This document shows, piece by piece, positions 1-64,000 of a stretch of DNA of 64,000 nt (position 1 is the stretch's first letter; every line of letters starts with the position of its first letter). The stretch is from the NCBI GenBank assembly GCA_001899145.1, contig MKVF01000006.1:186001-250000 (forward strand), given 5' to 3'. Both the position numbers and the translations under genes were made by a program. The notes beneath the pieces are model-generated. The model had not been told where the DNA came from. It was given only the letters and a program-made list of their open reading frames with translations, and did not search any database. Source of the DNA: Flavobacteriia bacterium 40-80. GTDB taxonomy: Bacteria; Bacteroidota; Bacteroidia; Flavobacteriales_D; Crocinitomicaceae.

Positions 1-82
1 AAAATCCACAATGCTAATTTATGCTTAAAATCCATTCAGTTAAAAACTTCCCTATTGATTTTTTCTAACTTTAATTTTTCGA

Positions 83-1108
83 ATGAAAATCAGCATGAGC
101 AAATTTATTCACGATGTCAAATTGTCTGTTCTCGAGCTTTCCGTTATTAAAGAGAACGGAACAGCGCGGGAAGCACTGAGCAATTCTGTAAAAATAGCAC
201 AACATATCGAAAAGCTGGATTTTGAACGTATCTGGTTTGCAGAGCACCATAACATGCAATACGTGGCAAGTTCCGCACCTCAGATCCTGATTGGGCATAT
301 TGCTGAAAAAACAGCTTCCATCCGTGTGGGTTCCGGCGGAATTATGCTTCCGAACCACACTCCTTTGATCATCGCAGAGCAATTCGGCACACTGGAGACA
401 CTTTATCCGGGCAGAATTGACTTAGGGCTCGGACGCGCGCCGGGAACAGATCAGATTACTGCTGCAGCGATCCGGAAAAACAATATGCACCGTTCCATGA
501 GCTTTGAGGAAGATGTTCTGGAACTGCAGTCTTATTTTGACAATGAGAATGAACAGAAAGCCGTTCGCGCATTTCCCGGAGAAGGAAAAAATATTCCGCT
601 GTGGATATTGGGTTCCAGCCCTGACAGTGCCGTTTTAGCAGCCAGACACGGGTATCCCTACGCATTTGCGAGCCATTTTTCTACTAATTATTTCGAAATG
701 GCTTTATCGACTTACTATAATCAGTTCACACCTTCTAAGCACCTGCAAAAACCGTATGTGATGGCGGGTGTGAATATACTTGTAACAGACACGAAAGAAG
801 AAGCCGAGTTTTTAAAATCATCCTTAATCAAAATGTTTTTAGGAATCGTTACCGGGCAGAGAGTTCCTTTACAAAAACCGGGACCATTACCCGATATTTA
901 CTTTGAACCGGAAGTGCAGCACACTGTGAACAGCTCTCTGAAGTTTACATTTGCCGGAACAAAAGAAACTGTTCGAAAAGAATTGTCAGATTTTATTTCC
1001 CGTTATCGTATAAATGAGCTGATGATCAGAACGACGGTTTATGATTTTGAAACAAAGCTGAAATCTTTCAGCCTGCTTCACGATGCACTGCTGAAAGACG
1101 AAATTTAA
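83..1108 (+). CDS. LLM-class flavin-dependent oxidoreductase (luciferase-like)
   Basis: Predicted flavin-dependent monooxygenase of the bacterial luciferase-like TIM-barrel family, cytosolic, using reduced FMN; the substrate is not evident. Visible family motifs are AEHHN (residues 53-57), GSGG..LPNH (83-92) and [14 protein letters not shown] (110-123), which is the signature of the MsnO8/YhbW subgroup. The length of 341 residues is normal for the group. An alternative start is Met5 at 95. The gene stands alone, followed 30 bp later by an unrelated lipoprotein gene with its own -7 box. The family call is secure; the physiological role is not. Confidence 0.88.
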
Positions 1109-1112
1109 TTAC

Positions 1113-1120
1113 TACATTTG
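1113..1120 (+). promoter_or_regulatory. Candidate -7 box (TACATTTG)
   Basis: Exact match to the Bacteroidota -7 consensus TAnnTTTG, 18 nt before the ATG at 1139. It makes the ATG at 1139 the sensible start of the following lipoprotein gene, because a TTG start in the same frame at 1118 would overlap the box. No clear -33 TTG was found. Confidence 0.45.
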
Positions 1121-1138
1121 ACTATCATAATCAGCGAG

Positions 1139-1549
1139 ATGAAAAAAATTATTTTCCCATTTATCCTTTTAGCTTTATTATCCTGTGATAAGGTCAATTC
1201 CAGAAGGCAGTTTTTCGGCGAATGGCTGGTGCTGAAAAAAGAACAGCAGGATGCAAACGGAGACTGGCAGGACATCACAAAAGAATGTGAAAAGGATGAC
1301 AGCGAAGCTTTTCGAAATATGGGGAAATGGTATTATTTTCCGGGGAGCTTACGTTGCAGCAATACAGATAAGGAGGCGGTTGGGAGCTGGAATTATGAAT
1401 CATCCGAAAAACGTCTGGTATTTGCCAACAGCGCAAATATCAATACCTCGGAAGCCATCGTCGAATCTATTGATGATAACGGAATGGTGCTGAATATGAA
1501 TATCGCGGATACAATGAAGATGAGAATAACTTATCAACGAGTGAAATAA
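1139..1549 (+). CDS. Small hypothetical lipoprotein
   Basis: A 136-residue protein starting MKKIIFPFILLALLSCDK: a short hydrophobic signal ending in a lipobox Cys, so probably a lipoprotein anchored in an outer leaflet. The rest has a lipocalin-like feel (an early GEW motif, W..F..G, alternating strands, a late YQR ending), similar to the many small lipocalin-like lipoproteins of Bacteroidota, but no family is recognised with certainty. I chose the ATG at 1139 because it begins the signal peptide and follows a -7 box. Function unknown. Confidence 0.7.
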   Translation: MKKIIFPFILLALLSCDKVNSRRQFFGEWLVLKKEQQDANGDWQDITKECEKDDSEAFRNMGKWYYFPGSLRCSNTDKEAVGSWNYESSEKRLVFANSANINTSEAIVESIDDNGMVLNMNIADTMKMRITYQRVK

Positions 1550-1594
1550 GAAATTTTCCTGACTTAATTGAAAACGATTACTTTTCATTAAATC

Positions 1595-2266
1595 ATGTAC
1601 ATATCGCTGACAGCATTCATATTGTTTTTATCGCTTTCAACTGGTTGTAATCCTCCTTCTGAGAATAAAAGTTCATTCCGGGAAGCGGAAAGAAAACTCA
1701 TTGAAGCCAATATACCGGATACAAATCCTCCGTCTTCTATTGAGGATACAAGAAAAAAAGCAAAGGAAGCATTGACTTATTGTAGGTTCAAAGGAATGAA
1801 CGAAGCTTTTTGCATATTGATTGATATGAAAATTCATTCCGGCCGTAACCGGTTTTTTGTATGGGACTTTACAAAAGACACCATTTCACATAGTTTTTTA
1901 GTCGGCCATGGATGCTGTAACAATCCCTGGAGCGGTGATTATTCAAAAGAAAAACCTGTTTTCAGTAATACGGGAGAGAGTCACTGTTCTTCTCTGGGAA
2001 AGTATAAGATAGGAAAAAGAGGATACAGCAGCTGGGGAGTAAATGTGAAGTACCTTCTGCATGGATTGGAACCGTCGAACAGCAACGCCTTAAAGCGCAT
2101 CATTGTATTTCATTCATGGGAAGCGGTTTCCGATGAGGAAATCTATCCGCGCGGAACACCTGAAGGATGGGGATGCCCTACTATTTCCAATAACAACTTC
2201 AGAGAAATAGACCCTTTACTTATGAATACTCAGAAACCCGTTCTTATGTGGATTTACTCTGATTGA
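1595..2266 (+). CDS. Murein L,D-transpeptidase catalytic-domain family lipoprotein
   Basis: Probable envelope enzyme of the L,D-transpeptidase-like family PF13645, acting on peptidoglycan peptide stems. The first 18 residues are a lipoprotein signal ending TGC. The family pattern is clear: FSN...SSLGKYKIG (123-140), then GLEPSN..A..RIIVFHS (157-174) with His173, and the Cys-bearing GWGCPTIS (191-198) with probable catalytic Cys194. The usual HGA is replaced by HSW. At 223 residues it is near normal length. It follows the small lipoprotein by 45 bp on the same strand, so the two may be cotranscribed. Confidence 0.85.
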   Translation: MYISLTAFILFLSLSTGCNPPSENKSSFREAERKLIEANIPDTNPPSSIEDTRKKAKEALTYCRFKGMNEAFCILIDMKIHSGRNRFFVWDFTKDTISHSFLVGHGCCNNPWSGDYSKEKPVFSNTGESHCSSLGKYKIGKRGYSSWGVNVKYLLHGLEPSNSNALKRIIVFHSWEAVSDEEIYPRGTPEGWGCPTISNNNFREIDPLLMNTQKPVLMWIYSD

Positions 2267-2302
2267 CCGGAAATGATAAGATTTTTTGAGTCCTTCAAAA
2301 GT

Positions 2303-2767
2303 TTACTCTACATCCACAATCTCAATATCATAAACAAGAACAGAATTTTCAGGGATATCTTCCAGATTACGATCACCATATCCCAGCTGAGGCGGAATGA
2401 CAACTTTCGCTTTTCCTCCCTTTTTCAGATAAGCAAAAACTTCTTTCCAGCCTTCGATTAAAACACGGGCGTCATAGGTTATCGGGTCAGCGGGCGTTTT
2501 CCGGTCGAAAATTTTTCCGTTCAGCAGCTTACCTTCATAAGCGAAAGTAACCTTATCTGTAAGCTTAATATAGTTTTCTCCTTCACCTTCTTTTTCGATG
2601 AAATAATATAATCCGGAATCCGATTTCTCAAATTGTTCCGGTTGTTTTTTCACATATTCTTTTATCTGATTATCAAAATCCTGAAGCTCTTTATCTGAAT
2701 AAGTACTACAAGAGCTTGCAAGAGCAAGAATAATTATCAGAAGTAAACTATTGATCCGTATTTTCAT
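2303..2767 (-). CDS. FKBP-type peptidyl-prolyl cis-trans isomerase, lipoprotein
   Basis: Envelope protein-folding catalyst. The N-terminus is a lipoprotein signal (lipobox SSC, Cys20). The FKBP fold follows, with VLIEGWKEVFAYLKKGGKA, PPQLGYGDR and IPENSVLVYDIEIVDV, which are the core FKBP motifs. At 154 residues it has one FKBP domain and a short helical linker, resembling gliding-associated GldI-type lipoproteins, though that assignment is only a resemblance. It is the last gene of a tightly packed minus-strand operon starting at cca (2 bp gap to the upstream gene). Confidence 0.88.
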   Translation of the reverse strand: MKIRINSLLLIIILALASSCSTYSDKELQDFDNQIKEYVKKQPEQFEKSDSGLYYFIEKEGEGENYIKLTDKVTFAYEGKLLNGKIFDRKTPADPITYDARVLIEGWKEVFAYLKKGGKAKVVIPPQLGYGDRNLEDIPENSVLVYDIEIVDVE

Positions 2768-2769
2768 TC

Positions 2770-3660
2770 TTAAAATTTAACCGGTGTAACCGTATAACCT
2801 TCTTTTTCCAATAGCTTGATCACACCTGTTTCTCCTCCCAGATGACCTGCTCCGACTGCAATAAAAGCCGTTTGATCTTTAATGATCTCCTTGATCTTCG
2901 GAATCCATTTATGATTTCTGTTTCTCAAAAAGGCGTCTTCTTCCGAAGCAATGACGCTTTCTTTGTGGGCAATAAACAAATACAATGAGTCCAGGTATTG
3001 ATTTCTGTAAAGTTGTTGCATTTTCTGCATTTCAGCTCTGGAATTGTCTTCCTGGCGGATTCCTTCCATCACTAATTCCGTTTGCTGCTCTTTTGTCAGA
3101 TTATCAAAAATAGCTATCTGCTCTTCTATCGTTTCCAGACCAAGTGTTTTGATTTTTTTATTTTCAGCAATTTCTGAAATTGTTTTTTCATAAGATTCTG
3201 TTTTGCCAAGGAACTGTACCTGTGTAACTGTCTGTAGCACAACAAAAGGTTTCATCTTTTCAAAAGTCGTACGGAACATTGCTTCATCCATCCCGGTATT
3301 TTTTTGTACCCATTTTACTAATGAGTCCTGCTGTTCTTTATTGAAAAAATCGAATAAAGTCCCTTCTTTCAGCATAAAATGCTGCATCACATCCATTTGA
3401 TTAATATTTGCGATCTCCATAACAACCGCATCGGATTTTGAAATATACTTTTCCAAAGATTTCGGGAAATAGAAATAGTCTTTTTCTATCAGGTGCATGG
3501 TGCCGAAGAGGTAAGAAGGTTTTGTCAGTCCATTTCCTTCGATTTTCCACAACAGCGATTTCTGCTCCGGTGCGAGATGGTTGGTAATCCATAAAAAAGA
3601 GCTCAATCCTGCTAAAGCAGTTAAAACACCAAGCTTATACAATAACTTTTTCATTTTCAA
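2770..3660 (-). CDS. TraB/GumN family protein
   Basis: Probable exported metalloprotease-like protein of the TraB/GumN (Tiki-related) family. The first 27 residues form a signal peptide or membrane anchor. Family motifs are LWKIEGNG...YLFGTMHLI near residues 38-58, with the conserved GxxH, and the C-terminal GAGHLGGETGVIKLLEKEGYTV. At 296 residues it is the usual length. It lies directly between the methyltransferase and FKBP genes with gaps of 0 and 2 bp. Substrate unknown. Confidence 0.87.
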   Translation of the reverse strand: MKMKKLLYKLGVLTALAGLSSFLWITNHLAPEQKSLLWKIEGNGLTKPSYLFGTMHLIEKDYFYFPKSLEKYISKSDAVVMEIANINQMDVMQHFMLKEGTLFDFFNKEQQDSLVKWVQKNTGMDEAMFRTTFEKMKPFVVLQTVTQVQFLGKTESYEKTISEIAENKKIKTLGLETIEEQIAIFDNLTKEQQTELVMEGIRQEDNSRAEMQKMQQLYRNQYLDSLYLFIAHKESVIASEEDAFLRNRNHKWIPKIKEIIKDQTAFIAVGAGHLGGETGVIKLLEKEGYTVTPVKF

Positions 3661-4359
3661 TTATTTTATCAATTTAACTAAGTACTGGTAATCTTCTTCA
3701 AACAATAATTCCACTTTAAATCCAACTTTTTCAGCAGCAGCCTTCATTTTATCAAAATCCACATACAGCCACGGGAACCACTCACCTGTTATTCCGTTGT
3801 ATTCCATCTGATAGTCGAAATTTCCGTAGTATTCGGTATTCAGATCCATCCATAAGCCGCCTTCTTCATCTTCGTACAGATAAATGATATCTGATGAATC
3901 AACAATTACTTGTCCTTTCTCATTCAAAAGCTGGTACGCTTTCAGAAGCGTGTTTTCCAGGCTGGAAAGCGTTCCTGCAATTCCAATGCCGTTCATCAGC
4001 ATCAGGATTGTATCGTAATGTTCTCCCTGAAGTTCGTAAAAATCAGCTAAGCGCGCATCAATGCCCTGTGCCTTCATATAGGAAACGGCTCCTTCGGAAA
4101 TATCAATGGCACAAACGTCTTTCCCCTGCTCTTTCAGATACAGCGCGTGTACTCCTGCTCCTGCTCCGACATCTAAGATTTTCCCTGAGCATTCACCTAC
4201 GGCTATCTTTTCCAGCTCCGGAAAATCAGCATATCTGCGAAAAAGATAAGGAACAGGAATTACATCGTCTTCACAGATCTTAGAGTGAACGATAATTTCC
4301 GCCTTTTTTGAAGGTTTCTTCTGATAGTCGAGAATAGCTGCTCCTAACGGATCCCTCAT
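3661..4359 (-). CDS. Class I SAM-dependent methyltransferase
   Basis: A 232-residue cytosolic methyltransferase of Rossmann type. Motif I is ILDVGAGAGVHALYL (61-75), followed by an acidic residue at the end of strand 2 (CAID) and a plausible motif II/III region (DTILMLMNGIG). The acceptor cannot be told from sequence; the small hydrophobic LMLMNGIG segment is typical of small-molecule methyltransferases in Bacteroidota. It sits in the cca operon, abutting the TraB gene and 3 bp from the upstream acidic protein. Confidence 0.85.
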   Translation of the reverse strand: MRDPLGAAILDYQKKPSKKAEIIVHSKICEDDVIPVPYLFRRYADFPELEKIAVGECSGKILDVGAGAGVHALYLKEQGKDVCAIDISEGAVSYMKAQGIDARLADFYELQGEHYDTILMLMNGIGIAGTLSSLENTLLKAYQLLNEKGQVIVDSSDIIYLYEDEEGGLWMDLNTEYYGNFDYQMEYNGITGEWFPWLYVDFDKMKAAAEKVGFKVELLFEEDYQYLVKLIK

Positions 4360-4362
4360 GCG

Positions 4363-4923
4363 TTAATAGTCATAATCATCATATCCGCCGTTACCGTAAT
4401 CCTCATTATCGTAACCGTCTTCATATTCGTCACCACCGAATTCGTCTTCAAAGTCTTCATCAAGATCAAATTCATCCTCATAATCTTCTTCCAGATCAAT
4501 CATCCTGGAATCTTCAGGTGGCGCGATACCTACCGACATTACCACTTTGGGAGCATCTACCGGTTCTTTAACAATGTCGATCAATTCGATAAGGAAGATC
4601 CACATGCGCATAAAATCGTACACTAAGATCACTTTCTGGTCCGGATCTTTCACGAAATCCACCAGCTTGTTTTCAGACATGATTGCAATAGGCTCCGGCA
4701 TATCTTCGTCAAACGACATATCCATCAGCGTAATTTCAAAGCCTTTATCCCATTCGTCATTGGACATGTAAAAAGATGCCATCTGGTCGCCTGTAAAATT
4801 AAACGAAGCTACAATGGCATTGTAAAACGTTTCAAACGTTTCCTCTCTGTTAATAACAATATCCCTGAAGATTTCCTGATTTTTATCTGAATCTAAAAGA
4901 ACACGGAATTTGTATGCACTCAT
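4363..4923 (-). CDS. Plasmid pRiA4b ORF-3-like protein with acidic tail
   Basis: A 186-residue protein of the pRiA4b ORF-3 / IS1096 TnpR-like family (PF07929). Typical opening YKFRVLLD (4-11), followed by a DFMRMWIFLIELI segment. Despite the family name there is no transposon nearby. The last 50 or so residues are almost entirely Asp, Glu, Gly and Tyr, a low-complexity acidic tail that suggests a binding partner with a basic surface. It sits 28 bp downstream of cca in a housekeeping operon, so a role linked to RNA or translation is possible but unproven. Confidence 0.8.
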   Translation of the reverse strand: MSAYKFRVLLDSDKNQEIFRDIVINREETFETFYNAIVASFNFTGDQMASFYMSNDEWDKGFEITLMDMSFDEDMPEPIAIMSENKLVDFVKDPDQKVILVYDFMRMWIFLIELIDIVKEPVDAPKVVMSVGIAPPEDSRMIDLEEDYEDEFDLDEDFEDEFGGDEYEDGYDNEDYGNGGYDDYDY

Positions 4924-4951
4924 TATCTGAACTATTTTCGCTGTTTCGAAA

Positions 4952-6376
4952 TTACATTTTTTTTGGTTTCATGCCAAGAGTTTCTGCAACTTTAAGCATG
5001 TAGCCATAAGCAGCTTCATATTCATTCGGAATCTCTCCCTCCAGAATAGCTTCTTTTATACGGCTTTTTATGATCCCTATCTCATTACAAGGTTTTAAAT
5101 CAAAAACTTCCATAATAACAGCACCCGAAACAGGTGGCTGAAAATTCCTGACATGATCTTTTTCCTCAACTTCTCTCAATTTCTGCTTTACCAGCTCAAA
5201 ATTGTTCCGGAAGCGTTTTACCTTCATTTCATTTTTAGAAGTAATATCCGCGGAACAAAGTGTCATAAGGTCATCAATATCTTCTCCCGCTTCAAAAAGC
5301 AGCCTGCGGATTGCAGCATCTGTAACATCTCCTTTTACCAGGGCGATCGGCCGTAAATGAAGCCGTACCAGCTTCTCTACATATTTCATTTTCGCGTCCA
5401 GCGGCAGCCTTAGCTTTTTGAAAATACGGTAAACCATCTTCGCTCCCACTTCCTCGTGATTATGGAATGTCCAGCCGTGCTGCGGGGAAAATCTTTTTGT
5501 ATTGGGTTTTGCAATATCGTGCAGGATAGCCGCCCAGCGCAGATACAGATTGTCTGTATTTTCAGAAATATTGTCCAAAACTTCAATCGTGTGATAAAAG
5601 TTATCCTTGTGGGATTTGCCGTCAATCGTTTCTACACCGTAAAGTCTGCACATTTCCGGGAAAAATTGCTCCAGCAATTTGGTTTTAAAAAGGTAATCCA
5701 GTCCTTTGGAAGGCTTTTTGGAAAGAATGATCTTATTCAGCTCATCTGTAATACGCTCCTGGGAAATAATTTTCAACCGTTCAGCATTTCTCAAAATGGC
5801 TTCCAGGCTCCTTTTCTCAATAGAAAATCCCAGCTGAGTAGCAAAACGGATCGCCCGCATCATTCTCAACGGATCATCAGAGTAAGTTTTATCCGGATCC
5901 AGAGGAGTTCTCATAATTCCTTTTTCCAGATCACCCAAACCGTCAAACGGGTCAATCAGGTCTCCGAAGTTATCTTTCATTAAGCTAAGGGCCAGCGCAT
6001 TGATTGTAAAATCACGTCGCAGCTGATCATCTTCAATAGTTCCGTTTTCCACTGCCGGTTTGCGGGAATTTTCAGAATATGATTCCTTCCTGGCACCCAC
6101 AAACTCCACATCAATGTCTTTATACCGGAAATGAGCCGTTCCGAAGGTTTTAAAGTAAGATACTTTCTGAACTTTCAGCTTGGTTGCAACTAAACGGGCA
6201 AATTCCAGTCCGTCTCCCACTACAACAATATCAATGTCTTTTGACGGACGGCCCAGAAAGATGTCACGAACATATCCACCTATCACATACGCCTGAAAAT
6301 CATGATCGGAAGCAATACTTTTTGCTACTTTAAAAACCGGATGCGTCAACTTTTCTGCTAAGTTCATTTTTGACAT
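4952..6376 (-). CDS. cca: CCA tRNA nucleotidyltransferase / poly(A) polymerase family with HD domain
   Basis: Adds or repairs the 3'-CCA end of tRNAs. The class II nucleotidyltransferase head carries GGYVRD (33-38), the DID metal pair (47-49) and RRDFTINAL; a C-terminal HD domain carries ILHDIAKP. Length 474 residues fits. An in-frame ATG at 6406 would lie upstream of a strong promoter whose -7 box is at 6384-6391, so the start is ATG 6376 (7 nt after the box) or ATG 6367. It is the first gene of a five-gene operon reaching to 2303. Confidence 0.93.
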   Translation of the reverse strand: MSKMNLAEKLTHPVFKVAKSIASDHDFQAYVIGGYVRDIFLGRPSKDIDIVVVGDGLEFARLVATKLKVQKVSYFKTFGTAHFRYKDIDVEFVGARKESYSENSRKPAVENGTIEDDQLRRDFTINALALSLMKDNFGDLIDPFDGLGDLEKGIMRTPLDPDKTYSDDPLRMMRAIRFATQLGFSIEKRSLEAILRNAERLKIISQERITDELNKIILSKKPSKGLDYLFKTKLLEQFFPEMCRLYGVETIDGKSHKDNFYHTIEVLDNISENTDNLYLRWAAILHDIAKPNTKRFSPQHGWTFHNHEEVGAKMVYRIFKKLRLPLDAKMKYVEKLVRLHLRPIALVKGDVTDAAIRRLLFEAGEDIDDLMTLCSADITSKNEMKVKRFRNNFELVKQKLREVEEKDHVRNFQPPVSGAVIMEVFDLKPCNEIGIIKSRIKEAILEGEIPNEYEAAYGYMLKVAETLGMKPKKM

Positions 6377-6383
6377 AGGAGTG

Positions 6384-6413
6384 CAAATATAGTCAATGAA
6401 TTGCATAACTCAA
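6384..6413 (-). promoter_or_regulatory. Bacteroidota promoter for the cca operon
   Basis: On the minus strand: TTG at 6413-6411, 19 nt spacer, TATATTTG at 6391-6384, a full match to TTG...TAnnTTTG. The first ATG of cca follows after 7 nt, so the transcript probably has a very short leader. This promoter rules out the upstream ATG at 6406. Confidence 0.65.
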
Positions 6414-6585
6414 ATCTTCCTTTTTGCTTCGTCCAAAGGCAAAGGACAGAAAATAGATTTTTATCCGATCTGTGTTTCCTGATGCAGATTAAAATAAAAT
6501 TAAGCCGAACTAAAAAAACAAGCTGTTTAAATTGTAACCTTAATCTAACTAATGAATTATACTATCAATTTAAAACCAATGAATT

Positions 6586-7434
6586 ATGAAAACGCTAACA
6601 CTAATCTTCTTGTTTCTGTCTGTGTTGGGAACAAGCACTGCTCCTGTCAACATTTCTGATGCGTTAAAGCAGCATAAAATCAAAATTAAAACTTCTTTCA
6701 ACCAGCTCGGAAAGGATGGTATCGCCCTGGTGCTGACGAATCCGGGAACACAAACAATTTCCATTAAGATCCCGGCAGGAACGATTTTTCATCCGGAAAG
6801 CGATGAAGAGCAGACGCTTATGAACGTAGAAGAAATGCTCATTTCATTAGCGCCACAGCAAACCAAAAAAATAAATACCGGAGGTTATTGCACGATGCTC
6901 AAAAAGCACTGCCCGAAAAGTGAAAATGCCTTTAAAATTGAGGAAACCAACAATGAAAAGCTACTCTCTTTTATTGATTTCCTGAAAACCAATACAGTTT
7001 CCCCGGACAATTACCAGGCTGCTATCTGGGCACTTACGGATAATGAGGAGATCTCCTCTATCCTGCCACTGACGGAGGCAGACAAAAAGCTTCGGGAACA
7101 TATTGCGAAATTAACCAACCGTAAAAATCCATGGTATTCCAGCGAGCAGCAAGTTCAGGCAGAACAGGGACGACCGATTCAGCGGAACAGAGTTGATATT
7201 CAGGGAGAGTTGTTTGTAAAGCTGCAGGAGAATACCGAATTTACAGTTTCCGTTGAAAATGCTGCTCATGAAGTAAAGCTGGAAATGCCCGGAACGCATC
7301 TGATCGAAAAAAATGTCGAGAACTCTTTCAGCTTTAAAGTTTCCGTAAAAGAATGGGAAATAGGAAAATACAGTGTTGTACTCCGTAAAAAATCAAATAA
7401 GGCAAAAATCGCGTTTCACGATTTCAATGTCTGA
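6586..7434 (+). CDS. Secreted protein of unknown function with thioester-domain-like motifs
   Basis: A 282-residue protein with a signal peptide (first 19 residues, cleavage near TSTA). I do not recognise a named family. After a beta-rich segment it carries GGYCTMLKKHCP (99-110) and then YQAAIWALTDN (143-153). A Cys in a YC context followed by a phi-Q-x-x-phi-W motif is the pattern reported for thioester domains of bacterial surface proteins. A C-terminal beta domain follows, ending HDFNV with no sorting domain visible. It is monocistronic and followed by a terminator. The thioester idea is an inference from motifs only. Confidence 0.7.
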   Translation: MKTLTLIFLFLSVLGTSTAPVNISDALKQHKIKIKTSFNQLGKDGIALVLTNPGTQTISIKIPAGTIFHPESDEEQTLMNVEEMLISLAPQQTKKINTGGYCTMLKKHCPKSENAFKIEETNNEKLLSFIDFLKTNTVSPDNYQAAIWALTDNEEISSILPLTEADKKLREHIAKLTNRKNPWYSSEQQVQAEQGRPIQRNRVDIQGELFVKLQENTEFTVSVENAAHEVKLEMPGTHLIEKNVENSFSFKVSVKEWEIGKYSVVLRKKSNKAKIAFHDFNV

Positions 7435-7449
7435 AAGCCATGATAGAAA

Positions 7450-7502
7450 AACGAATCCGTGGATACAACCAAATCTTTGATACTGTTCACGGATTTTTTT
7501 TA
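7450..7502 (+). terminator. Probable rho-independent terminator
   Basis: Arms AATCCGTG (7454-7461) and CACGGATT (7488-7495) pair perfectly across a 26-nt loop and are followed by a T run. The loop is long, so strength is uncertain. Confidence 0.5.
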
Positions 7503-7532
7503 TTTTAGCGCGCTGCTTATTAAAAAATTCAA

Positions 7533-8777
7533 ATGACTTTTACCACCAAAGAAAAAATATCCTACCTGTTCAGTGTTCCTGTAATCGTGGCTGCACTCGG
7601 CTATTTTGTTGACATCTATGATTTATTATTATTTTCCATTGTCCGGATTCCCAGTTTAAGAAGCATGGGGCTGGATGTAGATACGTATGGAACAATGATC
7701 CTGAACTGGGAAAAGACAGGTTTGCTGCTGGGTGGAATTCTGTGGGGCATGCTGGGCGACAAAAAAGGCCGTTTATCCGTTTTGTTCGGCTCTATCCTGG
7801 TTTATTCGCTTGCGAATGTCTGCTGTGGATTATTGCCGCATGTCGAATTTATGGAGAAGCAAAATGCTTATGCGCTTTTTCGTTTTATTGCCGGATTGGG
7901 ATTAGCAGGAGAACTGGGTGCGGGAATTACACTTGTATCTGAGTCTTTGCCCAAAGAATTACGGGCAATCGGAACTTCTATTGTTGCCGGGTTCGGGTTA
8001 TTTGGTGCCGTCGTTGCCAGCCTGACAGTAGAATTGGCTGGTGACTGGACTGTTTCTTACTTTATCGGCGGCGGACTTGGATTGTTACTTTTAATATTGA
8101 GAATAAGTGTGGTAGAATCCGGTATCTACAAAAACATAGCTAAAAATGAGCAGGTTGCGAAAGGCAATTTCTTATCTTTTTTTACTAATTATAATCGGTT
8201 CGTTCGTTATATGAAATGTATCGCTATCGGTTTGCCTACCTGGTTTTGTATCGGAATTCTGGCAGTTTTTGCAAATCAGATAGGAGCTGCTTTGGGGATC
8301 CGTGAAGAAATTGATCCCGGGAAAGCTATTCTCTGGGCGTATGTCGGGATTTCCGCAGGTGATCTGGCAAGCGGTTTTATCAGCAATAAATTAAAATCCA
8401 GGAAAAGAGCCATTTTCTACATGATGCTGTTTACGATCATCGGTGTAGTTTTAATGTTGTCCGGAACCGTAAAAACAGTTGAAATGTACTATGTTTTCTG
8501 CGTATGGCTCGGGCTGGGAACCGGTTACTGGGCTTTATTCGTAACAGTAGGTGCTGAACAGTTCGGAACCAATATCAGGGCAACGGCAGCTACGACCATT
8601 CCGAATATGGTTCGGGGAACCTTAGTGATCATGATCTTAATTTTTAATTACTTCAAACCATCCTACGGTGTAATCTGGGCAGCGGTTATTGTTGGTATTC
8701 TGGCATTTGGGCTGGGAATTTATTCAACACTGACCATTCCCGAGACACACGATAAAGATCTGGACTTTACGGAATGA
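7533..8777 (+). CDS. MFS transporter
   Basis: A 414-residue inner-membrane protein with about 12 hydrophobic segments, of the major facilitator superfamily. The loop after TM2 carries the motif-A-like GDKKGRLSVLFG; RFIAGLGLAGELGAG in TM4 and a PETHDKDLDF C-terminal end resemble sugar-porter and aromatic-acid transporter groups. The second half has a matching SNKLKSRKRA loop. The substrate cannot be told. It is followed by another transporter gene 75 bp downstream on the same strand, with a near-consensus -7 box (TACTTTCG) just before that gene. Confidence 0.88.
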   Translation: MTFTTKEKISYLFSVPVIVAALGYFVDIYDLLLFSIVRIPSLRSMGLDVDTYGTMILNWEKTGLLLGGILWGMLGDKKGRLSVLFGSILVYSLANVCCGLLPHVEFMEKQNAYALFRFIAGLGLAGELGAGITLVSESLPKELRAIGTSIVAGFGLFGAVVASLTVELAGDWTVSYFIGGGLGLLLLILRISVVESGIYKNIAKNEQVAKGNFLSFFTNYNRFVRYMKCIAIGLPTWFCIGILAVFANQIGAALGIREEIDPGKAILWAYVGISAGDLASGFISNKLKSRKRAIFYMMLFTIIGVVLMLSGTVKTVEMYYVFCVWLGLGTGYWALFVTVGAEQFGTNIRATAATTIPNMVRGTLVIMILIFNYFKPSYGVIWAAVIVGILAFGLGIYSTLTIPETHDKDLDFTE

Positions 8778-8852
8778 TAAGATCCGTCCTCTGTAAATAA
8801 AAAATATAAGCGTATATTCACGTTTATATACTTTCGTGAAAAGTGCTTTTTA

Positions 8853-10130
8853 ATGGAAACGTCAATTATCATTATTATCATCGGCCTGTTCATCTTTTGG
8901 GGACATTTTTTAAACGGTATTTTTCAGTCAAAAAATATTCCCGATGTGCTGGGGCTAATACTAACAGGTATCCTTATCGGACCTGTTTTTAATATTGTTG
9001 ATCCGGCTTCATTCGGAAAATTCGGTTCTCTCTTTAGCAATTTAGTGTTGATCTTTATTCTGTTTGAAAGCGGAACGGAGCTTAGAATAGCCGAAATCAA
9101 AGAATCATTCAAAGACTCCGCAGGCATAACCACGCTTGGCTTTATTGTCACCACTATTACGATTGCTGCCTGCTGTATGTTGATTTTCAATCTTTCATTT
9201 ATCACCAGCTTATTCATCGGATCAGCGCTTGGAGGAACTTCATCTGCTGTTGTTGTCGGATTGGTAAGGAAAACAGCCGTAACTCCAAAAACAAGTGCAA
9301 CGCTCATCATAGAATCCGCTGAAACAGATGTATTCACATTAGCAATCCCGATTACACTGCTGCATTTAATGACTTCCGGGAATATAGAAGCCGTTTCCGT
9401 GATCTCCCAATTCGTTTCCTCTATCGTTTTCGCACTGATAATCGGAGTTGTCGGAGCATTTCTCTGGTCGTTCATACTTAACAAATTCCCCCGTTTGAAA
9501 TCTACGAAGTTCTCCACTCCCGCTTTTCTTTTTTTGCTTTACGGTGCTTCCGAATATTTTAAGTTCAGCGGGCCGCTAACCGCATTATCTTTTGGTATCG
9601 CCATCGGAAACTTACGTTACCTGGAACCAAAAATCCTCGAAAGGATCATTCCCAATCAGCGGATTGTCTTACCTCAGAAAGAACGGGATTTCTTTAGTGA
9701 AATCGTTTTTCTGCTTCGCACTTTCTTCTTTGTATTTATTGGTATCAGCATCCAGATAACGCGTACAGACTGGCTTTTCTGGGGCATGATCATCACTCTG
9801 GCCGTTTTTATGACACGACTGGCCGTAGTTAAAATAATCGTTGCGAGAAATACTCCTTTGGCAGATAAAACAGTGATGTCTTACATGATTCCAAAGGGAT
9901 TAGGAGCAGCTGTCATTGCTACGTTGCCTTTACAGCAGGGAAATAAAGACGGCGTGATCATTCAATCCATCTGTTTCTCTGTCATACTTTTCAGCACACT
10001 ATTCTGCGTTTTATTCTTCTTTCTTGCGCAGAACGGAATTACAACTCCCTTTTATCGCCTCATTTTCGGAAAGGACAAAGATCAGGATCCAACGGAAGAT
10101 CTCTCAACTCAACAGGAAAACATACAATGA
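8853..10130 (+). CDS. Cation:proton antiporter (CPA2 family)
   Basis: A 425-residue membrane protein of the CPA2 monovalent cation:proton antiporter family (KefB/RosB-like). Around 12 membrane segments; GLILTGILIGP near residue 31-41 and SALGGTSSAVVVGLVRK plus IIESAETDVFTLAI in the core are characteristic. There is no RCK/TrkA-N domain, so any regulation is not through a fused nucleotide-binding domain. Its stop overlaps the start of the SGNH hydrolase gene by 4 bp (ATGA), so the two are translationally coupled. Confidence 0.9.
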   Translation: METSIIIIIIGLFIFWGHFLNGIFQSKNIPDVLGLILTGILIGPVFNIVDPASFGKFGSLFSNLVLIFILFESGTELRIAEIKESFKDSAGITTLGFIVTTITIAACCMLIFNLSFITSLFIGSALGGTSSAVVVGLVRKTAVTPKTSATLIIESAETDVFTLAIPITLLHLMTSGNIEAVSVISQFVSSIVFALIIGVVGAFLWSFILNKFPRLKSTKFSTPAFLFLLYGASEYFKFSGPLTALSFGIAIGNLRYLEPKILERIIPNQRIVLPQKERDFFSEIVFLLRTFFFVFIGISIQITRTDWLFWGMIITLAVFMTRLAVVKIIVARNTPLADKTVMSYMIPKGLGAAVIATLPLQQGNKDGVIIQSICFSVILFSTLFCVLFFFLAQNGITTPFYRLIFGKDKDQDPTEDLSTQQENIQ

Positions 10131-10720
10131 AAAGGTATCTTTTCTTTGGGGACAGCATCACTTTTGGTGAAGGTGACATAATTGAAGGCGGCTGGGTAAA
10201 GCGATTGGAAATAAAATGGAATAATCCGGATGTTAATCTGGTAAACAAAGGAATAAACGGAGAACATTTAGTCTTGTTTCAAAAAAGATTTTCACAGGAA
10301 CTTTCAGAAATTACCGGTAAAAATCAGGATCATATAATTTTTAGCTATGGCACGAATGATCTGGCAAAATTCAATGGGAATTACCTGGTGAGCATCAAAC
10401 GATTTGAAACGATCTATAGAGAAATTATTGCCCTGACGTTACAAAAAACCAATTCTGTTTCGATATGTACTGTTTTGCCTGTTTCTGATACTTCGGAAGG
10501 TGTCAAAACATGGTATGGTTTCACACGGAGAAATGAAAATGTCCTGAAATATAATGTTGTGATCAGGAATTTAGCGACAGAATTTCAGCTGAACCTGATC
10601 GATTGGTATAACGATTTTGCTATGTTGAAAAATGAGCTTCTAAGCGAAGATGGTCTTCATCCTAATCCGAAAGGGTATCAATGGTTATGTGATTTTGCCG
10701 GACAAATTATTGATCATTAA
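10127..10720 (+). CDS. SGNH/GDSL hydrolase
   Basis: A 197-residue esterase/lipase-like enzyme. Block I FFGDSITFGEGD (residues 6-17) supplies the nucleophile Ser10; NGEH and YGTNDLA give blocks II and III (oxyanion residues); the C-terminal DGLHPNPKGY carries the Asp-x-x-His pair. No signal peptide, so it is probably cytosolic. The start overlaps the antiporter stop in an ATGA arrangement. Natural substrate unknown. Confidence 0.9.
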   Translation: MKRYLFFGDSITFGEGDIIEGGWVKRLEIKWNNPDVNLVNKGINGEHLVLFQKRFSQELSEITGKNQDHIIFSYGTNDLAKFNGNYLVSIKRFETIYREIIALTLQKTNSVSICTVLPVSDTSEGVKTWYGFTRRNENVLKYNVVIRNLATEFQLNLIDWYNDFAMLKNELLSEDGLHPNPKGYQWLCDFAGQIIDH

Positions 10721-10776
10721 CCTGTAGAAAAGTCGCTCCAAGAGAAAAGATTCTAAATACATAAATATTATATAAA

Positions 10777-11307
10777 GTGAACATCCGAAAAGAAGAGATT
10801 AAAGATTATAATGAAGTATTTAAAGTAATTAAAAATGCTTTTAAAGATGAACAATATAGTGACCATAGGGAACAATTTTTAGTAGAAAAATTAAGAAATT
10901 CTGAATCATTTATTCCCGAATTATCTTTAGTTGCAGAAATTGACAATAAAATTGTTGGTTATATCCTGTTGACAAAAATTAAAATAGTAGATGATAATTC
11001 TAATCAGGTAACATCTTTAGCGTTAGCGCCGGTAGCAGTTCTGAAAAAACATCAAGGAAAGGGAATTGGCGGAAACTTGATACGAAAAGCACACCAAATA
11101 GCTAAAGAATTGAAATTTAAATCAATAATCTTATTAGGTCACAAAAAATACTATCCGAAGTTTGGTTACGAAATGACAAAAAAATATGGGATTAAATTGC
11201 CTTTTGATGTTCCTGATGAAAATTGTATGCTAATTGAATTAGAAGAAAATGCTTTAGAAAATGTAACTGGGATTGTGGAATATCCTGCGGAATTTTATGC
11301 GTATTAA
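10777..11307 (+). CDS. GNAT family N-acetyltransferase
   Basis: A 176-residue acetyltransferase with GTG start. The acetyl-CoA loop is visible in LALAPVAVLKKHQGKGIGGNLIRKAH (Q/R-x-x-G-x-G/A as HQGKGIGG), followed by ILLGHKKYYPKFGYE, which marks the YhbS-like subgroup. The acceptor is unknown. The gene is clearly A/T-richer than its neighbours (AAA, ATT and AAT codons dominate), a possible sign of transfer. There is no good Shine-Dalgarno or -7 box upstream. Confidence 0.88.
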   Translation: MNIRKEEIKDYNEVFKVIKNAFKDEQYSDHREQFLVEKLRNSESFIPELSLVAEIDNKIVGYILLTKIKIVDDNSNQVTSLALAPVAVLKKHQGKGIGGNLIRKAHQIAKELKFKSIILLGHKKYYPKFGYEMTKKYGIKLPFDVPDENCMLIELEENALENVTGIVEYPAEFYAY

Positions 11308-11422
11308 ATAAATACTACCACCAACATTTGTAGATTTATCTCATATAAATCCGTTTTGGATAGTGTCGGTACTAAAGCTTTTATATTCTTCACTGGAATA
11401 ATTCGTGGTTTTGCCGGGTAAA

Positions 11423-11794
11423 TTATTCCTGACCTGTAATTTTCTTTTTGTGCTTTGCGCCCCAATCTGCCAAAGTAGAAATTATATCTTTCAATGACTT
11501 ACTATATTCTGTCGGCCTGTATTCTACTACTACCGGCTTTTGGTCAGCAAGAACTACTCTCTTCACTAAACCGTTCAGCTCTAAATCTTTCAGCTCTCCT
11601 GAAAGCACTCTGGCCGATATCCCTTTAATAGTACGCTGTAATTCATTAAAACGCGTATGTCCGGCCAGCAGCGCAATCATAACACGTAATGTCCATTTCC
11701 CACCTATAACGTACAAAGCATCTTCCGTTGCAGACAGATGTTTAGTACATTGCACTTCAGAAAATGCTTTTTTTTCAGTTGATATCTCTTCCAT
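11423..11794 (-). CDS. HxlR family transcriptional regulator
   Basis: A 123-residue winged-helix regulator. After a variable N-terminus, the conserved CTKHLSATEDALYVIGGKWTLRVMIALL region and HTRFNELQRTIKGISARVLS...LELNGLV, then VEYRPTEYSKSL, give the full HxlR signature. An early Cys (residue 16) sits where redox-sensing HxlR proteins carry theirs. It is divergent from a DoxX gene, with a long inverted repeat in the 100-bp gap, so it most likely represses or activates both. Confidence 0.93.
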   Translation of the reverse strand: MEEISTEKKAFSEVQCTKHLSATEDALYVIGGKWTLRVMIALLAGHTRFNELQRTIKGISARVLSGELKDLELNGLVKRVVLADQKPVVVEYRPTEYSKSLKDIISTLADWGAKHKKKITGQE

Positions 11795-11805
11795 TTTTAT
11801 GATCT

Positions 11806-11858
11806 GCTAATAAAAAAGTTAGTACTAACCTTTTATTTACTACTAACTTTTTATTAGC
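11806..11858. promoter_or_regulatory. Inverted-repeat operator between hxlR and doxX
   Basis: Left arm 11806-11824 and right arm 11841-11858 are reverse complements with a single missing T (18 of 19 bases), separated by 16 bp. A perfect 12-bp palindrome, GTTAGTACTAAC, lies at 11818-11829 and TACTAAC recurs at 11841-11847. The right arm lies just upstream of the doxX -7 box at 11868. This is the expected layout for an HxlR dimer operator controlling both genes. Confidence 0.7.
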
Positions 11859-11867
11859 AAATATACA

Positions 11868-11875
11868 TAGTTTTG
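11868..11875 (+). promoter_or_regulatory. -7 box of doxX (TAGTTTTG)
   Basis: Exact TAnnTTTG match 19 nt before the doxX ATG. The -33 position falls inside the right arm of the inverted repeat, so regulator binding would block or reposition polymerase. Confidence 0.5.
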
Positions 11876-11894
11876 ACACATCAAAAAATAAAAA

Positions 11895-12254
11895 ATGAAA
11901 GCAACAAAAATTATTTATTATGTAACAACAGGGCTTATGTCCTTTGCTATGTTATTTTCGACTTATGCTTATTTGACGAAACCCGAATTAAAAGAAGCAT
12001 TTCAGCACCTGGGCTTTCCTGATTATTTCAGGATTGAGCTGGCAATTGCCAAAGGTCTTGCCGCAATTGCGCTCTGGATTCCTGTCCGTTTATTAAAGGA
12101 AATCGCTTACATAGGGCTGACAATCAATTTGATTTCCGCAGCTATCGCACACATTGCTGTCGGCGATCCGACAGGTGCTGTCATGTATCCGGTAGTCATT
12201 TTAACAATATTGATCACTTCTTATGTAACTTACAGAAAAGAAGCAATTAACTAG
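11895..12254 (+). CDS. DoxX family membrane protein
   Basis: A 119-residue protein with four hydrophobic segments, matching the DoxX-like family (GLMSFAMLFSTYAYL, then HLGFPDYFRIELAIAKGLAAIALW, then two more helices). DoxX relatives are linked to redox and thiol stress, often next to HxlR-type regulators, which matches this divergent arrangement. The gene is single and ends in a strong terminator. Confidence 0.88.
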   Translation: MKATKIIYYVTTGLMSFAMLFSTYAYLTKPELKEAFQHLGFPDYFRIELAIAKGLAAIALWIPVRLLKEIAYIGLTINLISAAIAHIAVGDPTGAVMYPVVILTILITSYVTYRKEAIN

Positions 12255-12267
12255 GAAATTTAATTCA

Positions 12268-12294
12268 GGGATTTTCAAACGAAAATCCCTTTTT
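12268..12294 (+). terminator. Rho-independent terminator after doxX
   Basis: Perfect 9-bp stem GGGATTTTC (12268-12276) / GAAAATCCC (12281-12289) with an AAAC loop, followed by TTTTT. Confidence 0.85.
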
Positions 12295-12333
12295 CATTTA
12301 AAAGAAACGAAACAAAATTTAGAATTTTCATAA

Positions 12334-13203
12334 TTACTTTACAGCTCTGATCATACGGTCTTTTCCCTGTAAATCTTTAAACAGTTGAATATGCTGATAA
12401 CCGGCTTCTTCCAGCATAGCGACCGTTTCTTTTCCGAACTGTTCATTGATCTCAAAATAGAGTTTTCCTTTTTCTTTCAGAAGCTTCTGCCCTTTTTCCG
12501 CTATTGCCTCATAAAACAGCAAAGGAGCTGTATCCGGAACAAACAAAGCCATTTCCGGCTCAAAATCCAGAACAGTATTACTCATTTCAACTCTCTCGCT
12601 ATTCATGATATACGGAGGATTTGAGACGATAATATCTATTGAATTATTTTCAGCATTCCAGTCATCAGTCAATACATCACATATTTCAAACGGAACGTCC
12701 AGCTTCAGTAATTGTGCATTGCCTTTTGCTGCTTCAACTGCCTTACCGCTTTTCTCCAAACCGGAAACCATTGCCGGAGGAAACGAGCTTTTCAGTGCAA
12801 GCGCAATACAACCGCTTCCGGAACAAACGTCTAAAATCCGGGGATTAAGAAGAACTTCTTTTTTTAGGTCATTTACAATTAAATAGACCAATTCTTCGGT
12901 TTCCGGGCGGGGAGTTAATACTTCAGGAGAAACTTTAATTTTAAGGTCATAAAACCCTGTAAATCCAATGATTTGCTGGAAAGGCTCACCTTTTAAAAGA
13001 CGTTTTACCATAAAATGGAAAAACAACAGATCCGATTCTGAGAGGGCTCTGTCTTCAGGCAGCAAAAAAGCATTTTTCACAGAAAGACGTTCTTCAGCAG
13101 CTACATTAAACATGAATTTTATCTCGGAAAAGGAAAAAGAAAGAGAAAGTTTTTCCTGAAAATAGGTTTTTACAGAAGAGAGCTTATTATCTCTGACGAA
13201 CAT
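12334..13203 (-). CDS. prmC: Peptide chain release factor N5-glutamine methyltransferase
   Basis: Methylates the GGQ glutamine of release factors RF1 and RF2. The N-terminal helical domain is followed by TPRPETEELV (97-106), motif I DVCSGSGCIALAL (125-137) and the catalytic NPPY (195-198) that binds glutamine. At 289 residues it has the family's normal length. It starts 2 bp after the stop of an outer-membrane-like protein gene on the same strand, so they may share a transcript. Confidence 0.94.
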   Translation of the reverse strand: MFVRDNKLSSVKTYFQEKLSLSFSFSEIKFMFNVAAEERLSVKNAFLLPEDRALSESDLLFFHFMVKRLLKGEPFQQIIGFTGFYDLKIKVSPEVLTPRPETEELVYLIVNDLKKEVLLNPRILDVCSGSGCIALALKSSFPPAMVSGLEKSGKAVEAAKGNAQLLKLDVPFEICDVLTDDWNAENNSIDIIVSNPPYIMNSERVEMSNTVLDFEPEMALFVPDTAPLLFYEAIAEKGQKLLKEKGKLYFEINEQFGKETVAMLEEAGYQHIQLFKDLQGKDRMIRAVK

Positions 13204-13205
13204 TC

Positions 13206-13886
13206 TTATCTCGTTTTTGCGTAAAAAGTATAGCCAAATCCGATCGTCAGAAATTGCTGCACTTTTCTGAAATCTTTCCCGGACATTCCTCCGTTTGATG
13301 ACATTCCGATGGTGGTATTACTAAACGGTATTGTTGTAATATTATATCCCAGGAAAAAGCGAAAGGAGGATTTTTCTGCTGCGGTCAGAATAAATCCCAG
13401 GTTAGGCTCTATGTAAAAACCGGTATCTGTACTTGTTATTCCTGCATCTTTCAGCTTATTAGAGCTGTACATCGCCTGCGCAGCACCTACCTTTACTCCG
13501 AAATCCGTGGCGAAACGAGTGCTATGGAACTTCTCGTGAGACATTTTAAAGAAAAACCCGAACGTATTATTTCCTCCGTGTACATTTTCTGCAATTGTAA
13601 CCGCGTTGATCTTTATGAAATTATAGAAAATTCCTGCCCCTATTGACAAATGATTCCGGAAAGAATACTGGTAATAGGGCGCAAAATAGATCAATCCGTC
13701 CATAAATGTCCTGTTGAATTTATTTGACAAAACGACCGGGAGCCCAAGCTCCATCGTAACCGAATGTTTAGGGTCTATTTCAGAAACGGATGACATGTAG
13801 AACATATCTGATTCTTCTTGTGAATAAAGCCAGCCTCCTGACAGGATACACATTAAAAGCAAACTATTTTTAATCCATTTTATCAT
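13206..13886 (-). CDS. Putative outer membrane beta-barrel protein
   Basis: A 226-residue exported protein: signal peptide MIKWIKNSLLLMCILSGGWL then YSQ. The mature part alternates polar and aromatic residues in strands such as FAPYYQYSFRNHLSIGAGIFYNF and ends LTIGFGYTFYAKTR, as in small outer membrane barrels, although the terminal residue is Arg rather than Phe. No specific family recognised. It lies upstream of prmC with a 2-bp gap. Confidence 0.65.
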   Translation of the reverse strand: MIKWIKNSLLLMCILSGGWLYSQEESDMFYMSSVSEIDPKHSVTMELGLPVVLSNKFNRTFMDGLIYFAPYYQYSFRNHLSIGAGIFYNFIKINAVTIAENVHGGNNTFGFFFKMSHEKFHSTRFATDFGVKVGAAQAMYSSNKLKDAGITSTDTGFYIEPNLGFILTAAEKSSFRFFLGYNITTIPFSNTTIGMSSNGGMSGKDFRKVQQFLTIGFGYTFYAKTR

Positions 13887-14003
13887 AACAATCGATTTAA
13901 TATTAAAAATATGCAGGTCTCATATTAATTGATTTTATCCGTGAAAATCTGCTCCATATGCGCTTTCCGCGTCCCATAATCTATTATGCCTTTGTTTCTA
14001 ATG

Positions 14004-15770
14004 TTAATCTACTAAGTTCATTTTCTTCAGAAGAAAAGACGCATTCATATTCTGACAGACACCCTTCTTCCAAAGATAATCAAAATATAGCTCATCTCCC
14101 TGAATTGTCGAGTCGAAATAGCCATTAAAGAAATAATCACTTTTATCAGATAATTCGCACAATGCGAGATCGTGCGTCGCGATAATACCCTGTGTATTCA
14201 AACGTTTCAGCTTCTGCAAAAATTGTTTTGAACCTTGTTCTTTATCTATACTGTTTGTTCCCTTTAATATTTCATCCAGCAGAATGAATATTTTTTTTCC
14301 GGACTCAATTTGATCCAGGATAAATTTTAAACGGGTTAATTCCGCATGAAAATAAGAGCTTTCATTGCTCAGATCATCACTTGTCCGCATACTGGAATAG
14401 AGTGAATAGTGTGGGATGTTTACAGATTCAGCGAAAACCGTAAAACCGGCATTTGCTAAAACGAACAGTAATCCGACAGAACGCAGATACGTACTTTTCC
14501 CCGCCATATTAGGGCCCGTTAATATCATCAACCGGTGTTTTTCATCAAAGTAAACATCATTTGCAACAGCTTTACCGGAAGCTATCAACGGGTGTGTCAG
14601 AGATTTTACTTCTACTCTGTCTTCTTCGTTGAAAACTGCAAATGTTGTCTGCGGATGATTGAATTTCAAAAATGCTCCTGAGATATATCCTTCTAATTTT
14701 ACCAGATCAGTTTCCCAATCTCCTATTTTGTTCTGATAAGCATCCAACCATTTCTTTAAGGCAATCCGTTGATGGAAATCCCAAACCAGAAAACCATTCA
14801 GAATAAATCCTACCAGAAGATTCATTCGGAACTCAAAACGCTTCTGGATCTTCAACAGCTCTTTTAAAGCAGTTATCGCACTTTCGTCTTCGGAACTCAA
14901 CCGTTGTACAAACTGTTTTAAGGCAGGCTGCTCAGCTTTCAATTTCTTAATCAGTTGCAGCTGATCGGTCAGAAAACGGATTTTGCCTTCATAACGGCCG
15001 ATTGTGAATATAATCCGGTTGGTATCTTTCAAATACCTTCCGACCAATAATAAATTAATAATCAATACAAAGCCTAAAACATTTCCGCCGACCAGCCCGA
15101 AGAAATAGGCTGAAATCAATCCGATCATCAAACCCGACAGTACAAAACGGATACTGTTCATCCATACGGTATTGGTAAATGAAAATGTTTTCAACTGTGT
15201 TAAATCATGGTTCAACGCTTCTTTCCGTTCATCTACAGCTCCGTTCACCCGGAACTGCATACACCAATCCATGTCCTTGCTCAATTCCTCAATGATTGTA
15301 TTGATTTCTTTTTGCGAGTCAGCTCCCGTTTTGAGCAGATCTGCCAGAAATCGTTTCCCTTTTAAGGAAAACGTTCTGTTCAAAAACTGGTATACACTGT
15401 TTTTACCAAACAGATCCATATCATGCGCAAAAGGATGTCCGGAATCCCTGAACTCTTCACCGTCCTCAAAAACACCGGAATCGCCATTTAAAGCGGACAG
15501 CTCGTTTTCCAGCAGCTGTTTCCATTTTTTAGCTTTGCTCAGTGTTGTCTTTGCATCCTGAAAACGGGATACAGCAAGTAGAAACAAAATAAGTCCGGCG
15601 AGAACAGAAGGAATGACAATTTTCATGTTTCCCCAGAAAAAATAAACTCCTAAAGAAGTCGCCAGGAAAACCAGCAAACGAATAAGCACCCACTTTCGGA
15701 AGGTTTTGGTAGCTGTTTGGATTTCATTTTGGACGATCTCCAGCTTATTAAGGTAATAATTACGGGGCAT
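14004..15770 (-). CDS. Membrane-associated MutS-like ATPase
   Basis: A 588-residue protein whose C-terminal third is a MutS-type ATPase: Walker A TGPNMAGKSTYLRS near residues 416-429, then ANAGFTVFAESVNIPHYSLYSSMRTSDDLS, Walker B FILLDEILKGTNS and the ATHD switch. The N-terminal half lacks the mismatch-binding domain and contains two hydrophobic pairs (about 26-65 and 205-245), so it is probably membrane-bound. This architecture recurs in Bacteroidota as MutS-related proteins of unknown function; it should not be read as the repair protein MutS. Confidence 0.85.
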   Translation of the reverse strand: MPRNYYLNKLEIVQNEIQTATKTFRKWVLIRLLVFLATSLGVYFFWGNMKIVIPSVLAGLILFLLAVSRFQDAKTTLSKAKKWKQLLENELSALNGDSGVFEDGEEFRDSGHPFAHDMDLFGKNSVYQFLNRTFSLKGKRFLADLLKTGADSQKEINTIIEELSKDMDWCMQFRVNGAVDERKEALNHDLTQLKTFSFTNTVWMNSIRFVLSGLMIGLISAYFFGLVGGNVLGFVLIINLLLVGRYLKDTNRIIFTIGRYEGKIRFLTDQLQLIKKLKAEQPALKQFVQRLSSEDESAITALKELLKIQKRFEFRMNLLVGFILNGFLVWDFHQRIALKKWLDAYQNKIGDWETDLVKLEGYISGAFLKFNHPQTTFAVFNEEDRVEVKSLTHPLIASGKAVANDVYFDEKHRLMILTGPNMAGKSTYLRSVGLLFVLANAGFTVFAESVNIPHYSLYSSMRTSDDLSNESSYFHAELTRLKFILDQIESGKKIFILLDEILKGTNSIDKEQGSKQFLQKLKRLNTQGIIATHDLALCELSDKSDYFFNGYFDSTIQGDELYFDYLWKKGVCQNMNASFLLKKMNLVD

Positions 15771-15803
15771 GCTTTATAAATTCTTCATTTCAGATTGTAA
15801 GGA

Positions 15804-15811
15804 CAAAAGTA
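15804..15811 (-). promoter_or_regulatory. -7 box for the MutS-like gene (TACTTTTG)
   Basis: Exact TAnnTTTG match on the minus strand, 33 nt upstream of the ATG at 15770. No TTG at the usual -33 distance. Confidence 0.4.
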
Positions 15812-16011
15812 GCAAATGAATCTTTATATCTGCTTATCGTAAAAGGCCGGAAAGACGTACAGCTTCAAACAGCTGCTGCAAATACACTTTTATCAATCAG
15901 CAACAAACTGATAATGAATAATTAAAGTCAAAAAATATATAACCATCAATAATTTAATACAAAAATCACAAAAAACAACTTCAAAACCACGTAATATTCA
16001 GCAGATAATCC

Positions 16012-16019
16012 TAATTTTG
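16012..16019 (+). promoter_or_regulatory. -7 box of the polyamine operon (TAATTTTG)
   Basis: Exact TAnnTTTG match 32 nt before the ATG of the AdoMetDC-spermidine synthase fusion gene. Confidence 0.45.
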
Positions 16020-16051
16020 CAGTCTTTAATTTTAATAGTACAGTATAAAAA

Positions 16052-17332
16052 ATGAGTCATGCATTAGGAAATCATATTCTCGTTGAGTTTATGGGTTGTG
16101 ATCCGCACGTAATGAACGATGTTTCATCTATCGAGCGCGACATGGTAGGAGCTGCGCAAAAAGCAGGTGCTACGGTGATTAATTCTACATTTCATCATTT
16201 TTCTCCCTATGGAGTTTCCGGAGTTGTTGTAATTCAGGAAAGCCATTTGGCAATTCACACCTGGCCGGAATATGGTTATGCTGCTGTGGATCTGTTCACC
16301 TGCGGAGAAATGGATGCCTGGATCTCTTTTGATTATCTGAAAGAGAAATTCGGTGCGAAGCAGTATTCTGCCTTGGAAATGAAGAGAGGTGCCATCCAGT
16401 TGCTGGAACGTAATGAATTTGATATTTCCTCCATGCGTGAGAAAGCTGGTGAATGGAGAAACCCTGAAATGTACACCAGAAATGTATGGTTTACAGATAA
16501 AGATGACAGTCAGGCACTTTCTTTGAGATTTACAGGTGAAATTTTCTATGATGTACAATCTCCTTTCCAGCGGGTAAGAATCCTTGAATCTTACAAATAT
16601 GGAAAAATGTTGACACTGGATGATATGGTAATGACCACTGAAAAAGATGAATTCCATTATCATGAAATGATTTCCCATCCTGCTTTGTTCACTCACGGAA
16701 ACGCTAAAAACATTTTAGTGATAGGTGGCGGTGACGGAGGTACGGTTCGTGAAATTCTTCGTCACGAAGGTGTTGAAAAAGTAACAATGGTGGAAATCGA
16801 CGGTGAAGTAATTGAAGCATGTAAGATCCACTTGCCAAAAATCGCTGCTGCATTTGATAATCCGAAGCTGGATTTAAAAGTAGCAGACGGAATTGCCTTC
16901 GTAAAAGAAGCGGCAGATGAAGCTTACGATATTGTTATTGTTGACGGTTCCGATCCTGTAGGTCCGGCAGAAGGGTTATTCTCAGTAGAGTTTTACAAGA
17001 ACTGCTACCGTATTTTAAAACCGGGCGGAATTTTAGTTGCGCAGGGAGAATCTCCTAAATTCAATGAAAAAGCATTCTCTGAATTGAACTTTACATTAAG
17101 AGGTATTTTTGGTCAGGATAATGCTCCTGTATCCTTGTTCTTTGTTCCTACTTATCCGACAGGTATGTGGAGCTTCCAATACGGATTAAAGGGTGCTGCT
17201 CAGCCAAAAGCAATCAGTAAAGATTCAGAGATCGAAGCATTTGCTGATGCGAAAGGGCTGCGTTATTATAATGCAGATGTTCACAAAGGAAGTTTTGCAA
17301 CTCCTAATTTTGTGAAAGCACTTTTAAAATAA
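16052..17332 (+). CDS. AdoMet decarboxylase-spermidine synthase fusion
   Basis: One polypeptide of 426 residues combining both last steps of spermidine synthesis. Residues 1-115 are a prokaryotic-type S-adenosylmethionine decarboxylase proenzyme: the self-cleavage site [13 protein letters not shown] puts the pyruvoyl Ser at 64, with His69 and Cys84 as processing/catalytic residues. From about residue 150 an aminopropyltransferase follows ([42 protein letters not shown]). Fusion delivers decarboxylated AdoMet to the putrescine-using domain. An agmatinase-type gene follows. The two domains are unmistakable. Confidence 0.95.
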
Positions 17333-17352
17333 TTTAATTTTTAATACTTTTA

Positions 17353-17385
17353 AGGGTAATAATCGTTCAGTTATTACCCTTTTTC
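17353..17385 (+). terminator. Rho-independent terminator
   Basis: Perfect 10-bp stem AGGGTAATAA (17353-17362) / TTATTACCCT (17371-17380), 8-nt loop, then TTTTT. It separates the fusion gene from the ureohydrolase gene, so the two are not simply one operon. Confidence 0.85.
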
Positions 17386-17400
17386 ATTTAAAATAAAACT

Positions 17401-18462
17401 ATGATATTTGATCCCAACGGTGTAGGCATCGCGAACGGCAATATTTTCGGCTTTCCTGTAACAGAACAGGAAGCCCAGATCGTTATTACTCCAATCCCAT
17501 GGGATGCTACGGCTTCTTATGGAAAAGGAGCAAGCGAAGGCCCTCAGGCAATTCTTGAGGCTTCCACACAGCTGGATTTTTTCCACCCAAGATTGGAAAA
17601 CGCATGGCAGACAAAGGTATTTATGTCAGCTGTGTCGCAAGAATGGAAGGCTATTAACGATGATCTTTGTGCCAAAGCCGTTGAATATATCCAGTTTTTG
17701 GAAGATGGAGGAAAGCTGGAAAATAATCCGGCTTTTCAGACACTGGTCGGAGTAATTTCGGAAACACAGACCGCATTAAAAAACAATCTGAAAGAGCGCG
17801 CTTTAGAACTCATTCATCAGGGAAAAATTCCCGCGGTATTGGGTGGTGAACATTCTGCTCCACTGGGTTTAATTGAAGCATTAGACGAACAGGGACAACC
17901 TTTCGCCGTTCTCCAGATCGATGCGCACGCAGATCTGCGCGATGCTTACGAAGGCTTTGAGCAGTCACATGCAAGCATTATGTATAATGTCGTTAAGAAT
18001 ACTAAAAACCTGGTCAAATTAGTGCAGGTAGGAATTCGCGACGTTGCTCAATCAGAGATCGACCTGATCCGGCAAAGTGAAGGAAAGATCAATACATTTT
18101 TTGACTGGGATATTAAAGAAGCGCAGTTCAACGGTGCAAGCTGGAGACAAATTACAGATGAAATCATCAGTGAGCTCCCTGAAAATGTTTATATATCATT
18201 CGACATCGACGGCTTAAAACCTTATTTGTGCCCGAATACCGGAACTCCTGTTGTGGGTGGTTTTGAGCTGGAAGAAATCAACTTCCTGTTTTTCCGTCTG
18301 ATCGAAAAGGGAAAACGCATTATTGCTTTCGACCTGAACGAAGTGGCTCCGGAAAAAGAAGGTGACTGGAATGCAAATGTCGGAGCAAGAGCATTATGGA
18401 ATTTAATTTGTGTGACTGAAAAATCAAGAAGATTATATGGAACGTTCCCAAATTATCGCTGA
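17401..18462 (+). CDS. Agmatinase-type ureohydrolase
   Basis: A 353-residue member of the arginase/agmatinase/formimidoylglutamase fold. Mn ligands are visible: GGEHS (His151), DAHAD (Asp174, His176, Asp178) and SFDIDGLKP. Next to the spermidine genes, the likely reaction is agmatine to putrescine plus urea, feeding the aminopropyltransferase. A long insertion between residues 60 and 140 is characteristic of Bacteroidota members. Formimidoylglutamase is the main alternative; no histidine-degradation genes are near. Its end overlaps the aldehyde dehydrogenase gene by 26 bp. Confidence 0.85.
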   Translation: MIFDPNGVGIANGNIFGFPVTEQEAQIVITPIPWDATASYGKGASEGPQAILEASTQLDFFHPRLENAWQTKVFMSAVSQEWKAINDDLCAKAVEYIQFLEDGGKLENNPAFQTLVGVISETQTALKNNLKERALELIHQGKIPAVLGGEHSAPLGLIEALDEQGQPFAVLQIDAHADLRDAYEGFEQSHASIMYNVVKNTKNLVKLVQVGIRDVAQSEIDLIRQSEGKINTFFDWDIKEAQFNGASWRQITDEIISELPENVYISFDIDGLKPYLCPNTGTPVVGGFELEEINFLFFRLIEKGKRIIAFDLNEVAPEKEGDWNANVGARALWNLICVTEKSRRLYGTFPNYR

Positions 18463-19813
18463 AAACCTTCGGAAAGGGTTCTATGGCGGCCTTAATAAAT
18501 CATACAAGCAGCGTATTGATCATTTAAATCAGCTTGAAAAAGCGGTCCGGCAAAATGAGAAACATATCATTGAAGCTATTTACGGAGATTTTAAAAAGCC
18601 GGAATTTGAATCACTTTTAACGGAACTGCTTCCTTTTTATCTGGAGATTAAACATTTTAAAAAGAAGCTCAAAAGCTACATGCGTGAGCATTCAACTGAT
18701 ACTCCGATTACGCTTTTTCCCGCCAGCGGAACTATTCATTACGAGTCAAAAGGCGTGGTACTTATAATCGGGGCATGGAATTATCCGGTTAATCTGACAC
18801 TTATTCCGTTAATAGGTGCGATCGCAGCAGGAAATACTGTTTTACTGAAACCAAGTGAAATCAGCTCTCATACTTCAGCGATGCTTGCCCGAATCCTGAA
18901 TCAGATATTTGATGAACGTGTCTTAAAAGTCGTTGAAGGCGGTGCTGAAGAAACAACAGAAATTTTACGTTGGAAATACGATCATATTTTTTACACTGGC
19001 TCCACAAACGTCGGAAAAATCATTTATGAAAGTGCGGCAAAGCATTTAACTCCCGTAACACTTGAGCTGGGAGGAAAATCTCCTGCAATTGTTGATGAAA
19101 ATACAAATCTTGATAAAGCAGTCAAACGTATCCTCTGGGGAAAATTCGTCAATGCCGGGCAGACGTGCGTTGCTCCCGACTACCTGGTATTTCCCAGATC
19201 TAAAAAGCAGGAGCTGATCCGGCTGATCACTAAATATGCTGCAAAATTTGAGATTGAAAACCCGGAATATGCTGCGCATATTATCAATGAACGGCATTTT
19301 AACCGCCTGCTTTCTTATATTCGTGAAGAAGATAACTTCTTATATAAGGGAACTACCGACAAAGAAAATTTATGGATGTCTTTACATGTCACTGATGTAG
19401 ATATGCTTGAACATCCGCTGATGAAAGAAGAAATTTTCGGGCCGTTGCTTCCGGTAATTTTTTATGACGACATTGAAGAATTCCGGGAGATTTACAACAG
19501 GCATCCGGATCCGCTCGCTTTTTACATTTTCAGCAAAAACAAAAAGTTTATAAATCACCTGGTTAACGATTATCCTGCAGGTGGTGTTCTGGTAAATGAC
19601 TGCCTGATGCATCTGGCACATGAAGGGCTTCCGTTTGGCGGAAGAGGCACTTCAGGAATCGGAAACTATCATGGTTTTTCCAATTTCACCTGTTTTTCTC
19701 ATGCAAAAAGCGTCATGAAACAGAAATACTGGATGGAGGCTTTTTACCGTTACCCGAAATATACGACAAAACGATTGAAATTCTTAAAGAGAATCGTAAA
19801 GCTCATAAGCTGA
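18437..19813 (+). CDS. Aldehyde dehydrogenase (class 3-like)
   Basis: A 458-residue NAD(P)-dependent aldehyde dehydrogenase. Motifs: LELGGKSP with the general-base Glu (near 211), FVNAGQTCVAPDYL with catalytic Cys (near 244), and EEIFGPLLPV. The short form lacking an N-terminal extension and the hydrophobic C-terminal region place it near class 3 / fatty or aromatic aldehyde enzymes. The start overlaps the ureohydrolase gene by 26 bp, so they are cotranscribed; oxidation of an amine-derived aldehyde is plausible but unproven. Confidence 0.9.
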   Translation: MERSQIIAENLRKGFYGGLNKSYKQRIDHLNQLEKAVRQNEKHIIEAIYGDFKKPEFESLLTELLPFYLEIKHFKKKLKSYMREHSTDTPITLFPASGTIHYESKGVVLIIGAWNYPVNLTLIPLIGAIAAGNTVLLKPSEISSHTSAMLARILNQIFDERVLKVVEGGAEETTEILRWKYDHIFYTGSTNVGKIIYESAAKHLTPVTLELGGKSPAIVDENTNLDKAVKRILWGKFVNAGQTCVAPDYLVFPRSKKQELIRLITKYAAKFEIENPEYAAHIINERHFNRLLSYIREEDNFLYKGTTDKENLWMSLHVTDVDMLEHPLMKEEIFGPLLPVIFYDDIEEFREIYNRHPDPLAFYIFSKNKKFINHLVNDYPAGGVLVNDCLMHLAHEGLPFGGRGTSGIGNYHGFSNFTCFSHAKSVMKQKYWMEAFYRYPKYTTKRLKFLKRIVKLIS

Positions 19814-19830
19814 AAGTAAATATCCTGACT

Positions 19831-19878
19831 AATAGTGAATAGTGTTCTTCACAGTATTCATTATTCGCTATTTTTTCT
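19831..19878. terminator. Terminator between convergent genes
   Basis: An imperfect 14-bp hairpin, left arm 19831-19844 and right arm near 19859-19872, with two G/T-tolerant differences, followed by TTTTTT. It sits between the convergent aldehyde dehydrogenase and ABC-F genes. Confidence 0.6.
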
Positions 19879-21749
19879 CAGGCAAATTCCGATAAATATA
19901 GCCAGCGATCGGTAGATGTTTCTATTTTATTCATCACCGCTGTCAGCTCATCGCCTATTTTCATAATCTCTTCATTAGAAAGGTCACCGGAAGAAAGCTT
20001 TGAAGAATATTCTTCTTTTTTCAGCTCTAACAATCCGAGCTCTTTTTCAAGCTGCTCAAATTCTACCCTTTCTTTATAGGAAAGCTTCTTTTTTTCCTGA
20101 GAGGCAATAATTTCTGTTTCCTTATTTTTTACAGGTTCTTCCACAGGTTTTTGTGATTGCTCTCCTCTTTTTGCTTCCAGCTGCCGTTTCCTGTAATCCG
20201 AATAATTTCCGGTAATATCTTTGACCTTTCCTTCGCCTTCAAAAACAAATAAATGATCGACCATTTTATCCATGAAATAACGATCGTGAGAAACAACTAT
20301 CAAACATCCCGGATAAGAACGCAGGTATTCTTCCAGAACGGACATCACAAAAATATCCAGGTCATTTGTCGGCTCATCCAGAATTAAAAAATTAGGGTTC
20401 GCCATCAAAACTGTCAGCAACTTCAAACGCCTTTTTTCTCCGCCGCTCAGCTTATAGACATAATTATAGTGCATGTTCCTCGGAAAAAGAAAACGCTCCA
20501 GCAGCTGGGCTGCGGACAGCTCTTTTCCTTTTTCCAAAGGAATATATTCAGCTATATCGCGGATGACTTCAATAACTTTCTTGTCTTCATCCACTTTGAT
20601 AACATCCTGGTTGTAATATCCGAAAACCACTGTATCACCAATCACTACTTTTCCGTTATCAACAGCTGATAAGCCCTGAATCACATTAAGAAAAGTCGAT
20701 TTCCCCGTTCCGTTATTACCAACAATTCCAAGACGTTCCTGGCGCTGGAAATTATACGAAAAATCCGTTACAATTTTTTTATCCCCGAATTGCTTTCCTA
20801 TTTTATGAAGCTCCACCACTTTTGTGCCCAAACGTTCCATTTTTATCGGGATATCCAGCTCTTCTTCCTCAATCCGCTGAGAAGCGACTTTTTTTACTTC
20901 ATGAAAATTGTCAATCCTTGCCTTTTGTTTAGTTCCCCTTGCTTTAGGCTGACGGCGGATCCAGTCCAGTTCTTTTTTAAATGTATTTTTCGCTTTATCA
21001 ATAGTTGATTGCAACTGCTCCTGCCGCTCTGCTTTCTTTTCCAGGTAATAGGAAAAATTTCCTTTATATTTATAGATTGTCTGATCTGCCAGTTCAAAGA
21101 TGGTGTCACATATCACTTCCAGAAAATAACGGTCGTGTGTTACCATCAGGATGGTTGATCTTGATTTTGATAAATATTCTTCCAGCCATTCGATCATGTC
21201 CAGATCCAAATGGTTCGTCGGCTCATCCAGGATATAAAAATCAGCCTCAGAAATAAGCGCTTTCGCCAGGTTAATACGTTTCTTCTGGCCTCCGGATAAG
21301 CTTCCCGTCTTTTGGTATTTATCTTCCAGCTTTAAAATACTAAGGATCTGATTTACTTTCACTTCTAAATCCCACGCATTTACTTCCGTCATTTTTTCAA
21401 AAGCGGCGTTCAACCGGTTTTCATCATTTGAGAGCTGCGCTTCATTATATTCTTTCAGCACCTCAAACTCTTTGGTTTGCTGGTCAAAAATAATTTCAAG
21501 GATCGTTTTGTCCGGATCAAAATCTTCTGTCTGTTCCATAAAAGCAACCCGAAGATCGTTACGATAAACGATGCGGCCGCTATCAATAGATTCCAGCTGC
21601 ATCAAACAGCGAAGTAATGTAGACTTGCCACTGCCATTTTTTGCAACAATTGCCGCTTTCTGACCTAATTCAATACCAAAGGTCAAATCCCTGAACAAAA
21701 TTCTGTCACCAAAGGATTTGGTAATATTCTCAACGGAAAGGTAATTCAT
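19878..21749 (-). CDS. ABC-F family ATP-binding protein (Uup-like)
   Basis: A 623-residue soluble protein with two ABC ATPase domains and no membrane segments, acting on the ribosome by family precedent. Domain 1 has KNGSGKST, LSGGQKKRINLAKAL and YILDEPTNHLDLD; domain 2 has GNNGTGKST, LSGGEKRRLKLL and ILDEPTNDLDI. A linker of charged helices separates them and a coiled-coil C-terminal tail (about 540-623) resembles Uup. The start is the ATG at 21749 (MNYLSVENITK); the longer frame to 21785 would overlap the neighbouring DUF4293 gene. Confidence 0.92.
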   Translation of the reverse strand: MNYLSVENITKSFGDRILFRDLTFGIELGQKAAIVAKNGSGKSTLLRCLMQLESIDSGRIVYRNDLRVAFMEQTEDFDPDKTILEIIFDQQTKEFEVLKEYNEAQLSNDENRLNAAFEKMTEVNAWDLEVKVNQILSILKLEDKYQKTGSLSGGQKKRINLAKALISEADFYILDEPTNHLDLDMIEWLEEYLSKSRSTILMVTHDRYFLEVICDTIFELADQTIYKYKGNFSYYLEKKAERQEQLQSTIDKAKNTFKKELDWIRRQPKARGTKQKARIDNFHEVKKVASQRIEEEELDIPIKMERLGTKVVELHKIGKQFGDKKIVTDFSYNFQRQERLGIVGNNGTGKSTFLNVIQGLSAVDNGKVVIGDTVVFGYYNQDVIKVDEDKKVIEVIRDIAEYIPLEKGKELSAAQLLERFLFPRNMHYNYVYKLSGGEKRRLKLLTVLMANPNFLILDEPTNDLDIFVMSVLEEYLRSYPGCLIVVSHDRYFMDKMVDHLFVFEGEGKVKDITGNYSDYRKRQLEAKRGEQSQKPVEEPVKNKETEIIASQEKKKLSYKERVEFEQLEKELGLLELKKEEYSSKLSSGDLSNEEIMKIGDELTAVMNKIETSTDRWLYLSEFA

Positions 21750-21759
21750 CTGAAATTTC

Positions 21760-22242
21760 TTAGCGGATCCGGTCAACAGAGTCAATTAATTTTTTGTCTT
21801 TTTTAATACCTCTGATCCCAAACAGGTAAAAAATATAACCGACTGCCAGTAAATAAACTCCTAACTCGAACTGAGCACTTTTTTCGCTTACCGTAGGATT
21901 TTCTGTCAGAGACTCTCCGATAAAATAAGACAAAACGATGATCATCAGATAAGCTGCATACATAAATGAGCCGATCCTTGCAGCAGACAGCTGCTTTTTT
22001 AAATTCCTGAAAGAAATGATTACATAGATTACCCACAATGTCAGTACGATAGCACCAATAAAATAATATTTCACAGAAGTTTCCGCAACCGGGTTTCCGG
22101 AAGTGGTTGCTATCAGCTCATTGGATTTCAGTAAATAAGAAATATCATTTCCGTAAAAGCTGATAATCGGAGCTCCTACTGAAAAATAAACCAGTACTAA
22201 AGCGGCCAATGAAAAATAGATTGTCTGAATTCTCTGAATCAT
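21760..22242 (-). CDS. DUF4293 family membrane protein
   Basis: A 160-residue protein with four hydrophobic helices, matching the Bacteroidota-specific DUF4293 family (opening MIQRIQTIYFSLAALVLVYF, ending LFGIRGIKKDKKLIDSVDRIR). Function unknown. The start is the ATG at 22242; an upstream in-frame ATG at 22272 lies beyond the -7 box at 22261. The ABC-F gene starts 10 bp downstream, so the two form an operon. Confidence 0.88.
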   Translation of the reverse strand: MIQRIQTIYFSLAALVLVYFSVGAPIISFYGNDISYLLKSNELIATTSGNPVAETSVKYYFIGAIVLTLWVIYVIISFRNLKKQLSAARIGSFMYAAYLMIIVLSYFIGESLTENPTVSEKSAQFELGVYLLAVGYIFYLFGIRGIKKDKKLIDSVDRIR

Positions 22243-22260
22243 AAAAAACTTTCTTTTCAA

Positions 22261-22268
22261 CAAAGATA
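22261..22268 (-). promoter_or_regulatory. -7 box for the DUF4293/ABC-F pair (TATCTTTG)
   Basis: Exact TAnnTTTG match on the minus strand, 18 nt before the ATG at 22242. It fixes the start of the DUF4293 gene downstream of 22261. Confidence 0.45.
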
Positions 22269-22540
22269 GCATATTCCTTTTAAAACCGGTTTGGTAATAT
22301 ATATGTAAAAATACTGTTCTGTACTTGTCAGGAAGATATCATCTTCGCAAATCCGGGAATTTTAAAGAAATGTTCAAAACAATAATTGTAACAGCCTAAT
22401 CTGCTGAACTCCAATTCGAACCTCACTTATTAATCTGTTAAAAAATGATTGCAATTTTTTTTGAACAATCTTCGTCTATTATGAAATTTTATCTACCTTC
22501 ATCTTTTAATAAAATTTAAATTTTAGGTTAATTATATAAT

Positions 22541-25500
22541 ATGACAAGGAAAAGCTACTCTTTAAAAAAACTGGTTTATTACTTTGTTTTTCTGGCGTTG
22601 TCCGAATTTTTCTCCCTATCCTTAAATGCTCAAAACCTGGTCTTAAACCCAAGTTTTGAAAACACCACAGGATCTTGTTCAGGTTTAACCGCCGGAGAGG
22701 GATTTAGTCAGGTTGTCAATTGGGATAATGCAAATTCCAATACACCGGGAGATTCCTGCTCTTCTCCCGATTTATTTTCTCCCTGCAACACACTGCCGAT
22801 TGTAGGAGGTCCTTCCCCAACCTTTGCACCTAATTCATGGCTGGGTCATCAATGTGCAAAAAGCGGAGACCGGTATGCGGGAATCATTACCAATGAGATG
22901 GGCTCATCATTAGGGCAAAGTTATCGTGAGTACATTCAGGGAAAATTATCTTCTCCACTTCAGGCCGGACAAAAGTATTGTGTTTCATTTTATATCAGCT
23001 TAGGAGATGATGTGACTTTCGCATCAAACAATATCGGTGTCTATTTTTCCAATACGCATTACCTCCGGGATGCCTGTGCTCAGGGATCCCTGATCAATGT
23101 CACTCCACAGTTGAACTATAATTGTAATGTGATTACAGACACTGCCGGTTGGGTGCGATTGCAATGGGATTATGTCGCCACCGGAGGAGAGTCTTATTTT
23201 ATGATCGGGAACTTTTACAACGATGCCAACACTCAAATTAACAACAGCGGTGTTACTTCAATGAATCCTTATGCTTATTATTTTATTGATGATGTGAGTG
23301 TAGTTCCAGGGCCCTGTGATTTTGCAGAAATCATGATGCCGAATGCAAGCTCATGCCCCCAATCTACAGCTTCTACTCCTTCTGCTCCGATGGCATCATT
23401 TTGTATCAATGATCCGGCAGTAAACCTGGTAGCCCAGACGGGAATAAATTGTTCAAGCCCTGCCGGCAGCGGTACATGGGGCGGAACGGGGATTACAAAT
23501 CCTGCATTGGGAACATTTACTCCTTCTGTTGCGGGAGTGGGAACTCATACTATAACTTATACCACACAAAACGGCTATGTGGCCACCGCTTACGTGATAG
23601 TAAGCAACTGTACCGCCCTATCTGTCTGTCGTGAATCCAACGGCGATCTGACTGTTTCAGGAGGAACAGCTCCTTTTTCCTGGCAGCAGCAAACAACAAC
23701 GCAGGATTGCAGCTCTTGTCTTCTGGGATGCGTAGCGCCTCCGGGATGCGCAGTAAATGTCACTTCCTGGTCAACATTTACAACAGGCACAACAATCCCT
23801 GCTCCGACAAATTTACCTGTAAGAGTAAGTGATGGTGCAGGAATGACACAAACCATAACGAACGTTTCTACTTTGACAGCATGTAATGCTACCGGCTGCC
23901 CGACAATAACAGTATCCGTCAGCTCCCAGTCAAATATTTCATGCAACGGTGCGAATAACGGAAGTGCAGTTGTTTCCGCTTCCGGGGGCGCTTCTCCCTA
24001 TAATTATTCATGGGCACCGGGAAATCTTACCGGAGCAACACAAAGTAACCTCTCACAGGGAGCTTATACTGTAACAGCTACAGATAAAAACAGCTGTACA
24101 GGAACAGTAACAGTTACTATAACACAACCCTCAGCCATGAGCGTCACAACGAATGTGACCAATGGAAACTGCGGAACGAATAACGGTTCAATAACTGCTT
24201 CTACATCAGGCGGAACAGCACCATATACCTATTCCTGGTCAAACGGAGGAAGCGGAGCGACCATCAATCAGCTGGCTGTTGGAAGCTATACCGTTACAGT
24301 AACAGACAGCAAGGGTTGCCAGGCAACAGCTGCAGGTAACGTAAATACAACGTCAGGCTTAACTGTAAGCACAACAGTTGTTTCCAACGAAGATTGCGGA
24401 CAGCAAAACGGAGCCGTTAATGCTACGGTCAGCGGCGGAACAGCTCCATATACCTATTCATGGTCGAATGGGGCATCCACTCAGAACATTACAGGCCTTA
24501 CCGCCGGAAATTATTCTATTGTTGTTACTGATGCGAATAGTTGTTCAGCCACTTCCAACAGTATCATCACCTCTAATAGCACGTTGACCGTTTCTGTTTC
24601 CGTAGCTCAGCACGAAACATGTAACCAGCACAACGGAGCAGTTACATCAACTGTATCCGGAGGAACGGTACCTCTGTCCTACTCCTGGTCGAACGGAGCT
24701 ACTTCAGCAACTATTCAGAATCTGGATAACGGTACTTATTCTTTAACCGTTACTGACGCTGACGGATGCTCAGTAAGCTCCAATTCTGTACAGGTCAATG
24801 ATCAGGCATCCTTTTCAATACAGAATCAGACGATACAACCGACTTGTACTACTCCTACAGGTTCGATCACCATCACACCGAACGGAGGCATTTCTCCTTT
24901 TACCTATCAATGGTCAAACGGGGCAACTACCTCTTCTGTTAGTAATTTAGCTCCCGGAAATTATTCTGTTATCGTTACGGATAATTCAGGTTGTGGTATT
25001 TCTCAGAATTTTACAATCAACGCTGTACCGGTAATTGAATTCGGGGTAAATGTCACCAGCACGAACTGCGGGCTTTCAGATGGGGCGGCAACTGTTGAAA
25101 TTATTACCGGAACAGGGCCTTTCTCTTATCTGTTTACTCCGGGAAATCAAACAACACCAACCGTGGAAGAATTAGCAGCAGGAAATTACGCTGTAACGGT
25201 CAGCAATGCTCAGGGCTGCTCACTGACAAAAAACTTTACCATCCAAAGCGGGAACAATTTGCTGACGGATATCACCTCTTCAAATGATCTGCTGGAAGAC
25301 GGAGAAACAAGCATCTTAATGGCCACAACTAATCCTCCAAACGTTACTGCAACTTATAACTGGACTCCATCTTCTACCCTTTCGTGTAACGACTGTCCGA
25401 ATCCGATTGCAAGTCCTACTGTCAATACCTGGTATTATGTGACAGTTATAACGGACAATGGGTGCATCGGAAAAGATTCTGTACTGGTGAGGATGAAGAA

Positions 25501-25780
25501 AAAATGCGGTGAAATATACGTTCCGAGCATATTCTCTCCAAATGGTGACGGAAATAACGACATTTTTACTGCAAGAGGAGCGTGTATAGCGAAAGGAATT
25601 GTAACAATTTATAACCGTTGGGGTGAGGTTGTTTTTAAAACAGATGACATCTATGAAGGATGGGACGGCACTCAACGACAGAAAGAAGCTAATACAGGTG
25701 TTTATATTTATCGAATAGAGGCTGTTCTGGAAGACGAGACCACTCACGAATTTAACGGAAGCGTTACATTGGTCCGATAA
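22541..25780 (+). CDS. Secreted SprB-repeat protein with T9SS type B C-terminal domain
   Basis: A 1079-residue exported protein. A signal peptide (first 30 residues, ending LNAQ) precedes a domain of about 230 residues with Cys pairs and a YFIDDVSV ending, like the carbohydrate-binding-type modules of such proteins. Next comes a short Ig-like segment (NGYVATAYVIV), six SprB-type repeats (about 465-904), and the gliding-motility-associated C-terminal domain: VPSIFSPNGDGNNDIF, IYNRWGEVVF, WDGT, NTGVYIYRIEA. The last domain directs export by the type IX secretion system. Probably a surface adhesin. No neighbour looks functionally linked. Confidence 0.93.
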   Translation: MTRKSYSLKKLVYYFVFLALSEFFSLSLNAQNLVLNPSFENTTGSCSGLTAGEGFSQVVNWDNANSNTPGDSCSSPDLFSPCNTLPIVGGPSPTFAPNSWLGHQCAKSGDRYAGIITNEMGSSLGQSYREYIQGKLSSPLQAGQKYCVSFYISLGDDVTFASNNIGVYFSNTHYLRDACAQGSLINVTPQLNYNCNVITDTAGWVRLQWDYVATGGESYFMIGNFYNDANTQINNSGVTSMNPYAYYFIDDVSVVPGPCDFAEIMMPNASSCPQSTASTPSAPMASFCINDPAVNLVAQTGINCSSPAGSGTWGGTGITNPALGTFTPSVAGVGTHTITYTTQNGYVATAYVIVSNCTALSVCRESNGDLTVSGGTAPFSWQQQTTTQDCSSCLLGCVAPPGCAVNVTSWSTFTTGTTIPAPTNLPVRVSDGAGMTQTITNVSTLTACNATGCPTITVSVSSQSNISCNGANNGSAVVSASGGASPYNYSWAPGNLTGATQSNLSQGAYTVTATDKNSCTGTVTVTITQPSAMSVTTNVTNGNCGTNNGSITASTSGGTAPYTYSWSNGGSGATINQLAVGSYTVTVTDSKGCQATAAGNVNTTSGLTVSTTVVSNEDCGQQNGAVNATVSGGTAPYTYSWSNGASTQNITGLTAGNYSIVVTDANSCSATSNSIITSNSTLTVSVSVAQHETCNQHNGAVTSTVSGGTVPLSYSWSNGATSATIQNLDNGTYSLTVTDADGCSVSSNSVQVNDQASFSIQNQTIQPTCTTPTGSITITPNGGISPFTYQWSNGATTSSVSNLAPGNYSVIVTDNSGCGISQNFTINAVPVIEFGVNVTSTNCGLSDGAATVEIITGTGPFSYLFTPGNQTTPTVEELAAGNYAVTVSNAQGCSLTKNFTIQSGNNLLTDITSSNDLLEDGETSILMATTNPPNVTATYNWTPSSTLSCNDCPNPIASPTVNTWYYVTVITDNGCIGKDSVLVRMKKKCGEIYVPSIFSPNGDGNNDIFTARGACIAKGIVTIYNRWGEVVFKTDDIYEGWDGTQRQKEANTGVYIYRIEAVLEDETTHEFNGSVTLVR
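23933..25252 (+). repeat. Six SprB-type repeats within the coding region
   Basis: Six diverged repeats of about 70-75 residues, each opening with a Cys and a NG/DG pair (ISCNGANNG, NCGTNNG, DCGQQNG, TCNQHNG, TCTTPTG, NCGLSDG) and containing SGGTAPYTYSWSNG, L..G.Y.V.VTD..GC. The DNA is too diverged for simple slippage except around the WSNG codons. The last two copies are the least conserved. Confidence 0.85.
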
Positions 25781-25803
25781 AAGATAAAATACTTATTTTC
25801 TGA

Positions 25804-25842
25804 AACAAAAGATGCTCCATTTCGGAGCATCTTTTGTTTAAT
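25804..25842. terminator. Bidirectional rho-independent terminator
   Basis: Perfect 15-bp stem, arms 25804-25818 and 25824-25838, 5-nt loop ATTTC, with A and T runs on either side. It serves both convergent genes. Confidence 0.9.
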
Positions 25843-25869
25843 CAATTTCAAATAGAATACCAGTTCACA

Positions 25870-26391
25870 CTACTCTGACATATACTCTCCTTCTGTACGC
25901 AGCCATAATTGTATTCTTCCTTTATCTGTTTTTGAATAAATTTTCTGATCCGGCTGCTCCTCAAAGAAATAAGATATTTTTGAGCTTTCAGAATTGATAA
26001 TACTTTCTCCCGGCCTTATAAGCTGATCTCTCACAAAGCCATCGACACGTCCGTAAATGATCTTTTGCAAAACCACATTCTCATTCCAGTCGTTAATTAT
26101 CGCACAGGAAAAAACTGCCGGTTTTATACGGATCTTCCTCCCTGATTTCAGCTTATAACTGCTACTGCCGTATGATACATACGCCTTGTATTCTTTTTCA
26201 GCTGTAACAACATATACGTTAACTGACCATATATAAAGAACAACCGACAATAAAATGCCTGTTATAAAACCAATGACCGCACCCCTGCTTTCATTCTTTT
26301 GAAATTTTTTCCAGATCCTGTGAAAAATAATTGTCACAACAAGCCAGAGAACAAAGGGTAATATCGCCCCGAAATAATAATTTACAAGCAT
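25870..26391 (-). CDS. Hypothetical membrane protein
   Basis: A 173-residue protein with two hydrophobic segments (about 5-25 and 40-62), then a soluble domain rich in beta strands that contains a single Cys. No family recognised. It lies downstream of the response regulator gene on the same strand with a 54-bp gap, so it could be cotranscribed with the two-component genes, but nothing in the sequence links them. Confidence 0.6.
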   Translation of the reverse strand: MLVNYYFGAILPFVLWLVVTIIFHRIWKKFQKNESRGAVIGFITGILLSVVLYIWSVNVYVVTAEKEYKAYVSYGSSSYKLKSGRKIRIKPAVFSCAIINDWNENVVLQKIIYGRVDGFVRDQLIRPGESIINSESSKISYFFEEQPDQKIYSKTDKGRIQLWLRTEGEYMSE

Positions 26392-26445
26392 ACTATATAG
26401 TTTAATGAAAAATTATTGTCAACAACTAAATTACGATTTTAATAA

Positions 26446-27111
26446 TCATTCCATAGAAATCACCTGGTTTTTTATTCCCCAGAGAATCAGGCCCACTACA
26501 TTTTTCGATTTGGTTTTGTGCAGCATTTTTTTTCGATGACCTTCCACTGTTCGTTCGCTGATACATAGCTGATCTGCTATTTCTTTTGTGCTTAACTGCA
26601 TGCAAATCAGATGAAGCACTTCCACTTCCCGGTCAGAAAGGTCCAGAAAGCTGAATTTGGTTCTGCCCGAGCCTTCCGCTCTTTTCATATTCATAATAAT
26701 ATTCAGGATTTCAGGCTCAAAATAAACTCCATGGGTATGTACCTGATTGATCGTATGAATTACTTTTTCCGGAGCCGAATTCTTTGGTAAATAAGCAGAG
26801 GCTCCATATTGCACCATGAATTCTACAAATTTTTCAGAATCAAAAACAGAAAGAGCGATGATTTTTATATCCGGATATTTATCCGAAAGGATTTTTGAGG
26901 TCTGAACACCGTTCAAAACCGGCATCCGGACATCCAGCAGAACAATATCAGGACGAATATTGCCTTTATTTCCCAGGTATTTCAGGAGATCTTCTCCGTT
27001 TCCGCCGTCAAATACTACTGCCAGGTTTTTTTCCTCTCTCAATAAAAATCCGATGCTTTTTCTGAATAATAATTCATCATCAACAATAGCGATCTTAATT
27101 TTGCTGCTCAT
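26446..27111 (-). CDS. NarL/LuxR-family response regulator
   Basis: A 221-residue DNA-binding response regulator. The receiver has acidic Asp11/Asp12, phospho-acceptor Asp60 in VLLDVRMPVLNG, and a Lys in YLPKNSAPE. The C-terminal LuxR helix-turn-helix is LSDREVEVLHLICMQLSTKEIADQLCISERTVEGHRKKM. It overlaps the histidine kinase gene by 17 bp (start at 27111; ATG 27117 is also in frame), so the two form a cognate pair. Confidence 0.93.
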   Translation of the reverse strand: MSSKIKIAIVDDELLFRKSIGFLLREEKNLAVVFDGGNGEDLLKYLGNKGNIRPDIVLLDVRMPVLNGVQTSKILSDKYPDIKIIALSVFDSEKFVEFMVQYGASAYLPKNSAPEKVIHTINQVHTHGVYFEPEILNIIMNMKRAEGSGRTKFSFLDLSDREVEVLHLICMQLSTKEIADQLCISERTVEGHRKKMLHKTKSKNVVGLILWGIKNQVISME

Positions 27112-27907
27112 TTTCATTAAATTTTAAAGTGAAATGGAATCCTTTTTTCTTTATCTCATAATAAGGCACCGCATTCAACATATCAGAGCGAAAAAGAATA
27201 TTTTTCATCCCGATTCCTTTACCCGGACTTACTCCTTCTTTTTCCATACCCGCTCCGTTATCGCAGTAGGTCATCATTTTCGATGCTCCTGAAAGCGTAA
27301 AGGAAAGCTCAATTTCAGTAGCTTTTCCATGACGTGTGGAATTGGTAATCAGTTCCTGCATAATGCGGAACAAATGCAGCTGCTGCTCAAGAGAAAAATC
27401 CCTGAAGAAGGACTGTCCTTTTTCGTTCTCATACCGGATTTTTGTCATCTCCGCTTCCGATATATTATCACATACTTCCTTAATCACAACATCCAATCCT
27501 CCGTTTTCTATCGAAGGAGGAATGAGATTATGTGTTATCTGTCTGGCGCTGTCAATAAGTAAATGACATGCTTCCAATGTACTGTCAGCTATTTCTTCTC
27601 TGACATTTTCTACCAGATTTTTACGCTTTAAAATATGAACATTCATGGAAACGGCATTCAGCTTGGAACTGATATCATCGTGCAAATCTCTTGCTATCCG
27701 GAGCCGCTCCTGCTCCTGCGCATCAACCACCGCTTTCAGAATCTCCTTCTGCATTTTGAGCTGTAATTCTTTATTCCTCAAACGCTGTTCGAGCACTTTT
27801 TTTCTGGATAAATAAATAAAAATCACTACTGTCGTCAATAAGATAAAAAAAGTCAATGCCGTTAAAAATATATACAGCACAAACTGCCTGCTTTCAATAT
27901 TATTCAT
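27095..27907 (-). CDS. Sensor histidine kinase (NarX/DegS type)
   Basis: A 270-residue kinase with one N-terminal membrane helix (about 9-33), a coiled-coil linker, a HisKA_3 domain (RLRIARDLHDDISSKL, phospho-acceptor His76) and an HATPase domain (NSTRHGKA, NGAGMEKEG, GKGIGMKNI). It has no extracytoplasmic sensor domain of its own. The gene overlaps the upstream 7TM gene by 8 bp and the downstream regulator by 17 bp. The likely arrangement is that the neighbouring 7TM protein provides sensing. Confidence 0.92.
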   Translation of the reverse strand: MNNIESRQFVLYIFLTALTFFILLTTVVIFIYLSRKKVLEQRLRNKELQLKMQKEILKAVVDAQEQERLRIARDLHDDISSKLNAVSMNVHILKRKNLVENVREEIADSTLEACHLLIDSARQITHNLIPPSIENGGLDVVIKEVCDNISEAEMTKIRYENEKGQSFFRDFSLEQQLHLFRIMQELITNSTRHGKATEIELSFTLSGASKMMTYCDNGAGMEKEGVSPGKGIGMKNILFRSDMLNAVPYYEIKKKGFHFTLKFNENEQQN

Positions 27908-28550
27908 CTTTATTTTTTCTCTTGTAAACAAAAAAGTCAAACCATTGAACTGTGATCATCCCATGCAGGAATAATATTCCTAATTCATGCAATAACCAGA
28001 TAATCATCATATCCTCCTTTTGTAAGGTAACTAAAAAATCTGCAAATAAGAAGACCAATATCTCGAGCGCTGCACATACCAAAACACCCAAAGCAATATA
28101 TAAAAAGGATCGTGTTCCCGAGATAATATTATATAGATAGAAAAGTGAAGCTACCACCAGTAAGTAATTGGTAATAACAACTTCCCATAAATTAAACCTC
28201 ATAAAAGCACCCGGATTCAAAGCATATACCAAAGCTAAAGTCAATGTCATGAACAAAATGTACCATCTGATAAATTTTCTTTGCGTGGAGTTATGACAGA
28301 TCCTGAGATAAAACAGCCCCAAAATCGCAGATTGGGAGTAGGCGTAAATATGGAAAAGGGGAACATTAAAATTGAAAAGCAGCCGTACGGCTTCAGACCC
28401 GATCTCGATTAATAACATCAACCATAAAAAAAGAGTTATGATTCTTAACCACCCGCTATTTCTTCTCAATAGCTGTACTGAATACAGAAATACATTCAGA
28501 ACAAGGAAAGCGAAATAAATCCAATATAAAACAAATGTCACACCAGTCAT
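27900..28550 (-). CDS. Seven-helix membrane protein, candidate sensor for the two-component pair
   Basis: A 216-residue integral membrane protein with about seven hydrophobic helices and a short basic tail (FFVYKRKNKDE). I do not recognise a named family. Start chosen at MTGVTFVL (28550), since the longer frame to 28580 would run into the -7 box. It is first in a three-gene set with overlapping ends (7TM, kinase, regulator). Role as a signal receptor for the kinase is an inference from this arrangement and from the kinase's lack of a sensor domain. Confidence 0.72.
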   Translation of the reverse strand: MTGVTFVLYWIYFAFLVLNVFLYSVQLLRRNSGWLRIITLFLWLMLLIEIGSEAVRLLFNFNVPLFHIYAYSQSAILGLFYLRICHNSTQRKFIRWYILFMTLTLALVYALNPGAFMRFNLWEVVITNYLLVVASLFYLYNIISGTRSFLYIALGVLVCAALEILVFLFADFLVTLQKEDMMIIWLLHELGILFLHGMITVQWFDFFVYKRKNKDE

Positions 28551-28577
28551 CGGAAAGTAGAGGCTGCAAGTTTTCCA

Positions 28578-28585
28578 CAAAAGTA
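28578..28585 (-). promoter_or_regulatory. -7 box for the 7TM/kinase/regulator operon (TACTTTTG)
   Basis: Exact TAnnTTTG match on the minus strand, 27 nt before the ATG at 28550. Confidence 0.4.
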
Positions 28586-28749
28586 ATAAGTATATGGAAA
28601 ATTGCTAAATAAGAAAAATAAACACGTAGTAATACTACAATTATATACGTATAAACACCTATATAAAAGACAATGCTGTTTTTATCAACTAATTCATAAT
28701 TTCTTTATTCTAAATTTTTTACATTTATTTGAAGATAAAAATCAAAAAC

Positions 28750-29169
28750 ATGCTCTTAAACCCTTATTTGAATTTTGACGGAAATGCCGAAGAAGCATTT
28801 CGTTTTTACCAGACCGTATTCGGTGGTGAATTGTTCATCCAGAAAATGAGCGATGCCCCGGGAACTGAAAACCTGCCGGAAAATGAGAAAAACCGAGCCA
28901 TGCACGTTGCCATTGCAATCGGAAACGGGCAACATTTGATGGCATCTGATTGCCTGCCAAGTGCAGGACATGTGCTGAAAGTAGGAAACAACAATTACAT
29001 TTCCATCACTCCGGACAGCCGTGAAGAAGCAGACAGGATCTTCAATGGATTATCAGCCGGAGGAACCATTGAAATGCCCATGGCAGATATGTTTTGGGGA
29101 GACTATTTCGGCTCTTTTACAGATAAATTCGGTATTTGCTGGATGATTAATTATACAAATCCGAAATAA
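28750..29169 (+). CDS. VOC family protein (PhnB-like)
   Basis: A 139-residue member of the vicinal oxygen chelate superfamily, of the PhnB / 3-demethylubiquinone-methyltransferase-like group: NPYLNFDGNAEEAFRFYQTVFGGEL, a central HVAIAIGNGQHLMASD, and FWGDYFGSFTDKFGICWMIN at the end. The start is ATG 28750; a TTG at 28729 is in frame but less likely. First gene of the accessory block of small proteins. Function within the superfamily unknown. Confidence 0.87.
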   Translation: MLLNPYLNFDGNAEEAFRFYQTVFGGELFIQKMSDAPGTENLPENEKNRAMHVAIAIGNGQHLMASDCLPSAGHVLKVGNNNYISITPDSREEADRIFNGLSAGGTIEMPMADMFWGDYFGSFTDKFGICWMINYTNPK

Positions 29170-29210
29170 CTTTTGTAATTTTCTCCGGATTATAAAGTTA
29201 TGTGATACAA

Positions 29211-29897
29211 ATGAAAACCTTTGCGGAACAAGTCATCGATTTTAACCGGCAGCTTCGTTATGCAGGTTCCCTTCCTGAAGATTTTCAGGTACTGAATCCC
29301 TATCTTGATAACCCCGAGACGATAAAAGTCATGCAGGAATTCTATCATAAATATTATAATGACTGCAACCGGAGAAAATTCATTATCGGCATCAATCCCA
29401 GCCGGCACGGAGCAGGCGTTACAGGTATTCCCTTCACAGACACAAAACGGCTGGAAAGCGTGTGCGGCATCAAAATGAAATCTGCCCGTACACACGAAAT
29501 ATCCTCTGTATTTTTATACCAGATGATAGAAGAATACGGAGGAGCGAAGGCATTTTACCAGAATTTTTACATCAATTCCCCTTTTCCGCTGGCCATTATC
29601 CGGAAAGCAGAAAACGGAAGCTGGCTAAACGCAAATTATTACGATGATACAGCACTGTTCCGGGATGTCAAAAGCTTTATGATCGATTCATTAAAACGCC
29701 ACATCAGCCTCGGACTGGATACCTCGGAAGTTTTTGTCCTGGGAAAGAAAAATGCGACATTCATCAATAAGCTGAACAAAGAAGAGCAGCTGTTCGAACG
29801 AATCACCGTACTGGAACACCCAAGGTATATACAGCAATACAAATCCAAAGAAGCAGGACTGTATATCGATAAATATATTTCACTGTTAAATCCCTGA
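29211..29897 (+). CDS. SMUG2-type uracil-DNA glycosylase family protein
   Basis: A 228-residue protein of the DUF4918/SMUG2 family, a branch of the uracil-DNA glycosylase superfamily. Visible features are IIGINPSRHGAGVTGIPFTDTKRL (active-site loop GINP...H-G), YINSPFPLAI and the second motif VLEHPRYIQQYK (H-P-R). By family it excises uracil or deaminated bases. Start ATG 29211; the GTG at 29202 is an alternative. It is the first of three genes packed with 2-4 bp gaps. Confidence 0.82.
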   Translation: MKTFAEQVIDFNRQLRYAGSLPEDFQVLNPYLDNPETIKVMQEFYHKYYNDCNRRKFIIGINPSRHGAGVTGIPFTDTKRLESVCGIKMKSARTHEISSVFLYQMIEEYGGAKAFYQNFYINSPFPLAIIRKAENGSWLNANYYDDTALFRDVKSFMIDSLKRHISLGLDTSEVFVLGKKNATFINKLNKEEQLFERITVLEHPRYIQQYKSKEAGLYIDKYISLLNP

Positions 29898-29901
29898 AAA
29901 C

Positions 29902-30342
29902 ATGAAGCTGATCTGCAAAGCAACTATCCAGATTCAAAAACCGGCCGGTGTAGTTTTTGAAAACATTGTCAATCCCGGTAACATGACGCACTATTTTATT
30001 GCCACCAGCACGGGAAGAATGGAAGAAAAAGCAGAGCTTGTATGGACATTTCCGGAATTTGAGGACAAATGCCCTGTCAGTGTTACTGCAATTGTTCCTG
30101 ATCGTTCCGTTGAATTCGTATGGGATCCGGAAACAGTAGTAAGAGTCGAGCTGAACGAGCTGGAAGATAAAAGCACAGTAGTTAAAGTAACCGAAAACGG
30201 AAAAGAAATTTCTGAAAACAACCTGAAATGGTTCGGAGGAAACACCGAAGGATGGGCAAATTTCCTTGCCTGCCTGAAAGCATTTTCAGAATACGGCATC
30301 AATCTCCGTAAAGGTGCTTTTGATTTTATGAAACAACTATAA
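29902..30342 (+). CDS. SRPBCC (AHSA1-like) domain protein
   Basis: A 146-residue single-domain protein of the START/Bet v1 ligand-binding fold: MKLICKATIQIQKPAGVVFENIVNPGNMTHYF opening, a central WTFPEF, and the typical C-terminal NTEGWANFLACLKAF helix. Function unknown. It starts 4 bp after the glycosylase stop and ends 2 bp before the next gene. Confidence 0.85.
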   Translation: MKLICKATIQIQKPAGVVFENIVNPGNMTHYFIATSTGRMEEKAELVWTFPEFEDKCPVSVTAIVPDRSVEFVWDPETVVRVELNELEDKSTVVKVTENGKEISENNLKWFGGNTEGWANFLACLKAFSEYGINLRKGAFDFMKQL

Positions 30343-30344
30343 AG

Positions 30345-31196
30345 ATGAAAACGCTCCTGATCATTTTAGCAATCTTCTCTGTGGAATATACATTTTCACA
30401 GACAACATTTCCATCTTTTCTGGAAGGAACATGGAAAATGGAAAACCGGGATATCTATGAGCACTGGGATCAGCTTAACCCGCATTCACTAAAAGGTTTT
30501 TCCTATGAAATCTCCGAAGGAAAAAGGAACATTACCGAATACCTTGATATAGCAGAAGACAAAGGAAAAATCAATTATACCGCAACCGTAATCGGGCAAA
30601 ACAGCGGTAAGGGAGTTACATTCCGGCTCATAAAATCCGACAGCGTTTTTGTCTTTTCAAATCCCAGCCATGATTTTCCAAAGAAGATCGTATACAAAAA
30701 ACGATCTGAAACAGAAATTCTTGTCACGATTTCCAATGAAAAAGATAAAGAGTTCAGCTATACGCTGCACAAATATCCCGACAACAACTCCACTACGGAT
30801 TATGACGAAAAGCTGGCTAAAAAGCTGGGAGCTGACGATTACGGAATGAAAAGCTATTTCTTTGTGATCCTGAAAACGGGAACAAATACGCTTACGGACA
30901 CGATTGACAAAGAACTTATCAGCGAAAGCTTTAAAGGACACATGGATAACATCCACCGGTTGGTTGAAGAGGGAAAACTGATCGTCGCAGGACCATTTGG
31001 AAAAAACACAAAAAATTACAGAGGAATCTTTATCCTCAATAATATCAGCTCGGAAGAAGCCGCAAAAGAGCTCCTGCTGACCGATCCCGCCATAAAAAAC
31101 GGCTTATTGGATTACGAAATTTTCACATGGTACGGCTCAGCCGCCCTTCCCGAATACCTGCCCGTTTCCGGCAAAATACAAAAAACGAAACCCTAA
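30345..31196 (+). CDS. DUF6265-YciI two-domain exported protein
   Basis: A 283-residue protein with signal peptide (ending YTFSQ), then a DUF6265-like lipocalin-type domain (FLEGTWKMENRDIYEHWDQLNP to FSNPSHDFPKKIVYKKR, about 24-145), then a YciI-like domain (YFFVILKTG...FKGHMDNIHRLVEEGKLIVAGPF...DPAIKNGLLDYEI, about 165-265). YciI domains are small ferredoxin-like folds with a His-Asp pair (here H-x-x-N). The fusion joins two domains normally found as separate proteins. The C-terminal tail is polar. Function unknown. Confidence 0.78.
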   Translation: MKTLLIILAIFSVEYTFSQTTFPSFLEGTWKMENRDIYEHWDQLNPHSLKGFSYEISEGKRNITEYLDIAEDKGKINYTATVIGQNSGKGVTFRLIKSDSVFVFSNPSHDFPKKIVYKKRSETEILVTISNEKDKEFSYTLHKYPDNNSTTDYDEKLAKKLGADDYGMKSYFFVILKTGTNTLTDTIDKELISESFKGHMDNIHRLVEEGKLIVAGPFGKNTKNYRGIFILNNISSEEAAKELLLTDPAIKNGLLDYEIFTWYGSAALPEYLPVSGKIQKTKP

Positions 31197-31210
31197 CATA
31201 ATCAAAGCTT

Positions 31211-31567
31211 ATGCTGACAGCTATACATCCGAAATTACCCATGCGAAACAAATCCGTAACTAAGGACTTTTACGTAAACCAATTGGGATTCAAAGTATTC
31301 GGAAATGCAGATCATGCAGACTATCTGATGCTTGAAAAAAACAATCACCAGATTCACTTTTTTGAATTTAAAGAACTCAATCCCAAAGAAAATTACGGAC
31401 AAATCTATATCCGGACAGAGGACATTGACACTTTATACCAGTCATTGCTGGACAATAAAGTCAGCATACACCCAAACGGGCCATTACAGATAAGACCCTG
31501 GGGACAAAAAGAATTCGCCCTGCTTGACCCGGACAATAACCTGCTGACCTTCGGGCAATGTGTATAA
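31211..31567 (+). CDS. VOC family protein (bleomycin-resistance-like)
   Basis: A 118-residue glyoxalase/bleomycin-resistance fold protein: HPKLPMRNKSVTKDFYVNQLGFKVFG opening, HQIHFFEF, YIRTEDIDTLYQSLLDNKV and RPWGQKEFALLDPDNNLLTFGQ. This pattern is that of drug-binding BRP-type proteins, dimeric and without a metal in the best-known cases. Whether it confers resistance is not evident. Confidence 0.87.
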   Translation: MLTAIHPKLPMRNKSVTKDFYVNQLGFKVFGNADHADYLMLEKNNHQIHFFEFKELNPKENYGQIYIRTEDIDTLYQSLLDNKVSIHPNGPLQIRPWGQKEFALLDPDNNLLTFGQCV

Positions 31568-31607
31568 TTGAAAAACTGAACGATCCGTTTATTTAAAGGA
31601 GAAAATA

Positions 31608-31964
31608 ATGAGAACAGATAATACCAGAATTTACAAAATGTCTTTCGCCAGCGTTTATCCGCATTACATTGCGAAAGCGGAGAGGAAAGGACGTACAAAA
31701 GCGGAAGTAGATGAAATCATCTTCTGGCTTACGGGATACGATGAACAAACATTTCAGCAGCACCTTGACAATAAAACCAATTTCGAGAACTTCTTTGCTT
31801 TGGCTCCTCAGATCAACCCCAATGTTTCAAAAATTACAGGTGTGATCTGTGGTTACCGGGTAGAAGAAATTGAAGATAAGCTGATGCAGCAGATCCGTTA
31901 CCTCGATAAGCTTATTGATGAGCTGGCAAAGGGAAAAGCAATGGAAAAAATTTTAAGGCAGTAA
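31608..31964 (+). CDS. DUF2200 family protein
   Basis: A 118-residue protein matching DUF2200: [41 protein letters not shown], then [49 protein letters not shown]. Widespread in bacteria, function unknown; the conserved K.ERKGR.K and GYR segments are intact and length is normal. Confidence 0.9.
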
Positions 31965-32058
31965 AGTTCCGTAACATATTGATTATTTAATACACGTACA
32001 GCCGGATTTCACACATTTGATAAACGAAAAGCCCAATCAAAAAAATCAGACACAATAA

Positions 32059-32643
32059 ATGAGAAAGACACTTATCATCAACGGACACCCTGATAAAGAA
32101 AGCTATTGCTCATCGCTCGTTCAGGCATACAAAAACGGGGCAATAAAAGCAGGAGCGGAAATAAAAGAAATTACAATCGCTGACCTGCGGTTTAACCCAA
32201 ACCTGCAATTTGGCTACAGAAAAAGAACGGAACTTGAGCCCGATCTGCTTGAAGCGTGGGAAAAAATAAAATGGGCAGATCACCTGGTCTGGGTTTATCC
32301 CGTTTGGTGGGGTTCCTATCCGGCAATGATGAAAGGATTCCTTGACCGGCTTTTTCTTCCCGGATTTGCCTTCAGCAAAAGGGAAAATTCGCTTTGGTGG
32401 GATAAGCTCCTGAAAGGAAAATCAGCGAGGATCATCTCAACACTCGATCAGCCGGCATGGTTTTACACGCTCATAAACAGAAGACCCAGCTATTGGGCGA
32501 TGAAAAAAATGACCTTGAATTTTTGTGGTATAAAACCCGTAACAACAACAACGATCGGTCCGCTCCGGTTATCAAAGCCTTCCTGGCGGGAAAACTGGCT
32601 CAAAAAAACAGAGCAGAAAGGTTTCTCTGACAATAGAAAATGA
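32059..32643 (+). CDS. NAD(P)H-dependent oxidoreductase (flavodoxin-like fold)
   Basis: A 194-residue protein of the NQO1/MdaB/KefF group of FMN- or FAD-dependent quinone reductases. Key segments: LIINGHPDKESYCSSL (flavin phosphate loop), WADHLVWVYPVWWGSYPAMMKGFLDRLFLPGFAF and the C-terminal NFCGIKPV. It would transfer two electrons from NAD(P)H to quinones or similar electrophiles. It stands with 94 and 80 bp gaps in the accessory block, near but not clearly coupled to the nuclease gene downstream. Confidence 0.88.
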   Translation: MRKTLIINGHPDKESYCSSLVQAYKNGAIKAGAEIKEITIADLRFNPNLQFGYRKRTELEPDLLEAWEKIKWADHLVWVYPVWWGSYPAMMKGFLDRLFLPGFAFSKRENSLWWDKLLKGKSARIISTLDQPAWFYTLINRRPSYWAMKKMTLNFCGIKPVTTTTIGPLRLSKPSWRENWLKKTEQKGFSDNRK

Positions 32644-32723
32644 ATTAAAACACATAAGAATTTGAATATCTGAACAGGTAAATTCATCTGCAAACTGCCC
32701 GGTTAATTTATTATTTTTATAAT

Positions 32724-33737
32724 ATGGAAAGAGCACTGTACAACATTGATAACAACTTATTGGAAAACATTAAGCACATTGTTCTTAATGCAAGAAAAAA
32801 TGTATCTCAAAAAGTAAATCAAGAGCTTATCTTAACTTATTGGCAGATCGGGAAAGAAATTGTAGAAACAGAGCAGAAAAACAACATCGATAATCAGACA
32901 TCAAGACAAATCATACTTCATCTTTCCAGACAGCTAACCAACGAAGTCGGAAAAGGATTTTCCCGTTCCAATTTATTCAATATGAGAAAATTTTATATTG
33001 AATATCCAAATGTCCAGTCAGTGACTGGACACCTGACCTGGACACACATTTGCGAGCTTTTGATCATTGAAGATAAAGACAAACGCAGTTTTTATGAAAA
33101 AGAAAGTGCCAATGCTTCATGGTCTATCAGAGAACTTAAAAGACAAATAGACAGCTCGCTTTATGAGCGTTTATTGCTTTCAAAAGGAAAAACCAATAAA
33201 GAAAAAGTCCTGGAGCTGGCACAAAAAGGACAGGAACTCAACAAAGCAGAAGACGTATTGAAAAACCCTTACGTTTTTGAATTTTTGGGTATTCCCGAAA
33301 ACAAACCGATTTTAGAAAAGGATTTGGAAGCCAAACTTATCCGTCATATTGAAGACTTTTTGCTGGAGCTTGGTAAAGGCTTTATGTTTGTCGGTTCACA
33401 ACAACGGATAACTATAAATAACACGCATTACTACGTGGATATGGTTTTCTACAACAAAATTTTACGTTGTTATATTCTTATTGAGCTTAAAACCACAAAA
33501 CTTAATATTGCAGACGGAGGCCAATTGAATACCTATTTGAACTATTACAAAACAGAAGTGAATGATGAAACCGACAATCCGCCAATCGGAATAATTTTAT
33601 GTGCAGAGAAAGACGAAATTACAGCAGAATATATTTTAAGCGGATTTGAGAATAACGTATTTGCTTCAAAATATGTAACTATTCTTCCGGACAAAGAAAA
33701 GTTAATTGAAGAAGTGGAAAACGTAATGAACAAATAA
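32724..33737 (+). CDS. YhcG-type PD-(D/E)XK nuclease (DUF1016)
   Basis: A 337-residue protein with an N-terminal DUF1016_N helical domain (about 10-150: ELILTYWQIGKEIVE, GKGFSRSNLFNMRKFY, LTWTHICELL) and a C-terminal PD-(D/E)XK nuclease domain with Asp239 (YYVDMVFY) and Glu254-Lys256 (LIELKTT). Family members occur beside restriction-modification and other mobile defence loci. No methyltransferase or specificity subunit is adjacent here, so it is an orphan. Base composition is slightly A/T-richer than its neighbours. Confidence 0.88.
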   Translation: MERALYNIDNNLLENIKHIVLNARKNVSQKVNQELILTYWQIGKEIVETEQKNNIDNQTSRQIILHLSRQLTNEVGKGFSRSNLFNMRKFYIEYPNVQSVTGHLTWTHICELLIIEDKDKRSFYEKESANASWSIRELKRQIDSSLYERLLLSKGKTNKEKVLELAQKGQELNKAEDVLKNPYVFEFLGIPENKPILEKDLEAKLIRHIEDFLLELGKGFMFVGSQQRITINNTHYYVDMVFYNKILRCYILIELKTTKLNIADGGQLNTYLNYYKTEVNDETDNPPIGIILCAEKDEITAEYILSGFENNVFASKYVTILPDKEKLIEEVENVMNK

Positions 33738-33858
33738 TGCCGAATATATAGCAATTAAGGGCAGAACCGATAATTAATAGTATTTAACTCAATAAAAATT
33801 AAAACCAACCACTTCCGTTAGCTATTCAAATTCACATAAAACACGACACGCTAAAAAA

Positions 33859-34422
33859 ATGAAAGCAACATTCTTTTCAGATCAGGAAGAATTCAGAAAA
33901 TGGCTGGAGAAGCATCACCGGAACGAAACCGAACTGCTCGTCGGCTTTTACAAGGTAAGTGCCGGGAAACCCTCCATGACGTGGTCTCAATCCGTAGATC
34001 AGGCTCTTTGCTTCGGCTGGATCGACAGCGTAAGAAAATCCATCGACGAAGAAAGCTACTCCATCCGTTTTACCCCAAGAAAGAAAACAAGCATCTGGAG
34101 TGCCGTCAACATACAAAAAGTAGAGGAGCTAAGCCAGGCCGGGATGATGACCGAAGCCGGCTTGCTCGCTTACAGCCACAGAACAGAAAACAGGTCAAAA
34201 ATCTATTCTCATGAAAAAGAACCTGAAAAGCTGACTGCCGGATACGAGAAAATCTTTAAGAAAGACGATACCGCATGGGATTTTTTTCAGCAGCAGGCTC
34301 CTTCTTACAAAAGAATGATCACCCACTGGATCATGAGTGCTAAACAGGAAAAAACACAACTGTCACGGCTTGAAAAAGCAATTCAGGAAAGCAGTCAGCA
34401 ACAACGCATTAAATTTATGTAA
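33859..34422 (+). CDS. YdeI/OmpD-associated family protein
   Basis: A 187-residue protein matching the YdeI (bacteriocin-protection, OmpD-associated) family: WLEKHHRNETELLVGFYKVSAGKPSMTWSQSVDQALCFGWIDSVRKSIDEESYSIRFTPRK, then IWSAVN...L...GM, and a C-terminal RMITHWIMSAKQEKTQLSRLEK. No signal peptide. Function in Bacteroidota unknown. It is followed by two DUF1801 genes with 2- and 6-bp gaps, a set that often travels together. Confidence 0.87.
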   Translation: MKATFFSDQEEFRKWLEKHHRNETELLVGFYKVSAGKPSMTWSQSVDQALCFGWIDSVRKSIDEESYSIRFTPRKKTSIWSAVNIQKVEELSQAGMMTEAGLLAYSHRTENRSKIYSHEKEPEKLTAGYEKIFKKDDTAWDFFQQQAPSYKRMITHWIMSAKQEKTQLSRLEKAIQESSQQQRIKFM

Positions 34423-34424
34423 CC

Positions 34425-34769
34425 ATGAGCAAAACCGTCAACGAATATATTGCCACATTTCCCAGAGAAATACAGCAGATCCTGAACACCATCCGGACAC
34501 TGGTCACCGAAGCAGCTCCCGGAGCAGAAGAAAGTATTTCCTATGGAATGCCGGCATACAAGCTGAACAAAAAACCGCTGGTCTATTTTGCAGCCTTCAA
34601 AAACCATATCGGATTCTACGCAACTCCTTCCGGACATTCACAATTTGCGGAAGAACTTTCAAGATACAAACAGGGAAAAGGCTCCGTTCAGTTTCCACTC
34701 GACCAGCCAATACCGCTTGACCTGATCAGGAGAATCGTGAAATTCAGAGCACAGGAAAACAAAAAATAA
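34425..34769 (+). CDS. DUF1801 protein (frataxin-like YdhG family)
   Basis: A 114-residue protein with the DUF1801 signature: TVNEYIATFPREIQQILNTIRTLVTEAAPGAEESISYGMPAYKLNKKPLVYFAAFKNHIGFYATPSG. The closest group is the YdhG/iron-chaperone-like one, a frataxin-like fold. Function unproven. Sits 2 bp after the YdeI gene. Confidence 0.88.
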   Translation: MSKTVNEYIATFPREIQQILNTIRTLVTEAAPGAEESISYGMPAYKLNKKPLVYFAAFKNHIGFYATPSGHSQFAEELSRYKQGKGSVQFPLDQPIPLDLIRRIVKFRAQENKK

Positions 34770-34775
34770 GAGATC

Positions 34776-35177
34776 ATGAACAAAGACATCCAGGCATATC
34801 ATAACCGGCAAACACCGGAAGACAAAGCCATCTGTGATTTATTGTACCAGGAGATCTGTCAGTCTCTTCCCGAAGCGGAACATAAGATCTGGCACGCACA
34901 TCCCGTATGGTTTCTCGATGGGAATCCCGTTGCCGGTTACAGCAAACAGAAAGCAGGTATCCGGCTTATGTTCTGGAGCGGAGCAGATTTTGAAGAAGAC
35001 GAACTGAAAGTCAGAGGCGGAAAATTCAAAGACGCATCTGTTTTCTATAATTCAGTTTCCGAAATCGACACAGCAAGCTTAAAACGATGGCTGGAAAAAG
35101 CAAAATCCATACAATGGGATTATAAAAACTTAATAAAAAGAAAAGGAGTTTTGCTCCGCATAGAAAATAAGGAATAA
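34776..35177 (+). CDS. DUF1801-like protein
   Basis: A 133-residue protein with DUF1801-type features: ICDLLYQEICQSLPEAEHKIWHAHPVWFLDGNPVAGYSKQKAGIRLMFWSGADFEEDEL, and a C-terminal LKRWLEKAKSIQWDYKNLIKRKG. Intact and normal in length. It is the last intact gene before the truncated ABC-F gene. Confidence 0.82.
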   Translation: MNKDIQAYHNRQTPEDKAICDLLYQEICQSLPEAEHKIWHAHPVWFLDGNPVAGYSKQKAGIRLMFWSGADFEEDELKVRGGKFKDASVFYNSVSEIDTASLKRWLEKAKSIQWDYKNLIKRKGVLLRIENKE

Positions 35178-35340
35178 TTCATGGGCAATAAATCCTATCG
35201 TTCCTGTTAAACAGAAAAACCGTGTATTTGCACACATAAAGTAAATAAGCCCGAAATGTAAAAACTAATTTCTTTCAGACAAATCAGGACAACAACCCAA
35301 AAGCGGCTGTTGCATTGTTTAATCTCTAACGAAAGGAATT

Positions 35341-35490
35341 ATGTTGATCTTACAAAACATTTCATATACACATCCCAACAAGGAACTACTGTTCAGTGAT
35401 ATCAACCTGACAGTAAATAAGCACGAAAAAACAGCGTTAATCGGCAACAACGGACGTATTGTGTCTTATTTATTTTTCATCTTAAAATAA
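35341..35490 (+). pseudogene. ABC-F gene truncated inside Walker A
   Basis: An ATG at 35341 opens 49 codons. The first 38 or so residues read as an ABC-F N-terminus: MLILQNISYTHPNKELLFSD, then an ALIGNNG stretch (residues 32-38). The motif GNNG-x-GKST should follow, but after GNNG (ending 35454) the sequence switches to RIVSYLFF... and stops at 35490. Those last codons are the antisense of the 3' end of the SIR2 gene. The rest of the ABC-F gene is nowhere in the window. This is a broken gene whose break marks the edge of the SIR2 module at about 35455. Confidence 0.82.
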
Positions 35491-38400
35491 ATACTCACCA
35501 ATACATCATCTTTGCTTTCAATCAAACATTTTTCTAATTTAGTTGTGATGTAACCTATTTTTGAAAACCTTTTAAAAAACACTTTATCATTGAACTTTTT
35601 TAACCAATTTACATCAAATAAATCTGAATTAAAGTTCTCTGGGTCAATTATAAACTTCAAAATATCAGATTCAAGGGTATATTCTTTTAACTTTTTGCGC
35701 CCGAAATCAGAAAAATCACTTGAATATAACAAATAAAAGTAATCGAAAACAGGCTCTAATTGATAGCGATTTGCCTCATTATTGACGCTCTTAATTGTGT
35801 CATGAATTGTATTAATATATTTTTTACGTAATTTAGGTTCAACAGGAACCTTTTTTAGTAACATTCTATTAATTACTTTCATCTGAAAGTTTTTATTTAA
35901 TTCGATATTTAGCCTTTTTAAAAAATCTGCTTGTTTGTCCTTATCCAGAGAGTGATATATAATTGGTACATGAAAAGGATCTGTATTTTTGTAATCTATA
36001 ACACTTAAATCAATATCTTTATTTATATATTTCGGGTTCCTCTTAGATGTGAAATATAGAATATCAATATATAATTGATTAAAAACTCTTTTTGAATTTA
36101 ATATCTCTAAAGAAGCTTCGATTGATTCAATTGTCAAAAGAGAATTCTTTTCATTATAAAATTCAATCCAAAAATTATAATCTCTGAAAATATTACTACT
36201 ATAGATATTTGTGAATTTGAAAAACTCATTGATGTTTAAATATATCTCTTGTAGTTGATTTTGGTCAAATTTAAAATAAGCAATTACAGTACAAATGTTT
36301 TGAAATTGACGCTCAAATTTAGTTCTGAAATTAGGATTAATCTTCAGATAATTTATAAAATGATTATTTTCAAAATTTTTACCCCAAAAAGAATTAATTT
36401 CATATGTACATTTAAAGAAATTATTAATTATTACAACGATTTTCTTTTGACTTTCAACGTCTATTTCTATATCTCGCAATCCACTCTGTTTTATAAAGAT
36501 TTGCAATTCAGCAGGCTTGTCGAAGTCAATAATTTCCTTAATTAGAAAAGAATTAAATTTTTCCAATTTTGAAATACCAGAAAATCTTTTTTGGAAGTCA
36601 GTCAAATCAACATCTTTTAAAGAATAACCCAACAGAAAGGCTTTAATGGACTTCTCTTTATTGTATGCAATATTTGAAAATCCATTTCCTAAAATGAAAT
36701 TTCTACTTAAAAAGCGATTTAACTGGCCAATAATATTGTATAAGTTTGAATAATTTGAATTTTGAAAACTTCCGCCTTTTTTAGCGGATTCTATATCTTT
36801 TAATACCTTTCCATGTATATCATCCATATAATTACATAGCCATTGAATATAGACACCGTCTTTAACATTCTTTAAAAATTCAAGCTGTGATTCATCTACG
36901 TAATATTTAGTATTTGAAATTGCTTTTTCTAAATCTATTTTATCAGCTTTACTTTTTAAAGCTTCTAATTCATGTTTAGTAAATCTTGTATCAAAATTGG
37001 GAAATCGATTTAAGTTGATTTTTAACCTTTTTAAATTAAACTTACAGATGAAAGCAAGATCCATTTGTTTAAGCTTGTTGGCTTTTAATTCGATTTCTTC
37101 AAAAGCAATATAAGATTTGTAAAATTCTCCCATTTGATAAAGAACATAAGCATAAGACATATCTTCTTCAAAGTTCGAATTCTCCGTTATCCTATAAATC
37201 TCTATTCGCTCTATTATTTCCGCATATTTTAAAGCGTCATAAGAGCATTGAAAACAATCACATGAATTATTATTTGGATAATACTTATCATACAAAGCTA
37301 TTCTTTTAGTCTCTTCTGTTTTCCAATTAACTTGATTTGGATTCTTCTCCACATATTGAACTCCAGAATGTAATAAAGTAGATATTATATAATTTAATTT
37401 CGTTTTTTCGTCGTCTTTAAATGACTCATCTTCTTTTCCTTTATATTTATCAAGCAAATCGAACAATTCATAATTATCAATTGTCAAATCAGTAGTATCA
37501 AAACTATAATATGCACTTTCTCCTTTATTCGATTTTATTGGATATAGTCTTACCAAAATATGTTTTGGAATGATTCGATAATAGTCAAATCGTTTTAAAG
37601 AGGTATATAAATCATCAATCAATTTTGATTCCTGAGAAACTGAATCTATTTTGTTACGTTTATGTTCGAATGAATCAAAATCACGGATGTAAGATAATTG
37701 TTGATAAACCTTATTTCCAGTAGCTGAAAGTTTTTTGTGCTCTTCTATGTTTTTCAAAGCTTTATCAGAATAATTAATCACATTTATCCCTAAATTCTTA
37801 AAATAATCTATTTCGCTTTTGGATGTATCGTTACGATGGTTTAATAGATAAGTTCTCTGGTGATGTTTTTGTAAAATGTGTTGAATATCTCTTATTAATA
37901 TTTTTAAATTGACATCTCCTACGCCATAACCAATAAAAAGGATAATCTTGTTACTAAATAGAGATTTTACAAAGGTTTCCTTTAATGTATTGTTTTGAGA
38001 AAATTCTAAATAATCGGTTTCTTTAAAGACGATGTTTTTATTTTCAAAATCACCATGATACTTAATAATTAAATTGTTATGCTCTGCGTAGGGCAAATCC
38101 ACATCTTTTGAAACAATTGAGAAAGGTAATCCTTTATTATCTACTACATTTTCAAAGTAATTATCATAATTTGTTGTAATTATATGTTGAGGCTCTAGCT
38201 CAAGAATTAATTCATGTAGTGGATTATATTGTTTGGCATTTTTAAACAAAGTCTTTTTTACAATATCATTGTACTCTTTTTCTCCCTTTTCATTGTAGAG
38301 CATTTGTGCTATTTTCAAAGAATCGTTTTCATCAGTCGGTTCATTTAGATAACCTTTCACTTCTGTAACTAGTTCATTCCAAAGAGGAATCCCTGAATCT

Positions 38401-38495
38401 TTAGAAATCCCAGCACCAGCAAATACAACTAATCTATTATTTTTTATGGCTTCATTTATTATGGAAACCTGATTGTCAAATGTTCTTTTATCCAT
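35466..38495 (-). CDS. SIR2-domain large defence-type protein
   Basis: A 1009-residue protein. Residues 1-250 are a SIR2-type domain: AGAGISKDSGIP (26-37) for NAD binding, TTNYD (107-111, Asn109), KYHGD (145-149, His147, the expected catalytic His) and FIGYGVGD (187-194). Residues 250-1009 are mostly helical with a CDCFQC motif (412-417) and repeated TPR-like helices after it. Length and layout resemble the antiphage NADase DSR2. The gene is strikingly A/T-rich. It follows a small nuclease-like gene by 4 bp and its 3' end abuts the broken ABC-F gene. Inferred role: abortive-infection NAD depletion. Confidence 0.85.
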   Translation of the reverse strand: MDKRTFDNQVSIINEAIKNNRLVVFAGAGISKDSGIPLWNELVTEVKGYLNEPTDENDSLKIAQMLYNEKGEKEYNDIVKKTLFKNAKQYNPLHELILELEPQHIITTNYDNYFENVVDNKGLPFSIVSKDVDLPYAEHNNLIIKYHGDFENKNIVFKETDYLEFSQNNTLKETFVKSLFSNKIILFIGYGVGDVNLKILIRDIQHILQKHHQRTYLLNHRNDTSKSEIDYFKNLGINVINYSDKALKNIEEHKKLSATGNKVYQQLSYIRDFDSFEHKRNKIDSVSQESKLIDDLYTSLKRFDYYRIIPKHILVRLYPIKSNKGESAYYSFDTTDLTIDNYELFDLLDKYKGKEDESFKDDEKTKLNYIISTLLHSGVQYVEKNPNQVNWKTEETKRIALYDKYYPNNNSCDCFQCSYDALKYAEIIERIEIYRITENSNFEEDMSYAYVLYQMGEFYKSYIAFEEIELKANKLKQMDLAFICKFNLKRLKINLNRFPNFDTRFTKHELEALKSKADKIDLEKAISNTKYYVDESQLEFLKNVKDGVYIQWLCNYMDDIHGKVLKDIESAKKGGSFQNSNYSNLYNIIGQLNRFLSRNFILGNGFSNIAYNKEKSIKAFLLGYSLKDVDLTDFQKRFSGISKLEKFNSFLIKEIIDFDKPAELQIFIKQSGLRDIEIDVESQKKIVVIINNFFKCTYEINSFWGKNFENNHFINYLKINPNFRTKFERQFQNICTVIAYFKFDQNQLQEIYLNINEFFKFTNIYSSNIFRDYNFWIEFYNEKNSLLTIESIEASLEILNSKRVFNQLYIDILYFTSKRNPKYINKDIDLSVIDYKNTDPFHVPIIYHSLDKDKQADFLKRLNIELNKNFQMKVINRMLLKKVPVEPKLRKKYINTIHDTIKSVNNEANRYQLEPVFDYFYLLYSSDFSDFGRKKLKEYTLESDILKFIIDPENFNSDLFDVNWLKKFNDKVFFKRFSKIGYITTKLEKCLIESKDDVLVSIYFKMKNK

Positions 38496-38499
38496 TTCT

Positions 38500-38961
38500 T
38501 TATAATATCGGAACCTTATCTAAATTTTCTTTTGAACGGTTCAATTCTTTTAGTTTTGTTACAGAAAGACGATAGTTATATTGTCTTTCTGATGGCAAAT
38601 GCGAGAGCAGTTTATTGTATATTAAAGTTCCGCTACCGTTATAAATTTCTTCAAATGTACCATCTTGATAAAGGTTTACAGCTATAAAATAGAGAGGAAT
38701 TTCATCTAAGTTTTTTGTAAAATAAAAGTAATTGTTAAATGATGCTTTTATTTGTACTTCTTTATCAGGAGATAAGGTTACATATCCATCGTGTGTACGC
38801 GTATTATCATGGTATAGTGTTAGTCCATACTTTTCAGCTACAAGAACTTCTCCAATATCACCTACCAATTTACCATCTAAAGTAAATTTTTTGTTATGGT
38901 GCTTAAACTTGTCTTGAAGTTTTGAAATTGTAGCAAACAAAATCGTTAATTCTTCCTTCAT
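38500..38961 (-). CDS. Small DUF6998-like protein with PD-(D/E)XK-type residues
   Basis: A 153-residue protein placed first in the SIR2 operon (4 bp gap). Residues GDIGEVLVAEKYG (34-46, Glu38), THDGY (57-60, Asp58) and VQIKAS (69-74, Gln70-x-Lys72) match the E...D...(Q/E)xK spacing of restriction-endonuclease-like folds; I associate it with the DUF6998 family from memory, without a search. The N-terminal helix resembles a short coiled coil. Likely roles are recognition or cleavage of foreign nucleic acid, or regulation of the SIR2 effector. A/T-rich like its partner. Confidence 0.7.
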   Translation of the reverse strand: MKEELTILFATISKLQDKFKHHNKKFTLDGKLVGDIGEVLVAEKYGLTLYHDNTRTHDGYVTLSPDKEVQIKASFNNYFYFTKNLDEIPLYFIAVNLYQDGTFEEIYNGSGTLIYNKLLSHLPSERQYNYRLSVTKLKELNRSKENLDKVPIL

Positions 38962-38995
38962 TTTTTAGTTAAGTTGTTAGATGATAATTTAATTT

Positions 38996-39024
38996 CAAAT
39001 ATAACCATTTTCCCAATATTTCAA
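38996..39024 (-). promoter_or_regulatory. Promoter of the SIR2 module
   Basis: On the minus strand: TTG at 39024-39022, 18-nt spacer, TATATTTG at 39003-38996. Exact consensus in both elements, 34 nt before the ATG at 38961. The module carries its own Bacteroidota promoter. Confidence 0.65.
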
Positions 39025-39160
39025 TCTCAACCTTTTTATTTTCAGCACCATTACCCTATAAAACCTCCATTCCTTTATTTTCTTTCACTTCACACCATCG
39101 ACCTTAACGCTAAAAAACACAAGCAAACAAATAACATTCACAACAATCAACACTTTTTAA

Positions 39161-39168
39161 TAGCTTTG
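39161..39168 (+). promoter_or_regulatory. -7 box of the Crp/Fnr gene (TAGCTTTG), leaderless
   Basis: Exact TAnnTTTG match ending 4 nt before the ATG at 39173, so transcription would begin at or next to the start codon. Confidence 0.5.
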
Positions 39169-39172
39169 TCTT

Positions 39173-39736
39173 ATGGTGGAACTGGAACTATTCTTACTAT
39201 CATTCGGATTAAGTGAAGAAGAAATTGCTCTGATGAGCGATTTAGGTAAAGAAGAAAAACTTGCTTTCGGCAGCGAGCTTTCCAACTTCGGACACGTTGC
39301 GGAAAACTTTTATTTCGTCAAAAAAGGAATGATCCGTTCCTACCGCATTATTGACGGCGATGATTTTACCTATAATTTCTTTCTGCCGGGTGACATTTGC
39401 GTCGATCTGGAATCATACCTTAAAAAAACACCGAGCGGACTTTACATGGAAGCAGCGGCACATACCGAATTGATCCGGTGCCGGTTCTCACAGGTTGTTC
39501 CCTTGTTTGAAGAGCACCCGAGGATTCAGCGGATTGCCTTAAAAATGGCAGAAGCGGCTTATCTGAGGGTGTTGGAACGCATGAAGGAATTTCAGTCCGA
39601 CTCACTGGAACAGCGTTACCTTAATCTGATAAAAAAACATGAAGAATTATTCCGGAATGCTCCTTTACAACACATTGCCTCTTATTTAGGTGTAAAACCG
39701 CAGAGTCTGAGCAGGATCAGGGCGAAGATAAAGTGA
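39173..39736 (+). CDS. Crp/Fnr family transcriptional regulator
   Basis: A 187-residue regulator: cyclic-nucleotide-binding-type sensor fold (FGSELSNFGHVAENFYFVKKGMIRSYRIIDGDDFTYNFFLPGD), a long dimerisation helix, and a short C-terminal HTH (LQHIASYLGVKPQSLSRIRAKI). The consensus cAMP-contact residues are not evident, so the ligand may differ or be absent. It lies upstream of the TolC/HlyD/ABC-2 operon on the same strand and is a plausible regulator of it. Confidence 0.88.
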   Translation: MVELELFLLSFGLSEEEIALMSDLGKEEKLAFGSELSNFGHVAENFYFVKKGMIRSYRIIDGDDFTYNFFLPGDICVDLESYLKKTPSGLYMEAAAHTELIRCRFSQVVPLFEEHPRIQRIALKMAEAAYLRVLERMKEFQSDSLEQRYLNLIKKHEELFRNAPLQHIASYLGVKPQSLSRIRAKIK

Positions 39737-39744
39737 GATGGGGA

Positions 39745-39846
39745 GATGTTAGATTTTAGACGCTAGACAGAAGATGTTAGACGTTAGATATTAGACAGAA
39801 GACGATAGACATTAGATGCTAGATGTTAGACTTTAGACGATAGACC
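39745..39846 (+). repeat. Tandem 28-bp degenerate repeat with TTAGAC core
   Basis: Two adjacent 28-bp units at 39745-39772 and 39773-39800 differ at few positions and share GATGTTAGA at the start and TAGACAGAA at the end; a longer, looser copy runs to about 39846. Within each unit the 7-nt submotif (T/A)TAGAC(G/A) recurs every 7 bp. It lies in the intergenic gap between the Crp/Fnr gene and the efflux operon. Function unknown. Confidence 0.75.
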
Positions 39847-39958
39847 AAGGACGACAGCAGGATTTTAAGATTTTAGGACATTAAGACCAGAGAACAGGGA
39901 TAAAATATTTTTTGTCTGAAAAATCGCTGTTCCGGTATTTCTTAACATAGGTGAATTT

Positions 39959-39985
39959 TTGCGTGAAGTGAGTGCTCTACTTTTG
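39959..39985 (+). promoter_or_regulatory. Promoter of the efflux operon
   Basis: TTG at 39959-39961, 16-nt spacer, TACTTTTG at 39978-39985, 20 nt before the ATG of the TolC-like gene. Confidence 0.55.
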
Positions 39986-40005
39986 TTTCATAAAATGATA
40001 ATGAA

Positions 40006-41406
40006 ATGAAAAAGTACAGATTCACTATGGGTACTTTGTTTTTTTTAGGAACTTGTTTTCAATCGTTACACGCTCAGACAGCACCTACCTTGCAGGAAAT
40101 TCTGGACAGTGCATTGACGCATGATTACAGTTATGAAAACAAACAATTAAGCCTGAAATCCATCGAGTTGGACAGGGAGCGTCTGAATGACGTGTACATG
40201 CCGCGAGTAGAGCTGAATGCAAAAGAAGCTTATCTTTTTGCAGCGGCCAATCTTACAACACCGGAATTTGCATTTACGCAGTTGCCGATTCCGCTGCCGC
40301 TTGTCATCCCGGAACACGAAAACCGCTACCAGATTGACAATTTTATGACACAGGCAGACCTGAAAGCTACTTTTGTATTGTTTGCAGGAGGAAAGGTCGG
40401 TTATCTTAAAAAGGCAAATGAAGCCCGGCTGGAGGCTGAAACAGCGTTGGTCAACACCGATAAGAACGGAATTGTTCAGAACGTAAGTGCTGTTTATGAC
40501 CAGCTATCGATGTTGAAAGCCGTCAAAGCAATGCTGGACGAAAGTCAGAAACGGCTGGATGAAAATACAAAAACTGCCCGGAAAGCACTGGAAAACGGTC
40601 TGATTACTCAATACGAATATAACAAGGTCAACCTCGCTCAGGCACAGCTGAAGTCAAAATACAAAGAATACGAGGGAAAACGCCGGCTGGTTTTGCTGAA
40701 CTTAAACATGCTGACTAAAATTCCGATGGAACGCCTTGAAAAAATAGACGAAGACCTTCAGGTAATGACCATCGCTTATGTGGATGCACCTCAGAACCGT
40801 CCGGAGCTGACAGCATTGAATGCGGCCGTACGTGCAAACGAATACAAGGTGAAAGCTGCCAAAACATGGTGGATTCCCAAATTGGGAGCGAGTGCTTCCG
40901 TCAGCTACCTGGGATTGCAGAATCCGCGGATCCGTACCACCCAGCCGACACTGATCACACAGGAAAAGATAAACTATACATTCAACAACTTCAACGCTGC
41001 TCCTATTTTCACTGCCGGAGTAGGTTTAAAATGGGATCTGTTTGATGGCCGTGAAGGAATCACGGAAACTAAAAAAGCACAGTTGGACCTTCAGATTGCC
41101 AAAAACAAGCTGGAAGACGCGAACGAAAAAATACAGCTACAGCTGGAAAAGAACAAAGTCGAACTGGAAGTTGCTTCCGAACAGCTGAATGTACGCCAGA
41201 TAGCATTACAAATTGCTGAAAACTCGATGGATCAGGCCATGAAAGAATTCAAAATCGGACTGATAAAATCCACACAGCTGCTGGAAGCGGAAAATGACCT
41301 GCAACAGGCAAAATTAGACTTCTCCCAGGCCGTATTTCAACAAAGAAGAGCAGCTGTAAATTACCTGGAAGCTGCCGGCATTTTAAATTCAACAACATTA
41401 AAATAA
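40006..41406 (+). CDS. TolC family outer membrane efflux protein
   Basis: A 466-residue outer membrane factor: signal peptide to about residue 24 (LHAQ), then two long helical-hairpin repeats and barrel strands of the TolC family (for example VQNVSAVYDQLSMLKAV, LDENTKTARKALENGLIT, AENSMDQAMKEFKIGL). It would form the exit duct for the inner membrane components encoded 7 bp and further downstream. Confidence 0.9.
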   Translation: MKKYRFTMGTLFFLGTCFQSLHAQTAPTLQEILDSALTHDYSYENKQLSLKSIELDRERLNDVYMPRVELNAKEAYLFAAANLTTPEFAFTQLPIPLPLVIPEHENRYQIDNFMTQADLKATFVLFAGGKVGYLKKANEARLEAETALVNTDKNGIVQNVSAVYDQLSMLKAVKAMLDESQKRLDENTKTARKALENGLITQYEYNKVNLAQAQLKSKYKEYEGKRRLVLLNLNMLTKIPMERLEKIDEDLQVMTIAYVDAPQNRPELTALNAAVRANEYKVKAAKTWWIPKLGASASVSYLGLQNPRIRTTQPTLITQEKINYTFNNFNAAPIFTAGVGLKWDLFDGREGITETKKAQLDLQIAKNKLEDANEKIQLQLEKNKVELEVASEQLNVRQIALQIAENSMDQAMKEFKIGLIKSTQLLEAENDLQQAKLDFSQAVFQQRRAAVNYLEAAGILNSTTLK

Positions 41407-41413
41407 AGAAACC

Positions 41414-42376
41414 ATGACAACAAAAAATATAACACTGGGAATCGCTGTTGTAGCAACCTTACTCAGCTCCTGCTCTTCTTCTGTTCCGGAAAAACCGGTT
41501 CAGGGAAAAATAAAAAAAGAGATCATTTCCTTCACGCCAAAAGTAACCGGGCGGATTCTAAAAATCTACGTTCAGGAAGGAGATCTTGTGCACACAGGCG
41601 ATACACTGGCGATGCTGGATGTTCCTGAAGTAGATGCAAAGCTGGCACAGGTAAGCGGTGTCGTGAAAGCCGCCACTGCACAAAAAACACTGGCAGATAA
41701 CGGGGCAACGGAAAATCAGCGGAAACAGCTGAAAGCAAAATTAAACGCCACGAAAGAGCAATTCATGTACGCCGAAAAATCATACAACCGTTCTAAAGCC
41801 ATGTTCGATGATGGCCTGATCGCACCACAGCAATTCGATGAAATTACCGCTAAATACAACGCTGCAAAAGAACAGCAGGACGCCGTTCAGGCAGAATGGA
41901 ACGAAGTAGAGAAAGGTGTCCGCTATGAAACGAAAGACGCAGCCGCAGGACAACAGCAACAGGCACTTGGTGTATTACAGGAAGTCGAAATAGCTTATTC
42001 CGAAAAATACATCATTGCGACCAATACGATGGAAATAGAGACGATAACATTGCACGAAGGAGAGCTTGCAACCGCCGGATTTGCACTTTTCAACGGATAT
42101 ATTCCTAATTCCACTTATTTCCGGATGACAATAGGAGAAAAACAGATCGGAAATTTCCCGAAAGGCAAAGAGCTGACACTGGAAATTCCTTACCTGAAAC
42201 AGGAAATAAAAGTGAAAGTACAGAACATCAAACAGCTGGCACGTTACGCCGATGTAACAAGTCCCTACCCTAACCTGGAAATGGACGAAGCTTTCTATGA
42301 GCTGAAGCTGATTCCTGCTGATTCCGGCGATTGGAGCAGCTTATTAGTAAACGCTTCTGTTCTTCTGAAAAAATAA
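41414..42376 (+). CDS. HlyD/EmrA-type membrane fusion lipoprotein
   Basis: A 320-residue periplasmic adaptor. Lipoprotein signal MTTKNITLGIAVVATLLSSC (lipobox Cys20), then the split biotinyl-lipoyl domain (VTGRILKIYVQEGDLVHTGDTLAMLDVPEVDAKLAQ), a coiled-coil hairpin (about 85-185) and a beta-barrel region (EIETITLHEGELATAGFALFN). It links the inner membrane permease to the TolC-like channel. The start is 7 bp after the tolC-like stop. Confidence 0.9.
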   Translation: MTTKNITLGIAVVATLLSSCSSSVPEKPVQGKIKKEIISFTPKVTGRILKIYVQEGDLVHTGDTLAMLDVPEVDAKLAQVSGVVKAATAQKTLADNGATENQRKQLKAKLNATKEQFMYAEKSYNRSKAMFDDGLIAPQQFDEITAKYNAAKEQQDAVQAEWNEVEKGVRYETKDAAAGQQQQALGVLQEVEIAYSEKYIIATNTMEIETITLHEGELATAGFALFNGYIPNSTYFRMTIGEKQIGNFPKGKELTLEIPYLKQEIKVKVQNIKQLARYADVTSPYPNLEMDEAFYELKLIPADSGDWSSLLVNASVLLKK

Positions 42377-42380
42377 TACC

Positions 42381-43553
42381 ATGAAAAATCTGATCATATT
42401 ATTAAAACGGGAGTTTAAGATGTTTTTCACCAACACGACACTTCTGATGACGTTCTTTCTCGCTCCGGTCATCTATGCCGTCATGCTGGCATCCGTTTAT
42501 AAATCCGGAAAAACAACAGAGCTTCCGGTAGTCGTGGTGGACAGAGACAACAGCCCGATGAGCACGCAGGTAATAGAAATGCTGAACGATAATGAAGGAA
42601 TCGAGGTCATCAAGGTATTAGCCGAGTCAAACGATGTCCAGTCCGAAATGATCGAACGTCAGGCAACAGCTGTCGTTGTCATTCCCGACCGGTTTGAGGC
42701 AGACGTGTTGACAGCAAAGCATCCCGAACTGATGATCTATGTCAATACCGTTAACATGCTTACCGCGAATTTTGCCAGCAAATCCGTGCAGACTTCTTTG
42801 GGAACGCTTTCCGCCGGAATCGAGATCAAAGGTTTGCAGAAAAGAGGAATGCCCGGTTATTCTGCTGTGGATAAATACGAACCTTTCAAGCAAAATTATG
42901 TGCGTGTTTTCAACGAAACGGGAAATTACTTCAGCTTCATGTGGCCGCCGATGATGGCAGTAGTCCTGCAACAGGTAATTCTGCTCGCAATGGCTGTAAG
43001 CATCGCGTATGAAGTGGAGAAAAATACTTTTGGAATCGGAATTGTCAAAAAAACAAAATCGGCACTGGTCACTGTTTTTGTGAAAGTGTTTCCGTTATGG
43101 GTGCTGTCCATTCCGGTTATATTGATCTTTTACGGATTTCATCATTTCTTTAATGCCCCAATTCCGGCACATCCGATGAATTTTATCGGTATCTCCGCAT
43201 TGTTCATTGTGTCCGCTACCCTGCTCGGCACCGTTATCAGCGCACTAATTCCGAATGCGTTAAAAGCAACACAAATTCTCATGCTGATGTCCGCCCCGGG
43301 ATTTATCATCGGTGGTTATACCTGGCCGACATTCGCCATGGCAAAACCGATTCAGCTACTCGCAGATATTCTTCCGCTGACACCTTTTGTCAATGCGTTC
43401 AAACTGTTGTTGATGGAAGGAGCAAGTGTGCATCAGGTACAGCCTTATCTGTTGCAGCTTGCATTACAAATCGCTTGTTATTCTGTGCTAAGTCTTTTAC
43501 TGGTAAAATGGCGGATCAAGAAAGAAGAAAAAGCTTTACTTGTAAAGAATTAG
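42381..43553 (+). CDS. ABC-2 type transport permease
   Basis: A 390-residue inner membrane protein of the ABC-2 / YhhJ-like family: one N-terminal helix (LLMTFFLAPVIYAVMLASVYKSGK), a large periplasmic domain (about 45-195), and five clustered C-terminal helices ending with a KKEEK tail. No ATP-binding protein gene is next to it, so either an ATPase is encoded elsewhere or the permease works with an unlinked one. Last gene of the efflux operon, followed by a terminator. Confidence 0.87.
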   Translation: MKNLIILLKREFKMFFTNTTLLMTFFLAPVIYAVMLASVYKSGKTTELPVVVVDRDNSPMSTQVIEMLNDNEGIEVIKVLAESNDVQSEMIERQATAVVVIPDRFEADVLTAKHPELMIYVNTVNMLTANFASKSVQTSLGTLSAGIEIKGLQKRGMPGYSAVDKYEPFKQNYVRVFNETGNYFSFMWPPMMAVVLQQVILLAMAVSIAYEVEKNTFGIGIVKKTKSALVTVFVKVFPLWVLSIPVILIFYGFHHFFNAPIPAHPMNFIGISALFIVSATLLGTVISALIPNALKATQILMLMSAPGFIIGGYTWPTFAMAKPIQLLADILPLTPFVNAFKLLLMEGASVHQVQPYLLQLALQIACYSVLSLLLVKWRIKKEEKALLVKN

Positions 43554-43582
43554 GGGAACAAGCGTCATTATCATTTTCAAAG

Positions 43583-43608
43583 AGCTGTCTGAAAAGGCAG
43601 CTTTTTTT
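43583..43608 (+). terminator. Rho-independent terminator of the efflux operon
   Basis: Stem AGCTGTCT (43583-43590) / AGGCAGCT (43595-43602) with one G/U pair, GAAA tetraloop, then a T run. Confidence 0.85.
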
Positions 43609-43949
43609 AGTTGTTCATATTCAGTTTGATATGTGGGGTTTTTTGTATAAGTTTATCATTATATCATTGATTTATAGATAATTGTAAAAAAACATGAAAT
43701 AGGAAGAAACTTTAAATAATTTACTACCATCAGAACTATTGATTGAGAAAAAAATCCTCCCAACAACTATGCTGATGATCTTTAAGAAGAGAAAAATTGA
43801 TAAATTCTAGGGGGAATTTCCTAATGACTAATTAGCTAAAACAGACTCAAACAAACGGCTAAACAAGGATTTGGAATCAGACAGACTGATGTTCGTTCTT
43901 AGATTAAGAAATCATCTTACGGTCGAACACCAAGCTATCAGCTGATATG
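43609..43949. other. Gene-free stretch between efflux operon and rloB
   Basis: About 340 bp without a credible gene. Plus-strand translation gives fragments such as NNLLPSELLIEKK and RNHLTVEHQ between stops that could be decayed coding sequence, but I cannot assign them to a family. A short inverted repeat (AAATTC / GAATTT, around 43803-43819) is present. No other signals. Confidence 0.4.
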
Positions 43950-44687
43950 TTATTTCAACGCTACCCTTACTTTACTTTTTTTTAACCCTTTTCTTTGTTC
44001 TGAAATTAATTTAGGCAGTTTAATATTTAAAAAATCTTCAAATTGTTTCTCCGAAACAAATTTAAAAATTGACTCTGTTAATAGATAAACTTTTGTCTCT
44101 AATAGTTTTGGCATTTGATTATTTGAATCAGAATCCAATTTCTTTGCATTTTCATATGCCGTGCGAATTTCATAAATAAAATTTAATGGATTATAACCAC
44201 CTTTATCAAATTCTGATATTTCAAATTTAAATTCATCACATTTTTTTGATTCTGTGGAATCAAAATTATCTTTTTTATGTAGATACAACCAAACCTCAAA
44301 ACAAGGATTACTTAAAACGACATTCCAGTTTTCTTTTTCATTGCAATATTGAATTATTTCGTGTAACTGACTTATCTCCCATTTGTCAATATCCATTACA
44401 AACCATAACTCATCTTCGTCAATCAGTCCTTCCTGTTCAACATAATGAATTGCTCTATCGAGAACCCATTTTGGAGAAGATTTTGTTTCGTGCTTGTGAA
44501 ACAACTCCTCATCTAAAACTTTCTTTTCAATTACATCAACTTTTACTCTAGTAGAAAAATGCTCAAACAATTTAAAATAGTCAGGTTCGCGTTTTCCTCC
44601 CTCACAAGCGATTGCAAATAATCTGTAATCTCTAACTAATTCTTGGGGTAACTCTCTGGAATATCCTCTCTTTTTACGACTGTTCAT
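43950..44687 (-). CDS. RloB-like protein (AbiL-type)
   Basis: A protein of about 245 residues of the RloB family, with Toprim-like fold. In the frame beginning at 44693 the family marks are ACEGGKREPDYFKLF (29-43, Glu31), LWFVMDIDKWE (96-106, Asp101 and Asp103 as metal ligands) and the SNPCFEVWLYLH segment (128-139) that identifies RloB. Second gene of a pair with the ATPase, overlapping it by about 14-20 bp. RloA/RloB are known from restriction loci and as AbiL in phage abortive infection. A basic N-terminus (RKKRGY) may bind nucleic acid. Start at ATG 44687 or 44693. Confidence 0.87.
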   Translation of the reverse strand: MNSRKKRGYSRELPQELVRDYRLFAIACEGGKREPDYFKLFEHFSTRVKVDVIEKKVLDEELFHKHETKSSPKWVLDRAIHYVEQEGLIDEDELWFVMDIDKWEISQLHEIIQYCNEKENWNVVLSNPCFEVWLYLHKKDNFDSTESKKCDEFKFEISEFDKGGYNPLNFIYEIRTAYENAKKLDSDSNNQMPKLLETKVYLLTESIFKFVSEKQFEDFLNIKLPKLISEQRKGLKKSKVRVALK

Positions 44688-46017
44688 ATTCACTCCAGTT
44701 TAATTCTTCCAAATTAGCCAAAAATGGTATACCTCCAAAACGACCTTTAAGATAACCTCTCCTAATGTCTAAATCATATCTAGGCTTAAACTCGCTTAAT
44801 GAATATAATCTTGAACACTTCATTTCACTATCTTTTTCAACAAACCAAATTTCATCTTGTCTAAAAATATCTAAATCCAATAAATTTGATTCGTGTGTTG
44901 TGAATACTAATTGACCTTTCGTTTCTGGCTCATTCATTATCTTGGATATTAAAGCTTTCAATAATGCAGGATGCAAACTTTGGTCTATTTCATCAATTAT
45001 AAAAGTCATTCTCTCATTTAAAACACCACTAAGTGCAGGAATAAAATCAAGTAATCTTTGTGTTCCATCAGACTCTTCTTCTAAATCAAAAGATACAGAA
45101 TTACCATCTTTATCAATATGTTGTGACAATAATTTTTGTACTACAATATCATCATCTTCTGTCTTAGTAATAAACAAATCACAACCTTTATAATACATTA
45201 TAATACCTTCATTATCTTCTAAATCAGATAAAATTTCCTCTTTTATATCTTCATCATCTTCACCAAAATATTTATCAAAATCAAATTCCTCTATTTTCAG
45301 CTCCTCTACTCCTGTATCAAAAGTTTTCAATAAAGAATTTGAAAAGATTTTAAATTCATCTGAAACAGAAATATGAGGTGTCAAATTTTTGTATTTACTT
45401 TGAGGATGAATAATTACAATGTTTTCTAACAAAATGCCCTTAAAGTTGGTTACTATATCAAACTTAAGTTCTGAATCCTTACTCAAAAGTAACTCATTGT
45501 TTTTAAGTAAGTTTTCTTCTAATAATTCTATAAGCAATTTATTTTTTGCTGATTTTATAAACTTAGGAGCAGTTGTAATTTTTGTTTTGCCTTTTGCGAT
45601 TGAGCTTCTATGAAAAACCAACTTATCATCTTTAATATTTCCGGTTTCATATAACCACTCTTCCAAAACAATCGTTCCATCAATTTTCACTCCATAGGAA
45701 TAAAACTTATTTTCTAAGAACAATTCAATTTCAAAAAAAACTGGTTTGGATAAGTACTCTTTATCTAATTTAAATTTCTTGCTATTAATTGAAGTTTTTA
45801 TTCCACCATTTTCAACAATAGATTTAAGATATTCAATAGCTTTAATTAAATTAGACTTACCCGCACCATTTGCACCGTAAATGGCTGCAGAACGTAATAA
45901 ATTGACCGGAAAATCATACACGTGAGACTTATGAGTTTTGAAGTTACCAGCAAACATATTAAACTCTGTTTCTTCCCTAAATGAAAGAAAGTTTTCTATT
46001 ACTATTCTTGCTAACAT
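44674..46017 (-). CDS. RloA-like AAA ATPase
   Basis: A 447-residue ABC/SMC-type ATPase of the AAA_15/AAA_21 group, opening MLARIVIENFLSFREETEFNMF, with Walker A YGANGAGKS (47-55), Walker B FIIDEIDQSLHPALLKAL and the His switch QLVFTTHESNLLD. The region between (about 170-290) is the variable substrate or partner-sensing part. With RloB it forms a two-gene defence-type module, in which the ATPase probably restrains or triggers the Toprim effector. Base composition is A/T-rich like the SIR2 module and unlike the flanking small-protein blocks. Confidence 0.88.
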   Translation of the reverse strand: MLARIVIENFLSFREETEFNMFAGNFKTHKSHVYDFPVNLLRSAAIYGANGAGKSNLIKAIEYLKSIVENGGIKTSINSKKFKLDKEYLSKPVFFEIELFLENKFYSYGVKIDGTIVLEEWLYETGNIKDDKLVFHRSSIAKGKTKITTAPKFIKSAKNKLLIELLEENLLKNNELLLSKDSELKFDIVTNFKGILLENIVIIHPQSKYKNLTPHISVSDEFKIFSNSLLKTFDTGVEELKIEEFDFDKYFGEDDEDIKEEILSDLEDNEGIIMYYKGCDLFITKTEDDDIVVQKLLSQHIDKDGNSVSFDLEEESDGTQRLLDFIPALSGVLNERMTFIIDEIDQSLHPALLKALISKIMNEPETKGQLVFTTHESNLLDLDIFRQDEIWFVEKDSEMKCSRLYSLSEFKPRYDLDIRRGYLKGRFGGIPFLANLEELNWSEYEQS

Positions 46018-46057
46018 AATGTACCGATATAAATATAAACAACAAAATAACGAAAAA

Positions 46058-46074
46058 ATCTCTTAAAAAGAGAT
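46058..46074 (-). promoter_or_regulatory. Small inverted repeat upstream of rloA
   Basis: Perfect 7-bp arms ATCTCTT (46058-46064) / AAGAGAT (46068-46074) with a 3-nt AAA loop, between a possible minus-strand -7 box (TATTTTTG, 46100-46093) and the rloA start. Could be an operator or leader hairpin; evidence is positional only. Confidence 0.3.
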
Positions 46075-46286
46075 ATAAGCAATAGAAAAAGGCAAAAATA
46101 AGCATATCAGAGAGAAAATAACGCCGAACAATATGAATCAAAGTATCAAATTTAGGGGCCGTAATTATTCAATATAAAAATTTATATTCTCTTTTTTGTA
46201 ATTTAGCAAATGCTTTAAAATGAGTATAAAGTTGAAATTTACTTGCTTTTACCAACCTTTCAACAACCAACACTAAAAAACAAAAA

Positions 46287-46886
46287 ATGCAACCAAAAGA
46301 ATTAATCGGAAAAACGATAACTGACATTTACGAAATTCAGACTATAGAAATCGATGGTTTGGATAGTAGCGAATGTTTTATCCGGCTTGACAACGATTTT
46401 CTTATTGACATTCCTTTTGACGGCAAGCAAGATCTTCAAACAAAAACATTGGCAAAAAATGCCGTAAGCTTATTCGCTGACTTGTCTGACCTTGCTGTTT
46501 ATCACGTGAACAAAGACAATAAAACGGTTGGCGAAATTGCAGACAATTACCAACAGCAAAAACGAAAATTAACTAACAGGATTCGGAAATTCTTATTCGG
46601 AAAAGATGTTGAAATCAATGAATACAAACCATATAAAGCTGAATACAAAGAAAACAAGCTCAAAAACATAAAAAACCGAAAAATCATTGACTTTATCTGG
46701 TATGCGGACGACACAGAAAAAGGATTTTTGCTGTTAGACAATGGTTATTTGATTACTGAAACAACAGTTGCTCCACACGGAACAGGACTTGCAGGCCTGA
46801 ACTATTTTGAAAGCTTAAACGACCTGACAAACAGACGGGGAACAGGCTATTTAAAGCTGACAGATGAAATGAACAGCAGTTACTAA
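46287..46886 (+). CDS. Hypothetical protein divergent from rloA
   Basis: A 199-residue soluble protein I do not recognise. It opens MQPKELIGKTITDIYEIQTIEIDGLDSSECFIRLDN, a strand-rich domain, followed by a basic helix (about 88-110, QQQKRKLTNRIRKFLFG) and a second strand-rich domain (IDFIWYADDTEKGFLLLDNGYLITETTVAPHGTGLAGLNYF). The overall feel is that of immunity-like or SMI1-like small proteins, but this is not established. It is divergent from the RloAB pair; composition is A/T-rich as well. Confidence 0.6.
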   Translation: MQPKELIGKTITDIYEIQTIEIDGLDSSECFIRLDNDFLIDIPFDGKQDLQTKTLAKNAVSLFADLSDLAVYHVNKDNKTVGEIADNYQQQKRKLTNRIRKFLFGKDVEINEYKPYKAEYKENKLKNIKNRKIIDFIWYADDTEKGFLLLDNGYLITETTVAPHGTGLAGLNYFESLNDLTNRRGTGYLKLTDEMNSSY

Positions 46887-46903
46887 AGGTTGGGCATCGT
46901 GTG

Positions 46904-46911
46904 TAACTTTG
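46904..46911 (+). promoter_or_regulatory. -7 box of the methyltransferase gene (TAACTTTG)
   Basis: Exact TAnnTTTG match 25 nt before the ATG at 46937; no TTG at proper distance. Confidence 0.4.
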
Positions 46912-46936
46912 TACAGTACGTAAAAACAATCAAACG

Positions 46937-47677
46937 ATGAAAGACAATTTTTCAACACAATCAGACAAATATGCAAAATACAGACCGGTATATCCGTCAG
47001 ATTTGTTTGACTATCTAAACTCAATCGTCCAGAACAAACAAAACGCCTGGGATTGCGGAACAGGAAACGGGCAGGTCGCCTGCGAGCTGGCGAAAACTTT
47101 TGATAACGTTTTTGCAACCGACATCAGCCAGTCACAAATTGATAATGCTTTACAGGCAGACAACATTTTCTATTCGGTGCAGCCAGCCGAAAAAACCACT
47201 TTTGACAGCGAGCTGTTTGACTTGATTGTTGTTGCCCAGGCGATTCATTGGTTCGACTTTGACAAATTTTATGCAGAAGTGAGACGCACAGCAAAAAACA
47301 ATGCCTTGCTGTGTGTTACCGGTTATGGCAGATTAGAAATTTCAGAAAAGATTGACAACGTAATTGCTGACTTTTACGACAACGTTATTGGTAAATACTG
47401 GGACAAAGAACGAAAATACATTGACGAGAATTATAAAACGATTCCGTTCCCGTTTGACGAAATTCAGGTACCAGACTTTGTAAACACACAGCACTGGACA
47501 TTGGAACATCTGATCGGATATCTGAACACCTGGTCAGCCGTAAAGCATTTTATCAGGCAAAACGGCTTTAATCCGGTTGATAAATTGCAATCAGAAATTG
47601 AAAAACTTTGGAGCAGCGAACAAACAAAACAAATTCATTTTCCTTTACTTTTACGAGCAGGGCGGACAGGAAGATAA
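46937..47677 (+). CDS. Class I SAM-dependent methyltransferase (trans-aconitate/TMT1-like)
   Basis: A 246-residue small-molecule methyltransferase: opening STQSDKYAKYRPVYPSDLFDYL, motif I AWDCGTGNGQVACELA, acidic strand-2 end ATDIS, AQAIHWFDFDKFYAEVRR and a C-terminal TWSAVKHFIRQNGFNPV. This HWFD pattern is typical of the yeast TMT1/YcgJ-like group acting on carboxylates or phenols. Substrate unknown. Confidence 0.87.
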   Translation: MKDNFSTQSDKYAKYRPVYPSDLFDYLNSIVQNKQNAWDCGTGNGQVACELAKTFDNVFATDISQSQIDNALQADNIFYSVQPAEKTTFDSELFDLIVVAQAIHWFDFDKFYAEVRRTAKNNALLCVTGYGRLEISEKIDNVIADFYDNVIGKYWDKERKYIDENYKTIPFPFDEIQVPDFVNTQHWTLEHLIGYLNTWSAVKHFIRQNGFNPVDKLQSEIEKLWSSEQTKQIHFPLLLRAGRTGR

Positions 47678-47747
47678 AACGACCATCTTATATTCAGGTG
47701 TTTTGCTGTAAAACACGTATTTTTAAACGACAGATAAGCTAAAGAAA

Positions 47748-48146
47748 ATGAAACACATTCAGCTCATAGAAACAATACTTTATGTAAATGATCAGCAGGA
47801 AAGCACGGATTTTTATTCAAAGCTGTTCCGGCAAAACCCCGACCTGAATGTTCCCGGAATGACCGAATTCAAGCTCGCCGAAAACTGTAAGCTGGGATTA
47901 ATGCCGAATAAAGGGATTGCAAAAATTCTTTCGGACAAAGCACCACATCCCGAGCAGGGAAACGGAATACCGAGATGTGAGCTTTACCTTTACGTTGACG
48001 ACATTGCACTTGAATCTGACAACGCAATAAAGATCGGCGCAAAGCTCATCAGCCCGGTTGAAGACAGAGATTGGGGCGATAAAGTCTGTTATTTTGCAGA
48101 CATTGACGGCCACATCATTGCATTTGCCGAAAAGCTGAACAAATAA
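47748..48146 (+). CDS. VOC family protein
   Basis: A 132-residue glyoxalase-fold protein: IQLIETILYVNDQQESTDFYSKLFRQNPDLNVPGMTEFKL, a central GNGIPRCELYLYVDD and a C-terminal WGDKVCYFADIDGHIIAFAE. The conserved G-H-I-(I/V)-A-F-A-E end and metal-type residues (H and E) suggest a metal-binding VOC member. Function unknown. Confidence 0.87.
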   Translation: MKHIQLIETILYVNDQQESTDFYSKLFRQNPDLNVPGMTEFKLAENCKLGLMPNKGIAKILSDKAPHPEQGNGIPRCELYLYVDDIALESDNAIKIGAKLISPVEDRDWGDKVCYFADIDGHIIAFAEKLNK

Positions 48147-48198
48147 ACCAGGCTACGGCAGTATAAAAGGCCAGGTTAAAGCACTCCCATTCAACATC

Positions 48199-48221
48199 AG
48201 CATAAGCCATTTATGCTTTTC
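48199..48221 (+). terminator. Probable terminator after the VOC gene
   Basis: Stem AGCATAA (48199-48205) / TTATGCT (48211-48217) with a 5-nt loop and a following TTT. Short and A/T-rich, so moderate support only. Confidence 0.45.
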
Positions 48222-48287
48222 CCTTTTTCGGATTCTTAAAATAGAAAAATTCAATGAAGTAAAAAATAAGAGAAATCAAATTTCTTA

Positions 48288-48295
48288 TATATTTG
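48288..48295 (+). promoter_or_regulatory. -7 box of the second VOC gene (TATATTTG)
   Basis: Exact TAnnTTTG match 35 nt before the ATG at 48331. Confidence 0.45.
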
Positions 48296-48330
48296 TTTCA
48301 TTATCAACGACAATTCAAAAACAGTAAAAC

Positions 48331-48762
48331 ATGGAAAACCAGCAACCAGATAAAACCGCATCAGGAGAACTTGAGCCCAAAGTAACAGGAGTTGGAGGCA
48401 TTTTCTTTTTCTCTGAGAACTCTGAAAATATCAAAGAGTGGTACAATACAAACTTAGGAATTGCTGCCGGTGAATACGGTGCTACATTTTCCTCCAGAAA
48501 TATGGACCGCCCGGAGGAGATCAACTACCTTCAATGGAGCCCGTTCAAAAAAGGATCCGGCTATTTTGCTCCTTCTGAAAAGGAATTTATGATCAATTAC
48601 CGGGTACAAAACATAGAAGGCCTGCTCAAAAAGCTCAAAGAAAACGGTGTTACGATTCTGGATGATATCGAAACTTACGATTACGGAAAATTCGTCCACA
48701 TCATGGATCTCGAAGGGAACAAAATAGAGCTTTGGGAACCGGTGGATAATAAGCTGACATAA
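48331..48762 (+). CDS. VOC family protein
   Basis: A 143-residue VOC protein, with an acidic/polar N-terminal leader of about 20 residues, then VTGVGGIFFFSENSENIKEWYNTNLGIAAGEYGATFSSR, a central NYRVQNIEGLLKKLKENGVTILDD and the C-terminal GKFVHIMDLEGNKIELWEP, which has the E-L-W end of metal-type glyoxalases. It has its own -7 box and is followed by three or more small genes on the same strand. Confidence 0.87.
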   Translation: MENQQPDKTASGELEPKVTGVGGIFFFSENSENIKEWYNTNLGIAAGEYGATFSSRNMDRPEEINYLQWSPFKKGSGYFAPSEKEFMINYRVQNIEGLLKKLKENGVTILDDIETYDYGKFVHIMDLEGNKIELWEPVDNKLT

Positions 48763-48784
48763 TAATCACCTCAAAACGGATAAT

Positions 48785-49300
48785 ATGAAAATTCTGAAAA
48801 AAATCGTTCTTGCATTGCTGATCCTGATAGCAATTGTACTGATCATCGCTTTGTTCGTTCCGAAAAACTTCAAAAGCGAAAAAACAATCATCATCAACAA
48901 ACCCAAAAATGAAGTATTTGAATACATCAGATACATAAAAAATCAGGACAACTTTGGTGTATGGCAGCTCTCGGATCCGGATATGAAAAAAACATATGAA
49001 GGCACCGACGGTACGGTAGGCTTCAAATACAGCTGGAAAAGTAAAAAACTCAGCGAAGGATCACAGACCATTACAGCAATTGATGAAGGAAACCGCGTAG
49101 ATTCCGAGCTGGATTTCGGCTTTGGAAAACCGGCGAAAGCTTACTTCATTGTCAAAGAAAAAGGACAAGATCAAACGGAAGTTACGTGGGGAATCACAGG
49201 GAGAACTCCCTACCCTTTCAATATCATGAGCCTTTTCTATGACATGGGTAACGATTTCCGGAAAGGATTGGAAAACCTCAAAAAAGAACTGGAAAAGTAA
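48785..49300 (+). CDS. SRPBCC family protein with N-terminal membrane helix
   Basis: A 171-residue polyketide cyclase/dehydrase-type (START fold) protein: a membrane helix (about 5-27) is followed by NFKSEKTIIINKPKNEVFEYIRYIKNQDNFGVWQLSDP and EVTWGITGRTPYPFNIMSLFYDMGNDFRKGLENLKKELE, a normal SRPBCC end. Anchored to the inner membrane, with the ligand-binding domain outside or inside not decided. Function unknown. Confidence 0.86.
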   Translation: MKILKKIVLALLILIAIVLIIALFVPKNFKSEKTIIINKPKNEVFEYIRYIKNQDNFGVWQLSDPDMKKTYEGTDGTVGFKYSWKSKKLSEGSQTITAIDEGNRVDSELDFGFGKPAKAYFIVKEKGQDQTEVTWGITGRTPYPFNIMSLFYDMGNDFRKGLENLKKELEK

Positions 49301-49327
49301 CTATTCTAAATATTGAAAAATAAGAAT

Positions 49328-49756
49328 ATGGCTGAACCGAAAACAAAGCAGACAGAAGAAAATGTAATTGATTTTGTCAATTCATTTGCAGATACGGAAC
49401 AAAAAAAGCAGGACAGCTTTGAGCTGATAAAATTATTTCAGGATTTTACCGGCTATGAACCTGAAGTGTGGGGACCTTCCATCATCGGATTCGGAGTCTA
49501 TCATTATAAATCAGAACGGAGCCGACAGGAAGGCGACTGGCCTTTGATTGGCTTTTCCCCGCGCAAAGCGGCAATTTCACTGTATGTTTATTCAGATGCT
49601 CCGGGACAACAGGACCTATTGAAAGAATTGGGAAAATTCAAAATGGGAAAAGGATGTATATACGTAAAGAAGCTGTCGGATATCAACCAGGATGCCCTGA
49701 AGAAAATGGTGAATACGACCATTGAATTTTTACAGCAGAAATATGGATCAAAATAA
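49328..49756 (+). CDS. DUF1801 family protein
   Basis: A 142-residue protein with the DUF1801 core: ENVIDFVNSFADTEQKKQDSFELIKLFQDFTGYEPEVWGPSIIGFGVYHYKSERSRQEGDWPLIGFSPRKAAISLYV, and GKFKMGKGCIYVKKLSDIN. The start is ATG 49328; a TTG five codons upstream is in frame. It sits between an SRPBCC and a DUF1569 gene, as is common in Bacteroidota. Confidence 0.87.
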   Translation: MAEPKTKQTEENVIDFVNSFADTEQKKQDSFELIKLFQDFTGYEPEVWGPSIIGFGVYHYKSERSRQEGDWPLIGFSPRKAAISLYVYSDAPGQQDLLKELGKFKMGKGCIYVKKLSDINQDALKKMVNTTIEFLQQKYGSK

Positions 49757-49775
49757 CTTTTAAAAATAGCAACCA

Positions 49776-50231
49776 ATGATTAAAAACATCTTTGAAAACG
49801 AAGTAACGGCAGAATTAATTGAACGCATCAATAAAATCTCTCCTGAACAAAAACCATCATGGGGAAAAATGAGCGCGGATCAGATGCTGGCGCACTGCAA
49901 TGTCACCTACGAGCTTGTGTATGACAACAAGCACCCGAAACCGGGCGCTTTTAAGAAATTTATACTGAGATTTTTTTTAAAAGGCCTTGTAACGGGCGAA
50001 AAACCATATAAAAAGAACAGTCCAACAGCACCTGAATTTCTTATCACAGATGCAAGAAATTTCGAAAAGGAAAAAGAGCGTCTGGTTACCTATATCCACC
50101 AGACACAACAGTTGGGTGAAGCCTATTTTGACGGGAAAGAATCTCATTCATTCGGAACATTGACCAAAAACGAATGGAACAATATGTTTTATAAGCACCT
50201 TGATCATCACCTGAAACAATTCGGAGCATAA
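49776..50231 (+). CDS. DUF1569 family protein (DinB-like)
   Basis: A 151-residue four-helix protein of the DUF1569 branch of the DinB/YfiT metal-binding superfamily. Segments PSWGKMSADQMLAHCNVTYEL (His-Cys pair), SHSFGTLTKNEWNNMFYKHLDHHLKQFG with a C-terminal H-x-x-x-H pattern that could bind a metal. Function unknown. Confidence 0.86.
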   Translation: MIKNIFENEVTAELIERINKISPEQKPSWGKMSADQMLAHCNVTYELVYDNKHPKPGAFKKFILRFFLKGLVTGEKPYKKNSPTAPEFLITDARNFEKEKERLVTYIHQTQQLGEAYFDGKESHSFGTLTKNEWNNMFYKHLDHHLKQFGA

Positions 50232-50387
50232 AACAGATCGTATGCAAAGCACGAAAAGTGGTCAGAAGAGTGGGAAATCATCGCATCAATCGTGCACAAG
50301 GATCCCCTGAAAAATACCAACCAAATGGGAATCAGATGTATAGCCGGATTGAATGATAAATACAAAATAATAATACGGAGCAGATGA
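50232..50387 (+). pseudogene. Remnant of a DUF1801-like gene
   Basis: Directly after the DUF1569 stop, the same frame is open to 50387 and reads NRSYAKHEKWSEEWEIIASIV...PLKNTNQMGIRCIA... This resembles the N-terminal DUF1801/YdeI pattern in which a charged EEW/EEL helix is followed by xPLxETIKWGxPVY. The start codon is missing, the downstream part is missing, and the end runs into the start of the next gene. I take it to be the stump of a lost gene; no other reading frame there is convincing. Confidence 0.45.
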
Positions 50388-50881
50388 AAACTATTAAGAT
50401 TGAAATTAAATGGGCGCTTATTTTCTCGGTCATGGCGTTGTTATGGATGGTGCTGGAAAAGCTTTCAGGGCTTCACGGGAAATACATTGACTACCACCTC
50501 TACCTGACAAACCTGTTTGCAATTCCTGCAATATGGATTATGGTGCTTGCGCTAAAAGACAAAAAGAAACATTCTTACGGCGGACAGATGAGCTACCCGC
50601 AAGGGCTGATTTCCGGAATTATTCTATCTGTGATCATCGCTCTGCTGAGCCCGTTGACACAATGGATCACTTCTTATGTGATCACCCCGGAATATTTTCC
50701 GAATGTGATAAAACGTTCCGTAGAGCTGGGATATTATAAAACAACCCAAGAGGCAACCGCGCACTTTAACTATCCGAACTACGCAGTCCAGGGAGCAATC
50801 GGAGCATTAATTATGGGAATTATCACCACTGCAATTGCCATGATTTTTATACAGACAAAGAAAAAGCCGCAGGCTCTTTAA
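50384..50881 (+). CDS. DUF4199 family membrane protein
   Basis: A 165-residue membrane protein with four hydrophobic helices: IEIKWALIFSVMALLWMVLEKLSGLHGKYIDYH, FAIPAIWIMVLALKDKK, GLISGIILSVIIALLSPL and GALIMGIITTAIAMIFIQTKK. The pattern matches DUF4199, a Bacteroidota family of unknown function. Ends the small-protein block. Confidence 0.86.
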   Translation: MKTIKIEIKWALIFSVMALLWMVLEKLSGLHGKYIDYHLYLTNLFAIPAIWIMVLALKDKKKHSYGGQMSYPQGLISGIILSVIIALLSPLTQWITSYVITPEYFPNVIKRSVELGYYKTTQEATAHFNYPNYAVQGAIGALIMGIITTAIAMIFIQTKKKPQAL

Positions 50882-50962
50882 ACGAAAACATAACATAAAT
50901 CCGTATAAAAGCAGGAAAAGCAAAAAATATGAAATGAGCTGCTGCACACGAAATTATTTTCA

Positions 50963-50970
50963 TACATTTG
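50963..50970 (+). promoter_or_regulatory. -7 box upstream of the fluoride riboswitch (TACATTTG)
   Basis: Exact TAnnTTTG match about 15 nt before the riboswitch core, so the transcript would begin near 50975 and include it entirely. Confidence 0.5.
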
Positions 50971-50983
50971 CAGCATATTAAAA

Positions 50984-51048
50984 AAGGAAATGGTGTTCTT
51001 CCTTACCCAACCGTCCCGATAGCTATCGGAGCTGATGACGCCTGATTA
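50984..51048 (+). ncRNA. Fluoride riboswitch (crcB motif)
   Basis: Matches the crcB-motif layout: GGAAATGGTGTTCTTCC (stem GGA/TCC enclosing the ATGGTGT loop), then ACCC..., then a hairpin with a perfect palindromic CCGATAGCTATCGG (51012-51030), and GCTGATGACGCCTG at the end. GGTGT can pair with ACGCC to form the pseudoknot of the family. Position 33-100 bp before a CLC-type antiporter gene agrees: fluoride binding should switch on expression. Sequence alone does not show whether control is at transcription termination or translation; no clear terminator follows. Confidence 0.83.
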
Positions 51049-51080
51049 ATTAAGTATTGAATAATTTAATCAGGTGAGCT

Positions 51081-52412
51081 ATGTCTAAAAACAAACAAAA
51101 ATCATTTAGTAAAAAATCAGCGCTTTTCCTGAAGCTGTTCTTCCGGAATTATCCTGCTGTTCCATACATGCTTAAGTGGGCTTTCATAAGCTTATTTATC
51201 GGAGCCTGTATCGGAAGCGCATCTGCCGGATTTCTGATCTCGCTGGACCGGGCAACCGATTTTCGTGAAAGTCATTTATGGCTGATCGCTTTGTTACCTG
51301 CGGGTGGTTTTCTTATCGGGCTTTTATATTATTATTTCGGAAAAGATGCGGAACAGGGAAACAACCTTCTGATTGACACCATTCACCAGCCACAAAAAAT
51401 TATTCCTTTCCGGATGGCTCCGTTCGTTTATATCGGAACCATTGCAACACATCTTTTCGGAGGCTCTGCCGGCCGTGAAGGAACTGCTTTACAAATGGCA
51501 GGAGCTATTGCCGACCAGTTTTCCAAACCATTCCGGCTTTCTGCATCAGACCGGAAAATTCTTATCATATCAGCCATTGCAGGCGGATTCGGGTCGGTAT
51601 TCGGAACGCCGTTAGCCGGTGCCGTTTTCGGTTTGGAATTCTTTCTTTTAGGACGGATCCGTTACAATGCCGTTTTCCCTGCTTTCTTAACCGCAGTCAT
51701 AGCAGATCTGGTAACACGGCTCTGGCAGGCACATCATACCACCTATTCCATCAGCTTTGTCCCTGATATTTCATTTTTAAATCTCCTGTATGCAGTCATC
51801 ACCGGTATTTTTTTCGGTCTTTGCGCTGCTGCATTCAGCAAGCTCATTCATAAAGCAGGCGCTATCTTCAAATTAAAAATTGCATATCCGCCATTACGGC
51901 CTTTTGCAGGCGGAATTATAGTAGCGGCAGCCGTCTGGGCAATCGGAACAACAAAATATATCGGCCTGGGAATTCCTACCATCATCGGCTCTTTTGATCA
52001 GCAATTACCGGCTTATGATTTTATTCTGAAAATGGCCTTTACCATCATTACGCTGTCAGCAGGATTCAAAGGCGGAGAAGTAACACCTTTGTTTTTCATC
52101 GGAGCAGCTTTGGGAAACGCTTTAAGTTATTTTATTCCTTTACCGACAGGACTTTTGGTCGGAATGGGCTTTGTTGCCGTTTTCGCAGGCGCCACCAACA
52201 CACCAATTGCCTGCAGTATCATGGCTATTGAGCTTTTTGGCGCCAAATGTGGTGTGTATGTCGCTGTTGCCTGCGTGGTCTCCTATTTAATGTCCGGGCA
52301 CAACAGTATCTACGACAAACAAATAATTGGCGAGCCGAAAAACCAGAGATTTTCAGACCATAAGGGAAAACGGATCGATGAGCTCAAAAATAAATCGTAC
52401 AGATCACCATAA
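51081..52412 (+). CDS. CLC-type fluoride/proton antiporter (EriC-F-like)
   Basis: A 443-residue CLC membrane protein. The gating glutamate is in GREGT (131-135, Glu133). Where chloride transporters have the GSGIP selectivity loop this one has EQGNNLLID (about 91-99), as in the fluoride-specific CLC-F branch, and GGFGSVFGTPLAG and GGEVTPLFFIGAALGN are intact. With a fluoride riboswitch directly upstream, its job is very likely to expel F- in exchange for protons. It ends near the convergent neighbouring gene (9-bp overlap of ends). Confidence 0.9.
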   Translation: MSKNKQKSFSKKSALFLKLFFRNYPAVPYMLKWAFISLFIGACIGSASAGFLISLDRATDFRESHLWLIALLPAGGFLIGLLYYYFGKDAEQGNNLLIDTIHQPQKIIPFRMAPFVYIGTIATHLFGGSAGREGTALQMAGAIADQFSKPFRLSASDRKILIISAIAGGFGSVFGTPLAGAVFGLEFFLLGRIRYNAVFPAFLTAVIADLVTRLWQAHHTTYSISFVPDISFLNLLYAVITGIFFGLCAAAFSKLIHKAGAIFKLKIAYPPLRPFAGGIIVAAAVWAIGTTKYIGLGIPTIIGSFDQQLPAYDFILKMAFTIITLSAGFKGGEVTPLFFIGAALGNALSYFIPLPTGLLVGMGFVAVFAGATNTPIACSIMAIELFGAKCGVYVAVACVVSYLMSGHNSIYDKQIIGEPKNQRFSDHKGKRIDELKNKSYRSP

Positions 52413-53162
52413 AAAAGGAAATACCGCTTTCCGCTCCTTCGGATAATCAGGGAATTTTTCCTTATACCACTTATGATGAGAGATTGCTCTTGGGATCAGG
52501 TTCGCAAATGTCCAGATAAAAAATGCAAATCCCGGTAAGCTCCAGGTAAGAATGGCAAATCCTGCCCACTCGATAGTTTCTCCGAATAAATTAGGGCAGC
52601 TAACGTAGTTAAACAATCCTCCTTTTGGAATCTTATACCCCGTTTCTCCCGGTTTGCGGAGATGAATTAAAAGCGTATCCGAATGCCAGTTAATAAACAT
52701 TCCGGCAGCAAAAATCAACGTTCCGATAATAAACTGAGGAGTTTGCAGCCATTCAAGAGAATATACTCTGAATTCCCCAAGGTAATAACCGATCAGAAAA
52801 CCATTGTTCAAATTAAAGAACATAGCCATCAGCATGATGGAAACCGGCATTTTTTTTCCGTTGGTTTTGATCCGGAGCGGGAAGATAATGCTTCTGTTCA
52901 GGTAATGTAAAGCAAAGAATCCAATAATGATAAAATTAGTAACCGACTGAACATTGCTGCCTGTGATTACAAAATAAGAAAGAACGATCAAAACAAAAAA
53001 TTCCATGATGAACCATCCCAGCTTGTTGTCAATAAGCGGTCCCCAGCTTGATTTTGTATGCCTTCCGTAAGGTGCGGTGATCTTCAGCAGGGCAATGAAT
53101 GTCACTAATGCCACTGCAATCCATATCCATGTATAAAGCTTATATAATTCAAATGTTATCAT
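52404..53162 (-). CDS. Steroid 5-alpha-reductase-like membrane enzyme
   Basis: A 252-residue membrane protein with about six helices, of the 3-oxo-5-alpha-steroid 4-dehydrogenase (DUF1295-related) family. The C-terminal third carries the cofactor and active-site motif: HSDTLLIHLRKPGETGYKIPKGGLFNYVSCPNLFGETIEWAGFAI and HHKWYKEKFPDYPKERKAVFPFLW, characteristic of the family. It presumably reduces a lipid-like double bond with NADPH; native substrate in a bacterium is unknown. Convergent with the CLC gene. Confidence 0.9.
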   Translation of the reverse strand: MITFELYKLYTWIWIAVALVTFIALLKITAPYGRHTKSSWGPLIDNKLGWFIMEFFVLIVLSYFVITGSNVQSVTNFIIIGFFALHYLNRSIIFPLRIKTNGKKMPVSIMLMAMFFNLNNGFLIGYYLGEFRVYSLEWLQTPQFIIGTLIFAAGMFINWHSDTLLIHLRKPGETGYKIPKGGLFNYVSCPNLFGETIEWAGFAILTWSLPGFAFFIWTFANLIPRAISHHKWYKEKFPDYPKERKAVFPFLW

Positions 53163-53251
53163 AATTCATAAAATTAATTGGTAAATGTAAAAATGTTCAG
53201 CCACATAGCCATATAAAAGAATTGCTTTTACAGTACTGTTGAAGTTGTTTC

Positions 53252-54229
53252 TCAAAGCCTTCCGATCGTTCTGAACCATTCAACGGTATCCGTCAGTGTC
53301 TCTCCCAGCTCTCTGACCGAATAGCCGAGCTCTTCCTGCGCTTTCGTTGATAATGTCAGCTTATTTCCGTCTTGTAGAATATCAATATATGCCTTATCGT
53401 AAAGTGGCTGTTTATTAGTCAGATAAGCGTAGGATTTAACGAAAGGCAGACCGATATTTGCTACAAAAAGAGGTAATTCCGTCAGGCGTTTCTTTGTTCC
53501 TTTCGCTTCCAGAACCAGGTCTGAGAATTCTTTAATGGTATAATAGCGTCCGCCAAGAATATAAGTTTCTCCTGCCCTTCCGTTTGTCAACGCTGACACC
53601 GCTCCTTTTGCCATGTCACGGACATCCGCAAAATCAAAACCGCCTTTCACGACAGCCGGAACACTTCCTTTGTAAATATCGATCACCGCTTTTCCGAGCT
53701 TGGAAGGCTTATGATCCGGAGGCCCTACCGCAGAAGTCGGGCAGACAATCACCACATCCAGCCCCTCTTTTGCTGCCTCGAAGGCCAATACATGACCGTC
53801 ACGCTTGGTCTGATCGTAAAAAACGGATCGTTCCGTTACAAATGGCCTGGATTCATCAATCGGAACATCATAAGGCTTGTGACTGAACGCGTGGACAGAA
53901 CTGAAGTGAACGACTTTCTTCACACCTGATTCTTTTGCCGTTTCCAGTACGTTCTTTGTTCCGGTCACGTTAATATCGTAAACTTCCTGTATGAATTTAT
54001 AGCCCAGCTCGATCATTCCTGCAGTGTGGATCACTGCATCACACTGTCCCATCAGCTCTTTCAGCGATTCCTTATTCAGCACATTCCCCTTAACGACCGT
54101 AACAGGCAAACCCTGAAGAGCGGAAATATCATTATAAACCAGTACGGCTACTTCATACCCGCGGCTGATCAGTTCTCTGCATACTGCTGCGCCAATATGG
54201 CCGGATGCTCCTGTAACTGCTACTTTCAT
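53252..54229 (-). CDS. NAD-dependent epimerase/dehydratase (extended SDR)
   Basis: A 325-residue extended short-chain dehydrogenase/reductase: TGASGHIGAAVCRELISRGYEV (6-27; GxxGxxG), HFSSVHAFS, and the catalytic Y-x-x-x-K as YDQTKRDG. It resembles dihydroflavonol reductase-like SDRs (VIHTAG, CPTSAVGPPDH, ADVRDMAKG). Substrate unknown. A -7 box ends 4 nt before the ATG. Confidence 0.9.
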   Translation of the reverse strand: MKVAVTGASGHIGAAVCRELISRGYEVAVLVYNDISALQGLPVTVVKGNVLNKESLKELMGQCDAVIHTAGMIELGYKFIQEVYDINVTGTKNVLETAKESGVKKVVHFSSVHAFSHKPYDVPIDESRPFVTERSVFYDQTKRDGHVLAFEAAKEGLDVVIVCPTSAVGPPDHKPSKLGKAVIDIYKGSVPAVVKGGFDFADVRDMAKGAVSALTNGRAGETYILGGRYYTIKEFSDLVLEAKGTKKRLTELPLFVANIGLPFVKSYAYLTNKQPLYDKAYIDILQDGNKLTLSTKAQEELGYSVRELGETLTDTVEWFRTIGRL

Positions 54230-54233
54230 TCCT

Positions 54234-54241
54234 CAAAAATA
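54234..54241 (-). promoter_or_regulatory. -7 box of the epimerase gene (TATTTTTG), leaderless
   Basis: TAnnTTTG match on the minus strand, ending 4 nt before the ATG at 54229; the transcript probably starts at or next to the ATG. Confidence 0.45.
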
Positions 54242-54291
54242 AAATTATTTACATTCTTCTTTTCAGATTCTGATATACCATTAACCAAAAA

Positions 54292-54741
54292 TCACTTTTT
54301 AATCAGCTCCGAATTATAATACTGCTTATCAAAAGTTACTTCCCTACCCACAAAATCAGGCAGCTCAAATTGCTCAGACTCATCTTTTAATTCTATTTCT
54401 GCCAGGATTAAAGGAGCTAATTTCCCGTGAAATTCATCAATTTCCCAGCTATGATCTCCTGCTTTAAAAGAATATCTTGTTTTTGACAAGCAAGCGTCAC
54501 ACATTTTATCCAACAACATTTCGGCTTCATTTACCGGGATTTCATATTCAAATTCCGATCTGGTCATTGAAACGGTCTGAGATTTAACGGTCAGAAATCC
54601 TTTCGTTCCTTTTATCCTGATTCTCAGAATACCTTTTTCAGTATCAAAAATATACCCCTGCCGGATCAAAACCCCGTTTTCAGGACAGGATTGCCTCCAT
54701 TTTTCCTCATTTACAAGAAATTTACGCTCAATTTCCACCAT
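54292..54741 (-). CDS. CYTH domain protein
   Basis: A 149-residue triphosphate tunnel enzyme family (CYTH) protein: MVEIERKFLV gives the E-x-E-x-K start motif, followed by RQGYIF, LRIRIKGTKGFLTVK, EFEYEIP and ILAEIELKDESEQF. The family hydrolyses inorganic triphosphate or thiamine triphosphate, or in some cases acts on polyphosphate. The start is ATG 54741, not the longer frame to 54816, because the family begins here and a -7 box (TAAATTTG, 54766-54759) lies upstream. Confidence 0.9.
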   Translation of the reverse strand: MVEIERKFLVNEEKWRQSCPENGVLIRQGYIFDTEKGILRIRIKGTKGFLTVKSQTVSMTRSEFEYEIPVNEAEMLLDKMCDACLSKTRYSFKAGDHSWEIDEFHGKLAPLILAEIELKDESEQFELPDFVGREVTFDKQYYNSELIKK

Positions 54742-54758
54742 AACCCATCGTTTCCCCG

Positions 54759-54766
54759 CAAATTTA
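54759..54766 (-). promoter_or_regulatory. -7 box of the CYTH gene (TAAATTTG)
   Basis: TAnnTTTG match on the minus strand, 17 nt before the ATG at 54741. Confidence 0.4.
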
Positions 54767-54778
54767 AGAAAACAATTA

Positions 54779-54786
54779 TACCTTTG
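54779..54786 (+). promoter_or_regulatory. -7 box of the FemAB/GNAT-like gene (TACCTTTG), leaderless
   Basis: Exact TAnnTTTG match ending 4 nt before the ATG at 54791. It also lies about 13 bp from the divergent CYTH gene's -7 box, so the two promoters are back to back. Confidence 0.5.
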
Positions 54787-54790
54787 TTTT

Positions 54791-55666
54791 ATGGAGATCA
54801 TTCCACATACCAACATTGATTTTAACCGCTGGGATGCCCTCGTAGCGTCAGATGAGCTGACTCCTTATGATTACAGCTATTACCTGAATGCTGTATCTGA
54901 AAAATGGTATGTATATGCAGACCCGGAATACACCAAAGGCTTTGCATTTTCTACCGCTTCCCGGCTGGGCGTTGAGAATGTAACCATTGCGCCTTTTGTG
55001 AGAGCACATCGTTTTTACGGAAACTGGACTTCCGAAGAAATTTCAGCAGCGTTCAGGGAAATTAAAAAGCGTTTTCGCGGATGTATCTTTCAGTCTGACC
55101 GTCAGATCGGAAACAAGGTACGTTCCTACCAGATAGCAGAAGAAATTTCCCTGTCATCACATGCAAAGCGGAACATACAAAAAGCGGGGAAAAACAACCT
55201 GATCATAAGAAACAGCGAAAAAATCGAGCCTGCATTCAGGATTTTAGCGGCAGAACTGGAACAGAAAATTGCAGGTTTTAATAAAGATCAGCAAACTATT
55301 TTATTTAATCTTTTAATTGAATTAAATAAAAATAAAAAACTGATTATAAAAGAAATAGTAAAAGAAAATAAAGTAATCGGAGGCTTATTTTTTTTCAAAG
55401 GAAAAGCCAGGGATTTATACATCAAGGGAGGAGCTGACGAAGAAGGAAAAAAATCAGGGGGAATGTATTTTGCGATGTATCAGCAGATTCAGGAAACATT
55501 AGAAGCGGGAAAAGTGTTTGATTTTGACGGCTCAGAAGTTCCGGGAGTTAAACGGTTCAACCACTATTTCGGATCGACCGACCACAATTATTATCAGGTT
55601 TCCTGGGATAATAATCCCGTCTGGTACAAGACAATTCGAAAATTATATTTAAAATTGAAAAAATAA
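54791..55666 (+). CDS. FemAB/GNAT-like protein
   Basis: A 291-residue protein with a C-terminal acetyltransferase-like half: LSSHAKRNIQKAGKNNLIIRNSE (the basic segment typical of FemAB/peptidoglycan-type aminoacyltransferase relatives), KEIVKENKVIGGLFFFKGKARDLYIKGGADEEGKKSGGMYFAMYQQI and FDFDGSEVPGVKRFNHYFGSTDHNYYQV (the Bacteroidota FemAB-like signature). It is followed by a polysaccharide-type gene, so acyl- or aminoacyl-transfer onto a cell-surface polymer is likely but not proven. Starts 4 nt after a -7 box. Confidence 0.72.
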   Translation: MEIIPHTNIDFNRWDALVASDELTPYDYSYYLNAVSEKWYVYADPEYTKGFAFSTASRLGVENVTIAPFVRAHRFYGNWTSEEISAAFREIKKRFRGCIFQSDRQIGNKVRSYQIAEEISLSSHAKRNIQKAGKNNLIIRNSEKIEPAFRILAAELEQKIAGFNKDQQTILFNLLIELNKNKKLIIKEIVKENKVIGGLFFFKGKARDLYIKGGADEEGKKSGGMYFAMYQQIQETLEAGKVFDFDGSEVPGVKRFNHYFGSTDHNYYQVSWDNNPVWYKTIRKLYLKLKK

Positions 55667-55691
55667 CATCTTGCAATTACCAATTATTATA

Positions 55692-57572
55692 ATGAAATTT
55701 CCTAAACGTAATTTTCCAAAGGTTTTCATTTTTCTTATAGACCTGCTTATTTCCCTGTTTGCACTTTTCATAGCATTTTTAGTCCGCTTTGATTTCACTT
55801 TTACAGATGCTCTGCTCTGGGAATTCAGCCTTATCAAATACTCTATTCTTGCCTACATCGTTGTCAAAGGTGGTTTTTTGCTGCTGTTTAAAACACATTT
55901 GGGAATTGTTCGCCATTCTTCCGTTCCCGATTATATCAACGTAGTAAAAGCTTCCTTTTTATCTACTCTGGTATTTATATTGTTAAGTATCATCAGATAT
56001 TACAAAATTGACGGACATTATCTGTTCCCGATTTCCATCTTGGTCATGGAATTCGTGCTTTCCATTCTGTTCCTGATGGGGTTCCGGGCAGCTATAAAAC
56101 TGCTATACCTCGAATCAATTAAGAGCGATGCCAAACCCGCAAATATCCTGATATACGGTTCCGGCGTTTCCGGATTAGTCACCAAAAGAAGCATTGAAAA
56201 AGACATCCAGCTGAATATCAACATCCTGGGATTTATTGATGATGATAAAAAACGAAGAAATTCCCTGTTGGAAGGAATCAAAATATACCATACGTCACAA
56301 TTAGAGCAGCTGCTGGAAGAAAATGAAATAAGCAGGGTAATTGTGGCAATACAAAAGCCCGATCCGAATAATCGTTCGTTCGTTGTTGAAACCTGCCTGA
56401 AGCACAACGTGGAGGTACAGCAGGTTCCAAGTGTAAAATCGTGGATTAACGGAGAATTTTCCACCAAGCAGATCAATAAAATAACCATTGAGGATTTGTT
56501 AGGAAGAAAACCGATCGTGCTCAGTCAGGATAAGATTGAAGAGGAATTAAAAGACAAGATCATTCTTGTAACAGGAGCCGCGGGATCCATAGGAAGCGGC
56601 CTGGTAAGGCAAATTGCCGGTTATCAGCCGAAGAACATCGTTTTATTGGATCAGGCAGAATCACCCCTGTACGAAATAGAAAATGATTTGAAAAGTGATT
56701 TTCCGGAACTGAAATTTGAAACCGTCATTGCTGATATTACCAATCAAAAGCGGATCGAAAACGTATTTGAGCACTTTAAGCCCGAATATATTTTTCATGC
56801 GGCAGCCTATAAGCACGTTCCTCTCATGGAGGACAATCCTTTTGAAGCGTACAACACGAATATCATCGGCACAAAAAACATTGCGGATGTGGCGCTTCAG
56901 TACGGTGTAAAAAAATTCGTCATGATTTCCACAGATAAAGCGGTAAATCCTACGAACGTTATGGGAGCTACAAAAAGAGTAGCGGAAATCTATACGCAAT
57001 ATCTCAACGAGAAAAAGGCGACAAAGTTTATTACTACCCGGTTCGGAAATGTATTAGGATCAAACGGGTCCGTGATTCCTCTTTTTAAAAAGCAAATAGC
57101 ATCCGGCGGCCCGGTAAAAGTAACACATCCCGAAATTACACGTTTCTTTATGACCATACCGGAAGCCTGCCAGCTCGTGCTGGAAGCAGGAACAATGGGA
57201 AATGGCGGTGAAATCTTTGTTTTTGACATGGGAAAATCCGTTAAGATCATTGACCTGGCAAGAAAAATGATCCAGCTCAGCGGGCTGACCGAAGGAAAAG
57301 ATATTGAAATAAAATTCACTGGGTTACGTCCCGGAGAGAAATTGTACGAAGAAGTGCTTTCCGACAAGGAAAATACCACAGCGACTTACCATCCGCAGAT
57401 CTTAATTGCAAAAACCCGCAAAACGGAAGAAAAAACAATACAACTTCTCGAAGAATTTTTTAATTTAGAGCGTGAAGATAATTTTATTATTGTCAAAAAG
57501 ATAAAAGAAATCGTACCGGAATATATCAGCAATAATTCAGTTTATTCAAAACTCGACAACCATGGAAATTGA
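55692..57572 (+). CDS. Membrane nucleotide-sugar 4,6-dehydratase (WbpM/CapD-like)
   Basis: A 626-residue protein: four N-terminal membrane helices (about 1-125), a CoA-binding-type Rossmann domain (NILIYGSGVSGLVTKRSIEKD), then an SDR catalytic domain (ILVTGAAGSIGSGLVRQ; MISTDKAVNPTNVMGATKRVAEIY with the membrane type's M-x-x-x-K in place of Y-x-x-x-K). By family it converts UDP-GlcNAc-type sugars to 4-keto-6-deoxy intermediates for surface polysaccharides or glycoproteins. Start is ATG 55692; the TTG at 55671 is a poor alternative. Overlaps the next gene by 11 bp. Confidence 0.92.
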   Translation: MKFPKRNFPKVFIFLIDLLISLFALFIAFLVRFDFTFTDALLWEFSLIKYSILAYIVVKGGFLLLFKTHLGIVRHSSVPDYINVVKASFLSTLVFILLSIIRYYKIDGHYLFPISILVMEFVLSILFLMGFRAAIKLLYLESIKSDAKPANILIYGSGVSGLVTKRSIEKDIQLNINILGFIDDDKKRRNSLLEGIKIYHTSQLEQLLEENEISRVIVAIQKPDPNNRSFVVETCLKHNVEVQQVPSVKSWINGEFSTKQINKITIEDLLGRKPIVLSQDKIEEELKDKIILVTGAAGSIGSGLVRQIAGYQPKNIVLLDQAESPLYEIENDLKSDFPELKFETVIADITNQKRIENVFEHFKPEYIFHAAAYKHVPLMEDNPFEAYNTNIIGTKNIADVALQYGVKKFVMISTDKAVNPTNVMGATKRVAEIYTQYLNEKKATKFITTRFGNVLGSNGSVIPLFKKQIASGGPVKVTHPEITRFFMTIPEACQLVLEAGTMGNGGEIFVFDMGKSVKIIDLARKMIQLSGLTEGKDIEIKFTGLRPGEKLYEEVLSDKENTTATYHPQILIAKTRKTEEKTIQLLEEFFNLEREDNFIIVKKIKEIVPEYISNNSVYSKLDNHGN

Positions 57573-57963
57573 TCCTTATCCCATACAAATCCGTTTCAGT
57601 GACTGTGACATGATGGGGCATGTTAATAATGCTGTTTATCTGACTTATTTTGAAAATGCACGCGTTCATTATTTCGGGAAATTATTCGGCCCGGAAAGAG
57701 ACTGGAAAACCGAAGGAATGATTTTACGAACAAACGAAGTAGAATACTTATCCCCTGTTTATCTTCACGATCAGCCATTCGTGGAGCTGTATGTCGAAGC
57801 TATCGGGACCAAAAGTTTTACCGTAGGCTACGAAATACGTGTAAATAATGAATTGAAAACCATCGGGAAATCTGTTTTGGTCTGCTACAACAGTGTAGAA
57901 AAAACAGCCACTCTTCTCACTGAAAAAAGCAGAGAATTACTTCAACTTTTAAAACGCTATTAA
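57562..57963 (+). CDS. Acyl-CoA thioesterase, 4HBT family
   Basis: A 133-residue hot-dog fold thioesterase: QIRFSDCDMMGHVNNAVYLTYFENARVHYF contains the catalytic Asp in DCDMMGHVNN, and ILRTNEVEYLSPVYLHDQPFVELYVEAIGTKSF follows. Releases CoA from small acyl-CoA substrates. Overlaps the upstream dehydratase gene by 11 bp and precedes the YwqK gene by 3 bp. Confidence 0.91.
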   Translation: MEIDPYPIQIRFSDCDMMGHVNNAVYLTYFENARVHYFGKLFGPERDWKTEGMILRTNEVEYLSPVYLHDQPFVELYVEAIGTKSFTVGYEIRVNNELKTIGKSVLVCYNSVEKTATLLTEKSRELLQLLKRY

Positions 57964-57966
57964 ACG

Positions 57967-58983
57967 ATGAAATATACCGCCTTTTTATTCGCATTCCTTG
58001 CTGCTTCCTCCTTATTTTCCCAGATTGAGATCAAAGGAACTCAGGGGAAGCCCTGCTACGAAAAAGCAGCGCAAAAAATGCGTAGCAAATATATTGATTA
58101 TGATTGCGGAAAAATCGCGGGCGTACTGGATTGCAATGAAAAATTAGAATATGAAGAACAGGCAAACATGTTTTTCTCAAAAGGCTCCGGGCAGCCTTAT
58201 ACGGGACAATGTGAAACATGCCATCCGAACGGATTATTGGAGAGACGCATAAAATTCACCAACGGGCGTGAAGACGGAATCGATACCACTTATTATTACA
58301 GCGGTTGTCCGATGGTAGTCCGGGAGCACACTTTAGGGCTTGAAAACGGACGATGGAGATATTATTACGATTCTACTCAGCAACTCGCCTGGGAAAGAAA
58401 TTATTACAGAGGAATTAAACAGGGAGTACATGTTTTCTTTGACAATAAAGGAGATACTACCGTCCTCGAAAATTATGCGAACGATCTGCTGAATGGTGTG
58501 AAGAAAGTATATTTCACAAAAAATAAAGTGGAACGTATCATCTATTACACCAACGGAGTTTTCAACGGTCCGTACATTACCTATAACATGGACGGAAAGA
58601 AGATCCAGGAGCTCAATTATAAAATGGGAAAAAAGGACGGCGTACTGACTTTTTACTACGATGACGGGACATTGTTACGCACCGAGAACTGGACGATCGG
58701 CGTTAAGAACGGAGAGTTTAAAACGCTCTATTACAACGGAAGCTTACAGTCTATTGAAAATTATAAAAAGGGAATCAAAGAGGGAATTTTTGAAGAGCGT
58801 TACAACAACCAAAAAGTAAAACGGAGAGCATTTTATAAGAAAGGAGAACTGATCGAAGAACATATTTTCGATGAATACGGAAAAGAAACATACACTTTCG
58901 GAGCACAACCGTATCCGGAAACAGAAGATGACGCCGTTCCTGAATTTCCTTCAAATACTAAGAAAGAAAAGAAAAAGAAGTAA
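57967..58983 (+). CDS. YwqK-type MORN-variant repeat protein
   Basis: A 338-residue exported protein (signal peptide to about FSQ, 18-20) with a repeat array from about 75 to 290 of the MORN-variant type: G.....Y...G.......Y.NG, for example YYSGCPM, NGVFNGPYITYNMDGKK, GKKDGVLTFYYDDGTLLRTENW and GIKEGIFEERYNN. It belongs to the family annotated as YwqK toxin-antitoxin antitoxin, although no toxin gene is beside it. The end is a lysine-rich tail. Function unknown. Confidence 0.83.
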   Translation: MKYTAFLFAFLAASSLFSQIEIKGTQGKPCYEKAAQKMRSKYIDYDCGKIAGVLDCNEKLEYEEQANMFFSKGSGQPYTGQCETCHPNGLLERRIKFTNGREDGIDTTYYYSGCPMVVREHTLGLENGRWRYYYDSTQQLAWERNYYRGIKQGVHVFFDNKGDTTVLENYANDLLNGVKKVYFTKNKVERIIYYTNGVFNGPYITYNMDGKKIQELNYKMGKKDGVLTFYYDDGTLLRTENWTIGVKNGEFKTLYYNGSLQSIENYKKGIKEGIFEERYNNQKVKRRAFYKKGELIEEHIFDEYGKETYTFGAQPYPETEDDAVPEFPSNTKKEKKKK

Positions 58984-59004
58984 ATTGATCTAACAGGGGA
59001 AATC

Positions 59005-61011
59005 TCACTCCTGCCCGATCATCCGTTTAAAATCTGCTTCCGAAATAATAGGAATTCCCAGCTTTGTCGCTTTTTCCAGCTTTGCCGGTCCCATATTTTC
59101 TCCGGCCAGAACATAATCTGTTTTAGAAGAAATAGAGCCTACATTCTTGCCGCCGTTTGCTTCTATTAAATGCTTGATTTCATCGCGGGAAAATTCTGAA
59201 AAAACACCGGAAACAACAAAGCTTTTAGATTCCAGCGCATTAGAAGCCAAAGCGATTTCCTCCTGCCGGAACTGTAAGCCGATATTCATCAAACGTTCAA
59301 TAAGATGGATATGCTCCTCTTCCGAGAAAAACTGCTGGACGGACAATGCGATTTTTTCACCGATCTCTTCCACAGCAATTAAGTCATCATATTTCGCCAG
59401 CGCTATGTTTTCAATATTTTTAAATGCTCTTGCCAGCTGTTTGGCAACAGTTTCCCCTACAAAACGGATTCCTATCGCAAACAGAACACGTTCAAAAGGT
59501 ACTTGCTTAGACGCTTCAATACTTTTTAACAGGTTATTCGCAGACTTCTCTCCCATTCTGTCCAGATCTACCAGCTGATCGAATCTCAGTCTGTACAAAT
59601 CAGAAACGTCTTTTATAAGCCCTTTCGAAAACAGCAGATCAATCGTTTCGCTTCCCAAACCATCAATATTCATCGCTTTACGGGCAATAAAATGCTCCAT
59701 CCTGCCTTTCACCTGTGGCGGACAGGAACGATCACTCGGACAATAATGCTGCGCTTCTCCTTCCCTCCGGACTAACGGAGTATTACATTCCGGACATTCG
59801 GAAATAAATACGATTTTCGGAAAATCCGGCATACGTTTATCTGTGTTGACACCAACAATTTTGGGGATGATTTCCCCTCCTTTCTCAACATATACGTAAT
59901 CACCAATATGCAGGTCGAATTTTTCTATCTGATCGGCATTGTGCAATGATGCCCTTTTTACCGTCGTTCCTCCTAAGGAAACAGGTTTTAAATTCGCAAC
60001 AGGTGTGATAGCTCCCGTTCTTCCAACCTGATAAGAAACAGATTCCAGTACCGTTTCCACCGTTTCCGCCTTAAACTTATAAGCAATTGCCCAACGCGGG
60101 GATTTAGCAGTAAATCCCAGCTTCTTCTGGATGGAGTAATCATTTATTTTCACTACGATCCCGTCAATCTGGAATGGAAGAAAATCCCGCTGAACATCCC
60201 AGTATTCAATGAAATCCATGATTTCATCCACGGAAGAAGTTTTAAAGATATACTTCTGCTCTTCAGAAGGCGTTTTAAATCCCCAGGTCTTAGCCTTCAT
60301 GACTGCTTCATAATGACTTTTAAAAGGCAGATTATCACCATAAAGTCCGTATAAATAAGAATCTAACCGGCGCTCCGCAGCCACTTTTGAGTCAAGTGAC
60401 TTTAAGGTTCCTGAGGTCAGGTTTCTGGGATTGGCGTATTCTTCTTCAAAATTAACCCTCCGCTGCTCGTTCACTTTCTCAAATGAAGCAATAGGCATAA
60501 TAATCTCTCCACGGATCTCAAAATCCTCCGGATAATCACCCTTCAGCTCCAGAGGAACCGAACGGATTGTTTTGATATTGGTAGTAATATCTTCTCCCCG
60601 TGAGCCATCACCACGGGTTACGGCACGGAAGATTTTTCCTCCGATATACTGGATCCCGATCGCAACACCGTCATATTTTAATTCACAGACATATTCAAAA
60701 GGCTCATTTACCAGCCTGGTGGCACGATTCGCCCAGTCAATAATTTCTTCTTTCGAATACGAATTACTCAATGAAAGCATCGGGTAACGGTGCTTCACTG
60801 TCTCAAACTTTCGGGTAATATCGCCGCCGACACGTTTCGTGGGGCTTGTCGGAGAAGCAAATTCCGGATTTTCCTGTTCCAGCTTCAGCAGCTCCTCCAT
60901 CAGCTGATCGAACTCATAATCCGAAATCTCCTGACGGCTTTCCACATAATACAAGTGATTATGGTAATTAATTAAATCTGTTAACTGCTGAACTCGCTGC
61001 TGAATATCCAT
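59005..61011 (-). CDS. ligA: NAD-dependent DNA ligase
   Basis: Seals nicks in duplex DNA with NAD as cofactor during replication and repair. Counting from ATG 61011: Ia domain start YHNHLYYVESRQEISDYEFDQLM (16-38), the adenylated lysine in CELKYDG (Lys112), a zinc-finger CPECNTP...CPSDRSCP, helix-hairpin-helix segments (MNIDGLGSETIDLL) and a C-terminal BRCT domain (SKSFVVSGVFSEFSRDEIKHLI). The reading frame continues upstream to 61089, but MDIQQRV at 61011 is the family-typical start, giving 668 residues. Confidence 0.96.
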   Translation of the reverse strand: MDIQQRVQQLTDLINYHNHLYYVESRQEISDYEFDQLMEELLKLEQENPEFASPTSPTKRVGGDITRKFETVKHRYPMLSLSNSYSKEEIIDWANRATRLVNEPFEYVCELKYDGVAIGIQYIGGKIFRAVTRGDGSRGEDITTNIKTIRSVPLELKGDYPEDFEIRGEIIMPIASFEKVNEQRRVNFEEEYANPRNLTSGTLKSLDSKVAAERRLDSYLYGLYGDNLPFKSHYEAVMKAKTWGFKTPSEEQKYIFKTSSVDEIMDFIEYWDVQRDFLPFQIDGIVVKINDYSIQKKLGFTAKSPRWAIAYKFKAETVETVLESVSYQVGRTGAITPVANLKPVSLGGTTVKRASLHNADQIEKFDLHIGDYVYVEKGGEIIPKIVGVNTDKRMPDFPKIVFISECPECNTPLVRREGEAQHYCPSDRSCPPQVKGRMEHFIARKAMNIDGLGSETIDLLFSKGLIKDVSDLYRLRFDQLVDLDRMGEKSANNLLKSIEASKQVPFERVLFAIGIRFVGETVAKQLARAFKNIENIALAKYDDLIAVEEIGEKIALSVQQFFSEEEHIHLIERLMNIGLQFRQEEIALASNALESKSFVVSGVFSEFSRDEIKHLIEANGGKNVGSISSKTDYVLAGENMGPAKLEKATKLGIPIISEADFKRMIGQE

Positions 61012-61198
61012 TATTTTTCCAAATTGGGATACCAAGATAATTTGTTTTTTGTGCCTGAGCAAACGATTTTTAAAATTGATACTGTTCAAGATGATTTTCC
61101 GGTGATAAAAAGCAGGGTTGAAAATTAAACTTGTAATAATGTTATTCGCTCAAAAATTATTAATTTCGCTAGCAAATTATTAATCAAAAATCATCGTA

Positions 61199-62374
61199 AT
61201 GAACAAAGAAGTATATATTGTTGCTGCCGTGAGAACTCCAATGGGGGCTTTTATGGGCGGTTTATCAACTGTTCCTGCTCCCCAGTTAGGTGCTGCTGCC
61301 ATCAAAGGCGCATTAGAAAGATCAGGTTTATCTGCTGATAAGGTAAACGAAGTTTTCATGGGTAACGTACTTCAGGCAGGTGTAGGACAAGCTCCTGCAA
61401 AACAAGCGGCTTTAGGTGCAGGAATTCCAAACACGGTTCCATGTACGACGGTTAACAAAGTATGCGCTTCCGGTATGAAAGCAATTACATTCGGAGTTCA
61501 GTCCATCATTGCGGGAGACAACGAAGTAGTTGTAGCAGGCGGAATGGAAAATATGAGCCTGACTCCTCATTATATCAATGGACGTACCGGAACAAAATTC
61601 GGTAATATCACTATGCTGGACGGCATTACAAAAGACGGGCTTTTAGACGTTTACAGCCAGGTTCCTATGGGAAGCTGCGCTGAAAAATGTGCTGAAAAAT
61701 ATGAAATCACAAGAGAAGACCAGGATAACTTCGCCGTTACTTCTTATAAAAGAGCTGCTGCTGCATGGGAAGCAGGAAAATTCAATGAAGAGATCGTTCC
61801 TGTAACAGTTTCCACACGAAAAGGAGATGTTGTCATCAGCGAGGATGAGGAATACAAAAATGTATTCCTTGATAAAATCCCGGGATTAAAACCTGCTTTT
61901 GACAAAAACGGAACTATCACCGCTGCGAATGCGTCCACATTAAATGACGGTGCTTCCGCTGTAATCTTAGCTTCAAAAGAAGCAGTTGAAAAATACGGTC
62001 TGAAAGCGATTGCAAAAATCATTTCTTACGCAGACGCTTCACAGGAACCGGAATGGTTCACTACAGCTCCTTCCCTTGCTGTTCCGAAAGCTTTGAAAAA
62101 AGCAAACCTGAAAATTGAAGATGTGGAATACTGGGAATTTAACCAGGCATTTTCAGTTGTAGGAATTGCAAATGCTAAGATCCTTGGGTTAAATCCTGAA
62201 AAAGTAGATGTAAACGGAGGAGCAGTTGCTTTAGGACATCCACTTGGAAATTCAGGATCCAGAATCATTGTAACGTTGATTAATGTATTAAAGCAAAACA
62301 ACGCGAAAATCGGTGGTGCTGCAATCTGTAACGGCGGCGGCGGTGCTTCTGCAATGATTATTGAAAAGATCTAG
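61199..62374 (+). CDS. Acetyl-CoA C-acetyltransferase (thiolase)
   Basis: A 391-residue thiolase condensing two acetyl-CoA or cleaving acetoacetyl-CoA. The active Cys89 lies in TVNKVCASGMKAI, with the second catalytic pair in GGAVALGHPLGNSGSR (His) and ICNGGGGASAMII (Cys). At this length it is a standard biosynthetic/degradative thiolase II. Possible roles are ketone-body or isoprenoid-precursor metabolism; no partner genes nearby. A near-consensus -7 box (TAATTTCG) lies at 61161. Confidence 0.93.
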   Translation: MNKEVYIVAAVRTPMGAFMGGLSTVPAPQLGAAAIKGALERSGLSADKVNEVFMGNVLQAGVGQAPAKQAALGAGIPNTVPCTTVNKVCASGMKAITFGVQSIIAGDNEVVVAGGMENMSLTPHYINGRTGTKFGNITMLDGITKDGLLDVYSQVPMGSCAEKCAEKYEITREDQDNFAVTSYKRAAAAWEAGKFNEEIVPVTVSTRKGDVVISEDEEYKNVFLDKIPGLKPAFDKNGTITAANASTLNDGASAVILASKEAVEKYGLKAIAKIISYADASQEPEWFTTAPSLAVPKALKKANLKIEDVEYWEFNQAFSVVGIANAKILGLNPEKVDVNGGAVALGHPLGNSGSRIIVTLINVLKQNNAKIGGAAICNGGGGASAMIIEKI

Positions 62375-62406
62375 TCGAAAGAAAATCACTCTTTATAAAT
62401 GAAATG

Positions 62407-62434
62407 GCCGGGAGAAAAAATCTTCCGGCTTTTT
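62407..62434. terminator. Terminator between thiolase and DUF72 genes
   Basis: Stem GCCGGGAGA (62407-62415) / TCTTCCGGC (62421-62429) with one G/U pair, loop AAAAA, then TTTTT; between convergent genes. Confidence 0.85.
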
Positions 62435-62447
62435 GTTTCAGGTTATA

Positions 62448-63350
62448 TCAGTCAAACAATGTAAGCGGAGGCGGTGCTTCATTTCCCTTACCGGGAATTT
62501 TCAATGTAAGCCCCAGATCTTCGTTCAGACGTCCGATAAAATAAGCAGCCAGCAAGGGAGATTCAACCTCCACATTCTGATGGACAAAAAAATACAGCTG
62601 TTGCAATCCTTCTTTCCGCCATTGTTTGATTCGTCCGACCCAGTCATCCAGGCGCTTCGTGTCAGATGGATGATTAGCTCCGACATAACGGATAAAAGCA
62701 GCCGGTCCTGTCAGCTGCATGTGCAGCATATCCCTTCTTCCTGCAGTATCGACAATAGTATTTGCCATACCCTGCTCTTCTAACAAGGTACAGTACTTTT
62801 CCCATATTTCCTGATTCGAAAACCACTCTTCATTACGTACTTCCACTGCCAGCGGAATCGCTTTCGGGAACTTTTCCAGCACTCCTTTTAACCGGTCAAA
62901 ATCTTTCGGATGGAAATTCTCGTGCAGCTGCATAAATGCCATTCCCAGCTTTTCTTCAAAATTACTGACGGCATCACAGAAATTTTCTATCGGTTCCTGC
63001 ACATTGATCAGACGCCGGTAATGAGTAATAAGATCGGTCACTTTCGGGAAAAACTTAAATCCCTCAGGTGTTTTGTTCTTCCAGGTTTCCACTTGCTTCC
63101 AATCCGGCATCTTGTAAAAAGTTGCGTTCATCTCTATGGCATTGAACTGCCGGGAATAGTACGTAAGCTCGTCTTTTACTCCCTTTGGATAAAATCCTTT
63201 CAGGTCGTTTCTGTTCCATTTGGCACAACCGACATATACCTCAAAGCTGTTTTCCTTCCGATACTGATTCAGTACCCGTTTTGTCTCCGGGTGATCAGCA
63301 GGAAATGAAAAATCTACCAGATCAGGATTTTCAACTTTTCCGAATTTCAT
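62448..63350 (-). CDS. DUF72 family protein
   Basis: A 300-residue TIM-barrel protein of the DUF72 (YecE) family: VYVGCAKWNRNDLKGFYP, LTYYSRQFNAIEMNATFYKMP, FKFFPKVTDLITHYRRL, LAVEVRNEEWF and LYFFVHQNVEVESPLLA. Function is not known; the family is often annotated as endonuclease-like without evidence. Convergent with the thiolase gene. Confidence 0.92.
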   Translation of the reverse strand: MKFGKVENPDLVDFSFPADHPETKRVLNQYRKENSFEVYVGCAKWNRNDLKGFYPKGVKDELTYYSRQFNAIEMNATFYKMPDWKQVETWKNKTPEGFKFFPKVTDLITHYRRLINVQEPIENFCDAVSNFEEKLGMAFMQLHENFHPKDFDRLKGVLEKFPKAIPLAVEVRNEEWFSNQEIWEKYCTLLEEQGMANTIVDTAGRRDMLHMQLTGPAAFIRYVGANHPSDTKRLDDWVGRIKQWRKEGLQQLYFFVHQNVEVESPLLAAYFIGRLNEDLGLTLKIPGKGNEAPPPLTLFD

Positions 63351-63513
63351 ACTTAATGCTGCATTTTTGATTAAACATACGTAAATTATATGTTTTTAAT
63401 GCCTATTTTCTTTCAGTATCGCCGGATTTTTTGTTGTTTTGACCAGATTTTATTTTTGAGTGGATCTTATTTGCAGATTCGCCTTTTTTAATACTTTCAG
63501 TAAGAAAATTATA

Positions 63514-64000
63514 ATGAACATTCACGATCTTATCATCAATGACAAACAAATAATTGCTTTAGATGATATCTTTCTAAGCAATGAAAATCAGGTAAATATC
63601 CTTCAGCTGATCCGTGAGCACAGGTACATTGATGAACTCAGCAAATATGAATTACCGGCCAATAACAAAGTACTGCTGTACGGAAATTCGGGCTGTGGAA
63701 AAACAATGACCGCGAAAGCTATCGCCGGTGCACTCGGAAAACCTGCCCTGATCCTTAATCTGAGCAATGTTGTCTGCGCACGTATCGGTGAGACGTCCCA
63801 GAATATCAAGCAGGTATTTGAAAAAGCGGGAAGAGAAAAAGCAGTTCTGTTTCTGGATGAATTCGACCAGATCGGGAAAGCAAGAGGAAATGACGATAAA
63901 GATGTCGGTGAAATGCGGCGCCTGGTCAATACCATTATCCAGCTTATGGATTACTATCCGGATAATGCGCTGCTGATCTGTGCTACCAATCACCCTGAAA
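63514..64000 (+). CDS. AAA+ ATPase, 3' truncated by window edge
   Basis: The start ATG at 63514 opens a frame to the window edge (162 codons): MNIHDLIINDKQIIALDDIF..., Walker A YGNSGCGKTMTAKAIAG, GETSQNIKQVFEKAG (arginine-finger partner region), Walker B AVLFLDEFDQI and sensor 1 LICATNHPE. This is a small AAA+ of the FtsH/spastin-like (SpoVK-related) type. The full length and any partner, such as a downstream protease gene, lie outside. Confidence 0.9.
   Translation, partial: MNIHDLIINDKQIIALDDIFLSNENQVNILQLIREHRYIDELSKYELPANNKVLLYGNSGCGKTMTAKAIAGALGKPALILNLSNVVCARIGETSQNIKQVFEKAGREKAVLFLDEFDQIGKARGNDDKDVGEMRRLVNTIIQLMDYYPDNALLICATNHPE

Follow-up and report, generated by a model that had tools for sequence, protein, structure and literature searches.

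The window (the whole 64,000-nucleotide stretch of DNA that was analysed) carries an A/T-rich island in which two minus-strand genes lie 4 bp apart, with the gene for a small DUF6998 protein upstream of that for a large SIR2 protein (Table 1). Measured per 1 kb, the G+C content of the island is 24-29%, whereas most of the flanking 1-kb segments have 39-45%. Both open reading frames and the deviant composition had been correctly reported in the initial annotation.

Table 1. Features of the SIR2/DUF6998 island and its edge (positions in the window).
Feature	Position	Strand	Basis
DSR2-like protein, 1009 aa: N-terminal SIR2 domain (predicted NADase) and C-terminal DSR2-type sensor module (putative)	35466..38495	-	DSR2 matches, L194
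SIR2 domain, residues 11-244	37764..38465	-	phmmer to DSR2, active-site residues
C-terminal sensor module, residues 264-1009	35469..37706	-	hmmsearch boundaries, decoy control, hhalign to DSR2
CxCxxC motif of the Bacteroidota module, residues 412-417; may be a metal site	37245..37262	-	sequence
DUF6998 protein, 153 aa, predicted BisI/NhoI/Eco15I-like PD-(D/E)XK nuclease; E38, D58, Q70, K72	38500..38961	-	
Bacteroidota-type -7 promoter element TATATTTG, weak	38996..39003	-	pattern match only
ABC-F ATPase gene, 5' remnant, 38 codons, cut at island edge	35342..35455	+	

The island starts at the cut 5' end of the ABC-F gene, the rest of which is absent elsewhere in the genome, where only paralogues were found, and its two edges do not share any exact repeat of at least 9 bp. 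The truncated gene next to the island would fit a decaying or non-functional acquisition, as would the failure to find a relative in 399 genomes of the bacterium's own order, where weak matches (L011, L036-L043) were rejected as chance. Yet both reading frames are intact and every catalytic residue is kept, and we regard decay as very improbable. The two genes had also been credited with a consensus promoter of their own, a claim that finds no support in that form: sigma-70-like matches are as frequent as in shuffled DNA (26 found, 27.1 expected). The DUF6998 start is preceded, at a distance of about 35 bp, by the -7 element TATATTTG, but an 8-mer pattern of this kind is common, occurring 71 times in the window. 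An AbiL-type pair at 43950-46017 (-), made of an AAA_21 ATPase (AbiLi, E 3e-85) and a RloB-like protein (AbiLii, E 2e-21), occupies another A/T-rich stretch about 5 kb from the SIR2 island, and a YhcG/DUF1016 PD-(D/E)XK protein (32724-33737, +; PADLOC PDC-S02, E 1e-130) is encoded on its opposite side.

The large protein gives a Pfam SIR2_2 match (E 3e-22) at residues 104-240, and the best match to its SIR2 domain among all solved chains is DSR2, the defence-associated sirtuin 2 of Bacillus subtilis (PDB 8k98 and others; phmmer E 9e-37). Residues W39, N109, D111 and H147 align with W59, N133, D135 and H171, which matter for DSR2 (PMC11087589, PMC10981675), and are conserved in the window protein, in L194 and L168 and in the Priestia orthologue of DSR2, to whose SIR2 domain that of the window protein is about 30% identical. 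The SIR2 residues named in the initial annotation (G27-A28-G29-I30-S31, N109 and H147) were all found, and its view that the SIR2 protein is of DSR2 size and has its NADase site intact stands. The L194 protein (1014 aa), which has GmrSD adjoining it, matches the window protein from end to end with 35% identity. Searches of genome contigs and of viral contigs with the SIR2 protein returned no relative, nor did viral scans with A2, L164 and L168; a tblastn search of plasmids with the C-terminal part gave nothing, and the plasmid matches of the whole protein are to SIR2 domains only. An AlphaFold model computed from the single sequence reached a pLDDT of 34 and was not used.

The initial annotation was unsure whether the system was already catalogued. 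PADLOC and NCBIfam recognise its SIR2 domain and nothing beyond. PADLOC gives no Dsr2 match for it, nor for the Priestia protein, the sensor of which is 51% identical to that of DSR2; consequently, this silence says little, and a working Dsr2 model seems to be missing. The Dsr1 model of NCBIfam matches residues 18-201 only, scoring 22 bits where the cut-off is 1400, rather than matching over its whole length. DSR1, SIR2-NACHT and SIR2-NB-ARC proteins are alike in having an N-terminal SIR2, whereas the C-termini of SIR2 proteins with nucleotide-binding domains differ from that of the window protein: of the two large ones tested, neither exceeded 0.6% in hhalign.

DSR2 is a bacterial suicide protein that assembles into a head-to-head tetramer, binds the monomeric tail tube protein and depletes NAD on sensing a phage. 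It has the same architecture as the window protein, a SIR2 NADase followed by a long helical sensor, with the same domain order, nearly the same length (1005 against 1009 aa) and all four active-site residues matched. The likeness of the sensors, a region of about 700 residues (MID/CTD), is detectable at the profile level only: a profile of the C-terminal module (A4) matches DSR2 at residues 376-1001 (hmmsearch, E 1.6e-8). Because the module sequences are biased in composition, 400 shuffled versions were scored as a control; none exceeded 3.4 bits, whereas DSR2 scores 41 bits. Alignment by hhalign of nine module members with DSR2 and its Priestia orthologue scored 98.1% (E 1e-13) over almost the whole length, C-terminal end included, while the controls, DSR2 in reverse and four large proteins unrelated to it, did not exceed 0.6%. 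Taken together, the profile match, the shuffle control and hhalign lead us to file the window SIR2 gene, on sequence grounds, as a divergent relative of DSR2, which is a named system. Compared directly with DSR2, the C-terminal part of the window protein gives a weak and composition-biased match (phmmer, 3.8e-5), and tail-tube recognition may thus not carry over.

When residues 264-1009 of the window protein (about 745 aa) were used as the starting query for the module, the first relative found, L151/L152, had an N-terminus different from SIR2. A profile of two sequences led to six more genomes and one of eight sequences to further ones; in the family f16, to which genome G697 belongs, 11 of the 160 sampled genomes have the module, whole or in part. 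Six kinds of effector are found fused to the N-terminal side of the Bacteroidota module: SIR2 (the window, L168 and L194), DUF4365 (seven members), PIN (PIN_12, E 2e-16; L166, L193 and L195), Mrr-like (Mrr_cat, E 5e-4; L167a), MmeI_N-like (MmeI_N, E 2e-6; L167b) and SMEK (SMEK_N, E 8e-29; L192). Judging by family annotation or motif, the DUF4365, Mrr, MmeI_N and SMEK heads are likely nuclease-type, and the PIN head would be an RNase. With the PIN, Mrr, MmeI_N and L168 members left out of its training set, an HMM still recovers all of them (E 9e-32 or better), and decoy and reversed sequences give no match. None of the module members scanned with PADLOC and NCBIfam is named beyond its SIR2 domain. 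A CxCxxC motif is kept across effectors in nearly all Bacteroidota members, L167a lacking it; it is absent from DSR2 and from the Priestia orthologue of DSR2. What is new, as far as sequences tell, is this Bacteroidota module with CxCxxC joined to six effector kinds.

In a tree of the module, the window protein groups with L194 (100/100), the three SIR2 forms fall into one set with the MmeI_N and SMEK forms (97/97), and the PIN and Mrr forms pair (94/94). The SIR2 label requires at least two changes on starred branches; the number of effector exchanges is uncertain since several branches are long. Short pAgo systems offer a parallel, with a set of SIR2-APAZ, DUF4365-APAZ and SMEK-APAZ partners (PMC10810196): there too, N-terminal SIR2, DUF4365 and SMEK domains are exchanged on one recognition domain, whereas the common part here is a DSR2-type module and not APAZ or pAgo. 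Our search of open-access papers on a DSR2 sensor with other effectors returned nothing relevant. On balance, we lean towards viewing the DSR2 sensor as a phage receptor module of general use that evolution has coupled to at least six unrelated kill switches. The resulting proteins would make up a Bacteroidota family, hitherto undescribed, of abortive-infection systems that consist of one protein, with the window gene as the NADase form.

The second gene of the island encodes a DUF6998 protein (PF22522; Pfam E 8.6e-37). An AlphaFold model built from an alignment of homologues reached a pLDDT of 92.7, and Foldseek places it closest, among solved structures, to NhoI and to the N-terminal domain of Eco15I (TM about 0.5, E 3e-3, probability about 1.0), both BisI-family enzymes that cut GCNGC containing 5-methylcytosine (PMC11347163). 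The DUF6998 profile also finds Eco15I by sequence (E 9.5e-6), although identity to the BisI family is low. E38, D58, Q70 and K72, pointed out in the initial annotation, were all found; E38, D58 and K72 are invariant in 55 homologues and position 70 is Q in 37 of them and E in 18, which makes the nuclease motif more than chance. The protein would thereby display both marks of the BisI family, a predicted PD-(D/E)XK fold and a putative catalytic E/D/(E,Q)xK site. The profile alignment with Eco15I stops before the (H/R)(V/I/T/M) methyl-pocket motif of that family (PMC11347163). Of the roles proposed earlier for the small protein, nuclease, sensor or gate, the first thus agrees with the fold predicted here, whereas adjacency is the sole argument for the other two.

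The two genes had been put forward as a new conserved two-gene module, and a count of neighbourhoods had been set beforehand as the test that could refute it. DUF6998 occurs at none of the loci with relatives of the SIR2-protein module (0/15, with the full-length, 35%-identical L194 included), and the C-terminal module occurs in none of the 87 DUF6998 loci other than that of the window. DUF6998 is therefore not the usual partner of the SIR2 protein, and the two do not form a fixed pair; judged by the test set beforehand, the two-gene module is unsupported. A true two-gene system, in which DUF6998 would sense or cut phage DNA and gate the SIR2 NADase, could nevertheless be read from two genes 4 bp apart on one strand of one A/T-rich island, both with products resembling defence proteins, and in Faecalibacter a fused SIR2-pAgo is encoded two genes downstream of a 65%-identical DUF6998 gene. 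Against this stand the two counts, the finding of DUF6998 by itself, in head operons of prophages, and among changing neighbours in type I restriction-modification operons, and the description of DSR2 as needing no partner gene (PMC11087589). We consider such a system unlikely, while the 4-bp spacing leaves room for a local functional link between the two genes.

The nearest relatives of DUF6998 (65-69% identity) belong to Chryseobacterium and Faecalibacter and lie in type I restriction-modification operons, with hsdM, hsdS and hsdR as read from sequence. The neighbours in these operons vary and include a PDDEXK_4 protein, a helicase and the fused SIR2-pAgo of Faecalibacter (L068:9005-12115; SIR2_2 and Piwi, 1036 aa). 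In other settings, DUF6998 is found beside GmrSD proteins (L056) or alone among small open reading frames, and at L013-L028 it is part of the operon of head genes in Pseudomonas-type prophages, an unusual location for a nuclease. A search of open-access papers gave nothing relevant on DUF6998. The protein is probably an independently mobile BisI-like nuclease that would restrict DNA on its own or travel as a passenger on a common defence transcript.

The reading that we favour, with fair confidence, is that the SIR2 gene encodes a DSR2-type abortive-infection defence made of a single protein, belonging to a Bacteroidota branch with at least six interchangeable effectors, and that DUF6998 is a separate nuclease. 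We thus agree with the probable anti-phage role proposed at the outset, with phage sensing, its trigger, NAD depletion and the separate action of DUF6998 put forward by inference. The C-terminal module would bind, inside the cell, a phage component produced late in infection, which might, as in DSR2, be the monomeric tail tube protein. Binding would turn on the N-terminal SIR2 NADase, which would hydrolyse NAD+ until it is depleted, and the infected cell would stop before phage release. DUF6998 would meanwhile restrict DNA by itself, or simply be carried along in the shared defence transcript.

The window protein departs from DSR2 in its CxCxxC motif, in the DUF6998 gene upstream and in belonging to a branch that also has nuclease and RNase effectors. 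A DSR2-type NAD mechanism with a sensor target other than the tail tube protein, such as a nucleic acid or another virion protein, and with CxCxxC as a metal site, is a lesser but real possibility, consistent with the distance of the window sensor from DSR2 in sequence and with the retention of the motif, outside L167a, in Bacteroidota members with various effectors and its absence from DSR2. The alignment of the whole module with DSR2, C-terminal end included, argues against such a different target. DSR2 has been described as one NADase triggered by the tail tube protein; if its sensor is common to nuclease- and RNase-headed proteins, it would join NLRs and short pAgo systems as a receptor of modular build. 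Exchange of domains could then allow sensor and effector to be studied separately, and a family that current models miss would be added to the defence catalogues.

Some loci of the module family show further peculiarities. At L167:2117-7692, the sensor module is present in both of two adjacent genes, once with the Mrr-like and once with the MmeI_N-like head. The PIN-form protein at L195:6203-8996 is broken into two reading frames. Directly upstream of the DUF4365 form, L164:4109-6700 and L165:3866-6385 encode an unnamed protein of 840-860 aa, the L164 copy of which has no Pfam match above the cut-off.

Follow-up and report, generated by a model that had tools for sequence, protein, structure and literature searches.

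An ABC-F gene cut after codon 38 and joined, probably by a non-homologous event, to the 3′ end of a SIR2/DUF6998 pair, and its start-stop leader as a likely translational attenuator

The window analyzed here, a stretch of 64,000 nucleotides from Flavobacteriia bacterium 40-80, carries the 5′ stub of an ABC-F gene, probably a mobile one of the ribosome-protection type, which is broken between positions 35454 and 35455 and enters a SIR2/DUF6998 gene pair of the opposite strand from the 3′ side. The remainder of the ABC-F gene is missing. The stub retains the whole control leader of the gene, which contains an upstream open reading frame (uORF) made of a start codon followed directly by a stop codon (start-stop). 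From comparison with the leaders of intact ABC-F relatives, this leader is most likely a translational attenuator. Taken as a whole, we consider it probable that the gene was cut after codon 38 by non-homologous joining and that its leader belongs to this class of switches. In this genome, the switch would now drive a dead stub only.

The translation of the ABC-F frame 35341-35454 is MLILQNISYTHPNKELLFSDINLTVNKHEKTALIGNNG, which ends with GNNG. Past 35454 the frame continues with CGT ATT GTG TCT, at the place where the relatives have one variable residue followed by GKST; in the case of the Empedobacter gene, these codons are GTT GGA AAA TCT ACT (VGKST). The DNA identity to a Cytophagales relative (L098), which amounts to 71%, stops at 35453-35454, as does the identity to Empedobacter. 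The first-pass annotation had described the frame as correct up to GNNG and followed by antisense DNA of the SIR2 3′ end, and the ends of these matches agree with it. It had also placed the antisense SIR2 stop codon 11 bp away, and this codon was indeed located at 35466-35468, 11 bases from the last ABC-F base. At the junction, the G+C content shifts from about 0.34 to 0.25. A tblastn search with the full Empedobacter protein and a sensitive search to the right of the break revealed no ABC-F remainder in the window; apart from the stub, tblastn returned one unrelated complete ABC-F gene at about 20.26-21.74 kb and nothing more. In a whole-genome search with an intact relative, no remainder was found elsewhere in the genome, which possesses several other ABC-F genes, all complete and ~30% identical. 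These searches bear out the earlier statement that the window holds no continuation of the gene. The window copy, which is 38 codons long and lacks the Walker A lysine, does not have the architecture of the NF000355 ribosome-protection ABC-F family. Its leader and stub keep the start-stop, a hairpin with 10/10 pairs, 38 clean codons and a promoter motif that differs by one base. The preservation of the start-stop, the hairpin and the codons suggests that the break is fairly recent.

Table 1. Features at the ABC-F/SIR2 locus (window coordinates; strand + or -, a point where none applies).
Feature	Position	Strand	Basis and remarks
DUF1801 gene	34776..35177	+	Pfam PF08818; on the left, the gene order shared with Taishania ends with this gene
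Left edge of ABC-F unit	35176..35210	.	35175 is the last base matching Taishania (L003) DNA, 35210 the first matching the Empedobacter plasmids
Promoter-like motif TGTATTTG	35223..35230	+	One base off TAnnTTTG; leader alignment
Start-stop uORF (ATG TAA)	35256..35261	+	Leader comparison
Arm 1, AATTTCTTTC	35267..35276	+	Complementary to the bases that precede the ABC-F ATG; uORF positions +12 to +21
Inner stem-loop of leader	35289..35313	.	Folding
Terminator-like hairpin for SIR2 transcript	35313-35289	-	Same as inner stem-loop of ABC-F leader
Arm 2, GAAAGGAATT	35331..35340	+	Ribosome-binding region of ABC-F; in the window, 10/10 pairing to arm 1
ABC-F 5′ stub	35341..35454	+	38 codons, the last being those of GNNG
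Junction	35454..35455	.	Empedobacter identity ends at 35454, last base of GNNG; pairwise alignment
SIR2_2-domain protein, 1009 aa	35466..38495	-	PF13289, 3e-22; ThsA SIR2 model, 1.4e-29, residues 10-226
DUF6998 protein	38500..38961	-	PF22522, 8.6e-37; first gene of operon
Right-edge zone of SIR2 module	39004..39160	.	Between - strand TAnnTTTG (38996-39003) and pre-Crp TAnnTTTG (39161-39168); weak evidence
Crp/Fnr-like regulator	39173..39736	+	cNMP_binding match just below cut-off; first far-side gene

In the alignment of the ABC-F leaders, the elements follow one another in a constant order: TAnnTTTG, ATG-stop, the pyrimidine-rich arm 1, a variable inner stem-loop, and the purine-rich GAAAGRAATT that abuts the ATG of ABC-F. 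The TAnnTTTG sequence, which we take to be the Bacteroidota -7 motif, is present upstream in nearly all of the relatives. An ATG-stop at -77 to -88 of ABC-F was found in 21 of the 22 complete leaders, and in 22 of 23 when Empedobacter is included. Three stop codons occur in these 22 start-stops (TAA in 10, TGA in 10, and TAG in 2), and the only exception among the 23 leaders, L161, reads ATG AAA TAA. The distance from the start-stop to arm 1 is 4-6 nt in 22 leaders, and the loop measures 46 to 57 nt. No clear Shine-Dalgarno sequence of the start-stop uORF was seen, a point against the attenuator reading set out below.

The outer stem, which would be formed by the two arms, is paired in 90.4% of cells, and two-sided changes occur in 7 of its 10 pairs across the 23 leaders. 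None of 500 shuffles reached any of the five measures, and the slid controls scored lower. Since the leaders are related by descent, the shuffles overstate the significance, and we regard the result as strong covariation support for the predicted stem, not as a formal probability. Four leaders, L157, L008, L145 and L140, reach a pairing of only 8/10, L157 in another register, which also speaks against that reading; the folding of six leaders gave z values of -2.0 to -3.6. In all fetched DNA, a start-stop together with a hairpin of at least 8 bp to the gene's own start was found at 16 of 1,046 distinct ORFs, 15 of which are these ABC-F genes. Both features were present in 0.11% of shuffled leaders; the observed rows of this shuffle test begin at the start-stop by construction, and the unbiased count is 21/22. 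A covariance model of the leader, run on 1.06 Mb of fetched loci, matched the window, L098 and two Empedobacter copies only, all of which, or near-copies of them, belonged to the model's own sequences. When run on 13 genomes, it returned the window copy and one marginal match (E 0.64). No Rfam family corresponds to the leader. In one Bacteroidales locus (L167), matches to plant miRNA families, located downstream of the ABC-F gene and scoring below their cut-offs, were ignored. Separately, the L098 locus contains a match to Acido-Lenti-1 RNA at 5307-5351, just over the gathering score (Rfam 38.3 against 37), with a weaker copy at 5119-5163.

Among the marks of a translational attenuator are a conserved short uORF upstream and a conserved hairpin that hides the ribosome-binding site, and both are present in these leaders. 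In the intact relatives, the switch would operate as follows. Without drug, arm 1 would pair to the bases preceding the ABC-F start and keep it closed. A drug that blocks initiation or peptidyl transfer would trap a ribosome on the AUG of the uORF, from where it would reach five to seven bases into arm 1; the hairpin would then open, the start would be freed, and ABC-F could be made. Ribosomes that stop on a start codon, as they do under retapamulin or tetracycline, have their front edge at +16 to +18 (PMC12121999). When the A of the uORF AUG (window 35256) is numbered +1, arm 1 is predicted to overlap the edge reported in that study. As the AUG is the only sense codon of the uORF, what is sensed would be no more than a ribosome stalled at initiation or release, and not a peptide. 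The attenuation of resistance ABC-F genes by uORFs is established in Gram-positive bacteria (PMC10201436, PMC9226507).

We lean, with modest confidence, towards the view that the resistance ABC-Fs of Bacteroidota are switched by AUG-stop, which would sense initiation- or release-trapping drugs without a leader peptide. The AUG-stop may have arisen by reduction of a uORF of the MRI type. This lead comes from three Bacteroidales loci (L165, L166 and L167), in which uORFs coding for MRIAA, MRI and MRITK lie 32-37 nt past the same promoter motif, TAnnTTTG, and 157-177 bases before the start of ABC-F homologues that are ~50% identical. If true, the proposed switch would be a peptide-free drug sensor, and it raises the question of whether a start-held ribosome whose A site contains a stop codon is sufficient to switch on a resistance gene. 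The ABC-F resistance genes of Bacteroidota would then also follow a common uORF rule, including the Empedobacter plasmid copies that have other resistance genes next to them. As the uORF finder applied to ABC-F leaders asks by default for at least three codons (PMC10219788), it would pass over an AUG-stop, and the same switch may sit unseen before other genes. In the open papers searched, we found no report of a start-stop leader of a bacterial resistance gene. As far as those open papers go, the leader is a new form of a known type of control.

The closest DNA to 35180-35456 in the plasmid collection was found in three Empedobacter plasmids, with 82.5% identity over 35210-35454. The ABC-F genes of pSE1-3-9kb and pLPY01 have the start-stop and the hairpin as in the window. 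They are intact (528 aa) and located on 10-kb plasmids, whereas the window copy is a stub on a 560-kb contig that is presumably chromosomal. In pLPY01 (L164:2001-5584), the start-stop-led ABC-F gene stands directly before estT and floR, in a resistance cluster on a small plasmid. For the putative role of these ABC-Fs in drug resistance, these neighbors are the only context. The intact relatives show the architecture with two complete ABC ATPase domains in a single chain; against the NF000355 cut-off of 380, the Taishania protein scored just above (381.6 bits) and the L098 protein just below (369.1 bits). No useful ABC-F relatives were found in the phage and viral collections.

The gene order shared with Taishania ends at 35175 and the Empedobacter plasmid similarity begins at 35210, so that the ABC-F unit is judged accessory, and everything between ~35180 and the Crp-like gene (39173) appears lineage-specific and accessory. 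Intact ABC-F genes of the same type occur in relatives. In L098, a DUF1801 gene is followed on the same strand by a small ORF and then by such an intact ABC-F gene, a single case that is consistent with the order in the window; a further relative (L059), whose DUF1801 is 78% identical, has no ABC-F gene at that site. On the right, the TAnnTTTG motif occurs 71 times in the window against 72 expected and is therefore not enriched, which means that the right edge is bounded only roughly. The Crp/Fnr-like regulator beyond it is 64% identical to a Taishania protein from a different locus. After this gene, at 39744-39800, there is a short TTAGACGTTAGAT-like repeat with many scattered matches in this genome and in related ones.

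The SIR2 and DUF6998 genes, a presumed defence pair, make up an operon of two genes on the minus strand. In the case of the SIR2 gene, no relative but itself was found at E<1e-15 in 240 family genomes or at E<1e-20 in 399 order genomes, and the family, order, phylum, viral and genome collections gave no usable relatives. Plasmid and phage matches to the protein span the SIR2 domain and do not go beyond the first third of the protein. The DUF6998 protein carries the motifs GDIGE...HDGY...VQIKAS, which are reminiscent of a PD-(D/E)XK nuclease core, and by these motifs it may be a nuclease of that kind. AlphaFold models of both proteins, made without alignments, were set aside because of a pLDDT of 34. 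With a 3′ flank of only 11 bp left, the SIR2 transcript may now be ended by the inner hairpin of the ABC-F leader, read on the opposite strand; the terminator scan found 3 candidates against 2.0 expected, which is not above chance. About 5 kb from the operon, at 43950-46017 on the minus strand, lies a second defence module, an AbiLi/AbiLii-like pair (PADLOC AbiLi 3e-85, AbiLii 1.5e-21).

The leader could also be read without any drug sensing. The ATG-stop would then serve re-initiation, ribosome standby or early termination, or would be a by-product of a conserved leader sequence, while the hairpin alone regulates, for example in response to temperature or a trans-acting factor. Start-stop sites of E. 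coli can indeed support termination-reinitiation (PMC9841429). We consider this explanation rather unlikely, as the spacing between the start-stop and the arm is nearly fixed, three different stop codons are used, and the arrangement is confined to one ABC-F family. Moreover, the Bacteroidales MRI uORFs belong to the peptide class of clostridial CplR, the uORF of which mediates drug induction (PMC10201436).

Concerning the origin of the junction, non-homologous joining is the likely cause. No direct or inverted repeats above chance and no target-site duplication join the edges; the longest direct match is 8 bp, which about half of the shuffles equal or exceed, and in this respect the earlier reading was confirmed. 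The first-pass annotation went on to propose that the remainder of the gene gave way to the SIR2 module through homology-guided exchange at the GNNG-GKST codons of Walker A. The break does lie inside Walker A, just ahead of the highly conserved GKST. The match ends, however, before GKST, the most conserved part, and nothing above chance matches resembles ABC-F in 35455-39172, so that the incoming DNA offers no partner for such an exchange. Neither was a recombinase gene found in the two-gene module nor a second junction of this kind. With no ABC-F-like DNA, no above-chance repeat and no recombinase gene, the proposal is unsupported, and we hold it to be very improbable. An assembly chimera is, if anything, slightly less credible still. 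The change in composition at the junction would fit it, but the junction lies deep within the 560-kb contig, the genome is rated at 99.7% completeness and 0.01% contamination, and the sequence across the junction is single-copy, which leaves no repeat to mislead the assembler. Within non-homologous joining, two routes are about equally likely: an insertion in which the 3′ part of ABC-F was lost, and a deletion between neighbors. In the latter, an intact ABC-F gene stood beside a convergent SIR2 operon and lost its 3′ part together with the spacer, up to 11 bp from the SIR2 stop. Such a deletion, to which we give slightly less than an even chance, yields an identical junction. It agrees with a SIR2 frame that is open to its last codon and with the 11 bp past its stop, which hold no terminator, as well as with an ABC-F unit that is accessory in its own right. 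No relative carrying both genes intact was found, though, and an insertion-replacement fits the data equally well. The ABC-F/SIR2 junction itself represents ordinary turnover within an accessory region.

The window SIR2 protein has the N-terminal SIR2 domain in common with ThsA of Thoeris and with Dsr1. The match to ThsA spans just residues 10-226 of 1009 and not the full length, and in the case of Dsr1 the score is 22 bits against a cut-off of 1400. The partner also sets it apart from SIR2 anti-phage systems: here it is DUF6998, for which no PADLOC model match was obtained. The ABC-F leader resembles the Gram-positive ones in its short uORF near the 5′ end, its hairpin hiding the ribosome-binding site, and its product, here a putative ABC-F ribosome-protection protein. 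The uORFs known there are MR[I/M] of CplR, MIN of VmlR, MK[L/Q] of VmlR2 and MAGN of LsaA, and Lmo0919/VgaL also has one (PMC10201436, PMC9226507). Those leaders code for three or four residues and also use a transcription terminator, whereas the uORF of the window type has no second sense codon. The proposed mechanism is similar to that of toiL in E. coli topAI-yjhQ, where ribosomes halted by tetracycline or retapamulin at the uORF start unfold a hairpin, so that the start downstream becomes accessible (PMC12121999). In contrast to the leader described here, toiL is a longer coding uORF, responds to several drugs at different codons, and controls a different gene in a different phylum (PMC12121999).

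Follow-up and report, generated by a model that had tools for sequence, protein, structure and literature searches.

The window analysed here (the whole stretch of 64,000 nucleotides, from Flavobacteriia bacterium 40-80) carries on its plus strand a genuine fluoride riboswitch, located in the leader ahead of a gene for a predicted member of the CLC-F family. The features of the locus are as follows.

50963 to 50970, plus strand: TAnnTTTG box TACATTTG, likely a -7 promoter element (from its sequence, the box being common among the leaders of relatives)
50977 to 51051, plus strand: fluoride riboswitch aptamer, RF01734 (cmscan)
50986 to 51002, plus strand: P2 hairpin (GGAA / TTCC) with the pseudoknot loop (cmscan alignment and fold)
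50992 to 50996, plus strand: 5' strand of the pseudoknot, GGUGU, pairing with 51038-51042
51003 to 51008, plus strand: extended P2-P3 linker TTACCC, common to a subgroup (pattern CCTTACCCAACCG...CTGATG in class genomes)
51013 to 51032, plus strand: P3 arm, with two pairs, a C-A mismatch, five pairs and an AGCU loop (fold)
51016 to 51029, plus strand: 14-nt perfect palindrome CCGATAGCTATCGG, the apical part of P3, in single copy in the genome assembly
51038 to 51042, plus strand: switch strand ACGCC, the 3' strand of the pseudoknot; its last four nucleotides double as the base of the hairpin in the platform
51039 to 51049, plus strand: platform (sequestering) hairpin, 5' arm CGCCTGATTAA (MFE -13.3 kcal/mol, 11 pairs)
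51066 to 51076, plus strand: platform hairpin, 3' arm TTAATCAGGTG, separated by 4 nt from the ATG (fold; compensatory changes in relatives)
51081 to 52412, plus strand: predicted CLC-F fluoride/proton antiporter of 443 aa (Pfam Voltage_CLC, 2.1e-73; PDB 6d0j, E 5.4e-57)

A cmscan search of the 64-kb window gave a single match above a family's cut-off, RF01734, which scored 42.2 bits against a gathering threshold of 34 (E 1.2e-9 in a 3-kb scan and 2.6e-8 over the whole window). This score had been set beforehand as the check on the initial annotation, which had proposed a fluoride riboswitch from a crcB-type core and a -7 box just upstream of it; the core is indeed present, with GGAAATGG at 50986-50993 and GATGACGCCTG at 51034-51044, and so is the box. 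The aptamer starts 6 nt 3' of the box and ends 29 nt upstream of the CLC ATG, thus lying within the 5' leader of the CLC-F gene. It resembles the crcB motif of RF01734 in its core, P2, P3, pseudoknot and position before a fluoride exporter gene, and differs from it by the TTACCC insertion in the P2-P3 linker and by the long palindromic P3. The combination of riboswitch and CLC-F gene is of known type, and the leader is predicted to bind fluoride.

Forty leaders were extracted, 36 of which (the window's included) entered the counts of the box, pseudoknot, competing helix, unpaired probability and opening energy. Left out were L009 and L017, which have no CLC match, L032, whose leader is the same as that of L031, and L067, whose CLC start is more than 120 nt downstream; L013-L016 and L018 had been excluded as falling below the Rfam cut-off. 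The TAnnTTTG box, which we take to be the Bacteroidota -7 element, stands 5' of the aptamer in 29 of the 36 leaders and cannot be due to chance, since letter shuffles gave an expectation of 1.93. The pseudoknot GGUGU/ACGCC consists of five pairs and relatives show changes on both sides of it; the second pair is GC in 21 leaders and AU in 15 (of 36), so that the pseudoknot covaries.

The palindrome in P3 had been described as a 14-nt perfect self-complement longer than usual in this arm. The self-complementarity is exact, and no such palindrome arose in shuffles of the window, even with one mismatch allowed; its unusual length holds only mildly, the P3 arm measuring 18 nt against 8–20 (median 11) in the 40 aptamers. 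Another of these, L038, has a 12-nt palindrome in P3. As a repeat of its own genome the palindrome was rejected, having a single exact copy; allowing one mismatch added none, and allowing two added seven (three for a control pattern). The same 14-mer is strongly over-represented in the class Bacteroidia, where 35 of 99 genomes hold 243 copies (up to 32 copies; one copy of the reversed control). Within the family it occurs in 30 of 60 genomes with 118 copies, against none of the reversed control and none of another palindrome in the same 60. A single repeat family was rejected as well, because the flanks of 30 sites, taken from 20 fetched stretches, are of several kinds; some flanks do recur, in one genome or in more than one, and 25 of the 30 sites extend to 18–38 nt. 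A literature search on GATAGCTATC, judged by titles, found no prior description of the palindrome.

The protein had been singled out as a CLC with GNNLLID replacing the GSGIP loop, and GNNLL does begin at residue 93, followed by GREGT from 131 and GEVTP from 332. Of the CLC-F signatures given in a review (GNNLI/GMGLI, GREGT/V and GEVTP; PMC11139923), the last two fit exactly and the first is one residue off, ending in Leu and not Ile. Among solved structures the window protein is closest to three of CLC-F (E 5.4e-57 to 5.6e-56), the top one being 6d0j from Enterococcus casseliflavus, whose alignment covers residues 34-414. The gating glutamate E118 and the GEVTP glutamate E318 of that structure are both kept; at the selectivity position it has Met79 and the window protein Asn (GNN), the GNNLI type in the terms of PMC11139923 (residue numbers follow PMC12035849; those of the 6d0j chain are 3 higher). 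The protein might in principle be an ordinary chloride CLC, the riboswitch having decayed or serving another ion, and the best of the four matching NCBIfam models are indeed those of chloride ClcA/ClcB, although all four fall far under their cut-offs (best 109 versus 482 bits). We regard this as very improbable: the best chloride CLC structure trails far behind 6d0j at E 2.8e-11, Asn stands at the position of the chloride-coordinating Ser with the GEVTP glutamate conserved, the aptamer scores above the Rfam cut-off, and crcB adjoins relatives on two of the six plasmids fetched (from Hymenobacter and Comamonas). The gene therefore appears to encode a CLC-F family protein, as first proposed, which would act as a fluoride/proton antiporter. 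The same assembly has two further CLCs, and no CrcB match was found in it.

Fluoride riboswitches above the RF01734 cut-off were found in 12 of 149 genomes, the window's own included, and at 27 of 52 CLC loci examined (13/20, 2/12 and 12/20). The 63 CLC places comprise 30 given as loci (with that of the window), 20 fetched and 13 left out. Among plasmids, 296 records matched and 15 relatives were listed, six of which were fetched; all six have the riboswitch. On two of them, those of Hymenobacter sp. GOD-10R (L114) and Comamonas sp. C11 (L116), riboswitch, CLC gene and crcB lie in one stretch, which thus holds both exporter types. The TTACCC-linker pattern defines a smaller set, present at eight places in 6 of 395 class genomes (reversed control, none) and in none of 36 genomes from the genus to which G336 belongs; all eight places are just 5' of CLC places among the 63. 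The leaders of Flavobacterium akiainvivens and F. potami share with the window the aptamer, the TTACCC linker, the CCTGATTAA/TTAATCAGG hairpin and the 6 nt between AGG and ATG, and differ in that their P3 arms are shorter, at 11 nt, and lack the palindrome. Two aptamers have no CLC match in their loci. One (L017, 1501-1567) is an orphan just under the cut-off at 33.9 bits, with a TTACCC linker and no CLC behind it at E 1e-3 in the 3-kb locus, and its genome contains a further fluoride riboswitch (L012); the other (L009, 1501-1572; 40.9 bits) lies ahead of a 338-aa reading frame, and its locus gave no match to the window CLC.

The CLC gene and its leader look horizontally acquired. In a tree of 64 CLCs built by a quick method, the nearest neighbours of the window protein are CLCs from other families (f60, f33 and Flavobacterium) that are linked to a riboswitch. 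Its own family contributes ten such CLCs to the tree, all placed elsewhere, eight of them grouped (marked 98 in the tree), L011 nearby and L012 apart; the forks beside the window protein are weakly resolved. This tree is without a reference chloride CLC and includes L108 (branch length 5-10) as the only paralogue from the window's genome, L110 being left out for want of a match to the window protein. L066 shares the TTACCC linker and has a distant CLC (44% identity). As for the neighbouring genes, the five best-ranked plasmid matches of a polysaccharide gene come from Parabacteroides, Segatella, Phocaeicola and Bacteroides at 42–45% identity, which together with the promoter box suggests a host of the Bacteroidia, and the DUF4199 protein found no match among plasmids.

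The reading as a riboswitch with a CLC-F gene thus stands; what the initial annotation overlooked is the expression platform. The CGCC of the switch strand ACGCC is the base of the 11-bp platform hairpin and hence is shared with the pseudoknot. The platform region folds at -13.3 kcal/mol, while its best fold with ACGCC held reaches -5.8. Taken alone, the platform is matched or bettered by only 7 of 200 shuffles; the fold of the whole leader is unexceptional (z -1.55), being equalled or bettered by 14 of 200 shuffles. For the crcB riboswitch of Bacillus cereus the platform is described as a terminator (PMC11077080), and the hairpin of the window might likewise terminate transcription, either intrinsically or through Rho: pseudoknot and hairpin overlap in that transcriptional riboswitch just as they do here, and predicted terminators are reported to overlap many crcB motifs (PMC2864571). 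The platform of the window covers the start region, however, and the hairpin is followed by AGCTATGTCTAAAAA, which has no T run. No terminator-like site was found on the plus strand at 50850-51200, on which ground the intrinsic model was rejected. Moreover, in the 17 leaders with a significant helix (below) the end of the 3' arm falls from -6 to +14 relative to the start codon, the upper bound being set by construction since the search reached +15. We consider a platform acting on transcription unlikely overall.

A helix that pairs the switch strand with the start region reached p 0.003 in the window (1000 dinucleotide shuffles) and p <=0.05 in 17 of the 36 leaders, where about two would be expected. 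In L050 and L038 the competing helix reaches beyond the start codon and takes in coding sequence, with 3' arms that end at +13 and +14, respectively. A stretch like the platform 3' arm plus start region, TTTAATCAGGAATATG, also occurs in L034 (1352-1367), where it lies 5' of the aptamer within the promoter region.

To assess covariation, the arms of 15 GCCT leaders were aligned to each other with CCU/AGG as anchor, L077 being excluded for lack of the AGG; as the anchor, these pairs count for nothing as evidence. In the resulting helix, 89.6% of cells are paired (73.8 in shuffles), the covariation score is 0.418 (0.158) and 19 cells are changed on both sides (7.6), values that 0 of 500 shuffles reach in each case. 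All six slid versions of the helix score lower, and 3' arms re-dealt among the leaders matched the observed 91 of 120 pairs once in 20000. The number of pairs with two-sided change (5 versus 4.3) and of pair types (9 versus 8.9) shows no excess over shuffles, and because the 15 rows are related, kinship can beat shuffles without structure and inflates the shuffle test. Compensatory variants are seen in the alignment, GATTA/TAATC being replaced by GCAA/TTGC in L066 and L075 and by ACGAATTA/TAATTTGT in L071. Outside the 15-row set, a plasmid of Aureibacter tunicatorum has CCTATTTT/AAAATAGG, ending one base before the annotated ATG. Since pseudoknot and platform helix both covary, the switch strand keeps two partners, as a switch requires. 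We consider this good evidence for a platform that covers the start site.

Switching was modelled with two readouts, first the mean unpaired probability of the start region and afterwards the energy needed to open it. With ACGCC held, the unpaired probability barely moves in the window (0.34 to 0.37); it rises by more than 0.1 in 7 of the 36 leaders and falls by as much in 3. Opening the region from -15 to +5 in the window is predicted to cost 10.8 kcal/mol when the leader is free and 4.8 with ACGCC held. The median saving is 4.9 in the 16 GCCT leaders versus 1.1 in the remaining 20; in a control that held five bases farther upstream instead, the median saving was 0.17 (largest 3.9). Of the two, only the modelled opening energy shows the switch clearly. 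The aptamer could still be real and the downstream hairpin incidental, control following another route such as mRNA stabilisation. The near-constant unpaired probability would agree with this, as would the 19 of 36 leaders without a helix at p 0.05, which also mean that the platform is not universal. The compensatory changes and the opening energies speak against it, and we hold an incidental hairpin to be unlikely.

A covarying helix together with the lack of a terminator-like site means that fluoride most likely turns translation on by breaking the helix. We therefore think it likely that the leader is a translational ON switch, its start site hidden without fluoride and exposed with it. In the absence of fluoride, ACGCC (51038-51042) would quit the pseudoknot and the freed CGCC would close the 11-bp hairpin 51039-51049/51066-51076, 4 nt short of the ATG, shutting out the ribosome. 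Once Mg2+ and fluoride are bound, ACGCC would remain paired to GGUGU (50992-50996); the hairpin would then be deprived of its G-C base, the start region would open, and CLC-F would be made and export fluoride.

This control probably works without a Shine-Dalgarno (SD) sequence. In two studies (PMC9976891, PMC6847099), the ribosomes of Bacteroidia are described as failing to recognise the SD, and initiation as tuned by the structure before the start codon, low structure and adenines being favoured. Since these ribosomes do not read the SD, the hidden element would be the landing site itself; there is no need to read the AGG of the 3' arm as an SD, since pairing with CCU accounts for it. More broadly, we lean towards the view that the fluoride riboswitches of Bacteroidia act on translation without any SD, the 3' strand of the pseudoknot closing the landing site so that the same five bases both sense and block, with a three-way covariation keeping both pairings, and that the TTACCC-linker subgroup moves between families with its CLC-F gene.

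A translational eriC-F riboswitch exists in Pseudomonas syringae. For a platform of the present kind we found no description in the literature searched, which covered few subscription journals. The leader, of about 110 nt, should be easy to test, because the competing helix is short, adjoins the start codon and comes with natural compensatory variants (15 leaders). The parts of this system are known ones and the useful point is its output stage, which bears on how translation may be controlled by riboswitches when, as in this phylum, the SD goes unread by the ribosome.
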